64,000 nt of DNA from Acidimicrobiia bacterium (GTDB taxonomy: Bacteria > Actinomycetota > Acidimicrobiia > Acidimicrobiales > AC-14): assembly GCA_023265025.1 (NCBI GenBank), contig JAHFUP010000003.1, positions 62,001 to 126,000 on the forward strand, given 5' to 3'. The position numbers were made by a program, and so were the translations under genes. Positions within the stretch are counted from its first letter, which is position 1. Each line of letters begins with the position of its first letter. The notes beneath the pieces are model-generated. The model worked only from the letters and a program-made list of their open reading frames with translations. It searched no databases and was not told where the DNA came from. Shown piece after piece: positions 1 through 64,000 of the stretch.

Positions 1-2
1 TG

Positions 3-377
3 CGGGCCGGCGGTGTGGTCGCCCTCGACCTGTGCGACCTCCGGTGGGGCGAGGCCCGGCGCGGCGCGCCGCCGTTCGCGCGGGTGGAGGACGACTGGGC
101 CATCGTGACGAGGTTCGACGTCCCGTCACCCGACCGCTTCGTCCGCCACATCACCACGTTCGTGCGGGCCGGCGCCGCCGGCCCGTGGCGGCGCGACGAC
201 GAGCGCCATGACAACGTGCTGCTCGACACGTCGAAGGTGCCGGCGCTCCTGGCCCGGTACGGCGTGGCGGTGACGGTGTCGCCGGCGTTCGGCGACGAGC
301 GGTTGCCCGACGGCCTGGTCGCCGTCGTGGGCACGAGCGTGGGCCGCCCGGGGCTCGAACCCGGCCCAGAAGCTTAA
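3..377 (+). CDS. Class I SAM-dependent methyltransferase, C-terminal part
   Basis: The frame is open to the left edge of the window, so the start and the SAM-binding domain are missing. What remains, about 125 residues, looks like the C-terminal half of small actinobacterial class I methyltransferases: a strand ending in VALDLCDL, a WAIVTRF segment, an RRDDERHDN segment and a final LVAVVGT strand. The methyl acceptor cannot be told from this part. The last 12 or so codons are unusual because they are the antisense of the tRNA-Lys gene; the stop codon TAA lies in the antisense of the anticodon loop. The natural end of the family is near the LVAVVGT strand, so the tail is probably a chance extension. 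The family call is from remembered family features and is moderately sure. Confidence 0.6.
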   Translation, partial: RAGGVVALDLCDLRWGEARRGAPPFARVEDDWAIVTRFDVPSPDRFVRHITTFVRAGAAGPWRRDDERHDNVLLDTSKVPALLARYGVAVTVSPAFGDERLPDGLVAVVGTSVGRPGLEPGPEA

Positions 378-411
378 AAGGCTCCCGCTCTACCCGATGA
401 GCTAACGGCCC
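340..411 (-). tRNA. tRNA-Lys (anticodon TTT)
   Basis: The minus strand folds into a full cloverleaf: 7-bp acceptor stem (GGGCCGT with GCGGCCC, one G-U), D arm GCTC/GAGC, 5-bp anticodon stem GGAGC/GCTTC around loop CTTTTAA, a 4-nt variable loop, and T arm CCGGG-TTCGAGC-CCCGG. The anticodon TTT (positions 376-378) falls exactly at tRNA positions 34-36. The discriminator is A (340) and CCA is not encoded. A TANNNT hexamer (TACGCT on the minus strand, 419-424) ends 7 nt before the mature 5' end, so transcription may start at the first base of the tRNA. The convergent methyltransferase frame overlaps it by 38 nt. Confidence 0.95.
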
Positions 412-424
412 GCCGACCAGCGTA
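412..424 (-). promoter_or_regulatory. Putative promoter -10 of tRNA-Lys
   Basis: The minus strand reads TACGCT at 424-419, a good actinobacterial -10 (TANNNT), followed by 7 nt and then G411, the mature 5' end of the tRNA. No clear -35 is seen. The spacing predicts initiation at or next to the mature tRNA end. Confidence 0.4.
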
Positions 425-476
425 CTCAGTGCCGTTTCGCCGGCCGAGGGCGGCTGGTTCCGGCATTGTTAGGGCG

Positions 477-926
477 GTGCCCACCATCCGGATCGTGACG
501 AAGATCGCGGCGCCCGTCGAGACGTGCTTCGACCTGTCCCGGAGCATCGACTTGCACCTGGAATCGATGGTGGCGTCGAGGGAACGAGCGGTCGCCGGCG
601 TGACATCGGGCCTTATCGAGGACGGTCAGGAGGTCAGCTGGGAGGCGCACCACCTGGGCGTCCGCTGGCGCATGACGTCGCGGATCACGGCGTTCGACCG
701 GCCGCATCGGTTCGTCGACGAGATGGTCCGCGGGCCGTTCGCCTTGTTCCGGCACGAGCACCGGTTCGAGGCCGACGGTGACGGCACGGTCATGACCGAC
801 ACTGTGGAGCTCAAGATGGGGTGGGGCCCGCTCCGGCCGCTGGCCGAAGTGTGCGCCGGCGCCTACCTGCGCCGGCTGATCGTGATCCGGAACGCGGCGA
901 TCAAGGGGCGTGCCGAGCAGGGCTGA
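477..926 (+). CDS. SRPBCC (START/polyketide cyclase-like) family protein
   Basis: A 149-residue protein of the SRPBCC fold, which binds hydrophobic ligands in a deep cavity. Typical features are the N-terminal strand PTIRIVTKIAAPVETCFDL, the central WEAHHLGVRWRM strands, FDRPHRFVDEMVRGPF, FRHEHRFE, and a C-terminal helix rich in Arg/Leu. GTG at 477 is chosen because the conserved family start is PTIRIV; the longer frame from 429 adds a basic, low-complexity extension. The ligand is unknown. It lies tail to tail with the DUF2071 gene, overlapping it by 26 nt. Confidence 0.75.
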   Translation: MPTIRIVTKIAAPVETCFDLSRSIDLHLESMVASRERAVAGVTSGLIEDGQEVSWEAHHLGVRWRMTSRITAFDRPHRFVDEMVRGPFALFRHEHRFEADGDGTVMTDTVELKMGWGPLRPLAEVCAGAYLRRLIVIRNAAIKGRAEQG

Positions 927-1662
927 TGTCGGAGCCTGGGGCGGTGCGCAGCGAAGGCTGCGCGCACCACGTCGTCTTGAGGCCGGCCATGAGGAATGCG
1001 CTGTCGGGTACCGCCGTGCCGGCGGGGAAGTGGTGCGGGTCGTCGAAGAAGGAGGACCGGACGTCGTCCAGGCGGAGTTGCTGGAACGCCCATCCGTCGG
1101 CGACGAGCGTGACGCCGTCGTACATGCCCGCCCGCGGAGTGGCGGCGTAGCCGAGCGGCGCGCGCCGGAAGAATGCCGATGCCTCGTCGATGTTCCCGAA
1201 GACGGAGCCGTCCATTGCGTCGTTCGTGCCGTGCGCCGCCACCACAACATCCACCTCGCCGTCGCGGCTCTTGACCTCGACGCGGTACGAGCCGCCGGTT
1301 TCCTCGACCAGGAAGTCCGCCCGGCGGTGCCATCCGGGGAACAGCCGGCCGCCGACGAGCACGGTGAGGCGGGACGACGTGTCCCGACGCACGATGTACA
1401 CGCCGGCCACCGGGCCGTCCGGCGTGTCCCACTCGACCGCGATCCGGTGGGCCGCGTTCTCCGACGTCACGCCGAGCGAGGAGGGCACGCCGGCGGGCCG
1501 CACGTCGCCCAGCCGGATGAGGCAGATGCCGGCGATGCCGTAGCCGCCGACGATGGCGGGGCGGAACGGCTGGGGGAGTAGGGCCTCGAGCGTCGCCGGC
1601 TCGACCCGGTAGTTGACGAGGATCCGGCGTTGCATGGTGGCCTTGATGGTCGGTGCTCTCAC
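901..1662 (-). CDS. DUF2071 (YqjF-like) family protein
   Basis: A 253-residue protein resembling the DUF2071/YqjF family: an N-terminal QRRILVNYRV segment followed by LEALLPQPFRPAIV, a GIAGICLIRLGDVRP segment and a C-terminal FFDDPHHFP segment. The biochemical role of the family is not known to me. The start is the GTG at 1662, which overlaps the TGA of the upstream arsR-like gene (GTGA), so the two genes are very likely translated as a coupled pair. The pairing with an ArsR regulator suggests the protein belongs to the function that regulator controls. Confidence 0.75.
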   Translation of the reverse strand: MRAPTIKATMQRRILVNYRVEPATLEALLPQPFRPAIVGGYGIAGICLIRLGDVRPAGVPSSLGVTSENAAHRIAVEWDTPDGPVAGVYIVRRDTSSRLTVLVGGRLFPGWHRRADFLVEETGGSYRVEVKSRDGEVDVVVAAHGTNDAMDGSVFGNIDEASAFFRRAPLGYAATPRAGMYDGVTLVADGWAFQQLRLDDVRSSFFDDPHHFPAGTAVPDSAFLMAGLKTTWCAQPSLRTAPGSDISPARHAP

Positions 1663-1970
1663 GTCGCGCTCCTGTTCCGCCGCTTGCGCAGCACCACCTG
1701 TTCCGGGCACACGGCCGAGAGGAACCCGCCGACGCAGCTGGCCAGGCGGTCCTCGACGAGGGCGTAGTAGATCCGGTTCGACTCCCGGCGCTCGGTGACC
1801 AGGCCGGCGGCCTTCAGGACGGAGAGGTGGCGGGAGATCGACGGGCCGGTGATGGTGAAGCGGGCGACGATGTCGCCCGCAGTCAGCTCACCCTCCCGGA
1901 GGTCCTGCAGTATCTGCCGGCGGGTCGGGTCGGCGAGGGCCCGGAACACGCCGGCGCTGTCGTCTGCCAT
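1659..1970 (-). CDS. ArsR/SmtB-family winged-helix regulator
   Basis: A 103-residue ArsR-type repressor. The conserved core is visible: FRALADPTRRQILQDL, GELTAGDIVARF, then the recognition helix GPSISRHLSVLKAAGLV and the wing ERRESNRIYYAL. There is no obvious metal-binding ELCVCDL cysteine motif, so it belongs with the non-metal autorepressor type rather than the arsenic sensors. The start is ATG 1970, just upstream of ADDSAGVFRALADP. It heads an operon with the DUF2071 gene and is divergent from the SDR gene; three tandem AT-rich octamers in the shared promoter region are the likely operator. Confidence 0.88.
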   Translation of the reverse strand: MADDSAGVFRALADPTRRQILQDLREGELTAGDIVARFTITGPSISRHLSVLKAAGLVTERRESNRIYYALVEDRLASCVGGFLSAVCPEQVVLRKRRNRSAT

Positions 1971-2041
1971 GTAGCTATTTAGCCATATTGCTATACTGAC
2001 GCGCAAGCCCCTTTTCGGGGCGGACGAGCGGAGGTCGCATC
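1971..2041. promoter_or_regulatory. Divergent arsR/SDR promoter region with three tandem octamers
   Basis: An AT-rich island in otherwise GC-rich DNA. It holds three imperfect 8-bp tandem units (TAGCTATT, TAGCCATA, TTGCTATA, at 1972, 1980 and 1988). TATACT at 1992-1997 is a good -10 for the rightward SDR gene, whose leader then carries GGAGG before GTG 2042. The octamers sit between the ArsR start and this -10, as expected for an ArsR operator that controls both directions. Confidence 0.5.
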
Positions 2042-2947
2042 GTGAAGGTCGTTCTGGCCGGTGGTTCAGGGTCGCTTGGGCGTCGCATCGCCGACGACCT
2101 GACGTCACGCGGCGACGAGGTGGTCGTCCTCACCCGTTCGCCACGACAGGGTGGGCGGCACCGCCAGGTGAAGTGGGACGGCGCCACCGTCGGGCCCTGG
2201 GCAGCCGAGCTGGACGGCGCGGCCGTCGTCAACCTTGCCGGCGCACTGGTGGACCGCCGGCCGACTCCGGCGAACGTCGAGCTGCTGCGTCGGTCTCGGG
2301 TCGAACCGACGGCGGCGCTGGCTGCGGCCGCGGCCTTCGTGCCGGTGCGGCCGCCGGTGTGGATCCAGGCGAGCACGTTGGCAATCTACGGCGACGCCGG
2401 CGAGGCCGTCCTCGATGAGACCGCGCCGCCTGCGGACGGTCCGCCGCAGATGTCCGGTGTGGCTCGGGCCTGGGAGGCAGCCGCGGCCGGCGTCCCGGTG
2501 GGACGCCAGGTCGTGCTGCGCACCGGCATCGTGCTTGATCGCGACACGCCGGCTCTGGACCGCCTGACTGGCCTCGTCCGCTGGGGTCTCGGCGGGCGGA
2601 TCGCCGGCGGACGTCAGTGGGTGAGCTGGATCCACATCGTCGATTTCCTGGCGATCGTCCGGCGGGCGCTCGATGACGACAGCCTCAGTGGCGTCGTCCA
2701 CGTCACCAGCCCGAACCCGGTCCGGAACGCCGAGCTGATGGCGACGCTGCGCCAGGTGCTCCACCGGCCGGCGGCTCTGCCGACGCCGGCGGTGCTCGTC
2801 CGCCTGGGCGCGGTCGTCCTGCGCACCGATCCCGGGCTGGCGTTGACCGGCCGGCGGTGCGTGCCGGCGCGGCTGTCCGACGCGGGCTTTACCTTCAGCT
2901 ATCCAACGCTCGGCAGTGCGCTGGAAAACCTCCTCTCGGGGTCTTGA
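2042..2947 (+). CDS. TIGR01777-type NAD(P)-dependent epimerase/SDR protein
   Basis: A 301-residue extended short-chain dehydrogenase of the TIGR01777 (SulA-like, with DUF1731 tail) family. It has the nucleotide-binding loop AGGSGSLGRR near the N-terminus, NLAGALV and LRRSRVEPT, the active-site region IQASTLAIYGD with the YxxxK-type Tyr, a QWVSWIHIVDF segment and the C-terminal ARLSDAGFTFSYP typical of the DUF1731 tail. The substrate is unknown. GTG 2042 has GGAGG about 8 nt upstream. It is transcribed divergently from the ArsR gene. Confidence 0.85.
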   Translation: MKVVLAGGSGSLGRRIADDLTSRGDEVVVLTRSPRQGGRHRQVKWDGATVGPWAAELDGAAVVNLAGALVDRRPTPANVELLRRSRVEPTAALAAAAAFVPVRPPVWIQASTLAIYGDAGEAVLDETAPPADGPPQMSGVARAWEAAAAGVPVGRQVVLRTGIVLDRDTPALDRLTGLVRWGLGGRIAGGRQWVSWIHIVDFLAIVRRALDDDSLSGVVHVTSPNPVRNAELMATLRQVLHRPAALPTPAVLVRLGAVVLRTDPGLALTGRRCVPARLSDAGFTFSYPTLGSALENLLSGS

Positions 2948-2973
2948 CAACCGAACGTACGTTCGTGTACGTT
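2944..2973 (+). promoter_or_regulatory. Promoter with a LexA-type (SOS) box
   Basis: TTGACA (2944-2949) and TACGTT (2968-2973) are 18 bp apart. Between them lies the perfect palindrome CGAACGTACGTTCG (2952-2965), which fits the LexA box of Gram-positive bacteria and actinobacteria (GAAC-N4-GTTC). A repressor bound here would block the promoter. The next gene is the DUF222/HNH gene at 3025. Confidence 0.7.
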
Positions 2974-3024
2974 GGGTGGTGACTTCCCCCCTGGTCCGGC
3001 CGCCCTCCGATTGAGGGAGCCGTC

Positions 3025-4092
3025 GTGTCTGTCTCTGCATTGGTGGCTGCGGTCGACGGGCTGTGCGCGGTCGATCCGCCGGCACTGGGTGACGCCGAGA
3101 CGGTGGTGGCGTTGCAGCGCCAGCTGGAGCGGCTGACGGCGGTCGCCACCCGCGCGGTGGCGGCCTTCGACGCCGGCCGGTCCTGGGAGGCCGACGGGGC
3201 GCGGACCGCCTCGTCGTGGCTGGCGGTGCGGTGCCGGGTGCCGGCGACCTCGGCCCGCCGGCGGGTGCAGCTCGGTCGTTCGTTGCGCCACCTGCCGGCG
3301 GTGGAGGCGGCGTGGCTGGCCGGGGCGGTGGGCGAGGCCCAGGTGCGGCTGTTCGCCGAGGTGCGGACGCCGGCGACGGCGGAAGTGCTGGCCCGCGACG
3401 AGGCCATGCTGGTCGAGCAGGCCCAGAGGTTGGGGTACCGCTCCTTCGTCCGTGCGTTGGCGTACTGGGCCCAGCTGGCCGATCCGGCAGGGACCGAGGC
3501 CGGCGCCGAGGCCCAGCACGCCGCCCGCAAGGTGCACCTGTCGGAGACCTTCGGGGGTTCGTGGGCCCTCAGTGGTCAGTTCGACCCCATCGGCGGGGCG
3601 GTGCTGTCCCGGGCCCTGGGCATCATCGAGCAGGAGCTGTTCGAGGCCGACTGGGCCGAGGCCAGGGAGCGCTTCGGCGACCACGTGCTCCTCAGCCACC
3701 TGGCCCGCACGCCGGCCCAGCGCCGGGCCGACGCCCTGGTGGAGATGGCCCGCCGGGCGCTGGCCGTCCCCGCCGGCGCCCGGGCGCCCGAGCCGCTGTT
3801 CACCGTCGTGGTGGGGTATGAGACCTTCGCCGGGCGGATCTGTGAGCTGGCCAACGGGGCGGTGGTCGCCCCGGGCTCACTCGTGGCGTGGATGGACGAG
3901 GCCTGGGTGGAGCGGGTGGTGTTCGACGGTCCCAGCCGGGTCAGCGACGTGGGCGTGCGCCGGCGCCTGTTCGCCGGCGCCACCCGGCGGGCGGTGGAGG
4001 TGCGGGACCGGCAGTGCTTCCACCCCTACTGCGAGCGCCGGCGGAGCGGTGCGAGATCGACCACGTGCAGCCGTGGGCCGCCGGCGGGTTGA
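3025..4092 (+). CDS. DUF222/HNH (13E12-type) protein, frameshifted before the HNH motif
   Basis: The first about 340 residues match the actinobacterial DUF222 or 13E12-repeat family: a helical region with LQRQLERLTAVATRAVAAF, WLAVRCRVPATSARRRV, a SGQFDPIGGAVL segment and the pre-HNH segment RRAVEVRDRQCFHPYCE. The reading frame then goes wrong and ends after 15 or so unrelated residues (RRRSGARSTTCSRG). The expected HNH nuclease end lies in the -1 frame at 4038-4169. The loss of one base near 4036 explains this; sequencing error, true mutation or programmed slippage cannot be told apart here. The promoter carries a LexA-type box, so expression on DNA damage is expected. Confidence 0.8.
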   Translation: MSVSALVAAVDGLCAVDPPALGDAETVVALQRQLERLTAVATRAVAAFDAGRSWEADGARTASSWLAVRCRVPATSARRRVQLGRSLRHLPAVEAAWLAGAVGEAQVRLFAEVRTPATAEVLARDEAMLVEQAQRLGYRSFVRALAYWAQLADPAGTEAGAEAQHAARKVHLSETFGGSWALSGQFDPIGGAVLSRALGIIEQELFEADWAEARERFGDHVLLSHLARTPAQRRADALVEMARRALAVPAGARAPEPLFTVVVGYETFAGRICELANGAVVAPGSLVAWMDEAWVERVVFDGPSRVSDVGVRRRLFAGATRRAVEVRDRQCFHPYCERRRSGARSTTCSRGPPAG

Positions 4093-4169
4093 CCACCGAG
4101 GCCAACGGGCGGGTGGCGTGCGGGTTCCACAACCGGGAGCGGCACCGGCCACGGGCGGGGCCGGCGTGA
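4038..4169 (+). pseudogene. Out-of-frame HNH end of the DUF222 gene
   Basis: Read in the -1 frame, this segment gives PAERCEIDHVQPWAAGG followed by TEANGRVACGFHNRERH, the usual Cys/His-rich HNH nuclease core (EIDH, then N and H later) of the 13E12-type proteins. It has no start of its own and continues the protein begun at 3025 if one base is restored near 4036. Together the two pieces make a protein of normal family architecture. Confidence 0.75.
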
Positions 4170-4177
4170 GCGCCGTG

Positions 4178-4354
4178 TCAGGACGCAAGGACGTCGGCGA
4201 CGATCGCTTCCAGATCGATGGTGGCGTGGGCGTCGACCCATGGGCGCCCGTCTTCGTCGTGGTTGCATCCCCAGGTGCCGAGGGGGAGCTCGTCGAAGGC
4301 CCGCCGCGTGACGTCGGTCACCCGTGCATTGTCGCGCCTGACAACCCATGGCAC
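4178..4354 (-). CDS. Small hypothetical protein
   Basis: A possible 58-residue protein on the minus strand, read from GTG 4354. It has a believable composition: basic N-terminus, then RRAFDELPLGTWGCNHDEDG, a PWVDAH segment and an acidic amphipathic C-terminus. No family is recognised. It fills the space between the HNH gene and the dksA-like gene, but its start lies inside the dksA-like promoter and no ribosome site is clear. Confidence 0.4.
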   Translation of the reverse strand: MPWVVRRDNARVTDVTRRAFDELPLGTWGCNHDEDGRPWVDAHATIDLEAIVADVLAS

Positions 4355-4365
4355 CGGCGTAGGCT
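4338..4365 (+). promoter_or_regulatory. Leaderless promoter of the DksA-like gene
   Basis: CTGACA (4338-4343), a 16-bp spacer and TAGGCT (4360-4365) are followed by exactly 7 nt and then ATG 4373. Transcription should start at the A of the start codon, so the mRNA would have no leader. No ribosome-binding site is visible, in agreement. Confidence 0.55.
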
Positions 4366-4372
4366 GGTTCGG

Positions 4373-4780
4373 ATGGACAGTGACCTGGCGCGGCAGCGGT
4401 TGGCAGCGGAGAGAGACCGGCTCGCCGGCGTGCGGTCGTCGTTCGACGACGAGCACCTGGGCGACGAGTCGGAGAGCGAGAGCAGCGGCGAGCTGAGCTC
4501 CTACGACCAGCACAACGCCGACATGGGCACCGAGACGTTCGAGCGTGAGAAGGACCTGTCGATCCTGGAGCAGGTAGAGGCCGAGCTGGCCGACGTCGAG
4601 CACGCCCTGCGCCGGCTCGACGAGGGCACGTACGGCACCTGCGAGATCGACGGCAAGCCGATCCCCGAGGAGCGGCTCGAGGCGGTGCCGGCCGCCCGGC
4701 TGTGCCTTGAGCACCAGGCCCGAGCCGAGCGTGAGGTGCGGGCGGGGGTCGGCCAGGGGCAGGCAGCCGGTCCCGAGTAG
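4373..4780 (+). CDS. TraR/DksA-family protein
   Basis: A 135-residue protein of the DksA/TraR type, which in studied members binds the secondary channel of RNA polymerase. The N-terminal two thirds form a coiled coil with an acidic stretch (ESESSGELSSYDQHNAD) as in other DksA/TraR proteins. The C-terminal finger is GTYGTCEIDGKPIPEERLEA, then PAARLCLEHQ. Only two of the four usual zinc cysteines remain (C-x-x-D and C-x-x-H). It opens a run of same-strand genes through at least the AarF kinase, 7 nt downstream. Confidence 0.85.
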   Translation: MDSDLARQRLAAERDRLAGVRSSFDDEHLGDESESESSGELSSYDQHNADMGTETFEREKDLSILEQVEAELADVEHALRRLDEGTYGTCEIDGKPIPEERLEAVPAARLCLEHQARAEREVRAGVGQGQAAGPE

Positions 4781-4787
4781 CCGGAGC

Positions 4788-6245
4788 ATGCGCAGATCTG
4801 TCGCGCTGGGTGCCGGCGCCGCGGCCGTGGTCGGTGCCGCCGGCGTGGGGGCGGGCGTCGTGCTGTCCGACCAGGACCGGCGGGTGCGGCTGGAGCGTCA
4901 GGCCCGGGTGTGGCGGCTGTCGACCCGCCGCAGCGTCGCATGGGCGGTCACCAAGGTGCGGGGCAGCCGGGCCAGCGACGAGCGGCGGGCCCAGCTCGAG
5001 GAGCAGTTCGCCATCCGCACCGCCGAGGACGTGGCGAGGGTGCTCGGCGGCATGAAGGGCGCCATCATGAAGGCGGGCCAGATGGTGTCCTTCATCGCCG
5101 ACGGGCTCCCGCCCGAGGCCCAGGCCGCCCTCGCCACCCTGCAGGCCGACGTACCCCCCATGGCGCCGAGCCTGGCCGAGGGCGTCATCCGCTCCGAGCT
5201 GGGCGCGGAGGCTGAGAAGCTGTTCCTCGACTGGGACCCCATCCCCGTCGCCGCGGCGTCGATCGGCCAGGTGCACCGGGCGGTCATGCCCGACGGGCGA
5301 CTGGTGGCGGTGAAGGTCCAGTACCCGGGGGTCGACAAGGCCATCCGCTCCGACCTCGACAACGCCGAGTTCCTCTATGGCCTGTTCGCCTCGTTCGCGC
5401 TCAAGAACATGGACGTGAAGCCCATGGTCGACGAGCTCCGGGCCCGGATGGGTGACGAGCTGGACTACCGGCTGGAGGCGATGTGCCAGAAGGAGTTCGC
5501 CGACCGCTACCGCGACCACCCGTTCATCCACGTGCCCGACGTCATCCCCGAGCGCAGCAGCCGGCGCGTCCTGACCAGCGATTGGGTCGACGGCATGAAC
5601 TGGCAGGAGTTCCTCGACACGGCCACGCCGGCGCAGAAGCACACGGCCGCCGAGGTGCTGTTCCGGTTCGCCGAGGGCTCGATCTGGCACCACCGGGTGT
5701 TCAACGGCGATCCCCACCCCGGCAACTACCGGTTCCACCCTGAGAGCGGCAAGGTCACGTTCCTCGACTTCGGGCTGGTCAAGCGGTGGTCGCCGGGCGA
5801 GCTGGAGGGCCTCAGCCCCATCCTCGACGCCATCCTGGCCCAGGACCCCGAGGGCACGCTGAAGGCGGTCGTCCACTCGGGATTCCTGCCGCCCGATGCG
5901 GCGGTCTCGGCCGAGCGGCTGTACGAGTACTGCACCCTTCCCTACCTGCCGTTCCAGGCCGAGGAGTTCACATACTCCAGTGAGTTCGTGGGCCAGACGC
6001 TTCAGCGCATGCTCGATCTGGCCGGCGAGTTCAGCGACGTGATCCGCCAGCTCAACATGCCGCCGTCGTACGTCATCCTCGACCGGGTGGTATGGGGCAT
6101 GAGCGCGCTGTTCGGGCGCATGGGGGTCACCCACCGCTGGGGCGAGCTGCTGGACGAGTACCTCCACCACGCCCCGCCCTCCACGGAGCTCGGCCGGGCC
6201 GAGGTCGAATGGCGACGTCGCCGGCTCGCGGCCGCGCAGCTTTAG
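4788..6245 (+). CDS. AarF/UbiB (ABC1) family atypical kinase
   Basis: A 485-residue ABC1/UbiB-family protein. ATG 4788 gives an N-terminal hydrophobic segment (VALGAGAAAVVGAAGVGAGVV) that may anchor it to the membrane. The diagnostic motifs are present in order: KAGQ (KGAIMKAGQMVSF), the Ala-rich loop AAASIGQVHRA, VAVKVQYPG with the ATP-binding lysine, GDPHPGNYRF with catalytic residues, and LDFGLVKRW with the metal-binding Asp. Studied relatives act in quinone biosynthesis or lipid homeostasis; here the target is unknown. The gene overlaps the downstream hydrolase gene by 37 nt. Confidence 0.88.
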   Translation: MRRSVALGAGAAAVVGAAGVGAGVVLSDQDRRVRLERQARVWRLSTRRSVAWAVTKVRGSRASDERRAQLEEQFAIRTAEDVARVLGGMKGAIMKAGQMVSFIADGLPPEAQAALATLQADVPPMAPSLAEGVIRSELGAEAEKLFLDWDPIPVAAASIGQVHRAVMPDGRLVAVKVQYPGVDKAIRSDLDNAEFLYGLFASFALKNMDVKPMVDELRARMGDELDYRLEAMCQKEFADRYRDHPFIHVPDVIPERSSRRVLTSDWVDGMNWQEFLDTATPAQKHTAAEVLFRFAEGSIWHHRVFNGDPHPGNYRFHPESGKVTFLDFGLVKRWSPGELEGLSPILDAILAQDPEGTLKAVVHSGFLPPDAAVSAERLYEYCTLPYLPFQAEEFTYSSEFVGQTLQRMLDLAGEFSDVIRQLNMPPSYVILDRVVWGMSALFGRMGVTHRWGELLDEYLHHAPPSTELGRAEVEWRRRRLAAAQL

Positions 6246-7018
6246 CCGGCTACCTGCGCAAGCACGCCTTCGTCCCGAAATACGGGGCGGAGCAGCGGCT
6301 GTCGCTGGTCACCGACGACGGCGTCCGCCTCGCCGCGGCCCGGCTGCAGGGGCCGGCCGACGCCAGGGGCACGGTCGTGCTGGTCCACGGGTTCAGCCAG
6401 TCGTCGCGCATGCCGCGCATCCACGCCTTCGCCCACGCCATGGCCGAGCGGATGCACGTGATCGTCCCCGACCTGCGGGGGCATGGGGCGTCGGGCGGGC
6501 TGAGCAGCATGGGGCCCAAGGAGCCGCTCGACGTCAAGGCGGCGGTGGAAGCCGCCGACCCGTCGCTGCCCGTGGTGACCGTGGGGATCAGCCTGGGGGG
6601 CGCCGCGGTCCTGCTCCACGCCGGCACGTTCCGGGGCGTGGCGGGCGTGGTGGCCATCAGCGCGCCGGCGTGGTGGGGTGCCTGGGACACGCCGGCCACC
6701 AGGCGCATCCAGCGCTACGCCATGACGCCGGCGGGCCGGCGGTTCCTGGCCATCGTCATGCGGACCCGCATCGCCCAGGTGTGCGAGGGGGTGCCCCACG
6801 CCGAGGAGCAGGCCGCCGCCATCGCGCCGGCGTTCACCCTGGTGGTCGCCGACCCGGCGGACCATTACTTCAACGAGGAGCACCCGCAGACCATCTACCG
6901 CTGGGCCAACGAACCGAAGGACCTCTGGCTGCTCCCCGGCACCGGCCACGGCACCGACCTGCTGTCGCCGTCCTTCACCGGCCGCCTCCTGGAGGAGCTC
7001 GACCGCCGGCTCAGATAG
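6209..7018 (+). CDS. Alpha/beta hydrolase
   Basis: A 269-residue alpha/beta hydrolase. The oxyanion strand VLVHGFSQSSR, the DLRGHGASGG segment, the nucleophile elbow GISLGG and the catalytic His in LPGTGHGTD are all visible. The substrate is unknown; the fold covers esterases, lipases and monoacylglycerol lipases. ATG 6209 is chosen since it precedes the conserved part closely and lies within the last codons of the AarF gene, suggesting coupling. Confidence 0.8.
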   Translation: MATSPARGRAALAGYLRKHAFVPKYGAEQRLSLVTDDGVRLAAARLQGPADARGTVVLVHGFSQSSRMPRIHAFAHAMAERMHVIVPDLRGHGASGGLSSMGPKEPLDVKAAVEAADPSLPVVTVGISLGGAAVLLHAGTFRGVAGVVAISAPAWWGAWDTPATRRIQRYAMTPAGRRFLAIVMRTRIAQVCEGVPHAEEQAAAIAPAFTLVVADPADHYFNEEHPQTIYRWANEPKDLWLLPGTGHGTDLLSPSFTGRLLEELDRRLR

Positions 7019-7030
7019 CGTCCGTGCCAG

Positions 7031-7870
7031 GTGGCACTGCCTCTGGACAAGCTCGGGACCCGGTATGAGACGCGGACGGCGACGATCGACGTCGACCGGG
7101 CGCGGGCCTACGCGGCGGCCACCAACGACCCCAACCCCGCCTACCTGACGGGACTCCTGGCCCCACCCGTCTTCGCCGTGGTCCCCACCTGGGACGCCAT
7201 GATGGTCGCCCTCCACGACGTGGTGCCGGCGGCCGACCAGGTCGCCATGCTCCACGCCGAGCAGGACATGCACTTCCAGGCCCCGCTGGTGCCCGGCCGG
7301 CCGTTGGTCACCTTCGCCGAGGCGTACGGCCTGCGCAGCGGCCGCATGGGGACCCGGTTCACCATGCGGGTGGTCAGCTCCTACGACGACGGCACGCCGG
7401 TCATCGAGCAGTTCGCCACCATGCTGATCCGGGGCGTCGAGGCCGGCGACGACGCGGGGCCGACCCCGCCGTCGCACGCTTTCCCGCCTGAGGCCAAGGC
7501 GGCCAAGTTGGCGTCGGTGGCCGGGTCGGTGGACCCCGACCAGGCCGTCCGCTACGCGTCGGCTTCCGGTGACGCCAACCCGATCCACGTCGACGACGAC
7601 GCGGCCAGGGCGGTCGGGCTGCCCGGGGTGATCCTCCACGGCATGTGCACGATGGCGCTGTGCGGCCGTGACGTGGTCGACGAGCTGGCTGGCGGCGACC
7701 CGACCCGGCTGCGGCGGCTGGCGGTGCGCTTCTACCGGCCGGTGTTCCCGGGGAACGATCTCGTCACCACCATGTACGACGCCGGCGACGGGATCATCGC
7801 GTTCGAGGCGTCCAGCGCCGGCAAGGTCGTCGTGCGCGACGGCCGGGCCGAGCTGAGGCAGCCCGGCTGA
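7031..7870 (+). CDS. MaoC-like double hotdog dehydratase
   Basis: A 279-residue protein with two hotdog folds. The N-terminal half has the degenerate FAS1/HsdD-like hotdog (YAAATNDPNPAYL, FQAPLVPGRPL). The C-terminal half has the active hydratase-2 motif: YASASGDANPIHVDDDAAR, then GLPGVILHGM, with the catalytic Asp and His. The likely reaction is hydration of an enoyl thioester. GTG 7031 is the start. Its TGA shares one base with the ATG of the MoaD/CdsA-like gene (TGATG). Confidence 0.85.
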   Translation: MALPLDKLGTRYETRTATIDVDRARAYAAATNDPNPAYLTGLLAPPVFAVVPTWDAMMVALHDVVPAADQVAMLHAEQDMHFQAPLVPGRPLVTFAEAYGLRSGRMGTRFTMRVVSSYDDGTPVIEQFATMLIRGVEAGDDAGPTPPSHAFPPEAKAAKLASVAGSVDPDQAVRYASASGDANPIHVDDDAARAVGLPGVILHGMCTMALCGRDVVDELAGGDPTRLRRLAVRFYRPVFPGNDLVTTMYDAGDGIIAFEASSAGKVVVRDGRAELRQPG

Positions 7871-8967
7871 TGGCGGTCCTGCGTCTCTTCGCCGCCGCCC
7901 GGGAAGCCGCCGGCCTGACGACCGACGAGGTGCCGGCCTCCACGGTGGCCGAGGTGCTGGAAGAGGCGCGCCGTCGCTACGGCGAGCGGTTCACGGCGGT
8001 GCTGGCGACGTCGAAGGTGTGGGTGAACGGCGAGCCCGCCGGCCCGGCGACTCCGGTCACCGAGACCGACGTGGTGGCCGTGCTGCCGCCGGTGTCAGGC
8101 GGGGCGCCGGCCCGGCCGGCGGCACCTGTCTCGCGGCCGGCGGCCGTCCGGGGGAACCTGGCCCTGGTTCGCGATGTGGCGCCGGCCGAGGACCCCGCGG
8201 CGCTCGCCGAGCCCGAGCGCCCGCCGCTGGCGGTGATCCACAGGAGCGTCCGGCCCCACGGCCGCCTCGGGCTGGCGTGGGCGATGGTGACGGTGGGCTT
8301 CACGATCGTCGGCCCCGCGTGGCTCGCCGGCTGGCTGGCCGTCGCCGCCTTCATCGCCGGCGCCCAGGCGTGCCTGGTGTGGCGCAAGCGGGGCGAGCGG
8401 CCGGTGGTCCTCGCCGCCGCCGCCATCGCCGGCGCCCTACCGGTGGCCGCCTCCTTCGACGTCGCCCCGATGGCCGGGGTGGTCGCCGCGGGCGTTGTCG
8501 TCGCCCTGGTCGCCCGCCTGCGGACGCCCACGTCGGCCCCGTCGCGTGACGTGGCCCTGACCCTGGCCGTCGGCGTGCCCGTCGGGCTGGCCGCCGCCGC
8601 GCCGGTGCTGGTCCGCCACACCGGCATCGCCGCCACCTTGTTGCTTCTCGCCATGGTGTGCGCCTACGACGCCGGCGCCTACCTCGTGGGCACGGGAGCG
8701 TCGTCGCCGTGGGAGGGGCCGGCGGCCGGCATCGCCGCCCTCGTGCCCCTGACGATCTTCGCCGAGGTCGTGCTGCTTCCGCCGTTCACCGGCGCGCAGC
8801 CGCTGTTCCTGGGCCTGCTCGCCGCCGTGCTGTTGCCGTGTGGCCCGGTCGCCGCCTCCGCGCTCCTGGGCGACCGCAACGGCCACGCGCCGGCGCTGCG
8901 CCGCCTCGACTCGCTCCTGCTCCTCGGCCCCCTGTGGGCCTGGTGCGCCATCGTTTTCCTGGCCTGA
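7870..8967 (+). CDS. MoaD/ThiS-like domain fused to a CdsA-like membrane domain
   Basis: A 365-residue fusion. Residues 1-78 are a ubiquitin-like MoaD/ThiS domain: RLFAAAREAAG, VWVNGEPAG and a diglycine end VLPPVSGG. In free MoaD the two glycines are the C-terminus and carry the activated sulfur; here an Ala/Pro linker follows, so classic thiocarboxylate chemistry would need cleavage. From residue 130 on there are about eight membrane segments. The last part resembles phosphatidate cytidylyltransferase in degenerate form (SPWEG for the usual KTWEG; NGHAPALRRLDS for the GHGGxxDRxDS signature). I cannot say whether it is enzymatically active. Coupled to the MaoC gene by TGATG. Confidence 0.65.
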   Translation: MAVLRLFAAAREAAGLTTDEVPASTVAEVLEEARRRYGERFTAVLATSKVWVNGEPAGPATPVTETDVVAVLPPVSGGAPARPAAPVSRPAAVRGNLALVRDVAPAEDPAALAEPERPPLAVIHRSVRPHGRLGLAWAMVTVGFTIVGPAWLAGWLAVAAFIAGAQACLVWRKRGERPVVLAAAAIAGALPVAASFDVAPMAGVVAAGVVVALVARLRTPTSAPSRDVALTLAVGVPVGLAAAAPVLVRHTGIAATLLLLAMVCAYDAGAYLVGTGASSPWEGPAAGIAALVPLTIFAEVVLLPPFTGAQPLFLGLLAAVLLPCGPVAASALLGDRNGHAPALRRLDSLLLLGPLWAWCAIVFLA

Positions 8968-9016
8968 CACGAGGCTTGGCGAGGCGGAACGGACTGAGCC
9001 CGGCCGGTGCTTTCCC

Positions 9017-9033
9017 TAGCGCCGAAGGCGCTA
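9017..9033. terminator. Hairpin at the sodN stop codon
   Basis: TAGCGCC-GAA-GGCGCTA is a perfect 7-bp stem with a 3-nt loop between two convergent genes, and it contains the sodN stop codon. There is no T-run on either side, so it would be a weak or factor-dependent terminator. Confidence 0.4.
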
Positions 9034-9450
9034 TGCCTTCTTGGTCTCCCAAAAAATTGCGTCGATCTCGGCGATGGCGTCGAGCAGCTTCTGGCCGCTG
9101 GCGGGGTCGACGGAGCCCTTGGTGGCGCCGGCCGCCTTGGTGGCGTCCCAGAAGAGCTGGTGGAGCTGGGGGTACTTCTCCAGGTGGGGCGGCTTGAAGT
9201 AGTCGGTCCACAGCACCCAGAGGTGGTGCTTGACCATGTCGGCCCGCTCCTCCTTGATGGCGAGGGCCCGGGTCTTGAACGCGTCGTCGCTCGACGCCTG
9301 GTACTTCTCCTGGATGGCCTTCACCGACTCGGCCTCGATGCGGGCCTGGGCGGGGTCGTAGACGCCGCACGGCAGGTCGCAGTGGGCGGAGACCCGCTCG
9401 GGCGGGCTGAGGCGGTCGAGAATGGACAACACGCGGGAAAGTACGGGCAT
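9031..9450 (-). CDS. sodN: Nickel superoxide dismutase precursor
   Basis: Encodes the precursor of the Ni-dependent superoxide dismutase. The hallmark is HCDLPCGVYDP at residues 23-33: after removal of a 22-residue propeptide ending in RVSA, His1, Cys2 and Cys6 form the nickel hook. The mature part is 117 residues, the usual length. The rest of the helical bundle is typical (KHHLWVLWTDYFKPPHLEKYP). AAGGAG lies before the ATG. The gene for the matching protease (9471) is divergent with only 20 bp between them, the usual sodN/sodX pairing. Confidence 0.97.
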   Translation of the reverse strand: MPVLSRVLSILDRLSPPERVSAHCDLPCGVYDPAQARIEAESVKAIQEKYQASSDDAFKTRALAIKEERADMVKHHLWVLWTDYFKPPHLEKYPQLHQLFWDATKAAGATKGSVDPASGQKLLDAIAEIDAIFWETKKA

Positions 9451-9470
9451 GCCTAGGCTCCTTCGTCCGG

Positions 9471-9857
9471 ATGAGACGGTCGGCCCGACACTACCTAGTC
9501 GCGGTGGGGGTCATCTCCGCCGTGGCTTGGCGCCGGCCGGTACGTCGGGTCGAAGTGGAAGGCGAGAGCATGGCGCCGGCGCTGCTCCCGGGTGACAGGC
9601 TGCTCGCCGTCGCCGGCCGGCGGGCCCGCCCCGGGGACGTCGTCGCCGTGGCCGATCCGCGTGCGCCGGGCCGGATCATCGTCAAGCGGGTGGCCGCCGC
9701 CGGGCCCGAGGGGGTCACCGTGTTGGGTGACAATGCCGCGGCGAGCACCGACAGCCGCGCCTTCGGACCCGTCCGGCCGGCGGCCGTCCGGGGTCGGGCG
9801 GTCTACCGGTACGCGCCGGAGCACCGTCGCGGCCGCATCGGGGTAGCCTCGGACTGA
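9471..9857 (+). CDS. sodX: Nickel-type superoxide dismutase maturation protease (S26 family)
   Basis: A 128-residue signal-peptidase-like serine protease that in known pairs removes the SodN propeptide. The catalytic Ser lies in VEGESMAPALLPGD and the Lys in IIVKRVAAAGPEG; the closing GDNAAASTDSRAFGPV segment is the normal box E of S26 proteases. The N-terminus has a short hydrophobic stretch that may be a membrane anchor. It is divergent from sodN, and its stop overlaps the start of the rsiG-like gene (TGATG). Confidence 0.9.
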   Translation: MRRSARHYLVAVGVISAVAWRRPVRRVEVEGESMAPALLPGDRLLAVAGRRARPGDVVAVADPRAPGRIIVKRVAAAGPEGVTVLGDNAAASTDSRAFGPVRPAAVRGRAVYRYAPEHRRGRIGVASD

Positions 9858-10393
9858 TGTGGACCGACGACGTCGACCGGGTGCTCGCTGACGACTACCT
9901 GGGCGACCTTCCGGCCAAACCGATACAGGACATCCGGGCCATGCGCGACGAGTGCCGGGCCGTCGAGGACAAGGTCTCGTACCTGCGCCGGCTGGTTCAA
10001 GGCCGGGCCGACATTGTCGCCGCCGACCTCCGCCGGCGGGCCGAAGGCGGTTCCCCGATCGACCTCGACACCCTCATCGCGCAGCTCCCCGACATCCTGA
10101 GCGACAAGGGCAGCGTCGGCGGCCCCGGCCGGCTCCCGACGGGCGTCGGGCCTCCCGACGACGAGGGCCTCACCGTCGAGCTCGACAGGGTCGCGGGCCC
10201 GGACCTGCTCGGGCACCTCGCGGAGCTATCCGACACCGAGGTCGCCGAGCTGGCCCAGCGCATCGGCGACCTGGAGCGCCAGGTCTCCGGGAGCCGGCGC
10301 GGGCTCTTCGGCCGGATCGACGCCCTGAACGGCGAACTGGCCCGCCGGTACGGCACCGGCGAGGCCGATGTCGCCGCCCTCCTCGACCGCTGA
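9857..10393 (+). CDS. rsiG: RsiG-like c-di-GMP-responsive anti-sigma factor
   Basis: A 178-residue helical protein of the aerial-mycelium-formation (RsiG) family. In Streptomyces, RsiG holds the sigma factor WhiG inactive when bound to c-di-GMP. The ligand motif E-x3-S-x2-R-x3-Q-x3-D is present exactly in the first helix (E37, S41, R44, Q48, D52). A second copy in the last helix pair has E140, S144, R147 and D155 with Phe151 in place of Gln. The two helices could form the antiparallel coiled coil that binds c-di-GMP. The partner sigma factor is not in the window. ATG 9857 overlaps the sodX stop. Confidence 0.8.
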   Translation: MWTDDVDRVLADDYLGDLPAKPIQDIRAMRDECRAVEDKVSYLRRLVQGRADIVAADLRRRAEGGSPIDLDTLIAQLPDILSDKGSVGGPGRLPTGVGPPDDEGLTVELDRVAGPDLLGHLAELSDTEVAELAQRIGDLERQVSGSRRGLFGRIDALNGELARRYGTGEADVAALLDR

Positions 10394-10441
10394 TCGCCCG
10401 CTGTCCGGAATGCCACGGGCCTGGGTAGGGTTTCGACCGTC

Positions 10442-11689
10442 GTGCGCCGACTCGCAGTTCTCTCCTTCCACACTTCGCCGCTGACCCAGCCCGGCACCGG
10501 CGACGGTGGGGGCATGAACGTCTACGTGCGCGAGCTCTCGTCGGCCCTGGCCGGCGCCGGCGTCGACTGCGACGTCTACACCCGGGCGTGGCGGCGGGGC
10601 CTGGCCCCGGTCGTCGAGGTGGAGCCCGGCTTCCGGGTCCACCACGTGCCGGCGGGTCCCGAGGCGTCCGTCGCCAAGGAGGATCTCCCTCAGCACGTCG
10701 AGCAGTTCACCGCCGGCGTGCTGGACCGGATCGAGAACGCCGGCCGGCCCGACGTGATCCACGCCAACTACTGGCTCTCCGGCGTCAGCGGTCACACCCT
10801 CAAGCACCGCCTCGAGCTGCCCCTGGTGTCGACGTTCCACACCCTGGCCCGGGTCAAGGCCGAGGAGGCCGCCGAGGAGCACGACCGGCGGGCCAAGAGC
10901 GAGGCCGAGGTGATCGGCTGCTCCGACGCCATCCTGGCCAACTCCGCGGGCGAGGCGGCGCAGCTGGAGCGGTTGTACGGTGCCGTCCCCCACCGGATCG
11001 AGATCGTCCCCCCGGGCGTCGACCACCACCTGTTCTCGCCCGGCGACCAGCTGTCGGCGCGGAGGCAGCTCGGCCTGGGCAACGGGCCCGTGCTCCTCTT
11101 CGCCGGCCGCATCCAGCCCCTGAAGGGGGCCGACGTGGCCGTCCGCGCCCTCGCCGCCCTCCGCGCCGAGCGGCCCTCCGACCGCGCCGGGCCAGGGCGA
11201 CGACCGGCCACCCTGTTGCTGGTCGGCGGGCCGAGCGGCGCTGAAGGAAACGCCGAGCTGGCCCGCCTGCACCGCCTGGTTGCCGACCTCGGCGTCCAGG
11301 AACGGGTGCAGTTCATCGCCCCGCAGCCCCACGGACGGCTGGCCCTCTACTACCGGGCCGCCGACGTCTGCCTCGTGCCCAGCCGATCGGAGTCCTTCGG
11401 GCTGGTGGCGCTGGAGGCGGCGGCTTGCGGGACCCCCGTCGTGGCCGCGGACGTGGGGGGCCTGAGCACCCTCGTGACCCACGGGGTGAGCGGCTTCCTG
11501 GTCGAGGGCCGCGACCCAGAGGCCTACGCCGCCTACGTGGCCCGGCTGCTGGACGACCGGCCGCTGGCCCGGGCCATGGGCGCCCAGGCCGCGGCGTTGG
11601 CGACGACCTACCGCTGGTCGATCACCGCCGCCCGGCTGCGCCGGCTCTACGCCGACCTCACCGCCCGCCAGCTGGTCGAATGCCGCTGA
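10442..11689 (+). CDS. mshA: D-inositol-3-phosphate glycosyltransferase (mycothiol biosynthesis)
   Basis: A 415-residue GT4-family glycosyltransferase, first step of mycothiol synthesis: transfer of GlcNAc from UDP-GlcNAc to inositol 3-phosphate. The MshA-type N-terminus is clear (SFHTSPLTQPGTGDGGGMNV), as are HANYWLSG, the donor-site segments FAGRIQPLKGAD and SRSESFGLVALEAAACGTPVV (E-x7-E type). Mycothiol is made by Actinobacteria only, which supports the taxonomic reading. TAGGGT (10426-10431) sits 10 nt before GTG 10442, giving at most a very short leader. Confidence 0.9.
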   Translation: MRRLAVLSFHTSPLTQPGTGDGGGMNVYVRELSSALAGAGVDCDVYTRAWRRGLAPVVEVEPGFRVHHVPAGPEASVAKEDLPQHVEQFTAGVLDRIENAGRPDVIHANYWLSGVSGHTLKHRLELPLVSTFHTLARVKAEEAAEEHDRRAKSEAEVIGCSDAILANSAGEAAQLERLYGAVPHRIEIVPPGVDHHLFSPGDQLSARRQLGLGNGPVLLFAGRIQPLKGADVAVRALAALRAERPSDRAGPGRRPATLLLVGGPSGAEGNAELARLHRLVADLGVQERVQFIAPQPHGRLALYYRAADVCLVPSRSESFGLVALEAAACGTPVVAADVGGLSTLVTHGVSGFLVEGRDPEAYAAYVARLLDDRPLARAMGAQAAALATTYRWSITAARLRRLYADLTARQLVECR

Positions 11690-11782
11690 TCTGACCCGGG
11701 GCTACGCTGCCGGAACTGGGGAGTGCAGGGTGCGCGGGGCCGGGTCTGTTCGGCGCGCCGTCAATGCATTTCATTCCTTCCC

Positions 11783-11811
11783 TTGCGTTCTCGCTCCGAG
11801 AGGGTTACATT
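11783..11811 (+). promoter_or_regulatory. Promoter of the M23 peptidase leader
   Basis: TTGCGT (11783-11788), a 17-bp spacer and TACATT (11806-11811). The start of transcription is predicted at about 11818, the first bases of the 11-bp helix of the leader. Confidence 0.5.
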
Positions 11812-11816
11812 GCTGC

Positions 11817-11985
11817 CGGGCCCGAGGGGCGGACTGGTCACCCCTTCGGGGAAGTGGGGGCGACCAAGAGGTTCCTCGGGCCCGCCCGCGTCCCGCTCCG
11901 GTCGACGCTTGCGCCGGGGGGTGCGCCGGTTTAGCCTTCGGCCCACTCAGCAGCGCCGGCGGGGCTGCCACCTTCGCTGGAGTCC
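11817..11985 (+). ncRNA. Structured 5' leader, candidate cis-regulatory RNA
   Basis: About 168 nt between the predicted transcription start and the M23 peptidase ATG. It begins with a perfect 11-bp helix (CGGGCCCGAGG 11817-11827 with CCTCGGGCCCG 11874-11884). Inside it nest a 5-bp helix (TGGTC 11835-11839 with GACCA 11862-11866) and the hairpin CCCC-TTC-GGGG (11841-11851), with purine-rich asymmetric loops. A further GCAGC/GCTGC hairpin lies near the ribosome site. It does not fit the c-di-AMP (ydaO) consensus as I know it, although that riboswitch often precedes cell-wall hydrolases in actinobacteria. No other gene is seen in 11690-11985. Confidence 0.45.
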
Positions 11986-13128
11986 ATGGCAAACCTGAAG
12001 ATCCCGGCCCGCGCGCTCGTCGTGTTGATGGTGATGGCCCTGGCCGCGCCGGCATTCGCCGACGCCACCCCGGAGGAGAAGCGGGCGGCCGCGGAGGCCA
12101 AGAAGGCCCAGGCTGCCGCGCAGCTCGATGTCCTCAAGGCCAACGACGACGAGCTGGAGGCCGCGGTCAAAGCTCTCGACGCCGGCGTGGCCATCCAGTC
12201 GGCCAACACCGACGCAGCCCAGCAGGCGCTCCGGGCGGCCGAGCGCAACCTGGGCACCGCCCAGGCCCGCCTGGCCAACACCGAGGCCCGCATGGCGGAT
12301 CTGCGGGGCAAGGCGGCGGAGGCGGCGGTCCGGGCCTACGTGCACCCCGGTGGGGACACGCTCCTGGAGATCGTGCGGGCCAAGGACCTGGGCGAGGCCA
12401 GCCGGCGCCAGGCGCTGCTGGCCCACGTGGTGTCGAGCGACCGGGACATCGTCGACCAGATGCGCGCCGCCCGCCAGGACGAGCAGTTCGAGAGGGAGAA
12501 CCTGGCCGAGGCGGCGAGCGTGGCGTCGGAGCGCAAGAAGGCGGCCACCGAGAAGCTGGCGACGCTGGAGAAGGCCCGCAACGACCAGGTCCGGCTCAAG
12601 AACGCCCTCGACGTGCGCATCTCCGAGGTCACCTCCGAGATCGCCGCCCTCTCGCGGGAGGAGGCGACGCTCTCCAACCTGATCCGGTCGCGCCAGGCGG
12701 CGGCCCAGGCGGCCGACGACACGCCGGCGGCGAACAACGCGCCGGCGGCGAAGGTTTCCGGGTCGGGCCTGGTTTGGCCGGCCCAGGGTTCGGTGACGTC
12801 CGGCTTCGGCTACCGGTGGGGCTCCCTGCACGCCGGCATCGACATCGCCAACAGCACCGGCACGCCGGTCCGGGCGGCCAAGGGCGGCACGGTGATCCTG
12901 GCCGGATGGAACGGCGGGTACGGCAACTGCATCGTGATCGACCACGGGGGCGGGTTCTCCACCCTCTACGGGCACAACAGCCGGCTACGGGTGAGCGAGG
13001 GCCAGCGGGTGGGCCAGGGCGAGCTGATCGCCGACATGGGGTCCACCGGCAACTCCACCGGTCCCCACTCGCATTTCGAGACCCGGGTCAACGGGAGCCC
13101 GCAGGACCCCATGCGTTACCTGCCGTAG
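11986..13128 (+). CDS. Secreted M23 peptidase with coiled coil (EnvC/NlpD-like)
   Basis: A 380-residue exported protein. It has a signal peptide (RALVVLMVMALAAPAFA), then about 210 residues of Ala/Glu/Lys-rich coiled coil, an Ala/Pro linker and a C-terminal LytM/M23 domain from residue 265. The zinc ligands are visible: HAGIDIAN (H and D) and HSHFE near the end; YGHNS supplies the other active-site His. Such proteins cut peptidoglycan cross-bridges or activate amidases during division. GGAG lies 7 nt before the ATG. The long structured leader suggests post-transcriptional control. Confidence 0.88.
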   Translation: MANLKIPARALVVLMVMALAAPAFADATPEEKRAAAEAKKAQAAAQLDVLKANDDELEAAVKALDAGVAIQSANTDAAQQALRAAERNLGTAQARLANTEARMADLRGKAAEAAVRAYVHPGGDTLLEIVRAKDLGEASRRQALLAHVVSSDRDIVDQMRAARQDEQFERENLAEAASVASERKKAATEKLATLEKARNDQVRLKNALDVRISEVTSEIAALSREEATLSNLIRSRQAAAQAADDTPAANNAPAAKVSGSGLVWPAQGSVTSGFGYRWGSLHAGIDIANSTGTPVRAAKGGTVILAGWNGGYGNCIVIDHGGGFSTLYGHNSRLRVSEGQRVGQGELIADMGSTGNSTGPHSHFETRVNGSPQDPMRYLP

Positions 13129-13132
13129 GGTC

Positions 13133-13927
13133 ATGACACGGCTGGTGGTCCTGGGCGGCGGGCGGATGGGCGCGGCCCTGGTGTCCGGCCTCCTGTCCTC
13201 CGGTTGGGCGCCGGCGGGGGAGCTGGGCGTCGTGGAGCCCGTCGCCGCCAGGCGGGACGAGCTCGAGGCCATGTTCCCGGGGGTGGCGGTGGCGGCGGAC
13301 GTCACAGCTGGCGCCGAGGGGGCGGTGGTGGCGGTCAAGCCGGGCGACGTCGAGGCGGCCTGCCGGGCGCTGGCCGGCGCCGGCGTCGACCGGGTGCTCT
13401 CCATCGCCGCCGGCGTACCCCTCGCCAAGCTGGAGTCGTGGCTCAACGCCGGCGCCGCCGTCGTCCGGGCCATGCCCAACACGCCGGCCCTCCTCGGCTG
13501 CGGGGCGGCGGCCATCGCCGCCGGCGCCGCCGCTTCCGACGCCGACCTGGCCTGGGCCGAGGAGATCCTCGCCGCCGTCGGCACGGTGGAGCGGGTGGGG
13601 GAGAAGCTCCTCGACGCCGTCACCGGCCTGTCCGGTTCGGGGCCGGCGTACGTCTTCCTGGTCGCCGAAGCCCTGATCGAGGCCGGCGTCGCCGCCGGCC
13701 TGCCCCGCACCGTGAGCGAGACCCTCACCATCCAGACGCTGCTGGGCTCCGCCCGCCTCCTCGCCGAGTCGGGCGACCGCCCCGAGGTCCTACGGGCGGC
13801 AGTGACGTCTCCGGGGGGCACCACCGCCGCCGGCCTGGCCGCCCTGGAGGCGAAAGCCGTCCGGTCCGCGTTCATGGAGGCCGTGCTGGCGGCGACACAG
13901 CGCTCCAAGGAACTGGGCCGGGGCTGA
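13133..13927 (+). CDS. proC: Pyrroline-5-carboxylate reductase
   Basis: A 264-residue enzyme for the last step of proline synthesis, reduction of pyrroline-5-carboxylate with NAD(P)H. The Rossmann loop is VLGGGRMGAAL, followed by AVKPGDVEAA, VRAMPNTPALLG and the highly conserved C-terminal signature SGSGPAYVFLVAEAL with TSPGGTTAAGL. The full family length is present. It lies 4 nt after the M23 peptidase gene and upstream of a BldC-like gene, an order also found in mycobacteria. Confidence 0.95.
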   Translation: MTRLVVLGGGRMGAALVSGLLSSGWAPAGELGVVEPVAARRDELEAMFPGVAVAADVTAGAEGAVVAVKPGDVEAACRALAGAGVDRVLSIAAGVPLAKLESWLNAGAAVVRAMPNTPALLGCGAAAIAAGAAASDADLAWAEEILAAVGTVERVGEKLLDAVTGLSGSGPAYVFLVAEALIEAGVAAGLPRTVSETLTIQTLLGSARLLAESGDRPEVLRAAVTSPGGTTAAGLAALEAKAVRSAFMEAVLAATQRSKELGRG

Positions 13928-13980
13928 GCCTCTGGCCGGAGGTGTCCTCGGGCGCATAGCATGGCTGTAGGCGAAGAGGG

Positions 13981-14175
13981 GTGATCCAACTGCCGTCCAC
14001 ATCAAGGTTCCTCACGGTCGCGGAGGTCGCCGGCCAGCTGCGCGTCTCCACCATGACCGTGTACCGGCTCATCAAGGCCGGCCACCTGGCCTCCGTCCGG
14101 GTGGGCAAGTCCTACCGGGTGCGCGAGGACGACGTCGACCGGTACCTGGCGAGCACCTACACGCAGGCGGGGTGA
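13981..14175 (+). CDS. bldC: BldC-like helix-turn-helix DNA-binding protein
   Basis: A 64-residue MerR-like/excisionase-type DNA-binding protein: LTVAEVAGQLRVSTMTVYRLIKAGHL forms the helix-turn-helix and SVRVGKSYRVREDDVDRYL the wing. This is close to BldC of Streptomyces, which controls development and binds direct repeats. GTG 13981 has GAAGAGGG just upstream; TAGCAT (13957-13962) is a likely -10. Its TGA overlaps the next GTG (GTGA). The position after proC matches the BldC homologue of mycobacteria. Confidence 0.85.
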   Translation: MIQLPSTSRFLTVAEVAGQLRVSTMTVYRLIKAGHLASVRVGKSYRVREDDVDRYLASTYTQAG

Positions 14176-14975
14176 CGTACGACAACGTCTGGTTCCTGTC
14201 CGACTACGGGCTGGAGGACGAGTTCGTCGGGGTGGTGAAGGCGGTCATCCGCGCCATCGCGCCCCACGCAAGGGTGGGCGACGTGACGCACCAGATCCCG
14301 CCCCACGACCTCCGTGCCGGCGCCCTCGCCCTGGCCCGGAGCATGCAGTACCTCACGCTCGTCCCGTCGGTCGTGCTGGCCGTGATCGACCCGGGTGTCG
14401 GCTCCGACCGTCGGGCCATCGCGGTGGAGGCCGGCGACTCGATCCTCGTCGGGCCCGACAACGGGCTGCTGGCGTCGGCCGTCGCCATGGCGGGCGGCGC
14501 CCGGCGGGCCGTGTCGCTGACCAACGACGACTACCACCTGCCGGCGCCGGGGCCGACGTTCGCCGGCCGCGACATCTTCGCCCCGGTGGCGGCCCATCTC
14601 TGCGCCGGCGTCGACCTGGCCGAGCTCGGCCCGCTCGTCGATCCGATCACCCTGCTGCCCGGCATCGTCCCGCTGTCACGGGAGGAGGAGGGCGCGGTCA
14701 CCGGCGAGGTGCTCTGGGTCGACCGGTTCGGCAACATCCAGCTCAACGTGGACCCGGCCGACCTGATCCTCATGGAGGATCCGCTCATGCTCACCTCCGG
14801 CGACAAGACCCGCAAGGCGATCCGGGCCCGGAGCTACTCCGACCTGCGGTCCGGCCAGATCGGGCTGGTCACCGACTCCTACGGGCTGGTCTCAATCGCC
14901 CTCGACCGGCGCTCGGCGGCCGAGGAGCTGCGCATCGGCGCCGGCGACTCGGTGACGATCAAGCCCGCCCAATGA
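14172..14975 (+). CDS. SAM hydroxide adenosyltransferase (DUF62 family)
   Basis: A 267-residue DUF62-family enzyme. Characterised members hydrolyse S-adenosylmethionine to adenosine and methionine and are related to fluorinase. Typical segments are FLSDYGLEDEFVGVVKAVI, ARVGDVTHQIPPHD, VIDPGVGSDRR, VGPDNGLLA, FAGRDIFAPVAAHL and the C-terminal VLWVDRFGNIQLNV. It is coupled to the BldC-like gene in front (GTGA) and to a 29-residue membrane peptide behind (ATGA), so the three are probably one operon. Confidence 0.9.
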   Translation: MTYDNVWFLSDYGLEDEFVGVVKAVIRAIAPHARVGDVTHQIPPHDLRAGALALARSMQYLTLVPSVVLAVIDPGVGSDRRAIAVEAGDSILVGPDNGLLASAVAMAGGARRAVSLTNDDYHLPAPGPTFAGRDIFAPVAAHLCAGVDLAELGPLVDPITLLPGIVPLSREEEGAVTGEVLWVDRFGNIQLNVDPADLILMEDPLMLTSGDKTRKAIRARSYSDLRSGQIGLVTDSYGLVSIALDRRSAAEELRIGAGDSVTIKPAQ

Positions 14976-15061
14976 GGCCCTCCATCGCCATCCTGCTCGG
15001 GCTCCTGCTGGTCGCCATCCTCGGCGCGTCGATCGTCCAGTTCCTGCTCATCGGGCGCTGA
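14972..15061 (+). CDS. 29-residue single-span membrane peptide
   Basis: ATG 14972 overlaps the TGA of the SAM hydrolase gene (ATGA). The 29 codons encode a short basic N-terminus (MRPS), one unbroken hydrophobic helix (IAILLGLLLVAILGASIV, then QFLLI) and a basic end (GR). The composition is exactly that of a small membrane protein and the coupling is tight, so I think it is real. The function is unknown. The 3' end overlaps the convergent NMT1-like gene by 14 nt. Confidence 0.6.
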   Translation: MRPSIAILLGLLLVAILGASIVQFLLIGR

Positions 15062-16004
15062 GGGCCAGCTCCCAGGGAGTCAGGTCGAACGCGGTGGCGG
15101 GATCGACCGGCCGGGCGCCGTTGACGCGCACGTGGTAGTCGACCGACGCGGCCCATCCGTCGGCGTCCATGGTGCCGACGCCGACCCCGTCGGGGCCGAA
15201 CATGTTCGGCTCGCCCAGCCGCCACCGTTCGAGGACGGTCGCCGGGTCACGGTCCGGCAGCTCGGCGGCCAGAAGCTCGAGCGCCGGCCCCGGATCGTCG
15301 CGGACGGCGTACATCGCCTCCCGCACCGCGGCCACGAAGCGGGCCAGGGCCTCGGGTCGTTCGCGGATCGTCCGTGCCCCGGCGATGAACCCGTTGAGGT
15401 AGCCGGGGACGCCGGCGTCCGCGAACCGGAGCGACCTGATCGTGAGGCCCTTGGCCGCCGCGTTGGCGGCCATGGCCACCCCGAGCTCGATCCACTCCGC
15501 GCCGACGTCTGCCTGACCGTCCACGACGGCGTCGAGCGTCGAGCCCAGGCCGACGTCGACCAACGGCCCCGGCTCGACGCCGAGGTGGGCGAGCAGGCCG
15601 AGGTAGTCGCGGACCAGCCGCTCCTGGTGGACCTTCGTCATCTGCCGGCGCAGGCCCTCGGCGTTCGCCGGGAGCTGCGTCCGCACCGCGAACGAGGCGC
15701 CGGCCAGGTCGGCGAACGACGTGATCGGCCGCCCGTGCGCCGCCGGCCGGCCCTCGACCGCGAACGCGGTCATGTGGATGCGCCGGCTGGTGACGAAGAT
15801 GAACCGGGCGTCGAGGTCGGGGTCCTCGTCGCGCGCCCACAGGTAGTAGGGGACGGTGGTCATGCAGAGGTCGTAGTCACCCCGGCCCACCGCGTCGAGG
15901 TTGCGGGGGCCGGGCTCTGGTTCGACCAGCTCCACGTCGAGCCCGTGCGCTTCGTAGATCCCCAACGCCCGTGCCGCCAACTGCGGCAGGTAGGAGTTGG
16001 GCAT
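15048..16004 (-). CDS. NMT1/ThiY-like substrate-binding protein, start damaged by in-frame TGA
   Basis: A 318-residue protein of the NMT1/THI5-like, ABC-transporter substrate-binding type: NSYLPQLAARALGIYEAHGLDVELVEP, GRGDYDLCM, FADLAGASFAVR, ADVGAEWIE and a C-terminal helical domain. There is no signal peptide or lipobox. The natural start appears to be ATG 16043, which overlaps the response-regulator stop, giving NEHLKVAWHPS; then an in-frame TGA at 16005-16007 is followed directly by this ATG. The true protein may thus start here by reinitiation, or the gene may be broken. No transporter genes are adjacent. Confidence 0.7.
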   Translation of the reverse strand: MPNSYLPQLAARALGIYEAHGLDVELVEPEPGPRNLDAVGRGDYDLCMTTVPYYLWARDEDPDLDARFIFVTSRRIHMTAFAVEGRPAAHGRPITSFADLAGASFAVRTQLPANAEGLRRQMTKVHQERLVRDYLGLLAHLGVEPGPLVDVGLGSTLDAVVDGQADVGAEWIELGVAMAANAAAKGLTIRSLRFADAGVPGYLNGFIAGARTIRERPEALARFVAAVREAMYAVRDDPGPALELLAAELPDRDPATVLERWRLGEPNMFGPDGVGVGTMDADGWAASVDYHVRVNGARPVDPATAFDLTPWELALSAR

Positions 16005-16043
16005 TCAGCTCGGATGCCAGGCCACCTTCAGGTGCTCGTTCAT
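16005..16043 (-). other. N-terminal coding fragment of the NMT1-like gene, ending in TGA
   Basis: Twelve codons (MNEHLKVAWHPS) in the same frame as the NMT1-like gene, then TGA. LKVAWHP leading into PNSYLPQ is the usual first strand of this family. The ATG overlaps the TGA of the response-regulator gene (TGATG), the common coupling arrangement in this window. The fragment therefore seems to be the real gene start, cut off by one stop codon. Confidence 0.6.
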
Positions 16044-16420
16044 CAGAACAGGCTGGCACAGAGGCGGTTGATCTCGCGCTCCAGCGACGACAGCCCGTCC
16101 ACCTTGCCGATGCACAGCGAGATGCCCGCCTCCGCCGCCTCCTGCTCGAGCTTGGCGTCGATGTAGGCGGTGTACAGGATCATCACCTGGTCCGGCCGGC
16201 GCTTGCGGATGCCGCGGGCGGTGTCCAGGCCGTCCATGCCCGGCATCTTGTAGTCGATGACGACGATGTCGGGGTCGGCGGCCTGCACGGCTTCGAGCGC
16301 GGCCGGACCACTGGCGCTGTCGCCCACGACCTCGTAGCCGTCCAGGGACAGCATGGACGTGAGCATTCGGCGTACGTGATCGGTGTCGTCGACCACCATG
16401 ACGCGGATCACACGGGACAC
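16043..16420 (-). CDS. CheY-like response regulator (receiver domain only)
   Basis: A 125-residue single receiver domain. The acidic pocket is VMVVDDTDHVRRML, the phosphoacceptor Asp lies in PDIVVIDYKMPGMDG, the switch Thr in ILYTAYI and the invariant Lys in CIGKVDG. There is no output domain, so it would act by protein contact, like CheY or Spo0F. GTG 16420 is chosen because TAGAAT (minus strand, 16434-16429) ends 8 nt upstream, as at leaderless genes here. It is coupled to the NMT1-like gene by TGATG. No histidine kinase is in the window. Confidence 0.82.
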   Translation of the reverse strand: MSRVIRVMVVDDTDHVRRMLTSMLSLDGYEVVGDSASGPAALEAVQAADPDIVVIDYKMPGMDGLDTARGIRKRRPDQVMILYTAYIDAKLEQEAAEAGISLCIGKVDGLSSLEREINRLCASLF

Positions 16421-16449
16421 GACCGCCGATTCTATCCGCTTGGCCGCGG

Positions 16450-17151
16450 TCACCGGTCGGCCCGGTGCCAGCCTCGCGTCAGCTCCAGGCCGAGCGCCAG
16501 CGAGGGGGGCAGGACGGTGTCCGGCGGCGCCGGCGGCGCGATGACGGGCCGCGCCGGGGCGACCGTGGCCGGGGTGACGGCGGCGGCCCGCGGCGCCGGC
16601 ACCGTCGTGGTGGTCGGCTTGGGGGCCGGCCTAGTGGTCGGTGGCCCGGTGGCCGGCGGTGCGGTTGCCGCCGGGGTAGCGGTCGGACCGACTGCGCCGG
16701 CGGGCCGGGAGAAGTCCTCCACCACGAAGACCGTCGTTCCCCGGGTAACGACGCCGACGCCGATCCGCGTCAATTCGGGATCGGTGAGGTTGGCATAGTG
16801 CGGTCGGCTGGCCACCAGGGCCCGGTGCACGGTCTCGAGGTCGGGGCCCATGCCGACGTTCTCTGCCAGCTTCGTCCAGCCCGGGACCTGGCTGCTCAGG
16901 CTGGGGTTGTGGGAGATGGTGCCGGCCGCGGCCATGGTCGCCGCCCAGGTCCGGGCCACGCTCGACAGCGACTCGTCGACGACCAGCGCCGGCGCGCCGA
17001 CCGACGCCCGCAGCGCGTTGGACAGGCCGACCAGTCGGGCCTCGTCCGCCGACGCCGCGCCCGCCGGCCCCTGACCGGCCAGGGCGGCCGCGATCGCCAC
17101 TCCAACGATCGCCGCCACTCTCCGTGGCCGGTGGGGGCCGGAAACCGGCAT
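16450..17151 (-). CDS. Secreted CAP-domain (SCP/PR1-like) protein
   Basis: A 233-residue exported protein. A signal peptide (RRVAAIVGVAIAAALAG) is followed by a CAP domain: LVGLSNALRASVGAPALVVDESLSSVARTWA in pieces typical of the family, ISHNPSL with the conserved His, KLAENVGMG and PHYANLTDPELTRIGVGVV. The last 80 residues are Pro/Thr/Ala-rich, probably cell-wall spanning, and end in a basic segment. ATG 17151 is chosen because AGAGGA lies 6 nt upstream; the ATG at 17184 has none. It is divergent from rex. Confidence 0.82.
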   Translation of the reverse strand: MPVSGPHRPRRVAAIVGVAIAAALAGQGPAGAASADEARLVGLSNALRASVGAPALVVDESLSSVARTWAATMAAAGTISHNPSLSSQVPGWTKLAENVGMGPDLETVHRALVASRPHYANLTDPELTRIGVGVVTRGTTVFVVEDFSRPAGAVGPTATPAATAPPATGPPTTRPAPKPTTTTVPAPRAAAVTPATVAPARPVIAPPAPPDTVLPPSLALGLELTRGWHRADR

Positions 17152-17249
17152 CGATGTCCTCTCTCCGTGGTCTTTTCTGGCCATCGGCCGCCGGCGGCCA
17201 AAGCTTGAGGGGCGCCGGGTACCATGAGAAGGTCGGTAGAGGGTGGCGC

Positions 17250-17280
17250 TTGTGAACAAACGCACGAACTCACGTACACT
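17250..17280 (+). promoter_or_regulatory. Leaderless rex promoter with a possible Rex half-site
   Basis: TACACT (17275-17280) is followed by 7 nt and ATG 17288, so rex is probably transcribed without a leader. TTGTGAA (17250-17256), at the -35 position, equals one half of the Rex operator (TTGTGAA-N4-TTCACAA); the second half is degenerate here (4 of 7). Autoregulation by Rex through this site would be in keeping with Streptomyces. Confidence 0.45.
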
Positions 17281-17287
17281 TCGGGTG

Positions 17288-18088
17288 ATGCAGGACCCGA
17301 AGCGGGACGAGGCGTCACCCGGCTGGCCGGCCGACGCGTCCGCCCCGGCCGCCAATGGGAACGCCGGCTATGGGAATCGCAGCGGCGTGCCGATCGACGG
17401 CGCCATCCCGACCGCCGACCTCGGATCCCCGAGTCGCAACCCCCGGCGCATCCCCGAGGCAACCGTCGCCCGCCTCCCGGTGTACCTGCGCAGCCTCCTC
17501 GAGGTGGCCGACGCCCACATCGTCACCATCTCCTCCGAGCGCCTGGCCGAGATGGCCGGCGTGAACGCGGCCAAGGTCCGCAAGGATCTCTCCTACCTCG
17601 GGTCCTACGGCACCCGGGGCGTGGGCTACGACGTCCAGTTCCTGCTCGTGCAGATCAACCGGGTGCTGGGCCTGACCCAGGACTGGCCGGTGGTCATCGT
17701 CGGCATCGGGAACCTTGGCCACGCGCTGGCCAACTACAAGGGCTTCTCCGCCCGTGGCTTCCGCATCGCCGCCCTCGTCGACGCGGACCGCGCCAAGGTG
17801 GGGGAGGTGGTGGCCGACCTGCCCGTCCGGCACCTCGACGAGCTGCCGACCATCGCCGCCGAGCAGACCATCGCCATCGGCATCGTGGCCACGCCGGCGG
17901 GATCGGCCCAGGAGGTCGCCGACCTGCTGGTGGCGGCCGGCGTCACGTCGATCCTGAACTTCGCCCCCGCCGTCATCTCGGTGCCGCGGGGCGTCTCGCT
18001 GCGCAAGGTCGACCTGTCGATCGAGCTGCAGATCCTGAGCTTCTACCAGCAGCTGCGGGTCGTCGCCCCCCGGGCGGCGGAGGCCTAG
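17288..18088 (+). CDS. rex: Redox-sensing transcriptional repressor Rex
   Basis: A 266-residue NADH/NAD+ sensor. After a variable N-terminus of about 45 residues, the winged helix reads IPEATVARLPVYLRSL and GVNAAKVRKDLSYLGSYGTRGVGY; the Rossmann NAD(H) domain has VVIVGIGNLGHALANY and the domain-swapped C-terminal helix ELQILSFYQQLR. Rex represses respiratory genes when NADH is low and lets go when it is high. It is followed by haem genes, as in the rex-hemACD operon of Streptomyces, and the window also holds many respiratory operons that could be targets. Confidence 0.95.
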   Translation: MQDPKRDEASPGWPADASAPAANGNAGYGNRSGVPIDGAIPTADLGSPSRNPRRIPEATVARLPVYLRSLLEVADAHIVTISSERLAEMAGVNAAKVRKDLSYLGSYGTRGVGYDVQFLLVQINRVLGLTQDWPVVIVGIGNLGHALANYKGFSARGFRIAALVDADRAKVGEVVADLPVRHLDELPTIAAEQTIAIGIVATPAGSAQEVADLLVAAGVTSILNFAPAVISVPRGVSLRKVDLSIELQILSFYQQLRVVAPRAAEA

Positions 18089-18092
18089 CGCG

Positions 18093-18713
18093 GTGCAGTA
18101 CCCGGTCAACCTGGTCCTCGACGGTCGGCTGTGCCTGGTGGTGGGCGGGGGGAAGATCGCGCTGCGCAAGGTCGAGGGTCTCCGGGCCTGCGGCGGCCGG
18201 GTACGGGTGGTGGCGCCGGCGGTCGTCCCCGAGCTGCTGCGCCTCGACGGCGTGGCCGTGGACCAGCGGCCGTGGCGCCCCGAGGATCTTGACGGCATGT
18301 GGCTGGTCATCGCCGCCACCGACGACCCGGCGGTCAACCGGGCGGTCTACGACGCCGGCCAGCGGGCCGGCGTGTGGGTCAACGGCGCCGACGACCCGGC
18401 CAACTGCTCGTTCACGCTGCCGTCGGTCGTCCGCCGGGGCGACCTCCAGATCGCGGTCTCCACCGGCGGCCGCAGCCCGGCGCTGGCCACCTGGCTGCGC
18501 CGGCGCCTGGAGGGGCAGATCGGTCCCGAGTACTCCACACTGCTCGATCTGCTCGCCGGCGAACGCGACACCCTGAAGGCGGCCGGCCGGTCGACGGAAA
18601 GCCTCGACTGGCAGTCCGCGCTGGACTCCGACATGCTCGATCTCATCCGCACCGGTGACCTGGCCCACGCCCGAGAGCGTCTGCAGACGTGTCTGTCGTC
18701 GTCGTCGGACTGA
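18093..18713 (+). CDS. Precorrin-2 dehydrogenase / sirohydrochlorin ferrochelatase
   Basis: A 206-residue protein of the Met8p/SirC/CysG-N family: oxidation of precorrin-2 with NAD+ to sirohydrochlorin, perhaps also iron insertion. It starts YPVNLVLDGRLCLVVGGGKIALRKVEGL, where GGGKIALRK is the NAD-binding loop; WLVIAATDDPAVNRAVY, GADDPANCSFTLPSVVRRGD and ISTGG-type AVSTGGRSPALA follow. It lies 4 nt after rex and overlaps hemA by 25 nt. With CobA downstream it forms the branch from uroporphyrinogen III to sirohaem. Confidence 0.9.
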   Translation: MQYPVNLVLDGRLCLVVGGGKIALRKVEGLRACGGRVRVVAPAVVPELLRLDGVAVDQRPWRPEDLDGMWLVIAATDDPAVNRAVYDAGQRAGVWVNGADDPANCSFTLPSVVRRGDLQIAVSTGGRSPALATWLRRRLEGQIGPEYSTLLDLLAGERDTLKAAGRSTESLDWQSALDSDMLDLIRTGDLAHARERLQTCLSSSSD

Positions 18714-19954
18714 GCCACCGCACCGCCCCGCTCGAACTGCTCGAGCGCATGGCGATGCGGGACGAGCGCCTGCCCAAGGCTCTGGCCGACTTGTGTGCCC
18801 GCGACTTCGTGAGCGAGGCCGTCGTCCTGTCGACTTGCCACCGGGTCGAGGTCTACGCGGTGGCCGAGCGCTTCCATGGCGCCATGGCCGACGTGCGCCA
18901 CTTCCTGTCTGAGCTGTCCTTTGTCCCGCCCGAGGACTTCGCCGACCACCTGTACGTCCACTACGACGACGCCGCCGCCGCCCACCTGTTCTCGGTGGCC
19001 GCCGGCCTGGACTCCGTGGTGGTGGGGGAGACGCAGATCCTGGGTCAGGTGCGCGATGCGTGGGAGCTGGCCCGGGCCGAGGGGGCGGCCGGCGCCCGGC
19101 TCTCGCTGCTCTTCCGCCAGGCGCTGGAGGTCGGCAAGCGGGCACGCACGGAGACGGCCATCGCCCGCGGCATCACGTCGCTGTCGCAGGCCGCGGTGGC
19201 CATGGCCGCCGAGCGGCTCTCCGCGCTGGCCGACCGCAACGTGGTCGTGCTCGGCGCCGGCGAGATGGGCGCCGGCCTCGTCGACGAGGTGGCGGAGGCC
19301 TTCGTGCCCGGCAGTCAGGTCACCGTCGCCAACCGCACCTGGGAGCGGGCCCAGCAGCTGGCCGAGCGGGCCGGCGGGCGGGCCGTCGACCTCGACGGGC
19401 TCGCCACCGCCCTGGCCGACGCCGACCTGCTGCTGACCAGCACCGGGTCGACCCGGGTGGTCTTGACGGCCGGTGACCTGGCCACGGCTATGGCATCGCG
19501 GGCGAGCCGAGCCCTGCTGATCGTCGACCTGGGCATGCCCCGCGACGTCGACCCCGCCGTCGCCGACCTGCCGGGCGTCAGCCTGCTGGGCCTGGCCGAC
19601 GTCGAGCGCTTCGTCGCCGCCAGCCTCGACGAGCGCCGCAAGGAGGTGGCGCCGGTGCGGGCCCTCGTCGCCGAGGAGGTCGACCGTTGGCTGGAGAGCA
19701 CCACCGCCCGCCAAGCCACACCCACGGTGACCGCGTTGCACCAGCGGGCCGAGGAGATGCGGGTCGCCGAGCTGGCCCGGTACCGCAACCGCCTCGCCGG
19801 CCTCGAGCCGCGCGAGCGTGACGCAGTCGAGGCGCTCACCCGCAGCCTGCTGGGCAAGCTGCTCCACGACCCCACCGTCCGCCTCAAGGACGCGGCGGGG
19901 TCGGCCAAGGGCGAGCGGCTGGCCGGCGCGTTGACCGAGCTGTTCGACCTCTAG
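18689..19954 (+). CDS. hemA: Glutamyl-tRNA reductase
   Basis: A 421-residue enzyme that starts tetrapyrrole synthesis by the C5 route: glutamyl-tRNA to glutamate-1-semialdehyde with NADPH. The N-terminal GLSHRTAPLELLER and the catalytic Cys in LSTCHRVEVYA are present, as are VVGETQILGQVRDAW, the NADPH loop VVVLGAGEMGAGL and DLGMPRDVDP. The C-terminal dimerisation domain is complete. GTG 18689 lies inside the end of the precorrin-2 dehydrogenase gene. Confidence 0.96.
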   Translation: MSVVVVGLSHRTAPLELLERMAMRDERLPKALADLCARDFVSEAVVLSTCHRVEVYAVAERFHGAMADVRHFLSELSFVPPEDFADHLYVHYDDAAAAHLFSVAAGLDSVVVGETQILGQVRDAWELARAEGAAGARLSLLFRQALEVGKRARTETAIARGITSLSQAAVAMAAERLSALADRNVVVLGAGEMGAGLVDEVAEAFVPGSQVTVANRTWERAQQLAERAGGRAVDLDGLATALADADLLLTSTGSTRVVLTAGDLATAMASRASRALLIVDLGMPRDVDPAVADLPGVSLLGLADVERFVAASLDERRKEVAPVRALVAEEVDRWLESTTARQATPTVTALHQRAEEMRVAELARYRNRLAGLEPRERDAVEALTRSLLGKLLHDPTVRLKDAAGSAKGERLAGALTELFDL

Positions 19955-19963
19955 GTTCTGAAG

Positions 19964-20851
19964 ATGGCCAGCCTGCGGGCCGTGACCCGCGGCAGCAGGC
20001 TGGCCCGGCTCCAGACCGACCTGGTCGCCGAGCTGCTCGGTGTCGAGGTGGAGCCGGTCGTGGTCGATACCCAGGGCGACCGCCAGACCGACGTGCCCAT
20101 CTGGGAGCTCGGCGGCCGGGGTGTGTTCGTCAAGGAGGTGCAGGCCGCGGTGCTGGACGGGCGGGCCGACTTCGCCGTCCACTCGGCCAAGGACCTGCCG
20201 TCGTCCACGCCTGACGGGTTGATGCTCGCCAGCGTGCCCCAGCGGGCCGACGCCCGGGACGCGCTCGTCGGCCGGCGCTTCGAGGCCCTGCCCGCCGGCG
20301 CCCGGATCGGCACGGGCTCGGTGCGCCGGCGGGCCCAGCTGGCCTGGCTGCGGCCCGACCTGACCTTCGCCGGCCTCCGGGGCAACATGGACACCCGCCT
20401 GTCCAAGGCCAATGACTTCGCCGCCATCGTGGTGGCCGCCGCCGCCCTCGACCGCCTCGGGCGCATGTCGGAGGTGGCCGAGGTCCTCCCCACCGGCGCG
20501 ATGGTCCCCCAGGTGGGGCAGGGCGCCCTGGCCGTCGAATGCCGGGCGGACGACCACGACACCCTGGCCGCCCTGGCCGCCATCGAGCACGGGCCGTCCC
20601 GGCGGGCGGTCGATGCCGAGCGGGCGTGGCTGGCCGAGGTCGGCGGCGGGTGCGACCTGCCGGTGGGCGCGCACGCCACCGTCGACCCCGGCGGCCGCAT
20701 CACCCTCACCGCCGTGATCGGCACGCCCGACGGCCGGGTCATGCTCCGGGACACCGACGCCGGCGACGACCCGGTCGAGCTCGGCCGGCGGCTGGCCCGT
20801 CACCTGCTCGACGACGCCGGCGGCTCGTCACTGCTCGAAGACCTGCGATGA
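19964..20851 (+). CDS. hemC: Porphobilinogen deaminase (hydroxymethylbilane synthase)
   Basis: A 295-residue enzyme that joins four porphobilinogens. Key segments: ASLRAVTRGSRLARLQTD, VHSAKDLPS with the catalytic Asp region, GTGSVRRRAQL, FAGLRGNMDTRLSK, and EVGGGCDLPVGAHA with the Cys that carries the dipyrromethane cofactor. TAGGTT (19952-19957, containing the hemA stop) ends 6 nt before the ATG and could give an additional leaderless message. Its TGA overlaps the next ATG (ATGA). Confidence 0.96.
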   Translation: MASLRAVTRGSRLARLQTDLVAELLGVEVEPVVVDTQGDRQTDVPIWELGGRGVFVKEVQAAVLDGRADFAVHSAKDLPSSTPDGLMLASVPQRADARDALVGRRFEALPAGARIGTGSVRRRAQLAWLRPDLTFAGLRGNMDTRLSKANDFAAIVVAAAALDRLGRMSEVAEVLPTGAMVPQVGQGALAVECRADDHDTLAALAAIEHGPSRRAVDAERAWLAEVGGGCDLPVGAHATVDPGGRITLTAVIGTPDGRVMLRDTDAGDDPVELGRRLARHLLDDAGGSSLLEDLR

Positions 20852-22299
20852 CGGTGTACCTCGTCGGCGCCGGCCCCGGCGACCCCGGCCTGCTGACGTG
20901 CCGGGGGGCCGAGCTGCTGGCCCGGGCCGACGTGGTCGTCCACGACCGGCTGTCGGAGATCTCCCTGCTCGACCTGGCGCCGGCCGGCGCCGAGCGGATC
21001 GACGTGGGCAAGTCGCCGGGGTCGCCGGTGGCCCAGGAGGAGATCAACGCCCTGCTGGTCGAGCGGGGGCTGCGGGGGCAGGAGGTCGTGCGCCTCAAGG
21101 GCGGGGACCCCTTCGTGTTCGGCCGGGGCGGCGAGGAGGCCATGGCGCTGGCCGAGGCCGGCGTGGCGTTCGAGGTGGTGCCGGGCATCAGCGCCGCGGT
21201 GGCCGTGCCCGCCTACGCCGGCATCCCGGTGACCCACCGGGCGCTGTCGACGTCGTTCACCGTCGTAACCGGACACAGCCGCCACGAGGTCGACCACGAC
21301 GTCGACTGGGATGCCCTGGCCCGCGCCGCCGACACGATCGTCGTGCTCATGGGGGTGGCCCACCGGGCGGAGATCGCCAGCCGGCTGCAGGCCGGCGGGC
21401 TCCCGGCGGACACGCCGGTGGCGGCCGTGCGGTGGGGCACCCGGCCCGGCCAGCGGACGGTCCGCACCACGCTGGGTGAGCTCGCCGGCGTGACCCTGGA
21501 ACCCCCGGTCACCATGGTCATCGGCAAGGTGGCGGCGCTCGACCTGCGCTGGTTCGAGTCCCGGCCGCTGTTCGGGCGCAAGGTCGTCGTGACCCGGGCC
21601 CGGGCCCAGGCGTCGAGCCTCGTCGCCAAGCTGGCCGCGCTGGGGGCGGAGACGGTCGAGCTGCCCACCATCGAGATCGCCGGCGCTGGCGACGACGGGG
21701 AGGCGCTCCGGGCCGCCGCGGCGCGGCTCGCCACCTACGACTGGGTCGTGTTCACGTCGGTGAACGCCGTCGACCGGCTGTTCACGTGCCTGCGCGACGC
21801 CCGGGCGTTCGGGTCCGCCGCCGTGGCCGCGGTGGGGCCGGGGACGGCGGCGGCCCTCGCCGCCCGGGGCGTCGTCGCCGACCTGCAACCGGAAACGGCC
21901 GTCGCCGAGGCATTGGTCGACGCCTTCCCGGTGCCGTCGGGCGCCGGCCGGGTGATGCTGCCCCAGGCCGCCGCCGCCCGCCCCGTGCTGGCCGCCGGCC
22001 TCCGGGACAAGGGCTGGCTGGTCGACGCGGTCGAGGCCTACCGCACGGTCGCCGCCCGCCCGTCTGATGAGGCCCTCGCCGCCGCGGCCAAGGCCGACGC
22101 CGTCGCGTTCACGTCGTCGTCCACCGTCACGTCATGGCTGGCCCTGGCGGGCGCGGGTGCCCTCCCACCGGTGGTCGCCTGCATCGGCCCGGTCACCGCC
22201 GCCACCGCGGTCGAGCACGGGGTTCCGGTCACCGTCGTCGCCGCCGAGCACACCGTCGACGGCCTGGTTGACGCCCTGTTGGTGGCGCTCAGGTCGTGA
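20848..22299 (+). CDS. cobA-hemD: Fused uroporphyrinogen-III C-methyltransferase / uroporphyrinogen-III synthase
   Basis: A 483-residue fusion. Residues 1-240 are the SAM-dependent methyltransferase (CobA/SUMT): YLVGAGPGDPGLLTCRG, VHDRLS, VRLKGGDPFVFGRGGEE, PGISAAVAVPAYAGIPVTHR and VVLMGV. From about residue 250, FGRKVVVTRARAQASSL opens the HemD domain, with YDWVVFTSVNAVDR and VAFTSSSTVTSW. One chain thus makes uroporphyrinogen III and methylates it, linking haem to sirohaem/cobalamin. The fusion is common in Actinobacteria. It overlaps the convergent gene downstream by 11 nt. Confidence 0.95.
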   Translation: MTVYLVGAGPGDPGLLTCRGAELLARADVVVHDRLSEISLLDLAPAGAERIDVGKSPGSPVAQEEINALLVERGLRGQEVVRLKGGDPFVFGRGGEEAMALAEAGVAFEVVPGISAAVAVPAYAGIPVTHRALSTSFTVVTGHSRHEVDHDVDWDALARAADTIVVLMGVAHRAEIASRLQAGGLPADTPVAAVRWGTRPGQRTVRTTLGELAGVTLEPPVTMVIGKVAALDLRWFESRPLFGRKVVVTRARAQASSLVAKLAALGAETVELPTIEIAGAGDDGEALRAAAARLATYDWVVFTSVNAVDRLFTCLRDARAFGSAAVAAVGPGTAAALAARGVVADLQPETAVAEALVDAFPVPSGAGRVMLPQAAAARPVLAAGLRDKGWLVDAVEAYRTVAARPSDEALAAAAKADAVAFTSSSTVTSWLALAGAGALPPVVACIGPVTAATAVEHGVPVTVVAAEHTVDGLVDALLVALRS

Positions 22300-22765
22300 A
22301 CGGGTCGATCGGCCCGTCGTCGCCCATCGATGGAGTGCGGTGCTCGTCCTCCATCGACCCGCCCGGCGCCAGCGTCACCTCGAGCGGGATGGCGCCCACC
22401 GGCTCGTCGTTCAGCGTGACCACCCACTCGTACCGGCCGGCAATGTTGAACACCACGCCCTCGAACGGCAGGGCGATCGGCACGTAGGACGGCGCCCCGG
22501 GCGTGGTGCCCGGCGCGTGACCGACGTTGATGAGGCCGCGGGCCTCGGCGCCGGCGGCCTCGCCGTCCCGCATGAGGGCGACCCGCAGGTGATGGTCGGT
22601 GAGCGCCTCGTGGTAGGACACCTCGATCACGAGCACCACGGTGAGCGCGGCATGGGACGCCGGGAAGGCGTTGGTGTAGAGACGATCCCACTGCCCGCCG
22701 AACACGTACAGCTTGTTCTCGGCGACCCTCGCAGCGTCGGCGAGCATGGCGCTCTGGAGCTTCAT
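22289..22765 (-). CDS. Conserved hypothetical protein (DUF6941-like)
   Basis: A 158-residue protein starting KLQSAMLADAARVAENKLYVFGGQWDRL, which recalls a family of small beta-rich actinobacterial proteins (DUF6941 as I remember it; unchecked). A central RYEWVVTLNDEPVGAIPLEV segment suggests a beta sandwich. No enzyme motif is seen. ATG 22765 is preceded by TACGGT and 7 nt, so it is probably leaderless. It sits between cobA-hemD and hemB on the opposite strand, with a promoter overlapping that of hemB. Confidence 0.65.
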   Translation of the reverse strand: MKLQSAMLADAARVAENKLYVFGGQWDRLYTNAFPASHAALTVVLVIEVSYHEALTDHHLRVALMRDGEAAGAEARGLINVGHAPGTTPGAPSYVPIALPFEGVVFNIAGRYEWVVTLNDEPVGAIPLEVTLAPGGSMEDEHRTPSMGDDGPIDPFTT

Positions 22766-22788
22766 GGCGCACACCGTACGCTGAGAGG
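22766..22788. promoter_or_regulatory. Overlapping divergent leaderless promoters (hemB / hypothetical gene)
   Basis: Only 23 bp separate two divergent starts. On the plus strand TACGCT (22777-22782) is followed by 6 nt and GTG 22789 of hemB. On the minus strand TACGGT (22778-22773) is followed by 7 nt and ATG 22765. The two -10 hexamers share the bases 22777-22778, so polymerase can serve only one direction at a time. Confidence 0.5.
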
Positions 22789-23766
22789 GTGACCTTCCCG
22801 GCCCGGCGCATGCGACGCCTCCGGCGGACACCGGCCCTGCGCCGGCTGGTGGCCGAGACGCGACTGTCCGTCGACGACCTGGTGGCGCCGCTGTTCCTGC
22901 GCGAGGGCATCCGCGCTCCCCAGCCCATCGCGTCGATGCCCGGCGTCGTCCAGCACACCAGGGAGTCTCTCCGGAAGGAGGTCCGGGCCCTCGCCGACCT
23001 CGGCGTGCCGGCGGTGATCCTGTTCGGCGTACCGGCGGCCAAGGACGCCGAGGGCACCGCGGCGTGGGACCCCGCCGGCATCGCCCAGCTCGGCTTGGCG
23101 GAGATCCGTGACGAGGTGGGCGACGACCTCGTCGTCATGGCCGACCTCTGCCTCGACGAGTACACCGTGTCGGGTCACTGCGGCGTGTTGGCCGCCGACG
23201 GCTCGGTCGACAATGACGCCACGTTGGAGCGGTACGCCCGGGTCGCGGTGGCCCAGGCCGAGGCCGGCGCCGACGTCGTCGCCCCCTCCGGGATGATGGA
23301 CGGCCAGGTGGCGGCGATCCGCGCTGCGCTGGACTCCGCCGGCCACCCGTCGACGGCGATCCTGGCCTACGCGGCCAAGTTCGCCTCGCCTCTGTACGGC
23401 CCGTTCCGGGAGGCGGTCGACGTCACCATCGCCGGCGGCGGCGACCGCCGGGCGTACCAGGAGGACTACCGCAACCCGCGGGAGGCGCTGGTCGAGGTGG
23501 CCCTCGACGTGGCCGAGGGCGCCGACATGGTGATGGTGAAGCCGGCGGTGACGTACCTCGACGTGATCGCCGCGGTGCGGGCCCGGTTCGACGTCCCCGT
23601 CGCCGCCTACCACGTGTCCGGCGAGTACTCCATGCTAAAGGCCGCGGCCGAGCGGGGCTGGATCGACGGGCCGGCCGTCGCCCTCGAACAGCTCACCGCC
23701 ATCAAACGCGCCGGCGCCGACGTCATCCTGACGTACCTGGCCCACGAGCTCGCCGCCTCACTGTGA
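22789..23766 (+). CDS. hemB: Delta-aminolevulinic acid dehydratase (porphobilinogen synthase)
   Basis: A 325-residue enzyme that condenses two 5-aminolevulinates. The catalytic lysines lie in YAAKFASPLYGPFR and VMVKPAVTYLDVI. The metal loop reads DLCLDEYTVSGHCG: only two of the three cysteines of zinc enzymes are present (Cys, Asp, Cys), so metal use may be mixed or changed. The allosteric Mg-site region (REALVEVALDVAEGAD) is normal. GTG 22789 fits a leaderless start. It is followed by a palindromic repeat and hemL. Confidence 0.96.
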   Translation: MTFPARRMRRLRRTPALRRLVAETRLSVDDLVAPLFLREGIRAPQPIASMPGVVQHTRESLRKEVRALADLGVPAVILFGVPAAKDAEGTAAWDPAGIAQLGLAEIRDEVGDDLVVMADLCLDEYTVSGHCGVLAADGSVDNDATLERYARVAVAQAEAGADVVAPSGMMDGQVAAIRAALDSAGHPSTAILAYAAKFASPLYGPFREAVDVTIAGGGDRRAYQEDYRNPREALVEVALDVAEGADMVMVKPAVTYLDVIAAVRARFDVPVAAYHVSGEYSMLKAAAERGWIDGPAVALEQLTAIKRAGADVILTYLAHELAASL

Positions 23767-23777
23767 CCCCCGACCGT

Positions 23778-23821
23778 TTTGGCTGCAGTTGGCCGCGTAT
23801 GCGCGGTCCACTGCAGCCAAA
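23778..23821. repeat. Palindromic repeat, copy 1 (before hemL)
   Basis: A perfect 12-bp inverted repeat (TTTGGCTGCAGT 23778-23789 with ACTGCAGCCAAA 23810-23821) with an inner stem CCGCG/CGCGG and loop TATG. It ends 3 nt before the hemL ATG, so it covers the place of the ribosome site. A related element lies at the other end of hemL. It may act as a terminator for hemB or as a translation control for hemL. Confidence 0.7.
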
Positions 23822-23824
23822 TCG

Positions 23825-25111
23825 ATGAGTAGCTCCAACGAGGAGCTGTTCGCCCGGGCCTGCCGGGTGATCCCCGGCGGGGTCGACTCGCCGGTGCGGT
23901 CGTTCCGCTCGGTGGGGGGCACGCCGTACTTCGTCGCCCGGGCCGAGGGCGCCTACGTCTGGGACGTCGGGGGCCGGCGCTACACCGACTACGTGCAGTC
24001 GTGGGGGGCGTCGATCCTGGGGCACGCCCATCCGAAGGTGGTGGAGGCGGTGCAGCGCGCCGCGGCCGACGGGACGTCGTACGGGGCGCCCACCGAGCGC
24101 GAGGTTCTCCTGGCCGAAGCGATCCGGGAGCGGGTGCCGTCGTGCCAGCGGGTCCGGCTCGTGTCCAGCGGCACCGAGGCGACCATGACCGCAGTGCGGG
24201 TGGCCCGGGGCTTCACCGGGCGGGACAGGATCGTGGTGTTCGACGGCTGCTACCACGGTCACGCCGACACCCTCCTCGCCGCCGGCGGCAGCGGCCTGGC
24301 CACCCACGCCGTGCCCGGGTCCGCCGGCGTGCCGGCGTCCGCGGTGGCCGACACCATCGTCGTCCCGTACAACGTGGTGCCCGATATCGCCGACGACGTG
24401 GCCGCCGTCCTGGTCGAGCCGGTGGCCGCCAACATGGGATTGGTCCCGCCGGTCGAGGGGTTCCTGGAGGGGCTGCGGGCCGCGTGCGACGCCGCCGGCG
24501 CCCTCCTGATCTTCGACGAGGTCATCACCGGGTTCCGCCTCGGACGGGGCGGCGCCCAGGAGCACTTCGGCGTCACCCCCGACCTGACGTGCATGGGCAA
24601 GGTCATCGGCGGCGGCCTGCCCCTCGCCGCCTTCGGCGGCCGGGCCGACGTCATGGCCGGCCTGGCCCCCGAGGGGCCCGTCTACCAGGCCGGCACGTTG
24701 TCGGGGAATCCGCTGGCCACCGCCGCCGGCCTCGCCGTGCTCGAGCTCCTCGATGACGCCGCCTACGCCCAGCTCGCCGGCCGGGCCGCCGAGCTGGCCG
24801 CCGGCCTCACCCAGGTGATCGCCGAGGCCGGGCTGCCTGTCTCCGTGCCCGTCGTCGGCCCCCTGCTCGGCCTGTTCTTCAACGACAGTCCGCCGACCGA
24901 CTTCACCACGTCCAAGGCGTCGGACGCCAAGGCCTACGCCGGCTTCTTCCACCAGCTGCTCGACCGGGGCGTCGCCCTGCCGCCGAGCCCGTTCGAGGCC
25001 CTGTTCCCGAGCCTGGCCCACACCCACCGGGAGATCGAGCGCACCGTCGACCTCGCCGCCGCCGCCGCGGCGGCAACCGCCTCCGATTTGGCTGCAGCTA
25101 CGGGTCGATAG
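23825..25111 (+). CDS. hemL: Glutamate-1-semialdehyde 2,1-aminomutase
   Basis: A 428-residue PLP enzyme that turns glutamate-1-semialdehyde into 5-aminolevulinate. Segments include IPGGVDSPVRSFRSVGG, VQSWGASILGHAHP, VRLVSSGTEATMTAVR, GCYHGHADTLL, LIFDEVITGFR and the PLP lysine in CMGKVIGGGLPLAAFGG. The C-terminus FEALFPSLAHTHREIERT is complete. ATG 23825 is chosen over the ATG at 23789, which lies in the palindromic repeat. The second repeat copy overlaps its stop codon. Confidence 0.96.
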   Translation: MSSSNEELFARACRVIPGGVDSPVRSFRSVGGTPYFVARAEGAYVWDVGGRRYTDYVQSWGASILGHAHPKVVEAVQRAAADGTSYGAPTEREVLLAEAIRERVPSCQRVRLVSSGTEATMTAVRVARGFTGRDRIVVFDGCYHGHADTLLAAGGSGLATHAVPGSAGVPASAVADTIVVPYNVVPDIADDVAAVLVEPVAANMGLVPPVEGFLEGLRAACDAAGALLIFDEVITGFRLGRGGAQEHFGVTPDLTCMGKVIGGGLPLAAFGGRADVMAGLAPEGPVYQAGTLSGNPLATAAGLAVLELLDDAAYAQLAGRAAELAAGLTQVIAEAGLPVSVPVVGPLLGLFFNDSPPTDFTTSKASDAKAYAGFFHQLLDRGVALPPSPFEALFPSLAHTHREIERTVDLAAAAAAATASDLAAATGR

Positions 25112-25128
25112 ACCCGTCAGTGCAGCCA
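25087..25128. repeat. Palindromic repeat, copy 2 (end of hemL)
   Basis: TTTGGCTGCA at 25087-25096 pairs with TGCAGCCA at 25121-25128, with an inner perfect stem ACGGGTC/GACCCGT and loop GATA. The outer arm is the same as in copy 1 (TTTGGCTGCAG). It contains the hemL stop codon and lies between two convergent genes, so it may serve as a bidirectional terminator. Confidence 0.7.
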
Positions 25129-25130
25129 GT

Positions 25131-26138
25131 TCACCCCTCGAACGGTCGGGTGATCGCGGCGCGCACGGCGTCGACGACGTCCATGCCCGGCCCGCCGGCG
25201 GTCCGCCGGGCATAGACCTCGGCGCCCACGAGCGCCGCCGCGCAGGCGGCCGACGAGGCGGCGATGGCGTCGGTGTTGTAGCCGCCCTCGAGGAAGAGAA
25301 TGCACCGTCCCGCCGGCACCACGCCGGCGCACCGGCGGGTCAGGTCGGCGTAGTCGCCCTCCCGAAGGCCGAGGGACCCCAGGAGGTCGTCGGCGTGGGA
25401 GTCGAAGCCGCACGACACCAGCACCCAGGTGGGCCCGAAGTGCTCGATGGCCGGCGCCACCGCGTCGAGGGCGGCGAGGAAGACATCGCCCGTCGTGCCC
25501 CACGGCACCGGGAAGTTCACGGTCAGCCACTCGCCGGCGCCGGCACCCCGCTCCGCGATGCTGCCGGTGAACGGGTAGAAGGGCGACTGGTGGACGGACA
25601 CGTACAGCACCCGGCCGTCCTCGTAGAACGTGTCCTGGGTGCCGTTGCCGTGGTGGGCGTCCCAGTCGACGATCAGCACCCGCTCGCCCCGCTCGGCGAG
25701 GGAAGCGGCGCACACGGCGACGTTGTTGAACAGGCAGAAGCCCATGGCCCGGTCGGCGAGGGCGTGGTGCCCCGGAGGTCGTACGACGCAGAAGGCGGCG
25801 CCGGCCTCGCCCCTTTCGAGGCGCTCCACGGCGTCCAGCCCCGACCCGGCGGCCACCAGGGCCGCTGTCCAGGATGCGGAAACGGCCGACGTGTCGATGT
25901 CGAGCATGCCGCCACCCCGTTCGCAAAACCGCCGCAGCGCCTCGACGTACCCGCGCTCGTGCACAAGCGTGAGCTCGTCGACCGTCGCCTCGCGGGGCTC
26001 GACCCAGGCCACGTCGTCGCCCAGGCCGGCGTCGCGGATCCCACGCGCCGCGGCCTCGACCCGCTCCGGCCGCTCGGGATGCCCGTAGCCGGCGACGTGC
26101 TCCAGGCACGCCGGGTGCGACTCGACGAGCAGGCGCAT
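25131..26138 (-). CDS. Histone deacetylase/acetoin-utilisation family zinc hydrolase
   Basis: A 335-residue class II HDAC-like deacetylase (AcuC/acetylpolyamine amidohydrolase relatives). The zinc and catalytic residues are in VRPPGHHALADRAMGFCLFNN, IVDWDAHHGNGTQDTFY and SCGFDSHADD, with FLEGGYN near the end. The substrate could be acetylated proteins or polyamines. ATG 26138 is used; a GTG at 26144 overlaps the stop of the zincin gene (GTGA) and is the alternative. Last gene of a minus-strand run that begins with the cytochrome c gene. Confidence 0.88.
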   Translation of the reverse strand: MRLLVESHPACLEHVAGYGHPERPERVEAAARGIRDAGLGDDVAWVEPREATVDELTLVHERGYVEALRRFCERGGGMLDIDTSAVSASWTAALVAAGSGLDAVERLERGEAGAAFCVVRPPGHHALADRAMGFCLFNNVAVCAASLAERGERVLIVDWDAHHGNGTQDTFYEDGRVLYVSVHQSPFYPFTGSIAERGAGAGEWLTVNFPVPWGTTGDVFLAALDAVAPAIEHFGPTWVLVSCGFDSHADDLLGSLGLREGDYADLTRRCAGVVPAGRCILFLEGGYNTDAIAASSAACAAALVGAEVYARRTAGGPGMDVVDAVRAAITRPFEG

Positions 26139-26140
26139 GC

Positions 26141-26488
26141 TCACGCCCAGCCCAGCTCGTCCAGCCGGTCGTCGTCGATCCCGAAGTGGTGGGCCACCTC
26201 GTGGATCACTGTGTCTCGCACGACGTCGACCACCTGCGCCTCCGTCCGGCACATGGCGCAGATGGGGATGCGGTAGAGGGTGATCCGGTCGGGCATCACC
26301 ATGCCGGCGTAGCCGGCGTCGCGCTCGGTCAGCGGCACGCCGACGTACAGGCCCAGCAGCCCGGGAATGTCCGGCACGTCCTCGACCGTCACCCAGACGT
26401 TGTCCATCTGCCGGCCCAGCTCCTCCGGCAGGGCGTCGAGTGCGTCGGCGACCAGTTCCTCGAACCGCTCCGCCGAGATGTGCTTCAC
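26141..26488 (-). CDS. Small zincin-like metallopeptidase
   Basis: A 115-residue minimal zincin (TTHA0227-like family). SAERFEELVADALDALPEEL is the usual N-terminus, GLYVGVPLTER and DRITLYRIPI follow, and the zinc motif is HEVAHHFGIDDDRLDELGW (HExxH with a third ligand downstream). Studied relatives have unknown substrates. GTG 26488 begins 2 nt after the stop of the flavoprotein gene, so both are in one transcript. Confidence 0.88.
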   Translation of the reverse strand: MKHISAERFEELVADALDALPEELGRQMDNVWVTVEDVPDIPGLLGLYVGVPLTERDAGYAGMVMPDRITLYRIPICAMCRTEAQVVDVVRDTVIHEVAHHFGIDDDRLDELGWA

Positions 26489-26490
26489 AA

Positions 26491-27738
26491 CTACCGCTCG
26501 GGGACGACTCGGGCCAGCGCGGCCACGGCCCGGTAGGCCGCTTCCGCCGGCCCCAGCTCGTCGGGCCGCAGGAGGTTGGCCATGATGCGCAGCACCCACT
26601 CCATCAGGGACCGGGAGTGCATGCCGGTGCCGACCATGGCCCGCATCAGCTTCGGTCGGCCGATGATCTTCACGAACGCCCGGGCGACCTTGAAGTACAG
26701 GCCGTAGACGGCCTGGACCTCCCTGTCGTAGGACCGCAGGGCCATGGCGTCGCCCGATACGAGCGCGGTGTCGACATGGTGGGCGGCCATGCGGCCGGTC
26801 TCGTAGGCGTAGGCGATGCCTTCGCCGTTGAAGGGGTTGATGGCGCCGATGGCGTCGCCGGTGCCGACCCATGTAGGGCCAGTCAGCGGACCAACCGCCA
26901 GCCCCATGGGCAGGCGCCCGCCGGTCGGGGCGCCGCAGGAGGTCTCGGGGGAGATGCCCCACTTCGCGCACTGGGGTGAGGCCACGAAAGCCTCCATCAA
27001 CTTGGTGGTGTTCACCTCCTTCCACTGGCTGAAGGTGGACAGGAGGCCGATGCCGACGTTCACCCGCCCGTCGCCGACCGGGAAGATCCAGCCGTAGCCC
27101 GGCAGGACGTTGCCGTCCTTGTCGCGCACGTCGAGGTGCGACTCGATCCACGGCTCGTCGTGACGGTCGGAGGTGAAGTAGCCCCGGATGGCCATGCCCT
27201 GGGGCCACTTCCGGTTGCGGGTGGTGCCGAGCGCCCGCCCGAACCGGGAGTTGGCGCCGTCGGAGACGACCACGTACGTGGCCCGGGCCTCGCTCGTGAC
27301 GCCCGTCGCCTTGTCCTTGACCTTGGCGCCCCGCACCACGCCGTCGACCAGGACGGGAGCGACGGCCTCCGCCCCCTGCCACAGGGTGGCGCCGGCCTTC
27401 TCGGCCCGCAGGGCGACGGCCTCGTCGAGGTCGTGGCGGGTGACGACGTAGCCGTGCCGCGGCATGCCCGGCACGTCGGGCCACTCCAGCTCGAGCTCCA
27501 TGCCGAAGGCGACCGAGCGGAGCCCGGTGAAACGGTGGTGGCGGGCCAGCTGGTCGGTGAGGCCCATGTCGTCGAGCTGGCGGACCGCCCGCGGGGTCAG
27601 CCCGTCGCCGCAGGTCTTCTCCCGGGGGTAGTTCTTCTTCTCGACCACCAGCACGTCGTGGCCGGCTTCGGCCAGCCAGTAGGCGCAGGCCGCGCCCGAC
27701 GGCCCGCCGCCGACGACAAGGACGTCGTGGGTGGCCGT
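26491..27738 (-). CDS. Geranylgeranyl reductase-family flavoprotein, start codon unclear
   Basis: A protein of about 415 residues. The FAD-binding strand DVLVVGGGPSGAACAYWLAEAG lies at the very N-terminus, in two pieces of known type; VVEKKNYPREKTCGDGLTPRA is the family hallmark, and VGTGDAIGAINPFNGEGI binds FAD near the C-terminus. Such enzymes saturate isoprenoid chains of menaquinone, chlorophyll or lipids; reduced menaquinone would fit the respiratory setting. No ATG, GTG or TTG lies in frame upstream of the FAD motif; the first in-frame start, GTG 27654, would remove it. The end given (27738) is the ACG codon where conserved sequence begins. Confidence 0.8.
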   Translation of the reverse strand, partial: TATHDVLVVGGGPSGAACAYWLAEAGHDVLVVEKKNYPREKTCGDGLTPRAVRQLDDMGLTDQLARHHRFTGLRSVAFGMELELEWPDVPGMPRHGYVVTRHDLDEAVALRAEKAGATLWQGAEAVAPVLVDGVVRGAKVKDKATGVTSEARATYVVVSDGANSRFGRALGTTRNRKWPQGMAIRGYFTSDRHDEPWIESHLDVRDKDGNVLPGYGWIFPVGDGRVNVGIGLLSTFSQWKEVNTTKLMEAFVASPQCAKWGISPETSCGAPTGGRLPMGLAVGPLTGPTWVGTGDAIGAINPFNGEGIAYAYETGRMAAHHVDTALVSGDAMALRSYDREVQAVYGLYFKVARAFVKIIGRPKLMRAMVGTGMHSRSLMEWVLRIMANLLRPDELGPAEAAYRAVAALARVVPER

Positions 27739-27739
27739 C

Positions 27740-28372
27740 CTACAACCTGTCCCGTTCGTACTGGACGACGGCGAGGATCTCCTCGGGCGTCAGCGTGCCC
27801 TTGAAGGCCGGCATGCCGCCCGACGCCGCCGGCCGGGGCCCGCCCGGGCGGGCCGGGTCGCCGTAGGACTTGCCCCTCGATGCCGAGGACCCTTCGGCCA
27901 CCCACGCCACATGGTCGGCCTCGTTGGGGAAGGTCAGCTTGGCCTGGCCGCCGGAGAGGGCGGGGCCGACGCCGCCGCCACCCGTGGGGCCGTGGCAGCT
28001 GCCGCAGCCGGCGGCCACATAGATCTGCTGGCCGGTGCGCGGGCCGCCGGCCGCCTTCGGGGCGGCGAAGGCGCCCATGTAGACGACGGCCCAGAACGGC
28101 AGGAGGAGCACCACCGGCATCATCCACACCGGGATGCCGCTGCGGGGCCCGGTGTCGACCTTCACCGCCGGGATGGGGTCGGCGACCGCCACCGCGGCGG
28201 CCGCCGCCGCCGGCTGGGGCGCGGCCGCAGCCGCGGGCGCCGAGGACGGGGCGGTCGTGGCCGGCGCCGCCGGCGAGCCGCCCTCGGCGGCCGGGGCGGC
28301 ACCACCAGGCAGGCCGAGAGCCGCTCGACGTTGCCGCGAGCGCTCGAGCAGGTACTCGGGGACCTCCGTCAC
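27740..28372 (-). CDS. Membrane-anchored c-type cytochrome
   Basis: A 210-residue protein. It starts TEVPEYLLERSRQRRAALG, a tag almost repeated at the start of the cytochrome b C-terminal protein (30461). An Ala/Pro-rich stretch, one membrane span (WMMPVVLLLPFWAVVYMGAF) and a mono-haem domain follow: haem motif GCGSCHG, distal Met probably in GGMPAF. It probably carries electrons near the bc complex. GTG 28372 is supported by a leaderless -10 and by the conserved tag. The gene is divergent from the bc operon. Confidence 0.85.
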   Translation of the reverse strand: MTEVPEYLLERSRQRRAALGLPGGAAPAAEGGSPAAPATTAPSSAPAAAAAPQPAAAAAAVAVADPIPAVKVDTGPRSGIPVWMMPVVLLLPFWAVVYMGAFAAPKAAGGPRTGQQIYVAAGCGSCHGPTGGGGVGPALSGGQAKLTFPNEADHVAWVAEGSSASRGKSYGDPARPGGPRPAASGGMPAFKGTLTPEEILAVVQYERDRL

Positions 28373-28379
28373 GCCAGAG

Positions 28380-28410
28380 AATGTACGCGCCCCCACCGGC
28401 CGGGCGCCAA
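28380..28410 (-). promoter_or_regulatory. Leaderless promoter of the cytochrome c gene
   Basis: On the minus strand TTGGCG (28410-28405), a 19-bp spacer and TACATT (28385-28380) are followed by 7 nt and GTG 28372. The same layout (TTGG.., 19 bp, TANNNT) is seen before nuoA of the second set. Confidence 0.5.
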
Positions 28411-28520
28411 GCAGGCCCGTGGACGGCGCTCCGCGGGCGTGGATTGGCCCAGGGTCCTCCCGGCTGATGAACTAGGAACATCGCGTGAACCCCCGACTCG
28501 TGTGAGGACGGGGCGCGGCA

Positions 28521-28541
28521 TAGAATGTGATTGCGTTCACG
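28521..28541 (+). promoter_or_regulatory. bc-operon promoter with CRP-type palindrome
   Basis: TAGAAT (28521-28526) is a good -10. Overlapping its last base, TGTGA-TTGCGT-TCACG (28526-28541) fits the CRP/FNR-family operator pattern TGTGA-N6-TCACA with one mismatch. The site would lie over the transcription start, a position that favours repression. GGGAGGT precedes GTG 28569. The remaining 28373-28520 shows nothing else but the divergent promoter. Confidence 0.5.
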
Positions 28542-28568
28542 AGGCCCAGAGAAGGGAGGTAGCGCCCG

Positions 28569-29030
28569 GTGGCTGCGTTCGTCAGCTCGATGATCATCAC
28601 CTTCCTGATGGTGGGCGTCTGCCTCTACGTCGGGGGCCGGCGGCCGATCGGCACGCCCGTGACGTGGGGCGAGGCCATGGTGGGTGGCACCTGGGTGTTC
28701 GCCATCATGCTGCTGGCCTACGGCGTGGTCCCCCACCAGTGGCTGGCCTACGCCGACAACGAGCTGCTCTGGCGGCCCGACAAGCTCCTCGTCGGCATCT
28801 CCTCCGCCGGCGTGGTGTGGGGCAACGAGGCCAAGACCCTGGGCGGCACCGGCCGCATCCTCATCAACTACCAGGCCATCCGCGACATCGTGGCCACCGT
28901 GCTCTACATCGTCTTCCTCGGCGGGCAGATGTACCTGTGGTCGGTCTGGCAGAAGCGGGGAAGGAAGAAGCCGGGCGACGTGGAAGAGGCCCGTTCCCGG
29001 TTCGGTCGCCCCGTGCTCAGGAAAGCGTAG
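28569..29030 (+). CDS. Membrane protein of unknown function, first gene of the bc operon
   Basis: A 153-residue protein with three predicted membrane spans (IITFLMVGVCLYVGG, WVFAIMLLAYGVV, IVATVLYIVFLGGQMYLWSVW) and a basic C-terminus. Between spans 2 and 3 lies HQWLAYADNELLWRPDKLLVG-type sequence in two pieces. I do not recognise the family. Its place at the head of a cytochrome bc operon, 9 nt before a ferredoxin gene, suggests an accessory subunit or assembly factor. A strong ribosome site (GGGAGGT) precedes the GTG. Confidence 0.75.
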   Translation: MAAFVSSMIITFLMVGVCLYVGGRRPIGTPVTWGEAMVGGTWVFAIMLLAYGVVPHQWLAYADNELLWRPDKLLVGISSAGVVWGNEAKTLGGTGRILINYQAIRDIVATVLYIVFLGGQMYLWSVWQKRGRKKPGDVEEARSRFGRPVLRKA

Positions 29031-29039
29031 GAAGCAGTC

Positions 29040-29453
29040 ATGGCCAAGAACGACGCCAATCCCCCGATGCCCTCCTTCCCGGGGGGCTACTCCCTCCAGG
29101 AGGTCGAGTCCGACTACCTGGGCAAGGCGGTCAAGCCCAAGCAGTTCCTCCACATCGACCAGTCCGAGTGCATCATGTGCGAGGGCTGCGTCGACATCTG
29201 CCCCTGGAAGTGCATCCACATGCTCTCCACGGACAGCATCTCCGAGGCACTCAACACCAGCGAGCCCGGCGACGACCCCGACGACCACGTGGTCTTCATC
29301 GTCGATGAGGACGTCTGCACCCGCTGCGGCCTGTGCGTCGACCGGTGCCCGACCGGCGTCATCATCATGGGCAAGGCCGGCGTGTCGGCGAAGGACGGCG
29401 ACGCCCACCAACGCGACGAGAAGCACGGCTACGCCTACGGGATGCGTTTCTAG
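29040..29453 (+). CDS. 2x[4Fe-4S] ferredoxin-like protein
   Basis: A 137-residue soluble protein with two classic cluster motifs: CIMCEGCVDICPWKC (first) and CTRCGLCVDRCPTGV (second), separated by an about 40-residue insertion rich in Asp/Glu. Short N- and C-terminal extensions are also acidic or charged. It likely passes electrons to or from the bc complex encoded around it, or to the second complex I, which lacks the NADH module; both are inference. GTG/ATG choice is clear (ATG 29040). Confidence 0.9.
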   Translation: MAKNDANPPMPSFPGGYSLQEVESDYLGKAVKPKQFLHIDQSECIMCEGCVDICPWKCIHMLSTDSISEALNTSEPGDDPDDHVVFIVDEDVCTRCGLCVDRCPTGVIIMGKAGVSAKDGDAHQRDEKHGYAYGMRF

Positions 29454-29511
29454 CCCCAATGGGAGGCACGGATTTGCGTCACCCGTCCGGGGTGTCTAGA
29501 GAAGGGCCAGG

Positions 29512-30312
29512 ATGGCAAGGCGCGTAAACGGAAACGGCAACGGCAACGGGCACCGGCAGTCCCCTGCCGAGCGTCTCGCCGAGGTCGGGGAGAAGGTCAG
29601 GGGCTCCCAGGCGTGGGCGTCGATCTTCCGGCCGGGCTCCATCTTCCGCAAGGGCTACACCGACAGCCCCCGGAACCGGTCCTACGTGGTGATGAACAGC
29701 CTCATCTACCACCTGCACCCGGTGAAGGTGAAGCGCCACGCGGTCAAGGTCAGCTACACGCTGTGCCTCGGCGGGCTGTCGTTCTTCCTCTTCCTGCTGC
29801 TCACGGTGACGGGCATCTTCCTGATGTTCTTCTACCGGCCGACGACGGCCCAGGCGTGGAACGACATCCAGACGCTGGAGACGTCGATCACCTTCGGCCT
29901 GCTGGTCCGCAACATGCACCGATGGGCCGCGCACCTCATGGTGCTCTCCGTCTTCCTGCACATGTCGCGCGTCTTCTACCACGGGGCCTACAAGCCGCCC
30001 CGGGAGTTCAACTGGGTGATCGGCGTCATCCTGCTGACCCTGACCCTGCTGCTCTCCTTCACCGGCTACCTGCTGCCCTGGGACCAGCTGGCCCTCTGGG
30101 CGGTCACCGTGGGCACGAACATGATGGGTTACACGCCCGTCTTCGGGTCACAGGTGCGCTTCGTGCTCCTCGGCGGCGTGGAGATCGGCGGCGAGACGTT
30201 GCTCCGGTGGTACGTGCTCCACGTGCTGATGTTGCCCTTCGTCATCGTGATCTTCATGGCCATCCACTTCTGGCGCGTCCGCAAGGACGGCGGGATCTCG
30301 GGCCCGCTGTGA
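29512..30312 (+). CDS. Cytochrome b, N-terminal (b6-type) subunit of the bc complex
   Basis: A 266-residue protein with the four N-terminal helices of cytochrome b. Haem ligands: NMHRWAAHLMVLSVFLHMSRV in two helical turns (first His pair), and RWYVLHVLMLPFV with MAIHFWRVRKDG (second pair). GYLLPWDQLALWAVTVGTNM is the Q-site loop. The helices for the C-terminal half are in a separate gene (30461), as in the b6f type, whereas most actinobacterial QcrB proteins are one chain. A Gly/Asn-rich N-terminus precedes the core. A structured repeat follows directly after the stop. Confidence 0.93.
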   Translation: MARRVNGNGNGNGHRQSPAERLAEVGEKVRGSQAWASIFRPGSIFRKGYTDSPRNRSYVVMNSLIYHLHPVKVKRHAVKVSYTLCLGGLSFFLFLLLTVTGIFLMFFYRPTTAQAWNDIQTLETSITFGLLVRNMHRWAAHLMVLSVFLHMSRVFYHGAYKPPREFNWVIGVILLTLTLLLSFTGYLLPWDQLALWAVTVGTNMMGYTPVFGSQVRFVLLGGVEIGGETLLRWYVLHVLMLPFVIVIFMAIHFWRVRKDGGISGPL

Positions 30313-30445
30313 TTTCGCACGTCGCTCCGCTCGTGCGAGGCAATCGCGCTCTGGCCGGCCGGCGGAGCCGGCCGGCCTTCGCCGTTCTTTCTGGCCGGCA
30401 GCAGGATCGGGGCCGCCTTCGGCGGCTTCCCGCTGCCGCCGGCAT
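30313..30445 (+). repeat. Structured intergenic element, copy A
   Basis: First of three related elements. It starts right after the cytochrome b stop. Hairpin 1 pairs TCGCACG with CGTGCGA; the box GAGGCAATCGCGCT follows (30337-30350). Hairpin 2 is an 11-bp perfect stem with loop GGA (30353-30363 with 30367-30377). Hairpin 3 is GCCGCC-TTC-GGCGGC (30412-30426), enclosed by GCCGGC/GCCGGC (30394-30399 with 30438-30443). The ribosome site of the next gene (GGGAGG) lies just beyond. Confidence 0.75.
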
Positions 30446-30460
30446 CTTGGGAGGTGCTCA

Positions 30461-31225
30461 ATGACGGAAGTACCCGAACACCTGCTCAAGCGGTCGGCTG
30501 AGCGACGGGCCGCGCTTGGTGCGCCCCCTGCGGCCGGTGGCGCCCCTGCGGCCGGCGGCGAAGCCTCGGCCGACGACGGCGAGAAGATTCCCGCCGGCCT
30601 GCTAGCCCGCAGCCAGGCCGCCGGCGCCGGCGCCGGCGCGGCCACGCCGGCCACCACGGGGGCCGCGGCCACGGCCGCGGCGGCCTCGTCGGTGGCCACC
30701 GCCCCCGCACCGGTGGCCAAGGGCCCGGAGGGTCACACCCAGCGGCTCCTGACCGTCGTCAAGGCCGGCTCCATCCAGGACGTCAAGGCGACCCCCACCG
30801 ACAAGGTGCACGTGTGGCCGCACCTCCTCATCGGCGAGTTCATCGCCTGCCTGGCGTGCAGCGCCTTCCTGCTCGTGTTCTCGGCCGTCGTGAACGCGCC
30901 GTTCCTGGCCGCCGCCAACTTCAACTTCACGCCCAACCCGTCGAAGGCGCCGTGGTACTTCCTGGGCCTCCAGGAGCTGCTCACGATGTTCCACCCCATG
31001 GTGGCCGGTGTGACAATTCCGGGAATCGGCATCTTCGGCCTCATGCTGGCTCCGTACATAGACAAGAACCCCAGCAGCAAGCCCGAGGACCGCAAATTCG
31101 CCATCTCCCTCTTCACCCTCTTCTTCATGTTCTGGGCTGTCCTCGTCATCATCGGCACCCTGTTCCGTGGCCCCGGGTTCAACTTCACCTTCCCGTGGCG
31201 TGACGGCGTGTTCTTCGACCTGTAG
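30461..31225 (+). CDS. Cytochrome b, C-terminal (subunit IV-like) subunit
   Basis: A 254-residue protein. The first about 90 residues are not cytochrome b: they hold the tag TEVPEHLLKRSAERRAALG, a weaker second copy (KIPAGLLARSQAAG) and an Ala-rich linker. The rest has three membrane helices of the C-terminal cytochrome b domain; NPSKAPWYFLGLQELL is the Qo-site PEWY region with Ala-Pro in place of Pro-Glu. It completes the cytochrome b begun at 29512. The start is ATG 30461 with GGGAGG upstream. Confidence 0.9.
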   Translation: MTEVPEHLLKRSAERRAALGAPPAAGGAPAAGGEASADDGEKIPAGLLARSQAAGAGAGAATPATTGAAATAAAASSVATAPAPVAKGPEGHTQRLLTVVKAGSIQDVKATPTDKVHVWPHLLIGEFIACLACSAFLLVFSAVVNAPFLAAANFNFTPNPSKAPWYFLGLQELLTMFHPMVAGVTIPGIGIFGLMLAPYIDKNPSSKPEDRKFAISLFTLFFMFWAVLVIIGTLFRGPGFNFTFPWRDGVFFDL

Positions 31226-31245
31226 AGCCGGATTTAGGAGCACTG

Positions 31246-32121
31246 TTGGACAGCAGCATCATCTTCCTCCTGGCGTTCGTGGCCCTCATGGGCCTCATGT
31301 TCGTGTTCCTGTTCGCGACCGCCCGCCGTCGGGACGCCGAGCGGGCGCTCGACGATGCCCCGACCATCGAGGAGCGGGCCGAAGCGGCCACCGCCCACCT
31401 CCCCGTCCCCGTCGGCCACGCGTCGGCGTCGGGCCGGGAGCTGGAGCGCAGCGTCGCCCTGCAGCGCCGGGGCGGCGCCCAGGTCGCCACCCCCGAGGCG
31501 CCGCCGGCCCCCCTTCCCGCCCCCCTCGACGAGGAAGCCCTCGGCGTCACCCGCCGGCAGGTGCTCAACCGGGGCATCGTGGCCACCTTCGCCCTCACCC
31601 TCACCGGGTTCGGCACGGCCTGCGTCGCCATGCTGTGGCCGTCGCTCTCCGGCGGCTTCGGCTCCAAGATCCGCGTCGGCAAGCTCGACGAGATCATGGA
31701 GGAGATCGCCGACAAGAAGGAGCCCTTCTACCTCGCCGCCGGCCGCCTCTACATCAACCCGTACCCCACGGAGGACGCGGAGAAGGCCAAGAAGATCACC
31801 GCCTACTCGGCCGTCCTCGAGGGCTACGAGGCCGGCGTCGTCGCCCTCTACCAGAAGTGCGTCCACCTCGGCTGCCGCGTCCCCTGGTGCAAGACGTCGC
31901 AGTGGTTCGAGTGCCCGTGCCACGGGTCGCAGTACAACCGGGTGGGGGAGAAGAAGGGCGGCCCGGCGCCCCGCGGGCTCGACCGCTTCGCCGCATCGGT
32001 CGAGGGTGGGGTCGTGATCGTCGACACCAAGACCGTCATCCCCGGTCCGCCGATCGGCACCAACACCACCGGCCAGGAGTCGGAGGGCCCCCACTGCATC
32101 GGTGCCACCTCCGAGCACTGA
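31246..32121 (+). CDS. qcrA: Rieske [2Fe-2S] protein of the bc complex
   Basis: A 291-residue Rieske protein. It has an N-terminal membrane span (SIIFLLAFVALMGLMFVFLF), a cytosolic Ala/Pro-rich stretch and a second span (VLNRGIVATFALTLTGFGTA) before the soluble domain. The cluster ligands are CVHLGC and CPCHGS. It carries electrons from quinol to the cytochrome c. TTG 31246 is preceded by AGGAG. It sits in the order cytochrome b, b-C, Rieske, dihaem c. Confidence 0.93.
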   Translation: MDSSIIFLLAFVALMGLMFVFLFATARRRDAERALDDAPTIEERAEAATAHLPVPVGHASASGRELERSVALQRRGGAQVATPEAPPAPLPAPLDEEALGVTRRQVLNRGIVATFALTLTGFGTACVAMLWPSLSGGFGSKIRVGKLDEIMEEIADKKEPFYLAAGRLYINPYPTEDAEKAKKITAYSAVLEGYEAGVVALYQKCVHLGCRVPWCKTSQWFECPCHGSQYNRVGEKKGGPAPRGLDRFAASVEGGVVIVDTKTVIPGPPIGTNTTGQESEGPHCIGATSEH

Positions 32122-32122
32122 T

Positions 32123-33127
32123 GTGACCGAACTTCTCGCAGTCTCCTCACAACAGCGGATCGGCCTCGCCGTCGTTCTGGTCATGCTCGTGTCCTGGGTG
32201 CTCTTCCTGCTGAGCGCGTCCAAGCGGACCTACGAGCCCGGCATCGAGCTCACCGCCGCCCCCAACCGCAAGGTCTATTACGACGACGAGGGCATGGAGG
32301 GCAAGCGGCTCACCAAGTACCTCTGGTGGGCGTTCGGCAGCCTGGCCATATCCGCCATCGTGCTCCCCGTCATATGGGTCCGTGAGCCGTTTCGCCAGGA
32401 GGGCGCCGGCCTCGACCGTGGCAAGGAGTACTTCCACGAGGAGGCGGTCAAGCGGGGCGAGTGGTACTTCGAGGCCTCCCCGGGCGACCCGCCCACGCCC
32501 CGTGAGCCCCACTACGGCTGCGAGAACTGCCACGGCAAGAAGGGCGTCGGCGGCGTGGCCCAGTACACCCTGACCGACCCGTCCAAGCCCGACGCCATCC
32601 CCCAGCAGGTTCAGTGGGTAGCGCCGCCGTTGAACACGGTGATGCTCCGGTTCCGCCACGACGAGGTCAAGTTCATCCTCACCTACGGCCGGGCCGGAAC
32701 GCCGATGCCGCCATGGGGCATCGCCGGCGGCGGCGCGCTGAACGACCAGCAGCTCGAGGATCTCATCGCCTACCTCGAGCACATCAAGCTCGACCCCAAA
32801 GAGGTGAAGGAGGCCAACCTCAAGGAGTACGGCACCGACGGGCAGAAGCTGTTCGAGGCGTTCTGCGCCCGCTGCCACACCCAGGGCGCGTCCTACGGCC
32901 AGCCGAGCGTCCAGGGGGGCGGCGCCCTCGGTCCCGACCTCACCGGGGGGGCCACCCTGCGCCAGTTCCCCACCGTCGAGCAGCACGTCAGTTGGGTCAC
33001 CGAGACCGTCGAGGTGGGTAAGCAGTACGGTCAGCGGGGCATCGCCTCCGGCCGGATGCCGTTCTTCGGCGACATGCTCACCCCGGAGCAGATCAAGGCC
33101 ATCGTCGAGTACGAGCGGAGCCTGTAG
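32123..33127 (+). CDS. Dihaem c-type cytochrome of the bc complex
   Basis: A 334-residue membrane protein. Two spans (IGLAVVLVMLVSWVLFLL and YLWWAFGSLAISAIVLPVIWV) are followed by two cytochrome c domains with haem motifs CENCHG and CARCHT; likely distal Met residues lie in GTPMPPWG and GRMPFFG. A fused dihaem c takes the place of a separate cytochrome c, as in the QcrC of Actinobacteria. GTG 32123 is one base after the Rieske stop. Confidence 0.9.
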   Translation: MTELLAVSSQQRIGLAVVLVMLVSWVLFLLSASKRTYEPGIELTAAPNRKVYYDDEGMEGKRLTKYLWWAFGSLAISAIVLPVIWVREPFRQEGAGLDRGKEYFHEEAVKRGEWYFEASPGDPPTPREPHYGCENCHGKKGVGGVAQYTLTDPSKPDAIPQQVQWVAPPLNTVMLRFRHDEVKFILTYGRAGTPMPPWGIAGGGALNDQQLEDLIAYLEHIKLDPKEVKEANLKEYGTDGQKLFEAFCARCHTQGASYGQPSVQGGGALGPDLTGGATLRQFPTVEQHVSWVTETVEVGKQYGQRGIASGRMPFFGDMLTPEQIKAIVEYERSL

Positions 33128-33871
33128 ATGTCGGACGTATTCCTCGCCCTGTCCTGGAACCCGCAGGTCCGCGGTGGCCTCTACGTGTTCACCGCGGTGG
33201 TCATCCTGTGCGGGTCGGGTTTCCTGATCCTCGGCACGAACCTGGGGAGCCGACTCGGGTTCCAGGCCGCCGCCGCGGGTCTCACCGGGTTCCTGGTCAT
33301 CATCGGCGCGGTGTGGTGGGTGTACGGCATCGGCCCCCACGGCAAGGCGCCCACCTGGGTACCCAAGTTCTCGGTCGGTGGCGACCTGGGGCAGACCGGC
33401 GGCAAGATCCTCGACGGCTTCCCGCGGGACTGGGAGAAGCTCGAGCTGAGCGACCCCGCCGTGGCCGACGCCCTGCCCGTCTCTGACGGCGCCCTCACCG
33501 ACGCGGACACCGGCTACTTCAAGAGCTCCGCCGACTACCTGCCGGTCGCCGCTCTGGAAAAGGGCGGGGACTCCCACGGCCCGTTCGGGGTCCTCAACTT
33601 CCGACCCCTCAACCTCTGGCACTCGATCCACTACCTGGTCATCCAGGTGCAGGCGGTCGAGCATCAGGAGGCGGTTCCCGGGCTGGCGCCGCCGAAGCCG
33701 CGGGTCGATCCCAACGCCGTGCCGGTCTCGGTCGTCATGGTGCGCGACCTGGGCAGCCTGCGCCTGAACCCGGGCGTCTTCACCATCGCCGACGGGGCAC
33801 TGTTCGCGCTGCTGGTGTACCAGCTGCACACACGCGACAAGGAGCTGATGGCCTTGAGGGCCAAGGGCTAG
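33128..33871 (+). CDS. Membrane protein of unknown function in the bc operon
   Basis: A 247-residue protein with two membrane spans near the N-terminus (LYVFTAVVILCGSGFLILG and AAGLTGFLVIIGAVWWVYGI), a mostly soluble charged middle and a possible third hydrophobic segment near the C-terminus (VFTIADGALFALLVYQL). No cofactor motif is seen and I do not recognise the family. The ATG directly follows the stop of the dihaem cytochrome gene, so it very probably belongs to the same complex or its assembly. Confidence 0.75.
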   Translation: MSDVFLALSWNPQVRGGLYVFTAVVILCGSGFLILGTNLGSRLGFQAAAAGLTGFLVIIGAVWWVYGIGPHGKAPTWVPKFSVGGDLGQTGGKILDGFPRDWEKLELSDPAVADALPVSDGALTDADTGYFKSSADYLPVAALEKGGDSHGPFGVLNFRPLNLWHSIHYLVIQVQAVEHQEAVPGLAPPKPRVDPNAVPVSVVMVRDLGSLRLNPGVFTIADGALFALLVYQLHTRDKELMALRAKG

Positions 33872-33887
33872 TCTCTGATCGACGCCC

Positions 33888-34358
33888 GTGGCCCAGTACC
33901 TCCCGCTCCTCTTGATGCTCGTCCTGGCGACGCTGTTCGCCGGGATGTCGATCATTGCGTCGAAGATCCTGGGCCCGAAGCGGCCAACGCTGGCCAAGTC
34001 GGCGCCGTACGAGTGCGGCATCGTCCCCGAGGATGAGCCGGCTGAGCGCTTCCCGGTCCGCTTCTACCTGGTGGCGATGATCTTCATCATCTTCGACATC
34101 GAGATCATCTTCCTCTACCCGTGGGCGGTGATCTTCCGCCAGCTCGGCGCCTTCGGCCTCTGGGAGATGCTGATCTTCGCGGTGGCCGTCTTCGTGTCCT
34201 TCATCTACCTGATCGGCAACGGCGCCCTGAACTGGGGGCCCGTGAAGGTGCTCACCCCGCTGGTGGACCCCCAGCGCACGACCGAGTCCACGGTGCGGCG
34301 GGTGGGCTCCGAAGGGCGTGCCGGCGCCGACCCCGATGTCCGGCAGGGGGCGGCCTGA
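33888..34358 (+). CDS. nuoA: NADH-quinone oxidoreductase subunit A (set 1)
   Basis: A 156-residue subunit with three membrane spans. [14 protein letters not shown] is the conserved loop with the quinone-site Cys, followed by [22 protein letters not shown]. It is longer than usual by a charged C-terminal tail of about 35 residues. GTG 33888 is 17 nt after the bc operon, so nuoABCD may be read through from that promoter. Its stop shares a base with the nuoB ATG (TGATG). Confidence 0.95.
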
Positions 34359-34900
34359 TGGGCCTCGAGGACCTCAACCACAACTTCCTCACCGGCACCA
34401 TCGAGGACCTGGTGAAGTGGGCCCGGCGCAACAGCATGTGGCCGGCCACCTTCGGCCTGGCCTGCTGCGCCATCGAGATGATGGCCACCGGCGCCGCTCA
34501 CTTCGACCTGGCCCGCTTCGGCATGGAGGTCTTCCGCGCATCGCCCCGCCAGGCCGACCTCATGATCGTCGCCGGCCGGGTGTCGCAGAAGATGGCGCCG
34601 GTCCTCCGCCAGGTCTACGACCAGATGATGGAGCCCAAGTGGGTCCTGTCGATGGGCGTGTGCGCGTCGAGCGGCGGCATGTTCAACAACTACGCCATCG
34701 TCCAGGGCGTGGACCAGATCGTGCCCGTCGACGTCTACACGCCGGGCTGCCCGCCGGGCCCGGAGACGCTGATGCACGGCATCCTGACGCTGCACGAACT
34801 GGTCCGCACGGGCGAGATCACCCGCCGGCGAGCGGAGACGGGCGCCGGCGCCGGCGTGCACGTCACCGAGCGGCGGGTCGCCGTCGCCACCCCCACCTGA
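34358..34900 (+). CDS. nuoB: NADH-quinone oxidoreductase subunit B (set 1)
   Basis: A 180-residue subunit holding cluster N2, the last before quinone. The ligands are in [10 protein letters not shown] (tandem Cys), [12 protein letters not shown] and [12 protein letters not shown]-terminal extension after RTGEITRRR is specific to this set. It contacts NuoD and NuoI at the quinone cavity. ATG 34358 overlaps the nuoA stop. Confidence 0.95.
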
Positions 34901-34917
34901 CCGAGGTTCCCCGCGTC

Positions 34918-34923
34918 TAGTCT
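34918..34923 (+). promoter_or_regulatory. Possible internal leaderless promoter before nuoC
   Basis: TAGTCT is followed by 7 nt and GTG 34931, the leaderless spacing seen elsewhere here. No strong -35 is visible, and no ribosome site precedes nuoC. Confidence 0.3.
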
Positions 34924-34930
34924 CGGGGCC

Positions 34931-35443
34931 GTGGACGAGCCCGACGCCGTGCCCCCCGAGGACGAGCCGGCACTGATCCACGGCTCGATCTCCTCGCTGT
35001 CCCGGGGCCAGCTGGTCGTGCACCCCACCCGCGCCGACTACATCGACATGGTGGGCCTGCTCTACGACGACGGCTACCGCATGTGCGTGGACCTCACCGG
35101 CGCCGACTACCTCATGCACCTCGACCGCCCGCTGCCCGCCGGCGTGGTCCCCGAGCGCTTCGAGGTCGTCGTCAACCTGATCTCGACGGAGATGCGCCGG
35201 CGGATCCGGGTCCGGGTCCAGCTGCCCGAGGACGACCTCACGATCCCGTCCATCTACCGGCTCCACCCGGGCACCGAGGCGATGGAGCGCGAGACCTACG
35301 ACATGTTCGGGATCGTGTTCACCGACCACCCCGACATGACCCGCATCCTCATGCCCGACGACTGGGAGGGCCACCCGCTCCGCAAGGACTTCGGCATCGG
35401 CCGCATCCCGGTCCAGTTCAAGGGGGCTCCGCCCGCCCGATGA
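34931..35443 (+). CDS. nuoC: NADH-quinone oxidoreductase subunit C (set 1)
   Basis: A 170-residue subunit of the connecting module. The family core is clear: CVDLTGADYL, then IPSIYRLHPGTEAMERETYDMFGI and DHPDMTRILMPDDWEGHPLRKDF. It stands alone (not fused to NuoD). GTG 34931 has no ribosome site but a TAGTCT 7 nt upstream. The TGA overlaps the nuoD ATG (ATGA). Confidence 0.95.
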   Translation: MDEPDAVPPEDEPALIHGSISSLSRGQLVVHPTRADYIDMVGLLYDDGYRMCVDLTGADYLMHLDRPLPAGVVPERFEVVVNLISTEMRRRIRVRVQLPEDDLTIPSIYRLHPGTEAMERETYDMFGIVFTDHPDMTRILMPDDWEGHPLRKDFGIGRIPVQFKGAPPAR

Positions 35444-36744
35444 CTATTGCCGAGACCTCCGAGGGCGCCCAGGAGCTGCTGCCCAAGGCCCGCACCGCCG
35501 GCGTCGAGTACCTCCGTGAGGAGGGGTCCGTGCTGCGCATCCCCCACCTGCCGGAGGACGTCGAGCAGGTCCCCACCGGCGACGACACCATGATCATCAA
35601 CATGGGGCCCCAGCACCCCAGCACCCACGGCGTGCTGCGGGTGATGATGGAGCTCCAGGGCGAGACGGTGCTGCGCTGCAAGCCGGTCATGGGCTACCTC
35701 CACACCGGCATGGAGAAGACGGGCGAGGACCTCACCTACCTCCAGGGGCCGACCAACACGACCCGCATGGACTACGTGTCCCCGCTGTTCAACGAGCTGG
35801 TGTTCTCCCTCGCCACCGAGAAGCTGCTCGACATCGAGATCCCGCCCCGGGCCACGTGGATCCGCATGCTCATGTGCGAGCTGAACCGGATGTCGTCCCA
35901 GGTGCTCTGGCTGGCGACGAACGGCATGGACCTCGGCGCTGTCTCCATGATGATCTACGGCTTCCGCGAGCGGGAATCGATCCTGGCCTTCTTCGAGAAG
36001 GTCACCGGCCTGCGGATGAACCACAACTACATCCGCCCGGGCGGGGTCGCCGTCGACCTCCCCGAGGGCTGGCGAGCCGACGTCCTGGCGATCCTCGAGG
36101 CCTTCCCCGAGCGGCTCGACGAGTACGACACCCTGCTCACCGGCCAGCCCATCTGGCAGGAGCGCACCCAGGGCGTCGGCGTCATCACCACCGAGGAGTG
36201 CCTTGCCCTGGGCGTGACCGGCCCGATCCTGCGCTCGACCGGCCTCGACTGGGACCTTCGCCGCGACCAGCCGTACCTGGCCTACGACCAGGTCGACTTC
36301 GACGTCATCGTCGGCAGCTACGGCGACACCTTCGACCGCTACGCCATCCGGCTCAACGAGATCCGGGAGTCGATCAAGATCGTCCACCAGATCCTCGACA
36401 AGATGCCCCAGGGCGACTACCGGGTCCAGGACAAGAAGGTCACCCCGCCGCCCCGGCACCGCATCGACGAGTCGATGGAAGCCCTCATCCATCACTTCAA
36501 GATCTTCACCGAGGGCTTCCGGGTGCCCGAGGGCGAGGTCTACGTCGCCGTCGAGTCCCCCCGGGGCGAACTGGGGTGCTACATGGTGTCCGACGGCAGC
36601 GCCAAGCCCTACCGCATGCACATCCGCGGGCCGTCGTTCGTCAACCTCCAGGCCCTGCCCCACATGATCCGGGGCGCCCTGATCGCCGACGCCGTCGCCG
36701 TCATCAGCACCATCGACCCGATCATGGGCGAGGTCGACAGGTAG
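35440..36744 (+). CDS. nuoD: NADH-quinone oxidoreductase subunit D (set 1)
   Basis: A 434-residue 49-kDa-type subunit forming the quinone site. NMGPQHPSTHGVLR carries the quinone-binding His, followed by GYLHTGMEKTGE, RMDYVSPL, LNRMSSQVLW and the C-terminal PRGELGCYMVSDGS with IDPIMGEVDR. It ends the first part of set 1; strong hairpins follow, then unrelated genes, before nuoE at 41695. Confidence 0.96.
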   Translation: MTIAETSEGAQELLPKARTAGVEYLREEGSVLRIPHLPEDVEQVPTGDDTMIINMGPQHPSTHGVLRVMMELQGETVLRCKPVMGYLHTGMEKTGEDLTYLQGPTNTTRMDYVSPLFNELVFSLATEKLLDIEIPPRATWIRMLMCELNRMSSQVLWLATNGMDLGAVSMMIYGFRERESILAFFEKVTGLRMNHNYIRPGGVAVDLPEGWRADVLAILEAFPERLDEYDTLLTGQPIWQERTQGVGVITTEECLALGVTGPILRSTGLDWDLRRDQPYLAYDQVDFDVIVGSYGDTFDRYAIRLNEIRESIKIVHQILDKMPQGDYRVQDKKVTPPPRHRIDESMEALIHHFKIFTEGFRVPEGEVYVAVESPRGELGCYMVSDGSAKPYRMHIRGPSFVNLQALPHMIRGALIADAVAVISTIDPIMGEVDR

Positions 36745-36861
36745 GAGCCGCCCTTCGGGCGGCTACGGACAATGCTTCGACCGCCCTCTGGGCGGGGTCA
36801 GTCCGTTCCGACGAGGGCAAGCCTCGCTGCGCTCGGCGCCCTCATCGGCAGCCGACGGCTG
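36745..36861 (+). terminator. Four consecutive hairpins after nuoD
   Basis: AGCCGCCC-TTC-GGGCGGCT (36746-36764), CCGCCC-TCT-GGGCGG (36781-36795), GAGGGC paired with GCCCTC (36813-36843) and CAGCCG-A-CGGCTG (36849-36861) follow one another. There is no T-run. The first is a strong terminator-type stem 1 nt after the nuoD stop. The rest of the gap to 36974 holds only TAGGCT (36939-36944), a possible -10 for the nuclease gene. Confidence 0.5.
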
Positions 36862-36974
36862 ACACCGTCGCCTGGGGTCCAGTGGCGGGCTACACGGCGG
36901 CCAGCGGAAGGCCGGGCCTGGGGCACACCAGGGGGCGGTAGGCTGGGCCGTGAACGGGCAAAGGCGGTGCCGGT

Positions 36975-37928
36975 GTGCTCACTTCCCTGAACAAGCTGTG
37001 GCGCGGGTTTCGACGACTTCCCATCTGGCTCCAGGTGGCTGCGTGGGTCGTGGGCGGTCTCGCCCTCCTGGCGCCCTTCGGCGACGACGGCCAGGAGGTG
37101 CGGGTCACCGGCGCCTCACCTCCGTCGACCAGCGCGCCGGCGCCGACCGCCGAGCGCCAGCCGGAACCGCCGGCGCCGGCGTCGATCGTGACGACCACGA
37201 CCGTCCCGCCGGGCGTGCCGGCGACCGGCGACGACACGACCATCGACCGGGTGATCGACGGCGACACCGTCCAGGTCTCCGGTGGCGTCCGGGTGCGGCT
37301 GATTGGGATCGACGCGCCGGAGACCTCCGACCCCGCGGCGTCCGTCGGCTGCTTCGGGCCCGAAGCCACTCGCTACCTCAACGAGCTCATCCCTGTCGGG
37401 ACGCGCGTCCGGCTGGCCTACGACGTCGAGCGCCTCGACCAGTACGGTCGCACGCTGGCGTATGTGTACAAGCTCTCCGACGGGGTCTTCGTGAACCAGG
37501 CCGTGGCTCGGAACGGGTTCGCCAATCAGCTCACCGCCGCCCCGAACGTCCGCCAGGCCGAGACCTTCCGCCTGGCCGTGGCCGACGCCCGGGCCGCCAA
37601 CCTCGGGATGTGGCGGGCCTGCCAACCCACGACGACGGCGCCTCGCGTGACGGTCGCGCCGGTCACGGCGGCACCGGTGACCAGCCCGCCGGCGACCAGC
37701 CCGCCGGCGACGCGGACTCTCGTCGCCCCGACCACGACGGCGGCCGCCGGCGGCGGGTGCCACCCGTCCTATTCCGGTGCGTGCGTGCCGACCGGCTTCT
37801 CCGACGTCGACTGCGGCGGCGGCGGAGGCAACGGGCCGGGCTATGTGTACGCCAAGCGGTTCCAGGTCGTGGGACCCGACGTCTACGGCCTCGACTCCGA
37901 CGGCGACGGCGTCGCCTGTGAGTCGTGA
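36975..37928 (+). CDS. Membrane-anchored thermonuclease-family protein with excalibur-like end
   Basis: A 317-residue protein. One N-terminal membrane span (WLQVAAWVVGGLALLAPF) and a Pro/Thr linker lead to a staphylococcal-nuclease domain: IDRVIDGDTVQV, VRLIGIDAPE (Arg, Asp and Glu of the active site), then DQYGRTLAYVY with the second Arg. After another Pro/Thr linker comes a small Cys-containing domain ending in YGLDSDGDGVACE, the calcium-binding excalibur pattern. It should act outside the membrane on DNA or RNA. It lies between the two halves of nuo set 1. Confidence 0.87.
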   Translation: MLTSLNKLWRGFRRLPIWLQVAAWVVGGLALLAPFGDDGQEVRVTGASPPSTSAPAPTAERQPEPPAPASIVTTTTVPPGVPATGDDTTIDRVIDGDTVQVSGGVRVRLIGIDAPETSDPAASVGCFGPEATRYLNELIPVGTRVRLAYDVERLDQYGRTLAYVYKLSDGVFVNQAVARNGFANQLTAAPNVRQAETFRLAVADARAANLGMWRACQPTTTAPRVTVAPVTAAPVTSPPATSPPATRTLVAPTTTAAAGGGCHPSYSGACVPTGFSDVDCGGGGGNGPGYVYAKRFQVVGPDVYGLDSDGDGVACES

Positions 37929-37935
37929 CGCCGCC

Positions 37936-38937
37936 TCAGGCGCCGGCCAGGACCGGCCGGGGCCGCCGGCGCAACCACCCCCGGCGCCGGCGCTTGTGCC
38001 GCCGGCGCAGGTCGGCCTTGGAGTAGGCCGCCAGCACGTCGTTGAGGGCATCGCTCATCAGGTTGATGCCGAGGACGGCGACGGCGATGGCCAGGCCGGG
38101 GAAGACCGACATCCACCAGGCCACCCGCAGGAAGCGCTGGGCGTTGCTGACGAGGTAGCCCCAGCTCATCACGGACGGGTCGCCCAGGCCGAGGAAGCTG
38201 AGGCTGGCCTCCAGCAGGATGATGCGGGAGCCGGTCAGCGCGATCACCACCATGGCCGTCGGCAGCACGTTGGGCAGCACGTGGCGCAGGACGATGCGCC
38301 GGTCGGTGGCGCCGATGGAGCGGGCGGCCTCCACGTAGTCGCGGTCGCGCACCGACAGCACTTCCGCCCGTGACACGCGGGCCAGCGTCGGCCAGGACGT
38401 GAAGGCCAGCACGTAGATCAGGTTGTCGAGGCCGGCGCCGAACAGGGCGACGATGAGCAGGACCAGGAAGAAGCGGGGGACCGACTGGAACAGCTCGGTG
38501 ATGCGCATCAGGAGGTCGTCGATCCAGCCGCCCCGGTACCCGGCGACGACCCCGACGGAAAGACCGATCACCGACGCGATGGCGGAGACGCCGAGGACGA
38601 CGATCATCGACGTGCGGGCACCGTGGACCACCGCGCCGAACACGTCGCGTCCGAGGTTGTCGGTGCCCATGAGGTGGGCGCCCGAGGGCGACAGCAGGGG
38701 GTCGCCGACGGTCCGGAACGGGTCGCCGGGGGAAAGCACCTCCGCCAGCAACCCGGCGACCACGACGAGCAGGGTGAGGGCCAGCCCGGTGAGGCCGGCG
38801 GGGTGACGCAGGAAGCGCCGGACCGCCGCTCGCCAGCGGTGGGGCGCCCGACCCTCCGGCCCCCCGGCCGTCGGGACGAGGCCGGACGGGGGGACGCCGG
38901 CCCCTGCGTCAGCGGTAACGGATGCGGGGATCGACAC
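37936..38937 (-). CDS. ABC transporter permease (DppC/NikC-like)
   Basis: A 333-residue permease of the peptide/nickel importer family. MGTDNLGRDVFG, the membrane helices, EAARSIGATDRRIVLRHVLPN (the EAA loop that binds the ATPase) and LEASLSFLGLGDPSVMSWG are typical. The basic C-terminus (RRRHKRRRRGWLRRR) is unusual. It overlaps the DppB-like gene by 29 nt. No ATPase gene is in the window, so the importer must borrow or have distant ATPases. Confidence 0.9.
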   Translation of the reverse strand: MSIPASVTADAGAGVPPSGLVPTAGGPEGRAPHRWRAAVRRFLRHPAGLTGLALTLLVVVAGLLAEVLSPGDPFRTVGDPLLSPSGAHLMGTDNLGRDVFGAVVHGARTSMIVVLGVSAIASVIGLSVGVVAGYRGGWIDDLLMRITELFQSVPRFFLVLLIVALFGAGLDNLIYVLAFTSWPTLARVSRAEVLSVRDRDYVEAARSIGATDRRIVLRHVLPNVLPTAMVVIALTGSRIILLEASLSFLGLGDPSVMSWGYLVSNAQRFLRVAWWMSVFPGLAIAVAVLGINLMSDALNDVLAAYSKADLRRRHKRRRRGWLRRRPRPVLAGA

Positions 38938-39874
38938 GGGAGTACACGAGGTCGGTGAGAAGGTTGGCCAGCACCAGGCTGAACGCCACCATCAGCACCA
39001 TGCCCAGCAGGAGCGGGTGGTCGCGGGTCTGCGCCGCCGAGAGGACCAGCCGGCCGAGGCCGGGCCAGCCGAACACGGTCTCGACCAGGACCGCGCCGGA
39101 GAAGAGAAAGCCGATACGGGTGCCCACCACGGTGACCACGGGGAGCAGGGCGTTGCGCAGGGCATGGTGCACCAGGGCGCCCGACTCGGAGAGTCCCTTG
39201 GCCTGGGCCACCCTGATGTAGTCGCTGTTCATCTCGGCCAGGATCCCGGTCCGGGCGATCCGGGTGATGAGGGCGACTTCGGAGGCGGCGAGCACCATGG
39301 CCGGCAGGGCCAGGTGGCGGGCCACGTCGACGTAGTGGGCCATGCCGCTGTAGTCGGCCCGGGCGTCGGTCATCCCCTGGATCGGGAACCAGCCCGTCCG
39401 GAAGGCGATGGTGAGCATGGCCAGCTGCGCCAACCAGAAGCTGGGCAGCGCGTAGCCGATGAGGGCGCCCGTGCTGACGCTCAGGTCGAGTGGCCCGAAG
39501 GGCCGGCGGGCGGCGAGGGCGCCCAGGGCGATGCCGCCGACGGTGGAGATGAGGAGGGCGCTCCCCATGAGCAGGAGGGTGGCGGGCACCCGCTCGGCGA
39601 TCAGGTCCTTGACGTCCTGGCCCTGGACGAAGGACGTGCCCAGGTCGCCCCGCAGGACGTTGGACGAGTAGGTCCAGAACTGGGCGACCACCGGCCGGTC
39701 CAGCCCGAACTTCTCCCGCATGAACGCGTAGTACTCCGCATTGCCGCTCTCGCCGGCCACGGCCACCACCGGGTCACCGGGGGCGGCGTGGACGACGACA
39801 AACGTGACGAGAAGGATGCTCGCCACCGCCGGCAGCACCTGCAGCAGCCGGCGGATGACGTAGCGCCTATTCAT
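38909..39874 (-). CDS. ABC transporter permease (DppB/NikB-like)
   Basis: A 321-residue permease. The start YVIRRLLQVLPAVASILLVTFVVVHAAPGDP is typical in two pieces, as are DLGTSFVQGQDV, DYIRVAQAKGLSESGALVHHALRN (EAA-type loop) and VETVFGWPGLGRLV. It forms the channel with the DppC-like protein. It lies 19 nt after the binding-protein gene. Confidence 0.92.
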   Translation of the reverse strand: MNRRYVIRRLLQVLPAVASILLVTFVVVHAAPGDPVVAVAGESGNAEYYAFMREKFGLDRPVVAQFWTYSSNVLRGDLGTSFVQGQDVKDLIAERVPATLLLMGSALLISTVGGIALGALAARRPFGPLDLSVSTGALIGYALPSFWLAQLAMLTIAFRTGWFPIQGMTDARADYSGMAHYVDVARHLALPAMVLAASEVALITRIARTGILAEMNSDYIRVAQAKGLSESGALVHHALRNALLPVVTVVGTRIGFLFSGAVLVETVFGWPGLGRLVLSAAQTRDHPLLLGMVLMVAFSLVLANLLTDLVYSRVDPRIRYR

Positions 39875-39893
39875 GGTGAACGGCCGTCACGCG

Positions 39894-41573
39894 TTACTTC
39901 TTACAGCTGGCAGCCTCGGCGAAGAGCCCGGTGTTCTCGTGGTTGAAGCCGGTGCAGTTGGCGTTGAACGCCCGCAGGCCGGCGCTCTCGGTCAGCCACA
40001 GGTAGGGAAGATCCCTGACCAGGATCTCCTGGAGCTGGCGGTAGGTTGGGGTGCGCTTGGCCGGGTCGGGCTCGCGGGTCGCCTTGTCGAGCAGGCTGTC
40101 GACCTCGGGGTTGTTGTAGCCGGCCCCGTTGGTGAAGGCCGTGGTGCTGATCTGCCGGGAGTCGACCTGGCGGCGGAAACCGATGTCAGGGTCGTCACCG
40201 TTGCAGTAGGAGACCACCGCGGTGTCGAAATCACGCTTGTTGAAGACGTTCGAGGAGAACGTGGCGTTGTCCTCGGTCTTCACATTCAGGGTGATCCCGA
40301 CCGCGGCGACCTGCGACCTGATCTGCTCCCCGTAGGTGGTCTGGTCGCCGGAGAAGCCGTGCCAGTCGACCTCGAACTTGGTGCCGTCGGGGACGTTGGC
40401 CACACCCTGCGCCACCCGGGCGCCGCCGCCCTGGTCCTTCCAGCCGACCTGGTCGAGCAGCGTCTTGGCCTTGGCGACGTCGAACGTGGGCAGGTTGAGC
40501 CCGGTGGCGGTGGCGAAGGTGATGCCGCTGTTGATCGGCGAGACCGCCACCTTGCCCTGGCTGAACGAGACGGTCTTGAAGGCCTGGTCGCGGTTCACGG
40601 CAGCCCAGAAGGCCTGGCGGGTGCGCAGGTCGGTGAAGAAGCCCGGCCGACCGGCCGGCGGCTTCATGTTGAAGACGCCGGTGAGGGTGCAGTTCCCACC
40701 GCCGGAACCCCGGGGGGCGGTAGCCGTCCCGAGGGCGGTGTTCTTCTTGACCCGCTCGATGTCGGGGCCGGGCACGCTACCGATCCAGTCGATCTCCTTG
40801 TTCTCCAGCGCGAGGAGCTGGGTGCCGGCGTCGGGGATGACCCGCTCGACCATGCCGTCGAGGTAGGGCAGGCCCGGCCGGAAGTAGTCCGGGTTCCGGA
40901 CCATCTTGATCTCTTGGATCGTGTAGCCGCCGGGCGCCAGCTTGAAGGGGCCGGTGCCGATGGGCGCCTTGTTCGCGGGGCAGCCGGCGACGGTGGCCAG
41001 GTCGGTGCACGACTCATAGACGTGCTTGGGGATGATCGGCGCCTCGGTCACGTTCAGCTGCTGCAGCAGCGGCGCGTAGGGGTTCGGGAACCTGAAGATC
41101 ACCGTCTTCTGGTCGGGTGTCTCGATGGTGACCTGGGCGCCCCCCACCGACGACTGGGTACGGGAGTGCAATTTCAGCAGCGCCTTCTCGAAGGTGAACT
41201 TGACGTCGTCGGCCGTGAACGGCTGGCCGTCGTGCCACTTGACGTTCTGGCGGAGGTTGAAGCGGTACGAGGTGCCGCCACCCTCGATCGCCCAGCTCTC
41301 GGCCAGCTCGGGGACGAGCTTGCCGTCAGCACTCCAGCCCACCAGCCCGTTGAACATCATCTCGGAGGCGGTGTGGACACCGCCGTTCGAGGTGACGGCC
41401 GGGTTGAGGCTGCCGGGGTCGGAGCCGATGGCGACGACGAGTGTGCCGCCCTTGACCGGCGCGACCGTGGTCGCCGTCGTTACTTGTGTCTGCTCAGCAG
41501 GCTTGTCGTCGCCACCACAGGCCGTGGCAACGAGTGCCATGGCAAGCGCGGCCACCGTCAGGCGCGTCTTCAT
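39894..41573 (-). CDS. ABC transporter substrate-binding lipoprotein (family 5, peptide/nickel type)
   Basis: A 559-residue lipoprotein. The lipobox is VATACGG (Cys after a hydrophobic signal), then a Thr-rich tether, LVVAIGSDPGSLNPAVTSNGG, PELAESW, NLRQNVKWHDGQPFTADDVKFTFE, and the C-terminal PTYRQLQEILVRDLPYLWL in pieces, all of the DppA/OppA/NikA class. The ligand could be peptides or a nickel chelate; sodN in the window needs nickel, but that link is speculative. GGGGGAA precedes the ATG. It is divergent from nuoE. Confidence 0.92.
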   Translation of the reverse strand: MKTRLTVAALAMALVATACGGDDKPAEQTQVTTATTVAPVKGGTLVVAIGSDPGSLNPAVTSNGGVHTASEMMFNGLVGWSADGKLVPELAESWAIEGGGTSYRFNLRQNVKWHDGQPFTADDVKFTFEKALLKLHSRTQSSVGGAQVTIETPDQKTVIFRFPNPYAPLLQQLNVTEAPIIPKHVYESCTDLATVAGCPANKAPIGTGPFKLAPGGYTIQEIKMVRNPDYFRPGLPYLDGMVERVIPDAGTQLLALENKEIDWIGSVPGPDIERVKKNTALGTATAPRGSGGGNCTLTGVFNMKPPAGRPGFFTDLRTRQAFWAAVNRDQAFKTVSFSQGKVAVSPINSGITFATATGLNLPTFDVAKAKTLLDQVGWKDQGGGARVAQGVANVPDGTKFEVDWHGFSGDQTTYGEQIRSQVAAVGITLNVKTEDNATFSSNVFNKRDFDTAVVSYCNGDDPDIGFRRQVDSRQISTTAFTNGAGYNNPEVDSLLDKATREPDPAKRTPTYRQLQEILVRDLPYLWLTESAGLRAFNANCTGFNHENTGLFAEAASCKK

Positions 41574-41649
41574 GTTGTTCCCCCAGAACTGTCGTGTTAC
41601 TTCACAATGACGGTACTACCTGCACCCAGCCTCCGGTCACCGGTCGCGC

Positions 41650-41695
41650 TAGGGTGCGGCCGATGGACTGGCCTCGGGTCGCATACCGGCGCTGA
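41650..41695 (+). promoter_or_regulatory. Leaderless mini-ORF in front of nuoE
   Basis: TAGGGT (41650-41655), 7 nt, then ATG 41663 opens a 10-codon frame (MDWPRVAYRR) whose TGA shares a base with the nuoE ATG (TGATG). Ribosomes would load on the leaderless mini-ORF and pass to nuoE by reinitiation. No ribosome site for nuoE itself is visible. No clear -35. Confidence 0.45.
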
Positions 41696-42294
41696 TGCCC
41701 CGGCTGACGGCTGAGAACCTCCAGCGGGCGCGCCAACTCATCGCCCTCTATCCGCAGCCGCGTTCCGCGCTGATCCCCATCCTGCACATCGTGCAGGAGC
41801 AGGACGGCTGGCTGACTCCGGACGGCATGGCCCACGCCGGCGAGCTGCTCGACATCGACCCGGCTGAGGTCTACGGCACGGCCAGCTTCTACGACATGTT
41901 CTTCACCCATCCGGTGGGGCGGCACCTGGTCTCGGTGTGCACCAACCTGGCCTGCCTGCTCAACGGGGCCGACGAGCTGCTCGAGCACGCCGAGGCCCGG
42001 CTCGGCGTGGCGCCGGGCGGCACCACGGCCGACGGCCAGTTCACGCTGGAGGAGGTCGAGTGCATCGCCTTCTGCGGCGCGGCACCCTGCCTGGCCGTGA
42101 ACTGGCGGTTCTTCGGCAACATCGGCAACGAGGACTTCGATCGCCTCGTCGACGATCTCGCCGCCGGCCGCCTGGCCGACGACGTCCCCCCCCACGGCAC
42201 CCTGAACCGGGTGCGCCGGAGGGTCGGGCTGTCCGCCGCCGCGCCGGCGCCGGCTGAAGATACCGACGCCCCCGCCCAGGCCCGGCCCTCTTGA
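41695..42294 (+). CDS. nuoE: NADH-quinone oxidoreductase subunit E (set 1)
   Basis: A 199-residue subunit with the [2Fe-2S] cluster N1a. The N-terminal helical part (SALIPILHIVQEQDGWLT) precedes the thioredoxin-like domain with ligands CTNLAC and CIAFCGAAPC. A Pro/Ala-rich C-terminal tail is an extra. It is part of the NADH-oxidising module with NuoF and NuoG. Its TGA overlaps the TTG of nuoF (TTGA). Confidence 0.95.
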   Translation: MPRLTAENLQRARQLIALYPQPRSALIPILHIVQEQDGWLTPDGMAHAGELLDIDPAEVYGTASFYDMFFTHPVGRHLVSVCTNLACLLNGADELLEHAEARLGVAPGGTTADGQFTLEEVECIAFCGAAPCLAVNWRFFGNIGNEDFDRLVDDLAAGRLADDVPPHGTLNRVRRRVGLSAAAPAPAEDTDAPAQARPS

Positions 42295-43592
42295 TCACCG
42301 ACGCCGCACCCATCGTCACCGCCCGGATCGGGAACCCCCAGTCCTGGACGCTGCAGTCCTACCTCGACAACGGCGGCTACGACGGGGTGCGCAAGGCCCT
42401 CACCATGGACCCCTCCGAGGTCCAGCAGGAGGTCCTCACCGCCAACCTGCTCGGGCGGGGCGGCGCCGGCTTCGAGGCCGGCAAGAAGTGGGGGATGCTG
42501 GCGAAGGGCGAGACGAAGTACCTCGTCATCAACGGCGACGAGAGCGAGCCCTGCACCTTCAAGGACCACATGCTCCTGGAGGAGGACCCGCACCAGATCA
42601 TCGAGGGCACGCTGATCTGCGCCTACGCCATCGGCGCGTCGCAGGCGTTCATCTTCGTGCGGGGCGAGTTCGCCCTGGGCCTCGAGCGCCTCAGCTCGGC
42701 GGTGAACGAGGCCTACGCCTTCGGGGCGATCGGCCGCAACATCCTCGGCTCCGGCTTCTCGATCGACCTCGTGGTCCATCCCGGCGCCGGCGCCTACATC
42801 TGCGGCGAGGAGACGGCGCTGCTGGAGAGCCTCGAAGGCAAGCGGGGCTACCCGCGGGACAAGCCGCCCTGGTTCCCCGCGGTCAAGGGCCTCTACAGCG
42901 CGCCGACCATTGTCAACAACGTCGAGACGATGTCGAACCTGCCGTGGATCGTCACCAACGGCGGCGCCGCCTTCGCCGCCCTGGGCATCGGCCGCTCGAC
43001 CGGTACCCGCCTCTTCTCCGTCTCCGGCCACGTCAAGCGGCCGGCGAACTACGAGATCGAGATGGCGAAGCACACGTTCCGCGATCTCATCTTCGACCCG
43101 AAGCTCGGCGGCGGCATCCGCAACGACAACCAGCTCAAGGCGTTCGTACCAGGTGGCGTGTCGGCGCCGTGGTTCGGGCCCGACCAGATCGACATGGCCC
43201 TCGACCAGGACGCCGTGGGCAAGGCCGGCTCCATGCTCGGGTCCGGCTCCGTCATCGCCATGGACGACACCACGTGCATGGTGCGGGCCGCGTGGCGGAT
43301 CACCCGCTTCTTCCACCGGGAGTCCTGCGGGCAGTGCACGCCCTGCCGCGAGGGCGGCGGCTGGCTCGACAAGATCATGCGCCGCATCGAGCTGGGCCAG
43401 GGCCGCGAATCCGACCTCGACCTGCTGCTCGACGTGTGTGACAACATCGCCCCCGGCCTCGGCTGGCCGCCCCAGAAGACGACCATCTGCGTGCTCGGCC
43501 CGTCCATCCCCTCCTCCATCACCTCCGGCATCAAGATGTTCCGCGACGAGTTCCTCGTCCACATCAAGGACGGCAGGTGCCCGTTTGCCTGA
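42291..43592 (+). CDS. nuoF: NADH-quinone oxidoreductase subunit F (set 1)
   Basis: A 433-residue subunit that binds NADH and FMN and holds cluster N3. LLGRGGAGFEAGKKW is the NADH/FMN loop; VINGDESEPCTFKDH, GAYICGEETALLESLEGKRG and the cluster motif ESCGQCTPCREGGGW with a later Cys in CDNIAPGLGW-type context follow. The expected later ligand reads KTTICVLG, with Cys present. TTG 42291 is the start, coupled to nuoE. Confidence 0.95.
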   Translation: MITDAAPIVTARIGNPQSWTLQSYLDNGGYDGVRKALTMDPSEVQQEVLTANLLGRGGAGFEAGKKWGMLAKGETKYLVINGDESEPCTFKDHMLLEEDPHQIIEGTLICAYAIGASQAFIFVRGEFALGLERLSSAVNEAYAFGAIGRNILGSGFSIDLVVHPGAGAYICGEETALLESLEGKRGYPRDKPPWFPAVKGLYSAPTIVNNVETMSNLPWIVTNGGAAFAALGIGRSTGTRLFSVSGHVKRPANYEIEMAKHTFRDLIFDPKLGGGIRNDNQLKAFVPGGVSAPWFGPDQIDMALDQDAVGKAGSMLGSGSVIAMDDTTCMVRAAWRITRFFHRESCGQCTPCREGGGWLDKIMRRIELGQGRESDLDLLLDVCDNIAPGLGWPPQKTTICVLGPSIPSSITSGIKMFRDEFLVHIKDGRCPFA

Positions 43593-46239
43593 CCCGATCA
43601 AGATCACCGTCGACGGCAAGGTCGTCGAGGCCAAGCCGGGGGAGATGGTCATCGCCGCCGCCGAGCGAGGGGGGACGTACATCCCCCGGTTCTGCTGGCA
43701 CCCCCGTATGCGCCCGGTCGGAATGTGCCGCATGTGCCTCGTCGAGGTCAAGGGCCCCCGTGGGTTCGCCCTCATGCCGGCGTGCTACGTCCCGGTGGCC
43801 GACGGCCAGGAGATCGTGACCGACTCGCCGAAGGTGAAGAAGGCCCAGGACGGCGTCCTCGAGTTCCTCCTCATCAACCACCCCCTCGACTGCCCGGTCT
43901 GCGACCGCGGCGGGGAGTGCCCCCTTCAGGACCAGACTTTCGCGTTCGGGCCCGGCGAGAGCCGCTTCGTCGAGGAGAAACGGCACTGGGCCAAGCCCAT
44001 CCCGATCAACCCGCTGGTCGCCCTCGACCGCGAGCGCTGCATCCAGTGCTCGCGCTGCACCCGCTTCGCTGACGAGGTGGCCGGCGACGCCATGATCGAC
44101 TTCATCGGCCGGGCCGACATGACCGAGGTCAACACCTTCCCGGAGCGGCCGTTCACGTCGAACTTCAGCGGCAACGTCGTCCAGATCTGCCCGGTGGGCG
44201 CCCTCACCGCCACGCCGTACCGGTTCAAGGCCCGCCCGTGGGACCTCGACGTGGTGGAGTCAACGTGCACGGCGTGCGCGGTCGGGTGCCGGATGGCGCT
44301 GCAGTCGTCGTCGAACCGGCTGATCCGCCACCTCGGCGTCGACAGCGACCCCGTGAACCACGGCTGGCTGTGCGACAAGGGCCGGTTCTCCTACGAGCAG
44401 ACCGACAATCCCGACCGCCTCCGCACCCCGCTGGTGCGCAAGGACGGCCAGCTCGTCGAGGCCAGCTGGAACGAGGCGCTGACCGCGGCCGCCGACGGGC
44501 TGCGCCGCATCCACGACACGGCCGGCCCCGACGCGATCGCCGTCCTGGGCGGCGCCCGCCTCCCCAATGAGGACGCCTACGCCTGGGCCAAGTTGGCCAA
44601 GGGCGTGATCGGCACGGACAACGTCGACTGCCAGATGGGCGACGGCCTGCCGGCGGAGCTGGTGCTCGGCCTGCCCCGGGCGACGATCGACGAGGCGTGC
44701 GCGGCGTCGGCCGTCGTGCTCCTGGCTCCCGACCTCAAGGAGGACCTGCCGGTCTTCTACCTGCGGCTGCGCGAGGCGGCGGTCGACAAGGGCCTGAAGC
44801 TGATCGAGCTCACACCCCATGCCACCGGCCTTAGCCGCCACGCCGAGGTCCGGCTGCAGTACCGGCCGGGCGAGGCCGCGGCGGTAGCCCGGGCCATGGC
44901 CGCCACCCGGGTGCCCGACGACGGCGCCGGCGGGGTCTCGGCCGCCGACATCGGTGCCGCCGCCGAGCTCCTGGCCGCGGCCGACTCCGTGGTCATCGTC
45001 GTCGGCCGGGCGTCGCTGGCGGAGTCGGGGGAGAGCATCGCGGACGCCGCCGGCGTGCTGGCCGGCGCGATGCCCGACGCCCGGTTCCTGTCCGCCCTGC
45101 GGCGGGGCAACGTTCACGGCGCCCTCGACATGGGCCTGGCCCCGGGCATCCTGCCGGGCCGGGTTTCCCTGGACGACGGACGCGACCGGTTCACCGGGGC
45201 CTGGGGTCACCTGCCCGAGGGCCGGGGCATGGACGCCGGCGCCATCCTGGCTGCCGCGGCGGCGAACACGGTGCAGGGCCTGGTGCTGGTCGGGGCCGAC
45301 CCGGCGTCTGATTTCCCCGACCGCGCCCTGGCGGCCCAGGCCCTGGCCGGCGCCGCCTTCACCGTCGTGGTCGACCTGTTCGGCGACGGCGCATCGGCGG
45401 CCCAGGCCGACGTCGTCCTCCCTGCCGCCGGCTACGGCGAGCGCCCGGGCACGACCACCAACATGGAGGGCCGGGTCACCCGCCTCGGCCAGAAGGTGAC
45501 CGCCCCCGGCACCTCCCGGCCCGACTGGATGATCGCCGCCGACCTGGCCCACCGCCTCGGCGGCGACCTCGGGTTCCAGACCCTCGACGACGTCGCCCTG
45601 GAGATCGAGCGGCTGGCGCCGGCCCACGCCGGCGTCACGCCCCAGCTCCTGTCGCGGCCCGGCTACCGCGACGGGGTGGTCGTGCCGCTCGCCGACGGAC
45701 GGCCCACCGAGTCGGACCGGCCGGCGGAATCGATCGAGGTCGACGCCCAGCGGGCCCACGCCGGCAGCGTCCAGCCCGAGAGCGACCCCGAGGCCGACGC
45801 CCCCCTCGAGCCGGTCGCCGGCGCCGCCGACGCGCCCGCTGCTGCGCCCGCCACGAGCCGCCCACCGCTGATCCGCTACCAGCCCGGCGCAGCGGCGAAG
45901 CAGGCCCCGCCGATCGACGCCTACTCGCTCCGCCTCGTCGCCGTCCGCACGCTCTACGACGCCGGCGCCCTGGTCACCCGTTCGCCGTCGCTGGCCGCCC
46001 TCGCCGCCGGCCCCTGCCTGCGGGTCAACCCGGCCGACCTCGGCCGCATGGGCGTGACCACCGGCGACCGCGTGCGCGTCTCGTCGTCCCGGAGGTCCCT
46101 CGTCCTCGACGTGGCCGCCGACCCGCACGTGCTGCGGGGCTCGGCCGTGCTCGTCTTCAACGCCCCTGGCGAGGGGGCGGCGGAGCTGATCGACGCCAGC
46201 CAGACCGTCACCGACCTCCGCGTGGAGACGGTGAAGTAG
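43585..46239 (+). CDS. nuoG: NADH-quinone oxidoreductase subunit G (set 1)
   Basis: An 884-residue iron-sulfur subunit. The N-terminus holds the [2Fe-2S] ligands (FCWHPRMRPVGMCRMC), the His/Cys cluster (CPVCDRGGECPLQDQ) and a [4Fe-4S] set (CIQCSRCTRF, later QICPVGAL); STCTACAVGCRM opens the molybdopterin-oxidoreductase-like part, with no sign of a working Mo site. A Pro/Ala/Asp-rich linker (about residues 700-770) precedes a C-terminal MopB-like domain. TTG 43585 overlaps the end of nuoF by 8 nt. Confidence 0.94.
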   Translation: MPDPIKITVDGKVVEAKPGEMVIAAAERGGTYIPRFCWHPRMRPVGMCRMCLVEVKGPRGFALMPACYVPVADGQEIVTDSPKVKKAQDGVLEFLLINHPLDCPVCDRGGECPLQDQTFAFGPGESRFVEEKRHWAKPIPINPLVALDRERCIQCSRCTRFADEVAGDAMIDFIGRADMTEVNTFPERPFTSNFSGNVVQICPVGALTATPYRFKARPWDLDVVESTCTACAVGCRMALQSSSNRLIRHLGVDSDPVNHGWLCDKGRFSYEQTDNPDRLRTPLVRKDGQLVEASWNEALTAAADGLRRIHDTAGPDAIAVLGGARLPNEDAYAWAKLAKGVIGTDNVDCQMGDGLPAELVLGLPRATIDEACAASAVVLLAPDLKEDLPVFYLRLREAAVDKGLKLIELTPHATGLSRHAEVRLQYRPGEAAAVARAMAATRVPDDGAGGVSAADIGAAAELLAAADSVVIVVGRASLAESGESIADAAGVLAGAMPDARFLSALRRGNVHGALDMGLAPGILPGRVSLDDGRDRFTGAWGHLPEGRGMDAGAILAAAAANTVQGLVLVGADPASDFPDRALAAQALAGAAFTVVVDLFGDGASAAQADVVLPAAGYGERPGTTTNMEGRVTRLGQKVTAPGTSRPDWMIAADLAHRLGGDLGFQTLDDVALEIERLAPAHAGVTPQLLSRPGYRDGVVVPLADGRPTESDRPAESIEVDAQRAHAGSVQPESDPEADAPLEPVAGAADAPAAAPATSRPPLIRYQPGAAAKQAPPIDAYSLRLVAVRTLYDAGALVTRSPSLAALAAGPCLRVNPADLGRMGVTTGDRVRVSSSRRSLVLDVAADPHVLRGSAVLVFNAPGEGAAELIDASQTVTDLRVETVK

Positions 46240-46243
46240 GTCC

Positions 46244-47392
46244 ATGGGCGACCCCCTCTACGCCGACGGGATCAACCAGGCCGTCATCCTGATCGTGCTG
46301 GGCAAGCTGCTGGTCGTCTTCGCCTTCCTGATGGTGTCGGTGCTGTTCATGGTCTGGTTCGAGCGCAAGGTCATCTCGGACATGCAGAGCCGCATCGGCC
46401 CCGACCGGGCCGGGCCCTGGGGCCTCCTGCAGACCCTGGCCGACGGCATCAAGCTGTTCTTCAAGGAGGATCTGCTCCCGGACCGGGCCGACCGGCGCGT
46501 CTTCCACCTGGCGCCCTACCTCTCGATCGTGCCGGCGTTCGCGGCCTTCGCCGTCGTCCCCTTCGGCGGCACCATCTCGATCGCCGGCCACCGCACCCAG
46601 ATGCAGCTCGCCGACCCGCCGGTGGGGGTCCTGTTCCTGCTGGCGATGTCGTCGATCGCGGTCTACGGGATCATGCTCGCCGGCTGGGCCTCCGGCTCGA
46701 AGTACCCGCTGCTGGGATCGGTGCGGGCGTCGGCCCAGATGGTGTCCTACGAGGCGGCGATGAGCCTGGCCGTGGCCGCCGCCGTCCTCTCCGCCGGCTC
46801 ACTGTCGACCCGCGACATCGTGAACTCCCAAGGCGTCTATCGCTGGAACCTCTGGATCCTCGGCGTCGTGCCGTTCGTCGTCTACCTGATCGCGGCCACC
46901 GCGGAGACGAACCGCCCGCCCTTCGACCTCGTCGAGGCCGAGCAGGAGCTGGTCGGCGGCTTCCACACCGAGTACTCCTCGATCAGCTTCGCCCTGTTCT
47001 TCCTGGCCGAGTTCATGAACACGGTGACCGTGTCCGCGGTGGCGGTCACGTTGTTCCTCGGCGGGCCGAACGGGCCGCACATCGGGTTCCTGCCCGACCT
47101 CTGGCCCGTCGTGTGGTTCCTCGGGAAATTGCTGTGCTTCCTGTTCGTCTACGTCTGGTTCCGGGCAACGCTCCCGCGTTTCCGCTATGACCAGCTGATG
47201 GACCTCGGCTGGAAGAAGCTGATCCCCCTCTCGCTGTACTGGCTGCTGCTGATCGCCGCCCTCCGGATCGGGCGGGACCAGGGGTGGGCCTGGTACTACG
47301 TGCTCGGCGGCGGCGTCGCCGTCGGTGCGGTGGCGTGGGGCGGGCTCAACGCCGCGCTCCGCCAGGGCGACGCGGTGAGGACCGCCGCGTAG
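46244..47392 (+). CDS. nuoH: NADH-quinone oxidoreductase subunit H (set 1)
   Basis: A 382-residue membrane subunit (ND1) that forms the quinone tunnel. WFERKVISDMQSRIGPDRAG, DGIKLFFKED, AETNRPPFDLVEAEQELVGGFHTEY in two pieces and FVYVWFRATLPRFRYDQLM are the conserved loops. About eight membrane spans. ATG 46244 is 5 nt after nuoG; its TAG shares a base with the GTG of nuoI. Confidence 0.95.
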   Translation: MGDPLYADGINQAVILIVLGKLLVVFAFLMVSVLFMVWFERKVISDMQSRIGPDRAGPWGLLQTLADGIKLFFKEDLLPDRADRRVFHLAPYLSIVPAFAAFAVVPFGGTISIAGHRTQMQLADPPVGVLFLLAMSSIAVYGIMLAGWASGSKYPLLGSVRASAQMVSYEAAMSLAVAAAVLSAGSLSTRDIVNSQGVYRWNLWILGVVPFVVYLIAATAETNRPPFDLVEAEQELVGGFHTEYSSISFALFFLAEFMNTVTVSAVAVTLFLGGPNGPHIGFLPDLWPVVWFLGKLLCFLFVYVWFRATLPRFRYDQLMDLGWKKLIPLSLYWLLLIAALRIGRDQGWAWYYVLGGGVAVGAVAWGGLNAALRQGDAVRTAA

Positions 47393-48023
47393 TGGGCTAC
47401 CTCGACGGCTTCCGCATCACGTTGAAGCAGATGTGGGGCGATCGCGTCACCAACGTCTATCCCGACGAGAAGCGCCCCAAGCCCGACCGCTTCCACGGTC
47501 GTCACGTCCTCAACCGGTACGAGGACGGCATGGAGAAGTGCATCGGCTGCGAGCTGTGCGCCGGCGTGTGCCCGGCGCGCTGCATCTACGTGCGGGGCGC
47601 CGACAACCCGCCCGACGAGCCGGTCTCGCCCGGCGAGCGCTTCGGCTTCGTCTACGAGATCAACTACCTCCGCTGCATCCACTGCGACCTCTGCGTGGAG
47701 GCGTGCCCGACCGAGGCCATCACCGAGTCGAAGCTGTTCGAGTTCTCCTTCACCGACCGCCAGGACGCCATCTACACCAAGGCCGAGCTGGTGGTCGACG
47801 ACGACGGCAACCCCCAGAAGCTCCCCTGGGAGGACTGGCGGCCCGGAGACGAGCAGCACACCTCCGCGTGGGTCCGCGCCACCGCACCCAGCGGCTCCGC
47901 CGCGTATGAGGGCCGGGTCGGCTGGTCGGGCGAGCTCGGCTTCGGCGTGCGGGCGCCCGAGAAGGGCCAGACCGCCGAGACCGACCGTGCCGCCTCGGCC
48001 GCTCCCCGCAAGGCCAAGAGCTG

Positions 48024-48024
<1 letters not shown>
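47392..48024 (+). CDS. nuoI: NADH-quinone oxidoreductase subunit I (set 1)
   Basis: A 210-residue subunit with two [4Fe-4S] clusters (N6a, N6b): CIGCELCAGVCPARC and CIHCDLCVEACPTEA. A long charged C-terminal tail of about 70 residues is longer than in most homologues and than in the second set. GTG 47392 overlaps the nuoH stop. Confidence 0.95.
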
Positions 48025-48562
<538 letters not shown>

Positions 48563-48566
<4 letters not shown>

Positions 48567-48646
48567 GCGAGCACCGAAACGCAGTGGAGGAGCGCAGCTC
48601 CAATCGGCTTCTCATCGGTGCACCATCGGAGATGGTGACCCGATGA
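48563..48646 (+). other. 27-codon coupling frame with hairpins between nuoJ and nuoK
   Basis: ATG 48563 overlaps the nuoJ TGA, and the TGA of this frame overlaps the nuoK ATG, so a 27-residue charged peptide (starting [16 protein letters not shown]) links the two genes by ATGA on both sides. The DNA also forms hairpins: GGAGC-GCA-GCTCC and CACCAT-CGGAG-ATGGTG, inside a CACCGA/TCGGTG pair. The peptide has no known relatives that I recall. It may be a passive bridge, or the DNA may be a small inserted repeat. Confidence 0.35.
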
Positions 48647-48948
48647 GCGTTCCGGGGGCCTGGTATCTGGGCCTGGCGGCCATGCTGTTCTCCATCGGCG
48701 CGGTCGGGCTGCTGATCCGGCGCAACGTGCTGATCATGTTCATGTGCGTCGAGCTGATGCTCAACGCGGTGAACCTCACCTTCGTCACCTACGCCCGCAT
48801 GCTCAACGACATCGGCGGGCAGGTCGTCGTGTTCTTCGTACTGGTGGTGGCGGCCGCCGAGGTCGTGGTCGGCCTCGCCATCATCGTGTCCATCTTCAGA
48901 CGCCGGGCCGACGCCACCGCGGACGACATCTCCCTCTTGAAGGGCTAG
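48643..48948 (+). CDS. nuoK: NADH-quinone oxidoreductase subunit K (set 1)
   Basis: A 101-residue membrane subunit (ND4L) with three spans and two proton-channel Glu residues: [16 protein letters not shown] and [21 protein letters not shown]. Full length for the family. ATG 48643 overlaps the upstream 27-codon frame. Confidence 0.95.
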
Positions 48949-48959
48949 GCGCGCTCCCT

Positions 48960-50900
48960 ATGGTCCACGCCGTCTGGCTCATACCTGCCCTCCCGCTGGC
49001 CGGGTTCCTTATCCTGCTGGCCACCGGCCGGCGCCTCGGCGACCCCAGGGCCGGCTACCTGGCCACGGCGATGATCGCCGGCTCGTTCGTGGTCGCCGTC
49101 GGCGTGTTCTTCGACCTCATGGGCCTACACGGGGAGGAGCGCCACTTCGAGCAGGAGCTGTTCTCGTGGATCTCCGTCGGCGGGCTCGACGTCCACGTCG
49201 GGTTCCTGGTCGATCCCCTGTCGGTCACGATGGCCCTGTTCGTCACCGGCGTCGGCGCCCTCATCCACCTGTACTCCATCGGCTACATGCACGGCGACGA
49301 GCGCTACCCGACGTTCTTCGTCTACCTGAACCTGTTCGCCTTCTCGATGCTGATGCTCGTCCTGTCGGACTCGTTCCTCCTCACCTTCCTCGGCTGGGAG
49401 GGCGTGGGCGCCTGCTCGTACTTCCTCATCGCGTTCTGGTTCGAGCGCCCGACGGCGGCTACCGCCGGCAAGAAAGCCTTCGTTACCAACCGGATCGGCG
49501 ACTTCGGGTTCATGCTCGCCATGTTCCTCATCTTCTCGACGTTCGGGTCGCTCAACTACGGACCCGTGCTCGAGGGCGCGCACGAGCTCACGAAGGGCAC
49601 CGCCACCGCCATCGCCCTGCTGCTGTTCGTGGGCGCGGTCGGGAAGTCGGCGCAGCTCCCGCTCTACGTGTGGCTGCCCGACGCCATGGAGGGCCCGACA
49701 CCCGTCTCGGCCCTGATCCACGCCGCCACCATGGTCACCGCCGGCGTCTTCCTCATGGTGCGCGTCAACCCGATCCTTGAGCTCGCGCCCGGGGCGCTGA
49801 CGTTGATCGCCACGATCGGCGCGCTCACCGCCTTCTTCGCGGCCACCATCGCCTGCGCCCAGAACGACATCAAGAGGGTCCTGGCCTACTCGACCGTCTC
49901 CCAGCTCGGGTACATGTTCCTGGCCGTCGGGTCGGGCGCATACATCGCCGCCATCTTCCACATGGTGACCCACGCCTTCTTCAAGGCCCTTCTCTTCCTC
50001 GGCGCCGGCTCGGTGATCCACGGCATGCACGACGAGCAGGACATGAAGCGCATGGGCGCGCTGCGGAAGTGGATGCCGATCACCAGCGGCACGTTCATCG
50101 TCGGATGGCTGGCGATCGCCGGCGTGCCGCCGCTCTCCGGGTTCTGGTCGAAAGACGACATCCTCCTGAGCGCCTGGGAGAACAACAAGCTGCTGTGGTT
50201 CATCGGGCTCGTGACCGCCCTCATGACCGCCTACTACATGACCCGCCAAGTCATTCTCGTGTTCTTCGGCGCCGAGCGTTGGTCGCACGCGACGGAAGGC
50301 ACGTCGCACGACGACGCGGAGGCGACTCCCGACCACGGGGCCGGCGCCGGCGGCCACGGAACCGGCGCCCACGGCGACTTCAAGCCCCACGAGTCGCCGG
50401 GCACCATGGCCTTCCCATTGGTGATGCTTGCCGCCCTCGCCCTCGTCGCCGGCATCCTCAAGTCACCGCTCGAGCGCTGGCTGGAACCGGTGCTCGCCCA
50501 TCCGCACGAGTTCTCCTCGACCAGCGGCACGAAGCTCGCGCTGATGGGGCTCGCCACCGCGGCGGCGCTCGGCGGCTTGCTGATGGCGCGGGCCATTTGG
50601 CTCCGGGGCCAGCGGGCCCGTCAGGAGAGCCTGGAGCCGGAGGTCCTCCGCCACGCCTGGTACGTCGACGAGCTGTACCAGCGGATCGTCGAGGCGCCCA
50701 GCCGGGCGCTGGCCAACTTCAGCGCCTTCGTGATCGACGCCAAGGTCATCGACGGCACGGTGAACGGTGTGGGTGCCCTGGTGCGGGCCGGCGGCAGCCG
50801 GCTCCGAACGGTGCAGTCGGGGTTCGTGCGCAACTACGCGCTCGCCGTCGCCGTCGGCGCGGTGGCGATCCTGGCGTACGCAGTGGCAAGGGCGGGCTAG
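48960..50900 (+). CDS. nuoL: NADH-quinone oxidoreductase subunit L (set 1)
   Basis: A 646-residue antiporter-like proton-pumping subunit (ND5). LGWEGVGACSYFLIAFWF holds the key Glu, and KSAQLPLYVWLPDAMEGPTPVSALIHAATMV with AYSTVSQLGYMF the channel Lys/His residues, in several conserved pieces. Between helices near residues 445-480 it carries an unusual His/Gly/Asp-rich loop (SHDDAEATPDHGAGAGGHG). The C-terminal lateral helix is present. ATG 48960 follows nuoK by 11 nt. Confidence 0.95.
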   Translation: MVHAVWLIPALPLAGFLILLATGRRLGDPRAGYLATAMIAGSFVVAVGVFFDLMGLHGEERHFEQELFSWISVGGLDVHVGFLVDPLSVTMALFVTGVGALIHLYSIGYMHGDERYPTFFVYLNLFAFSMLMLVLSDSFLLTFLGWEGVGACSYFLIAFWFERPTAATAGKKAFVTNRIGDFGFMLAMFLIFSTFGSLNYGPVLEGAHELTKGTATAIALLLFVGAVGKSAQLPLYVWLPDAMEGPTPVSALIHAATMVTAGVFLMVRVNPILELAPGALTLIATIGALTAFFAATIACAQNDIKRVLAYSTVSQLGYMFLAVGSGAYIAAIFHMVTHAFFKALLFLGAGSVIHGMHDEQDMKRMGALRKWMPITSGTFIVGWLAIAGVPPLSGFWSKDDILLSAWENNKLLWFIGLVTALMTAYYMTRQVILVFFGAERWSHATEGTSHDDAEATPDHGAGAGGHGTGAHGDFKPHESPGTMAFPLVMLAALALVAGILKSPLERWLEPVLAHPHEFSSTSGTKLALMGLATAAALGGLLMARAIWLRGQRARQESLEPEVLRHAWYVDELYQRIVEAPSRALANFSAFVIDAKVIDGTVNGVGALVRAGGSRLRTVQSGFVRNYALAVAVGAVAILAYAVARAG

Positions 50901-52430
50901 TTGTCCGACAGCCTCCCGATCCTCACCCTCCTCATCCTGATCCCGGTCATCGGGGCGGTCGTCGTCGCCTGTCTGCCCCGCGACAACGAGGGCTTGCTCA
51001 AGATGGTCGGGCTGACCTTCGCCGGCGTGGCGCTGGCGCTGTCCGTCGCCCTGGTCTTCGACTACCGGGCCGAGGGCAGCGGGTTCCAGTTCATGTCGGA
51101 GCACGTGTGGATCCGCTCGTTCGGTATCTCCTGGAAGCTCGGCGTCGACGGGATCTCGCTGTTCCTGATCGGCCTCACCGGCGTGCTGTTCCCGCTGGCG
51201 ATCATCGGCCCCCAGGTACACAAGGACGTGAAGGGCTACGTCGCCTGGATGCTCCTGCTCGAAGCCGGCTGCATGGGCGTCTTCCTGGCCCTCGACCTGT
51301 TCCTGTTCTTCCTGTTCTGGGAGCTGGTCCTCGTCCCGATGTACTTCCTCATCGGCGGGTGGGGCTACGACCGGCGCATCTACGCCACCATCAAGTTCTT
51401 CCTCTACACGATGGTCGGCTCGGCGTTGATGCTGGTCGGCATCCTGGCCGTCGTGTTCCTGCACCAGCGGGCGACGGGCAACCTCACGTTCGACGTGGTG
51501 AGGTTGGCCGAGGAGCAGTCGCTGGCCTCGAGCACCGCCCGCTGGCTGTTCCTGGCCTTCGCTGCGTCCTTCGCCATCAAGGTGCCGATCTTCCCGGTCC
51601 ATACCTGGCTGCCCGATGCCCATACGGAAGCGCCGACCGGGGGCTCGGTGATCCTGGCCGGGATCATGCTGAAGCTCGGGACGTACGGGTTCCTGCGCTT
51701 CGGCCTCTACATGTTCCCGCAGGCGGCCGTCGACCTCGCCCCGCTGTTCCTCACCCTCGGCACCATCGGCATCATCTACGGCGCGGTGGTGGCGACCATG
51801 CAGAAGGACCTGAAACGCCTGGTGGCGTACTCGTCGGTGGCCCACCTCGGGTTCATCGTGCTCGGCGTGTTCGGCCTCTCGCAGCAGGGCCTTGAGGGCG
51901 GCGTGATCCAGATGGTCAACCATGGCCTGTCCACCGGCGCCCTCTTCTTCCTCGTCGGCATGATCTACGAGCGCCGGCACACTCGGCTGATCGCCGAGCT
52001 CGGCGGCATCCAGAGGGTGGCGCCGGTGTTCGCCGGCGTCTTCATGCTGGTGATGCTGTCGTCCATCGGGCTGCCCGGCCTCAACGGCTTCGTCGGCGAG
52101 TTCCTGGTCCTCATCGGCACGTTCGTGACCCGTCGCTGGTGGGCGGTCGTGGCCACCGCCGGCGTGATCCTCGCCGCGCTGTACCTGCTGTGGGCGTACC
52201 AGCGGGTGTTTCACGGACGCCCCGAGGGGGAGAACGCCACGTTCCCCGAGATGACGATGCGGGAGCGGGCCGTGATGGCGCCGCTCGTCGCCCTCATCGT
52301 CCTGCTCGGCGTGTACCCGAAGCCGGTACTCGACCGCATCGCCCCGTCCGTGCGTGAGCTCATCACCCACGTCGAGGAGCATTCCGACTACCGCCAGCCG
52401 GCGGTCGCAGTGGGGGTGGCGGACCGTTGA
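50901..52430 (+). CDS. nuoM: NADH-quinone oxidoreductase subunit M (set 1)
   Basis: A 509-residue antiporter-like subunit (ND4). FFLFWELVLVPMYFLIGGWG carries the key Glu; KVPIFPVHTWLPDAHTEAPT and LVAYSSVAHLGFIVLG follow, as does NGFVGEFLVLIG. About 14 spans. TTG 50901 directly follows the nuoL stop; the TGA overlaps the TTG of nuoN (TTGA). Confidence 0.95.
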   Translation: MSDSLPILTLLILIPVIGAVVVACLPRDNEGLLKMVGLTFAGVALALSVALVFDYRAEGSGFQFMSEHVWIRSFGISWKLGVDGISLFLIGLTGVLFPLAIIGPQVHKDVKGYVAWMLLLEAGCMGVFLALDLFLFFLFWELVLVPMYFLIGGWGYDRRIYATIKFFLYTMVGSALMLVGILAVVFLHQRATGNLTFDVVRLAEEQSLASSTARWLFLAFAASFAIKVPIFPVHTWLPDAHTEAPTGGSVILAGIMLKLGTYGFLRFGLYMFPQAAVDLAPLFLTLGTIGIIYGAVVATMQKDLKRLVAYSSVAHLGFIVLGVFGLSQQGLEGGVIQMVNHGLSTGALFFLVGMIYERRHTRLIAELGGIQRVAPVFAGVFMLVMLSSIGLPGLNGFVGEFLVLIGTFVTRRWWAVVATAGVILAALYLLWAYQRVFHGRPEGENATFPEMTMRERAVMAPLVALIVLLGVYPKPVLDRIAPSVRELITHVEEHSDYRQPAVAVGVADR

Positions 52431-53989
52431 TCGGCCAGTTGGATCCGATCGTCCTGCCCCACGTCGAGTGGAGCCTGCTCTCGCCCGAGCTGATCCTGAT
52501 CGGGGGGGCGCTGGCGCTGCTGGTGGCGGGCACGTTCCGGCGCGACCGCGCCATGGCCGCCTCCGCGTGTGTGTTCACGGTGGCGGTGGCGGTGGCCGCG
52601 CTGGTCGCGTCGTGGGGGCTCTGGGGGGACGTCGGCGGAGGCGCCGGCGGCGCCCGGCTGGCCGTCGCCGACGCGGTGGTGGTCGACGGCTTCGCCATCT
52701 TCTTCACCGTCGTCATCTGCGTGTCGGTGGCGCTCGGGGCGTTGCTGGCCCACGGGTACCTGCGCCAGGAGAAGTTGGAAGCGCCGTCGTTCTACGTGCT
52801 GATGATGCTGTCGGCGTCGGGCGGAATCCTCATGGCCAAGGCCAACGACCTCATCCTGATCTTCCTCGGCCTCGAAATCCTGTCCATCGCCCTGTACGTG
52901 CTGGCCGGCTACCACCAGCGGCGGGAGCAGTCACGGGAAGCGGCGATCAAATACTTCGTCCTCGGCTCGTTCTCCTCGGCCTTCTTCCTGTACGGCGTGG
53001 CCCTGACCTACGGCTCGACCGGCTCCACGAACCTCGGGTTCATCGCCGAGTTCCTGTCGACCCAGACCGTGACCGGGGGCGTGCTGCTGGGCGGGTTCGC
53101 CTTGCTGTTGGTCGGGCTCGGGTTCAAGGTGGCGGCGGTGCCGTTCCACATGTGGACGCCCGACGTCTACCAAGGGTCGCCCACGCCGGTCACCGGGTTC
53201 ATGGCCGCCGCGGCCAAGGCTGCCGGCTTCGCCGCCCTGCTGCGCATCTTCTTCTCCGCCTTCGGCACCGAGCAGCTCGACTGGAAGCCCATCGTCTGGG
53301 TCCTGGCCGTGCTGAGCATGGTGGTCGGCTCGACGCTGGCCGTCGTCCAGACCGACGTCAAGCGCATGCTGGCCTACTCCTCGATCAGCCACGCCGGCTA
53401 CATCCTGATCGGCCTGCAGGCGGCGAACGACCGGGGTATCGCCGGGTCGCTCTTCTACCTCCTGGCGTACGCGTTCCTGATCGCGGGGAGCTTCGCCGTC
53501 GTCGCCATCGTCAGCCGGCGGGGGGACCTGCGGACCGGCCTGGATGCGTACCGGGGGCTATCGCGTGACCGGCCTGCCCTTGCGTTCGCCTTCACGGTGT
53601 TCCTGCTGGCCCAGGCCGGCGTGCCGTTCACGTCGGGCTTCCTGGCCAAGTTCTACGTGATCTCCGCCGCCGTCGAGGCCCGCTCGTACGCCATCGCGGT
53701 GATCGCCATGTTGGCGTCGGTCGTCGCCGCCTTCTTCTACCTCCGCCTGATCGTCGTCATGTACATGGCCGAGAACCAGACGATGGCCGGCGTGGGGCCG
53801 GAGACGTCGACTGGAGACATCGAGTCGGCCGGCGAGGGTGGCGTCGCCACTGCCGTGATGACCCGGGTCCACGTCCCGGTGGCGGCGGCGGTGGCGATCG
53901 GCATCTGCCTGGCGTTCACCATCGGCGCCGGCCTCCTGCCCCAGCCGGTCATCGACTTCGCCCGCCACGCCACGATCCTGCGTCTGTAG
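52427..53989 (+). CDS. nuoN: NADH-quinone oxidoreductase subunit N (set 1)
   Basis: A 520-residue antiporter-like subunit (ND2). LIFLGLEILSIALYVLAGY, EAAIKYFVLGSFSSAFFLYG, KVAAVPFHMWTPDVYQGSPTPV, and MLAYSSISHAGYILIG are conserved. The last gene of set 1; no clear terminator follows. TTG 52427 is coupled to nuoM. Confidence 0.95.
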   Translation: MIGQLDPIVLPHVEWSLLSPELILIGGALALLVAGTFRRDRAMAASACVFTVAVAVAALVASWGLWGDVGGGAGGARLAVADAVVVDGFAIFFTVVICVSVALGALLAHGYLRQEKLEAPSFYVLMMLSASGGILMAKANDLILIFLGLEILSIALYVLAGYHQRREQSREAAIKYFVLGSFSSAFFLYGVALTYGSTGSTNLGFIAEFLSTQTVTGGVLLGGFALLLVGLGFKVAAVPFHMWTPDVYQGSPTPVTGFMAAAAKAAGFAALLRIFFSAFGTEQLDWKPIVWVLAVLSMVVGSTLAVVQTDVKRMLAYSSISHAGYILIGLQAANDRGIAGSLFYLLAYAFLIAGSFAVVAIVSRRGDLRTGLDAYRGLSRDRPALAFAFTVFLLAQAGVPFTSGFLAKFYVISAAVEARSYAIAVIAMLASVVAAFFYLRLIVVMYMAENQTMAGVGPETSTGDIESAGEGGVATAVMTRVHVPVAAAVAIGICLAFTIGAGLLPQPVIDFARHATILRL

Positions 53990-54066
53990 GACAGGACGCC
54001 GGAAGTGGGTTTTGGCTGCTCAGACCGGTACCATCGCCGGCACACGTCGAGCAGGGGCGACAAACC

Positions 54067-54270
54067 GTGTCGGTGAGAGATGTGCGACGAGAGGACGGTC
54101 ACCGGGTCGACGCCGGTGCGCGCATGCAGGTCGACGCCGAGGGCGCCCGCTACTGGGTGCGCTGCTCGTGTGGGTGGACCAGCGAGCCGTCGCTCACCGC
54201 CGTGCTCGCCGAAGCGGCCGGCGAGCAGCACCGAACGCTCGCCGCCACCCGCCGCCCGCACCGGGCGTGA
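54067..54270 (+). CDS. Small hypothetical protein with a C-x-C motif
   Basis: A 67-residue soluble protein from GTG 54067. The middle reads RYWVRCSCGWTSEPSLTAVL, so a Cys-x-Cys-Gly-Trp pattern of a small zinc-ribbon-like or stress protein; a helix rich in Ala/Glu follows. CAGGGGC lies upstream as a weak ribosome site and TACCAT (54029-54034) as a possible -10. No family is recognised. It separates the two complex I gene sets. Confidence 0.5.
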   Translation: MSVRDVRREDGHRVDAGARMQVDAEGARYWVRCSCGWTSEPSLTAVLAEAAGEQHRTLAATRRPHRA

Positions 54271-54284
54271 GGCGCCGAACGGGC

Positions 54285-54319
54285 TTGGTCAGTGGGGTAC
54301 GGCCGTGATTAGGATCACG
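54285..54319 (+). promoter_or_regulatory. Leaderless promoter of nuo set 2 with CRP-type palindrome
   Basis: TTGGTC (54285-54290), a 19-bp spacer and TAGGAT (54310-54315), then 6 nt and ATG 54322. The perfect inverted repeat CGTGAT-TAGG-ATCACG (54304-54319) is centred on the -10; read as GTGA-N6-TCAC it has the spacing of CRP/FNR-family operators, like the site at the bc operon. Confidence 0.55.
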
Positions 54320-54321
54320 TC

Positions 54322-54687
54322 ATGTCACAGTTTCTCCGCCAGTACCTGACGGTCGCCATCTTCGGCGCCGCCGCGGTGCTGATGGTGGGGGCGATGCTCG
54401 GGTTTGGGCGGCTCCTGCGGCCAACCCGCCCGCAGACGGGCAAGTACATCAACTACGAGTGCGGCGTGGACCCGGTGGGCGTCGGCTGGTCGCAGAGCCA
54501 GATCCGGTACTACGTGTTCGCCCTGCTGTTCGTGATGTTCGACGTCGAGGCGGTCTTCATCTTCCCGTGGGCGGTCCGGCTCGAGGCCCTCGCCGTGTTC
54601 GGCCTGGCCGAGATGGGGATCTTCATCGTCATCCTCGCCCTCGGCCTGGTCTACGCCTGGCGCAAGGGCGTGTTGCGTTGGGTCTGA
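54322..54687 (+). CDS. nuoA: NADH-quinone oxidoreductase subunit A (set 2)
   Basis: A 121-residue subunit with three spans: [39 protein letters not shown] in two conserved pieces, then [19 protein letters not shown]. It is clearly diverged from the set 1 copy and has the usual length. First gene of set 2, behind a leaderless promoter. A structured repeat follows directly after its TGA. Confidence 0.95.
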
Positions 54688-54824
54688 TTTCGCCGTCGCA
54701 AGCGGAGCTTGCTCGGCGAGGCAATCGCGCTCCGGTCGGCCGGCGGAGCCGGCCGACCGTCGCCGTTCCTTCTTGGCCGGCAGCGCACGGGGCCGCCTCC
54801 GGCGGCGCTCGACGCCGCCGGCAC
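54688..54824 (+). repeat. Structured intergenic element, copy B
   Basis: Second copy. Hairpin 1 is GCAAGC-GGA-GCTTGC; the box GAGGCAATCGCGCT spans 54718-54731. Hairpin 2 is an 11-bp perfect stem with loop GGA (54734-54744 with 54748-54758), differing from copy A by paired changes. Hairpin 3 is GCCGCC-TCC-GGCGGC (54792-54806), enclosed by GCCGGC/GCCGGC (54776-54781 with 54817-54822). It fills the gap between nuoA and nuoB. Confidence 0.75.
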
Positions 54825-54847
54825 GAACCAATGCAGGAGCTCGTCTG

Positions 54848-55360
54848 ATGGGTCTGGTCGAGAAGGGCACCTTCGGCAAGCCCTCCATGAAGCCACTCAC
54901 CTGGCTCCTCAACTACAGCCGCAAGTACTCGCTCTGGGTGTACCAGTGGGGGCTGGCGTGCTGCGCCATCGAGATGGGCGCCGCCTTCGGCTCGCCCCGC
55001 TACGACGTGATGCGCCTAGGCGTCATCCCCTTCCCCGCCGGCCCCCGCCAGGCCGACCTCGTGGTCGTGTCCGGCACGGTCACCGACAAGATGGCGCCGG
55101 CGATCCGCCGGCTGTGGGAGCAGATGCCCGACCCGAAGTACGTCATCTCCATGGGCTCGTGCGCCAACTGCGGCGGTCCCTACTGGGACTCCTACTCGGT
55201 CACCAAAGGCATCGACCAGATCATCCCGGTCGACGTCTACGTCCCCGGGTGCCCGCCCCGCCCGGAGGCGCTGCTCGAAGGCATCGTCCTCCTGCAGGAG
55301 CGCATCCAGAACGAGAGCATGGCGGACCGCTGGCGAGGGGAGCCGATTGTCGTCCGCTGA
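54848..55360 (+). CDS. nuoB: NADH-quinone oxidoreductase subunit B (set 2)
   Basis: A 170-residue subunit with the N2 cluster ligands in [22 protein letters not shown] and [10 protein letters not shown]. The N-terminus ([20 protein letters not shown]) is of the amphipathic type found in complex I that works without NuoEFG and in the usual form alike. ATG 54848 shares a base with a 5-codon frame upstream. Confidence 0.95.
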
Positions 55361-56063
55361 TCCCGCAGGCGGGGGCACCGGGTCCACCACGGCCACGGAG
55401 GACCGCCAGCAGGCGTTGCTCGAGGACCTGACCACCCGGCTGGGCGATGCCGTGGTGGGGTCGCACATCCGCAGCAGCGATCTCTGGGTGCGCGTCCGGC
55501 CCGACGCGTGGCTGCGGGCCGCCCGTGAGTGCAAGGCCATGGGCTTCGAGTACTTCTGCTACCTGTCCGGTATTGACTGGCTGCCGCATACCTGGCCGAA
55601 CCCGAAGGTGATCGAGGGCGTGCTGCCCGATGCCGACGACGAGGCTGCCCTGCCGGTCGACGAGAACGCGGTGGAGGAGGTAGAGGTCGAGGAGCCCGCC
55701 GCCGGCGGCGGGATCGTCACCGGGTACGCCGGCGGCGACACCCGCTTCCAGGTCCTCGCCCGCCTCTACTCCACGATCCGCCACATCGGCGTCACGCTGA
55801 AGGCCGATCTCGACGACGTGACCCCGAGCATCGACTCGTGGACGTCCGAGTTCCCCGGCGCCGACTGGTGCGAGCGGGAGACCTGGGAGATGTACGGCTT
55901 CGACTTCGCCGGCCACCCCAACCTGATCAAGCTGTACCTTCCGGGTGAGTTCGAGGGCTTCCCGATGCGCAAGGACTTCCCCCTCCTCGCCCGCGAGGTC
56001 AAGCCGTGGCCCGGCCTGGTCGACGTCGAGCAGTTCCCCGCCAGCTACAAGAGCGACGACTGA
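55347..56063 (+). CDS. nuoC: NADH-quinone oxidoreductase subunit C (set 2)
   Basis: A 238-residue subunit, longer than the set 1 copy through an N-terminal extension and an acidic insert ([14 protein letters not shown]). The core is normal: [38 protein letters not shown] in two pieces, and [19 protein letters not shown] 55347 lies within the end of nuoB; the TGA shares a base with the nuoD ATG. Confidence 0.94.
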
Positions 56064-57232
56064 TGGCCGTCACCGACCAGCAGCGCCTGTCCTACATCGC
56101 CTCCCAGGCCGCGGACGCCCGCCTGGCGGTGGAGCTCCAGACCGAGGAGATGACGCTCAACCTCGGCCCGCAGCACCCCGCCACCCATGGCACCCTGCGG
56201 ATCGTGGCCAAGCTCGACGGCGAGCAGGTCGTGAAGGCCGACGTCATCTGCGGCTACATGCACCGGGGCTACGAGAAGCTCACCGAGGTCCGCACCTACC
56301 CGCAGATCAACACCCTCATAAACCGGATCGACTGGCTGTCCTCGTTCGCCAACGAGGTCCCCTTCATCCTGGCCGCCGAGGATCTCATGGAGATCGAGGC
56401 GCCACCGCGGGCCCAGTGGATCCGCACCCTCCTCTTCGAGCTGAGCCGGATCGCCAACATCACCCTGTTCATCGGCGAGATGGGCGTGCAGCTCGGCGCC
56501 ATCACTCCGGTGTTCTTCGCCTTCCGCGACCGGGAGTACGTCCTCAACCTCATCGAGGAGGCCACCGGCGGGCGGTTCCACCCCAACTTCGACCGGATCG
56601 GCGGCCTCAAGGACGACCTGCCCAAGGGCTGGATCGCCGAGACCAAGCAGGCCATGGACCGCATCCGCGGCTATTGCGACGAGCTCGAGAACCTTCTCAT
56701 GGGCAATGAGATCTTCGAGGCGCGGACGCGTGGCGTGGGTGTGATCCCGGCCGATGTCGGCCTGTCGTACGGCCTCTCCGGTGCGAACATCCGGGCCAGC
56801 GGTGTCGACTGGGACCTCCGCCGCGACGCCCCCTCGCCGCTGGCGTGGAAGGAGCTGGACTGGAAGGTCTGGACCCACCCCGACGGTGACTCCTTCGCCC
56901 GCTACTGGGTCCGCCTCCAGGAGACCCGCGAGGCGACCAAGATGGTCGACCAGCTCCTCGACGGCCTGCCGTCGGGGCCGATCCAGGCCAAAGTGCCCCG
57001 CATCATCAAGGTGCCCGCCGGCGAGGCGTGGGCCCACACCGAGAACCCCCTCGGCGAGATGGGCTACTACGTCGTCAGCCAGGGCGGCCTCGGCCCGTTC
57101 CGGGTCAAGATCCGCTCGGCGTCGTTCCACAACATCTCGATCGTCCCCTGGCTGCTCAAGGGCGTGTACGTGCCGGACATCATCACCATCCTGTCCAGCC
57201 TCTACTTCATCCTCGGGGACATCGACCGTTAA
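56063..57232 (+). CDS. nuoD: NADH-quinone oxidoreductase subunit D (set 2)
   Basis: A 389-residue quinone-site subunit: NLGPQHPATHGTLR with the quinone His, GYMHRGYEKLTE, RIDWLSSF, ELSRIANITLF and NPLGEMGYYVVSQGG. It differs clearly from set 1 (HRGYEKL in place of HTGMEKT). A gap of 88 nt with a possible promoter follows. Confidence 0.95.
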   Translation: MAVTDQQRLSYIASQAADARLAVELQTEEMTLNLGPQHPATHGTLRIVAKLDGEQVVKADVICGYMHRGYEKLTEVRTYPQINTLINRIDWLSSFANEVPFILAAEDLMEIEAPPRAQWIRTLLFELSRIANITLFIGEMGVQLGAITPVFFAFRDREYVLNLIEEATGGRFHPNFDRIGGLKDDLPKGWIAETKQAMDRIRGYCDELENLLMGNEIFEARTRGVGVIPADVGLSYGLSGANIRASGVDWDLRRDAPSPLAWKELDWKVWTHPDGDSFARYWVRLQETREATKMVDQLLDGLPSGPIQAKVPRIIKVPAGEAWAHTENPLGEMGYYVVSQGGLGPFRVKIRSASFHNISIVPWLLKGVYVPDIITILSSLYFILGDIDR

Positions 57233-57253
57233 CCGTGCCCTGCTACACCGGCG

Positions 57254-57284
57254 TTGGCGTTCCTGTGAAAGCCCTAAGTAAGGT
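57254..57284 (+). promoter_or_regulatory. Possible internal promoter before nuoH (set 2)
   Basis: TTGGCG (57254-57259), a 19-bp spacer and TAAGGT (57279-57284), the same layout as the promoters at 28410 and 54285. The start would be near 57291, leaving a leader of about 30 nt with GGGGGGCAG before ATG 57321. Confidence 0.35.
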
Positions 57285-57320
57285 CCAGCGCGTGCAGACC
57301 CGGGGGGCAGTACGCCTTTG

Positions 57321-58346
57321 ATGTTCGCGGTCGAGATCCCGTACTGGCAGCTCACCATCCTCAAGACGGTGATCGTGCTGTCGATCATCCCGGCCGCCGC
57401 CGTGGTGCTCGGCTACGTCTTCCTGCTGAAGATGATGGCCCACATGCAGAGCCGGATGGGCCCCATGGAGCCGGGCGGCTTCCACGGCTGGTTCCAGCTC
57501 ATCGGCGACGGGATCAAGTTCATCCAGAAGGAGGACATCATCCCGGGCGAGGCCGACCGGCGGGTGTTCGCCATGGCGCCCCTCGTCGTCCTCATCTCCA
57601 CCTTCCTGCTGTACGTGGTGGTGCCCGCCGGCCCCCGCTTGGTCGTCCAGAACCTCGACGTGGGCATCTTCTACGCCCTGGCCGTGTCGTCCCTCGGCGT
57701 CATCGGCGTGCTCATGGCCGGCTGGGCGTCGGCCAACAAGTTCGCCCTGCTCGGGTCGCTCCGCGCCGCCGGCCAGCTGATCGCCTACGAGCTGCCCCTC
57801 GTCCTGGCCGTGGTTGGCGTCGTGATCCAGGCCAACACGATGAGCCTGCAGGGCATCGTGCACGCCCAGGCCGACGGCGCCATCTTTGGCCTTTCCTGGT
57901 TCGGCAACCCGTTCATTCTCACCCAGCTCGTCGGGTTCGGAATCTTCCTCGCCGCGGCCCAGGCCGAGCTGACCCAGACGCCGTTCGACATGCCGGTGGC
58001 CGAGTCCGAGCTCGTCGCCGGCTACATGACCGAGTACTCGGGCTTCCGCTTCCTGTTCTTCTTCATGGCCGAGTTCGGCACCGCCTTCGCCCTCTCGGCC
58101 ATCGCCGCCACCCTCTACTTCGGCGGCTGGTACCAGCCGTTCTTCAAGACCGGGATCATGGCCGACGTCATGGGGCCGGTCGTCCTCGGGGCCAAGATCA
58201 TGCTGATCGCCTTCCTGATCTTCTGGATCCGCTTCACCTTCCCCCGCTTCCGCGAGGACCAGCTGCAGGCCTTCGCCTGGAAGTTCCTCATCCCCCTCTC
58301 CCTCATCAACATCATGGCCACGGCCGTTTTCAAGGTGGTGCTGTGA
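57321..58346 (+). CDS. nuoH: NADH-quinone oxidoreductase subunit H (set 2)
   Basis: A 341-residue membrane subunit: KMMAHMQSRMGPMEPGG, GDGIKFIQKEDIIP, QAELTQTPFDMPVAESELVAGY in two pieces, and WIRFTFPRFREDQLQ. The quinone-tunnel loops are kept. ATG 57321 is used; the frame also opens one codon earlier with TTG. Copy C of the structured element begins right after its TGA. Confidence 0.95.
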   Translation: MFAVEIPYWQLTILKTVIVLSIIPAAAVVLGYVFLLKMMAHMQSRMGPMEPGGFHGWFQLIGDGIKFIQKEDIIPGEADRRVFAMAPLVVLISTFLLYVVVPAGPRLVVQNLDVGIFYALAVSSLGVIGVLMAGWASANKFALLGSLRAAGQLIAYELPLVLAVVGVVIQANTMSLQGIVHAQADGAIFGLSWFGNPFILTQLVGFGIFLAAAQAELTQTPFDMPVAESELVAGYMTEYSGFRFLFFFMAEFGTAFALSAIAATLYFGGWYQPFFKTGIMADVMGPVVLGAKIMLIAFLIFWIRFTFPRFREDQLQAFAWKFLIPLSLINIMATAVFKVVL

Positions 58347-58484
58347 TCGCCATCGCAAGCGGAGCTTGCTCGGCGAGGCAATCGTGCTGCGGGTGTCCGG
58401 CGGAGCCGTCCACCCTTCGCGCTCAAACTTTCCGGCCGGCAGCCGGGGGGGCCGCCTCTGGCGGCTTCGCACGGCCGCCGGCGA
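58347..58484 (+). repeat. Structured intergenic element, copy C
   Basis: Third copy, in the nuoH-nuoI gap. Hairpin 1 GCAAGC-GGA-GCTTGC is the same as in copy B. The box reads GAGGCAATCGTGCT. Hairpin 2 (58391-58401 with 58405-58415) keeps the GGA loop and 9 of 11 pairs, including three pairs that differ from copies A and B on both sides. Hairpin 3 is GCCGCC-TCT-GGCGGC (58451-58465), enclosed by GCCGGC/GCCGGC (58435-58440 with 58477-58482). Confidence 0.72.
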
Positions 58485-58511
58485 GTCAACCCCTCGTTCG
58501 GAGTTGTCGCA

Positions 58512-58997
58512 ATGCCTGAGATTCCCGGACTGGCCAAGGGTCTGGCCGTCACGTTCAAGACCATGATCAACACCTGGACCAAGGGTGCGGTCACCGTCCA
58601 GTACCCCCACGAGAAGGAGGATCTGGCGCCCCGCACCCGCGGCGTCATCGCCCTCAAGGAAGAGAACTGCACCGTCTGCATGCTCTGCGCCCGGGAGTGC
58701 CCGGACTGGTGCATCTACATCGAGGGCCACAAGGAGAAGCGCCCGCCCCGCCGCGAAGGCGGCAAGCCCCGCACGGTCAACGCCCTTGACCGCTTCGACA
58801 TCGACTACGCCCTCTGCATGTACTGCGGGATCTGCGTCGAGGTCTGCCCCTTCGACGCCCTCTTCTGGACGCCGGAGTACGAGTACTCCGAGTCCAGCAT
58901 CGCCGACCTCCTGCACGACAAGGAGCGTCTCGGTGAGTGGATGGTCACCGTCCCCGATCCCCCCGCCCTCGAGGCGGGGGCGGTCAAGAAGAAGTAG
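58512..58997 (+). CDS. nuoI: NADH-quinone oxidoreductase subunit I (set 2)
   Basis: A 161-residue subunit with two [4Fe-4S] clusters: [15 protein letters not shown] and [15 protein letters not shown]. It has a Lys-rich C-terminus and no long tail as in set 1. Since set 2 lacks NuoEFG, electrons may enter here from a ferredoxin or another partner (inference). ATG 58512 with CGGAG upstream. Confidence 0.95.
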
Positions 58998-59004
58998 CAG
59001 GAGT

Positions 59005-59010
59005 TAGGGT
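59005..59010 (+). promoter_or_regulatory. Possible internal leaderless promoter before nuoJ (set 2)
   Basis: TAGGGT is followed by 7 nt and ATG 59018. The -35 is unclear; GGAG lies 16 nt before the ATG, too far for a normal ribosome site. Confidence 0.3.
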
Positions 59011-59017
59011 CCCCCGG

Positions 59018-59524
59018 ATGTTGGCCGAGACGATGGTCGCCCAGAACGTGGTGTTCGGCATCCTCGCCGTGACCATGGTCGCGGCTGCGTTCCGGCTGGT
59101 CACGACGCAGAACGTGGTGCGGGCCGCCCTGTTCCTGGCCATCGTGCTGGCCGGCGCCGCCGGCCTCTACATCCTGCTGGCCGCCGAGTTCGTGGCGTGG
59201 GTGCAGGTGCTCGTGTACATCGGCGCCGTCGTCGTGCTCCTCCTGTTCGGGGTCATGCTCACCCGAGCCCCGATCGGTCGGGACGCCGACCTCGACAACG
59301 ACCAGCGCATCCTCGGCGCCCTCGTCGCCCTCTTCCTGCTCGGCTCTCTGGGCGCGGTCCTGCTCGACGGCTTCGGCGACCAGAAGCTCGGCACCGTCGC
59401 CATCCGGCGTACGGCGGAGGTCAGCGACTCGATCTTCGGCGCCTACGTCATCCCGTTCGAGGTGTCCTCGGTCCTGCTACTCGCCGCCCTCGTGGGCGCC
59501 GTCGCCCTGGCCAGAAGGGACTAG
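59018..59524 (+). CDS. nuoJ: NADH-quinone oxidoreductase subunit J (set 2)
   Basis: A 168-residue membrane subunit (ND6): [23 protein letters not shown] in two pieces, [24 protein letters not shown] and the C-terminal [19 protein letters not shown]. Five spans. ATG 59018 is preceded by a leaderless-type TAGGGT. Confidence 0.93.
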
Positions 59525-59526
59525 AG

Positions 59527-59826
59527 GTGTACCTGAACCAGTTCCTGCTCCTCGCCGCCATCATCTTCTGCCTCGGTGTCTACGGCGTGCTGGCCCGCAA
59601 GAACGCCGTGCTTGTCCTGATGTCGATCGAGCTCATGCTCAACGCAGTCAACATCAACCTGATCGCCTTCGGAGCTTTCCGCAACAACGTGATCGGCCAG
59701 GTGTTCTCGCTCTTCGTGATCGCCATCGCCGCCGCCGAGGTCGGGGTCGGGCTGGCCATCGTCCTGCTCATCTTCCGCAACCGGGCCGACATCGACCTGG
59801 ACGAGCTCGCCCAGATGAAGGGCTAG
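59527..59826 (+). CDS. nuoK: NADH-quinone oxidoreductase subunit K (set 2)
   Basis: A 99-residue membrane subunit (ND4L): [19 protein letters not shown] and [22 protein letters not shown] carry the two channel Glu residues. GTG 59527 is 2 nt after nuoJ, with GAGG in front. Confidence 0.95.
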
Positions 59827-59838
59827 GACCGCCACTCC

Positions 59839-61806
<1,968 letters not shown>

Positions 61807-61822
61807 GGGAGTCTCGAAACAG

Positions 61823-63352
61823 ATGCTGACCGCTGCGATCTTCCTGCCAGTCGTCGGAGCCGCGCTCCTGGCGCTGATCCCGCGGGAGCGGGAGGAGATG
61901 CTCAAGATGGTCGCCCTGGTGGTGACGCTGGCGACCGCGGTGGTCGGGCTCTCGCTGCTTTTCGGGTTCGACTACTCAGACGCCGGCACGCTCCAGTACA
62001 CGACCGACCACGGCTGGATCGACGTCATCAACAGCCGCTACCACATCGGGATCGACGGGATCTCACTGCCGCTGCTGATCCTGTCGATGGTGATCACGGT
62101 CCTCTGCGTCATCTACTCCTGGGACCACTTCCCCGAGCCCCACAACCCCAAGGCGTTCCTGATCCTCATGCTCGTCCTGGAGACGGGCATGAACGGCACG
62201 TTCGCGGCCCAGGACCTCATCCTGTTCTTCGTCTTCTTCGAGCTGGTCCTGCTGCCCATGTACTTCATGATCGGCGTGTGGGGCGGGCCGAACCGCCAGT
62301 ACGCGGCGATCAAGTTCTTCCTGTACACGCTGTTCGGCTCGGCGCTGATGATCCTGAGCTTCCTGGCCCTGTACTTCAAGGGCGGGCAGACCTTCGATAT
62401 CCCGTTGCTGATCGAGCAGGGCGGGGCCATCGCCCACGGCACCCAGCTGCTGATCTTCGGCGGCCTGTTCATGGGCTTCGCCATCAAGGTGCCGATGTTC
62501 CCGTTCCACACCTGGCTGCCCGACGCCCACACCGAGGCGCCGACTGTCGGCTCGGTGATCCTGGCCGCCGTCCTCCTGAAGCTGGGGACCTACGGGTTCA
62601 TCCGCATCGCCATCCCGATCCTCCCCGAGGCAGCGAAGTCGTGGGCCCCGTGGATCGGGCTGCTGGCAGTCATCGGCATCATCTACGGCGCCCTCGGCTG
62701 CCTGGCCCAGCGCGACATGAAGCGCCTCATCGCCTTCTCCTCCGTCGCCCACATGGGCTTCGTGATGCTCGGCATCGCGACGCTGACCGACTTCGGCATC
62801 AACGCCGCCGTGTTCGGCATGGTGGCCCACGGCCTCATCACCGGCATGCTGTTCTTCATCGCCGGTTCGATCCAGGAGCGCTTCGGCACCCGTGAGCTGT
62901 CCCGCCTCGGCGGCCTCCTGCTCCAGGCCCCGAAGATGGGCTGGATCCTCGGCTTCTGTGCCTTCGCGTCGCTCGGCCTGCCGGGTCTGGCCGGGTTCTG
63001 GGGCGAGTTCCCCGCCATCCTCTCCGCCTACCAACCGGCCGACGGTCTGAGCGAGCTGACCTTCCGCGTCTACATGGCCGTCGCCGCCATCGGCACGGTG
63101 TTCGCCGCCGGCTACCTGCTGTGGATGCTGCAGCGGGTGGCGTTCGGCACGGTGAAGCCCGAGTTCGAGAACGCCCACATCCACGACCTGCACATCCCGG
63201 AGTACATCGCCTGGGTCCCGCTGCTCGTCGGCATCCTGGTGTTCGGCATCTTCCCCCACCTGATCTTCCACATGACCGACGCCGCTGTCAGCGCCGTCAC
63301 CTCCGGCGTCGACGCCCTCGGCAACGTGGCGGCCGGCGCCGGCGGGCACTGA
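61823..63352 (+). CDS. nuoM: NADH-quinone oxidoreductase subunit M (set 2)
   Basis: A 509-residue antiporter-like subunit (ND4): FFVFFELVLLPMYFMIGVWG with the key Glu, KVPMFPFHTWLPDAHTEAPT, LIAFSSVAHMGFVMLG and FWGEFPAILSAY. About 14 spans. ATG 61823 is preceded by GGGAG at a normal distance. Confidence 0.95.
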   Translation: MLTAAIFLPVVGAALLALIPREREEMLKMVALVVTLATAVVGLSLLFGFDYSDAGTLQYTTDHGWIDVINSRYHIGIDGISLPLLILSMVITVLCVIYSWDHFPEPHNPKAFLILMLVLETGMNGTFAAQDLILFFVFFELVLLPMYFMIGVWGGPNRQYAAIKFFLYTLFGSALMILSFLALYFKGGQTFDIPLLIEQGGAIAHGTQLLIFGGLFMGFAIKVPMFPFHTWLPDAHTEAPTVGSVILAAVLLKLGTYGFIRIAIPILPEAAKSWAPWIGLLAVIGIIYGALGCLAQRDMKRLIAFSSVAHMGFVMLGIATLTDFGINAAVFGMVAHGLITGMLFFIAGSIQERFGTRELSRLGGLLLQAPKMGWILGFCAFASLGLPGLAGFWGEFPAILSAYQPADGLSELTFRVYMAVAAIGTVFAAGYLLWMLQRVAFGTVKPEFENAHIHDLHIPEYIAWVPLLVGILVFGIFPHLIFHMTDAAVSAVTSGVDALGNVAAGAGGH

Positions 63353-63358
63353 GCACCC

Positions 63359-64000
63359 ATGCCGTTCACCCCGCCCAGCCTCGACTACCACGCCCTCGCG
63401 CCGGAGATCATCCTCACCGCGGTGCTGGCCGTCGTCCTGCTGGCCGACCTGTTCCTCGACCAGTCCCGGAAGTGGCTGCTGTCCAACATCGCCGCCTTCG
63501 GCCTGGTGGCGGCGATGGTGCCGATCATCTCCCTGGCCCTCTCCGACACCGACGTGCGGTCGATGGTCGACGGTGCCTACGTCGTCGACAACTTCGCCCT
63601 GGTCCTCAAAGCCCTCTTCCTGGGCGTCGGCTTCGTCGTGCTGCTCATGTCGACGAACTACGTCGAGGACGGCGACTACTACGAGGGCGAGTTCTACTTC
63701 CTCCTGCTGTCGTCGCTGCTGGGCATGGTGGTCATGTCCTCGTCGCGCGACCTCATCACCATCTTCGTCGCCCTTGAGACCCTGTCCATCCCTGCGTACA
63801 TGCTCGCCGGCTGGCGGAAGCGGGACCTGAAGAGCAACGAGGCGTCGCTCAAGTACTACCTGCTGGGCGTCCTGGCGTCGGCGGTCATGCTCTACGGCAT
63901 GTCGCTGATCTACGGCTTCACGGGCACCACCGTGCTGGTCGACATCGGCGAGCAGATGGCGGGCAACGCGGCCAACCAGCCACTGGTGACGCTGGCCATC
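63359..64000 (+). CDS. nuoN: NADH-quinone oxidoreductase subunit N (set 2), cut by the window end
   Basis: Starts at ATG 63359, 6 nt after nuoM, and runs open to the right edge (214 codons seen). PEIILTAVLAVVLLADLF, FYFLLLSSLLGMVVMSSSRDL in two pieces, IFVALETLSIPAYMLAGW and SNEASLKYYLLGVLASAVMLYG are the usual N-terminal half of the ND2-type subunit. The rest lies outside the window. Confidence 0.93.
   Translation, partial: MPFTPPSLDYHALAPEIILTAVLAVVLLADLFLDQSRKWLLSNIAAFGLVAAMVPIISLALSDTDVRSMVDGAYVVDNFALVLKALFLGVGFVVLLMSTNYVEDGDYYEGEFYFLLLSSLLGMVVMSSSRDLITIFVALETLSIPAYMLAGWRKRDLKSNEASLKYYLLGVLASAVMLYGMSLIYGFTGTTVLVDIGEQMAGNAANQPLVTLAI

Follow-up and report, generated by a model that had tools for sequence, protein, structure and literature searches.

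The c-di-AMP riboswitch (ydaO/yuaA) precedes cell-wall hydrolase genes in other actinobacteria. The hairpin described here, which lies in a window of 64,000 nucleotides from an Acidimicrobiia bacterium (assembly GCA_023265025.1, contig JAHFUP010000003.1, positions 62,001 to 126,000), also stands ahead of a cell-wall hydrolase gene in this genome; however, the riboswitch has a multi-helix pseudo-symmetric fold, whereas the window RNA is a simple rod and is not tied to hydrolase genes. The small SRP RNA (RF00169) is likewise a rod-like hairpin with a purine apical loop, but the window RNA does not match RF00169, and this identity was discarded because each of the eight genomes tested has a real SRP RNA elsewhere. 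6S RNA (RF00013) resembles the window RNA in being a rod with an internal loop and differs from it in that the window RNA is under half as long and misses the large central bubble; the window RNA has no match to the 6S model, which rejects this candidate as well, and the model found no 6S RNA in eight genomes that bear the RNA. The orphan structured RNA motifs of comparative genomics (PMC2864571, PMC8632094, PMC11109978) share with the window RNA covarying helices, a conserved loop, an intergenic position and no assigned partner, although Rfam contains no match to the latter; the main texts of PMC8632094 and PMC11109978 do not mention Acidimicrobiia.

Searches of Rfam 15 with the window sequence and 16 copies of different lineages gave no relevant match, even at relaxed E-values (chance matches only), in line with the preliminary description, which had seen no c-di-AMP riboswitch signature in this sequence. 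In open-access main texts, we found neither a description of the RNA nor any small-RNA work on this group. Since neither source shows a match, the RNA appears to be new. The reading we favour is a small RNA gene in its own right, not described before, that keeps the same place across a class of soil and water actinobacteria. We assign a probability of about 0.75 to a stand-alone small structured RNA gene of 70–90 nt that most likely shows the sequence GGGGAAG to a conserved partner in trans.

Promoter and fold of the window copy

The locus in the window comprises the following features, among which the promoter elements are predicted:

10442–11689, + strand: MshA-like glycosyltransferase gene, the constant neighbour (TIGR03449, 427 bits against a cut-off of 462.5; synteny)
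11783–11788, + strand: -35 element of the RNA promoter, TTGCGT
11806–11811, + strand: -10 element of the RNA promoter, TACATT
11817–11884, + strand: structured core of the small RNA, 68 nt (covariance models R1 and R2, covariation)
11817–11830, + strand: closing helix P1, 5' arm
11831–11834, + strand: internal loop, 5' side, GGAC (many copies have GGAN)
11835–11844, + strand: inner helix P2, 5' arm, with one mismatch (P2 pairs are among the best covarying columns)
11845–11856, + strand: apical loop UUCGGGGAAGUG, in which U-G, U.U and C-G close a GGGGAA hexaloop
11857–11866, + strand: inner helix P2, 3' arm
11867–11870, + strand: internal loop, 3' side, AGAG (many copies have NGAG)
11871–11884, + strand: closing helix P1, 3' arm (in some relatives, a U-tract comes next)
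11887–11892, + strand: conserved tail CGCGTC, 2–3 nt past P1
11909–11914, + strand: -35 element of the peptidase gene's own promoter, TTGCGC
11932–11937, + strand: -10 element of the peptidase gene's own promoter, TAGCCT
11986–13128, + strand: M23 peptidase gene (PF01551, E 2.2e-36), the next gene, outside the RNA gene

The RNA promoter, with its 17-nt spacer between TTGCGT and TACATT, lies where the preliminary description had placed it, and the RNA is expected to start near 11817. Of 73 copies, 72 have a TANNNT box 4–13 nt ahead of the helix (1.2 at random positions), and in 59 of the 73 it is accompanied by a TTG at 17 or 18 nt (0.26 at random, 0 on the reverse strand); the promoter is thus upheld beyond chance, and the proposed start at the helix agrees with it. 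The perfect 11-bp helix that had been noticed, CGGGCCCGAGG/CCTCGGGCCCG, is also in place and is extended by two G-U pairs and one C-G pair to a P1 of 14 bp. The family fold consists of P1, an internal loop of 4 x 4, a P2 whose arms mostly measure 10–12 nt and usually carry one mismatch, and the apical loop. Past P1, CGCG[TC]C occurs within the first 20 nt in 29 of 78 copies and in 0–6 in the other 20-nt bins.

Conservation and covariation

Homologous sequences were gathered from the M23 orthologues of relatives, upstream of which the same hairpin was seen, and the covariance check that had been suggested on such regions came out in favour of the helices. In an alignment of 72 copies, 92.5% of the pair cells hold a standard pair, compared with 75.0% in shuffles, two-sided changes occur at 21 of 23 pairs, and 270 cells are changed on both sides, compared with 74.5 in shuffles; the covariation score is 0.50 (0.18 in shuffles), and sliding the partner by one column lowers pairing to about 50%. 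These 72 rows were fitted to the model, and a second alignment of 67 copies was therefore anchored on the loop and the ends only, with a null in which substitutions were re-placed on the tree. The eight best covarying among all its column pairs are all proposed pairs; for three of them the count expected under the null is at most 0.02, and for a further three it is below 0.5. The loop GGGGAAG is kept in 124 of 133 distinct copies, and 97 of the 99 copies from within the class conform to the loop pattern. The folding energy of the window copy is unexceptional (z = -0.84, with 44 of 200 shuffles equally stable) and typical of such GC-rich DNA; single-sequence energy was dropped as evidence, and the case rests on comparison. 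At the level of sequence comparison, the hairpin is confirmed as a real, strongly conserved structured RNA.

Distribution of the family

About 100 distinct copies from roughly 50 families of the class Acidimicrobiia were collected, the window copy (11817–11884, + strand) being one of them. The model R1, built on 16 copies, matched at least 62 of 397 genomes of the order, and the second model R2, built on 72 copies, matched at least 143 of the 296 genomes sampled from the class, together with some families outside it; these counts are lower bounds, given that few candidates were scored per genome and that one copy (L223, in G013) was missed by the models. In this missed copy, the P1 sequence is entirely different, and the loop and the place are the same. 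The RNA sits behind the MshA-like gene, often with a YbjN-domain gene in between, and proC, HTH and SAM hydroxide adenosyltransferase genes are commonly found downstream of it. Upstream of the MshA-like gene, an RsiG-like protein (PF22802) is encoded at 9857–10393 of the window, a place that is kept in many relatives.

The copies outside the class have weak scores, and those of families f67, f99 and f102 are supported by adjoining the same MshA-like gene. A second outside-class group, in f107 and f73, is located elsewhere, away from that gene (L070, L168, L174, L176, L178, L179, L183, L187, L189 and L190); its core is nearly fixed (CCGAGUAGAUAACGCUCGCGUAUGGGGAAGGCG...GGCUCCAAAGG), with a conserved GGTYGCTYGGGRCC element immediately upstream of P1. 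The loop is lost in one outside-class sub-lineage (L162, L177, L181, L182 and L184). Additionally, L162, L175, L181 and L182 have in common a stretch of 22 nt, GGCCCCAAAGCCCAACGAAAGG, about 70 nt upstream of P1.

Independence from the downstream gene and alternative explanations

The preliminary description had taken the hairpin for a riboswitch or structured leader of the peptidase mRNA, about 168 nt long. In its general form, this reading holds that a riboswitch or protein-responsive leader controls M23, proC or an MFS gene by read-through or termination at P1. The RNA is indeed codirectional with and close to the next gene at most loci, being 17–130 nt before proC in many genomes, and P1 with a U-tract could act as an attenuator in some copies. 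However, the next genes are unrelated (M23, proC, an MFS transporter or a convergent Clp1-like kinase, depending on the relative), and the M23 and proC genes have their own promoters past the RNA: among the 23 M23 genes, 21 have a TTG-17/18-TANNNT promoter between the RNA and the start codon, and for proC a -10 box lies between the RNA and the gene in 37 of 42 cases (3% in the control), 5–10 nt ahead of a start codon, where leaderless mRNAs would be expected to have it. In the window, the second promoter, also with a 17-nt spacer (TTGCGC to TAGCCT), would allow the M23 mRNA to begin at about 11944, leaving it a 5' UTR of some 40 nt, so that the long leader contains a real structured RNA but need not be the leader of the peptidase mRNA. 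The second helix that had been noted near the ribosome site (about 11950–11968) lies in this short UTR and is not part of the conserved RNA. Moreover, in four families (L050, L063, L089 and L100) the cassette of promoter and RNA is reversed with respect to the genes around it and runs opposite to the MshA-like gene, whose end the RNA faces within about 140 nt in L063 and L089; within the genus g76, the cassette including its promoter is flipped in L100 with respect to L093 and L101. A conserved gene behind the RNA on its own strand was looked for in the inverted copies of the four families and was not found, and neither inverted copies nor those facing a convergent gene have an evident same-strand gene to control. 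A cis-acting leader is accordingly improbable, and its riboswitch version for the peptidase was abandoned; a structured RNA ahead of a gene is not by that fact the riboswitch of that gene, and the inversion within one genus argues against it here. Separately, a convergent Clp1-like polynucleotide kinase gene (PF16575) follows the RNA in two loci of family f63 (L064, 1602–2621, and L068).

A plain terminator or DNA hairpin that closes the mshA operon would account for a GC-rich hairpin directly after the MshA-like and YbjN genes. UUUU occurs within 16 nt past P1 in 17 of 136 copies (0.9 at random, 2 in the next bin), and, judged from these sequences, P1 with its U-tract resembles a classical intrinsic terminator in some family members; the window copy has no U-tract, and read-through into M23 is therefore possible there. 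Nevertheless, a terminator needs neither an invariant 12-nt loop nor a promoter fixed just ahead of it, and these invert together, which makes this explanation very unlikely. The CsrA consensus has GGA in a hairpin loop, which UUCGGGGAAGUG resembles, often with a further GGA in the internal loop, so that a CsrA sponge RNA could be imagined; CsrA (PF02599), however, was not found in the window's own genome or in most of the RNA-bearing genomes tested, and some genomes without a model hit for the RNA do have it. A sponge for CsrA is hence scarcely credible, and a GGA-binding protein other than CsrA may be the partner.

In the proposed course of events, a stand-alone RNA gene is transcribed from a sigma-70-type promoter of its own, and the RNA begins with the first bases of the closing helix. 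This RNA would form a single long rod of P1 (14 bp), internal loop, P2 and a GGGGAA hexaloop, with C-G, U.U and one variable pair as the closing pairs of the loop. It would end at P1, which would double as a terminator in part of the family. The window copy is probably transcribed and ended in this way in its own genome. Sequence changes are tolerated in the helices provided that pairing is kept, but not in the loop, a pattern that fits an RNA acting in trans or in an RNA–protein complex; the rod would thus most likely present the loop to a conserved trans partner, either a protein or another RNA. That the loop hardly varies while the helices vary freely suggests a single partner of this kind, and it makes a pull-down directly feasible. 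A more far-reaching version is tentative and rather doubtful: the RNA would be an ancient, core non-coding RNA both in Acidimicrobiia and in some other lineages of Actinomycetota, working in an RNA–protein complex or a housekeeping RNA–RNA contact through GGGGAAG, with a cellular role beyond those of known bacterial RNAs.

Candidate target sites and further observations

The loop complement CACTTCCCCGAA was considered as a target; its sole occurrence in the window's genome is the RNA gene itself, and outside the RNA in relatives the matches are scattered and mostly unrelated-looking, with no supported target. A second candidate, CACTTCCC, which keeps a constant position of about -60 relative to the neighbouring HTH gene, was rejected because it occurs at just 7 of 52 loci; the alignment of these regions suggests that it is part of the promoter region of the HTH gene. 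A promoter-like region belonging to this small HTH gene, which follows proC, lies at 13920–13985 of the window and at orthologous sites (CTTTCC... GGCGTACAGT ... GGCGGAGAGGGGTGATTCCA) and is common to many relatives.

In one locus (L180, 2001–2414; G103:C66), four tandem copies of the RNA with a period of 114 nt stand behind one promoter, with an MFS-like gene downstream. The last three are identical in score and sequence, and the array is either a recent duplication or an assembly effect. Finally, a genome of the same genus contains a second hairpin (L229, near 1500; G001:C73:39161) that has the inner helix and loop of the window RNA in surroundings that are unrelated in other respects; it may be coding or a paralogue.
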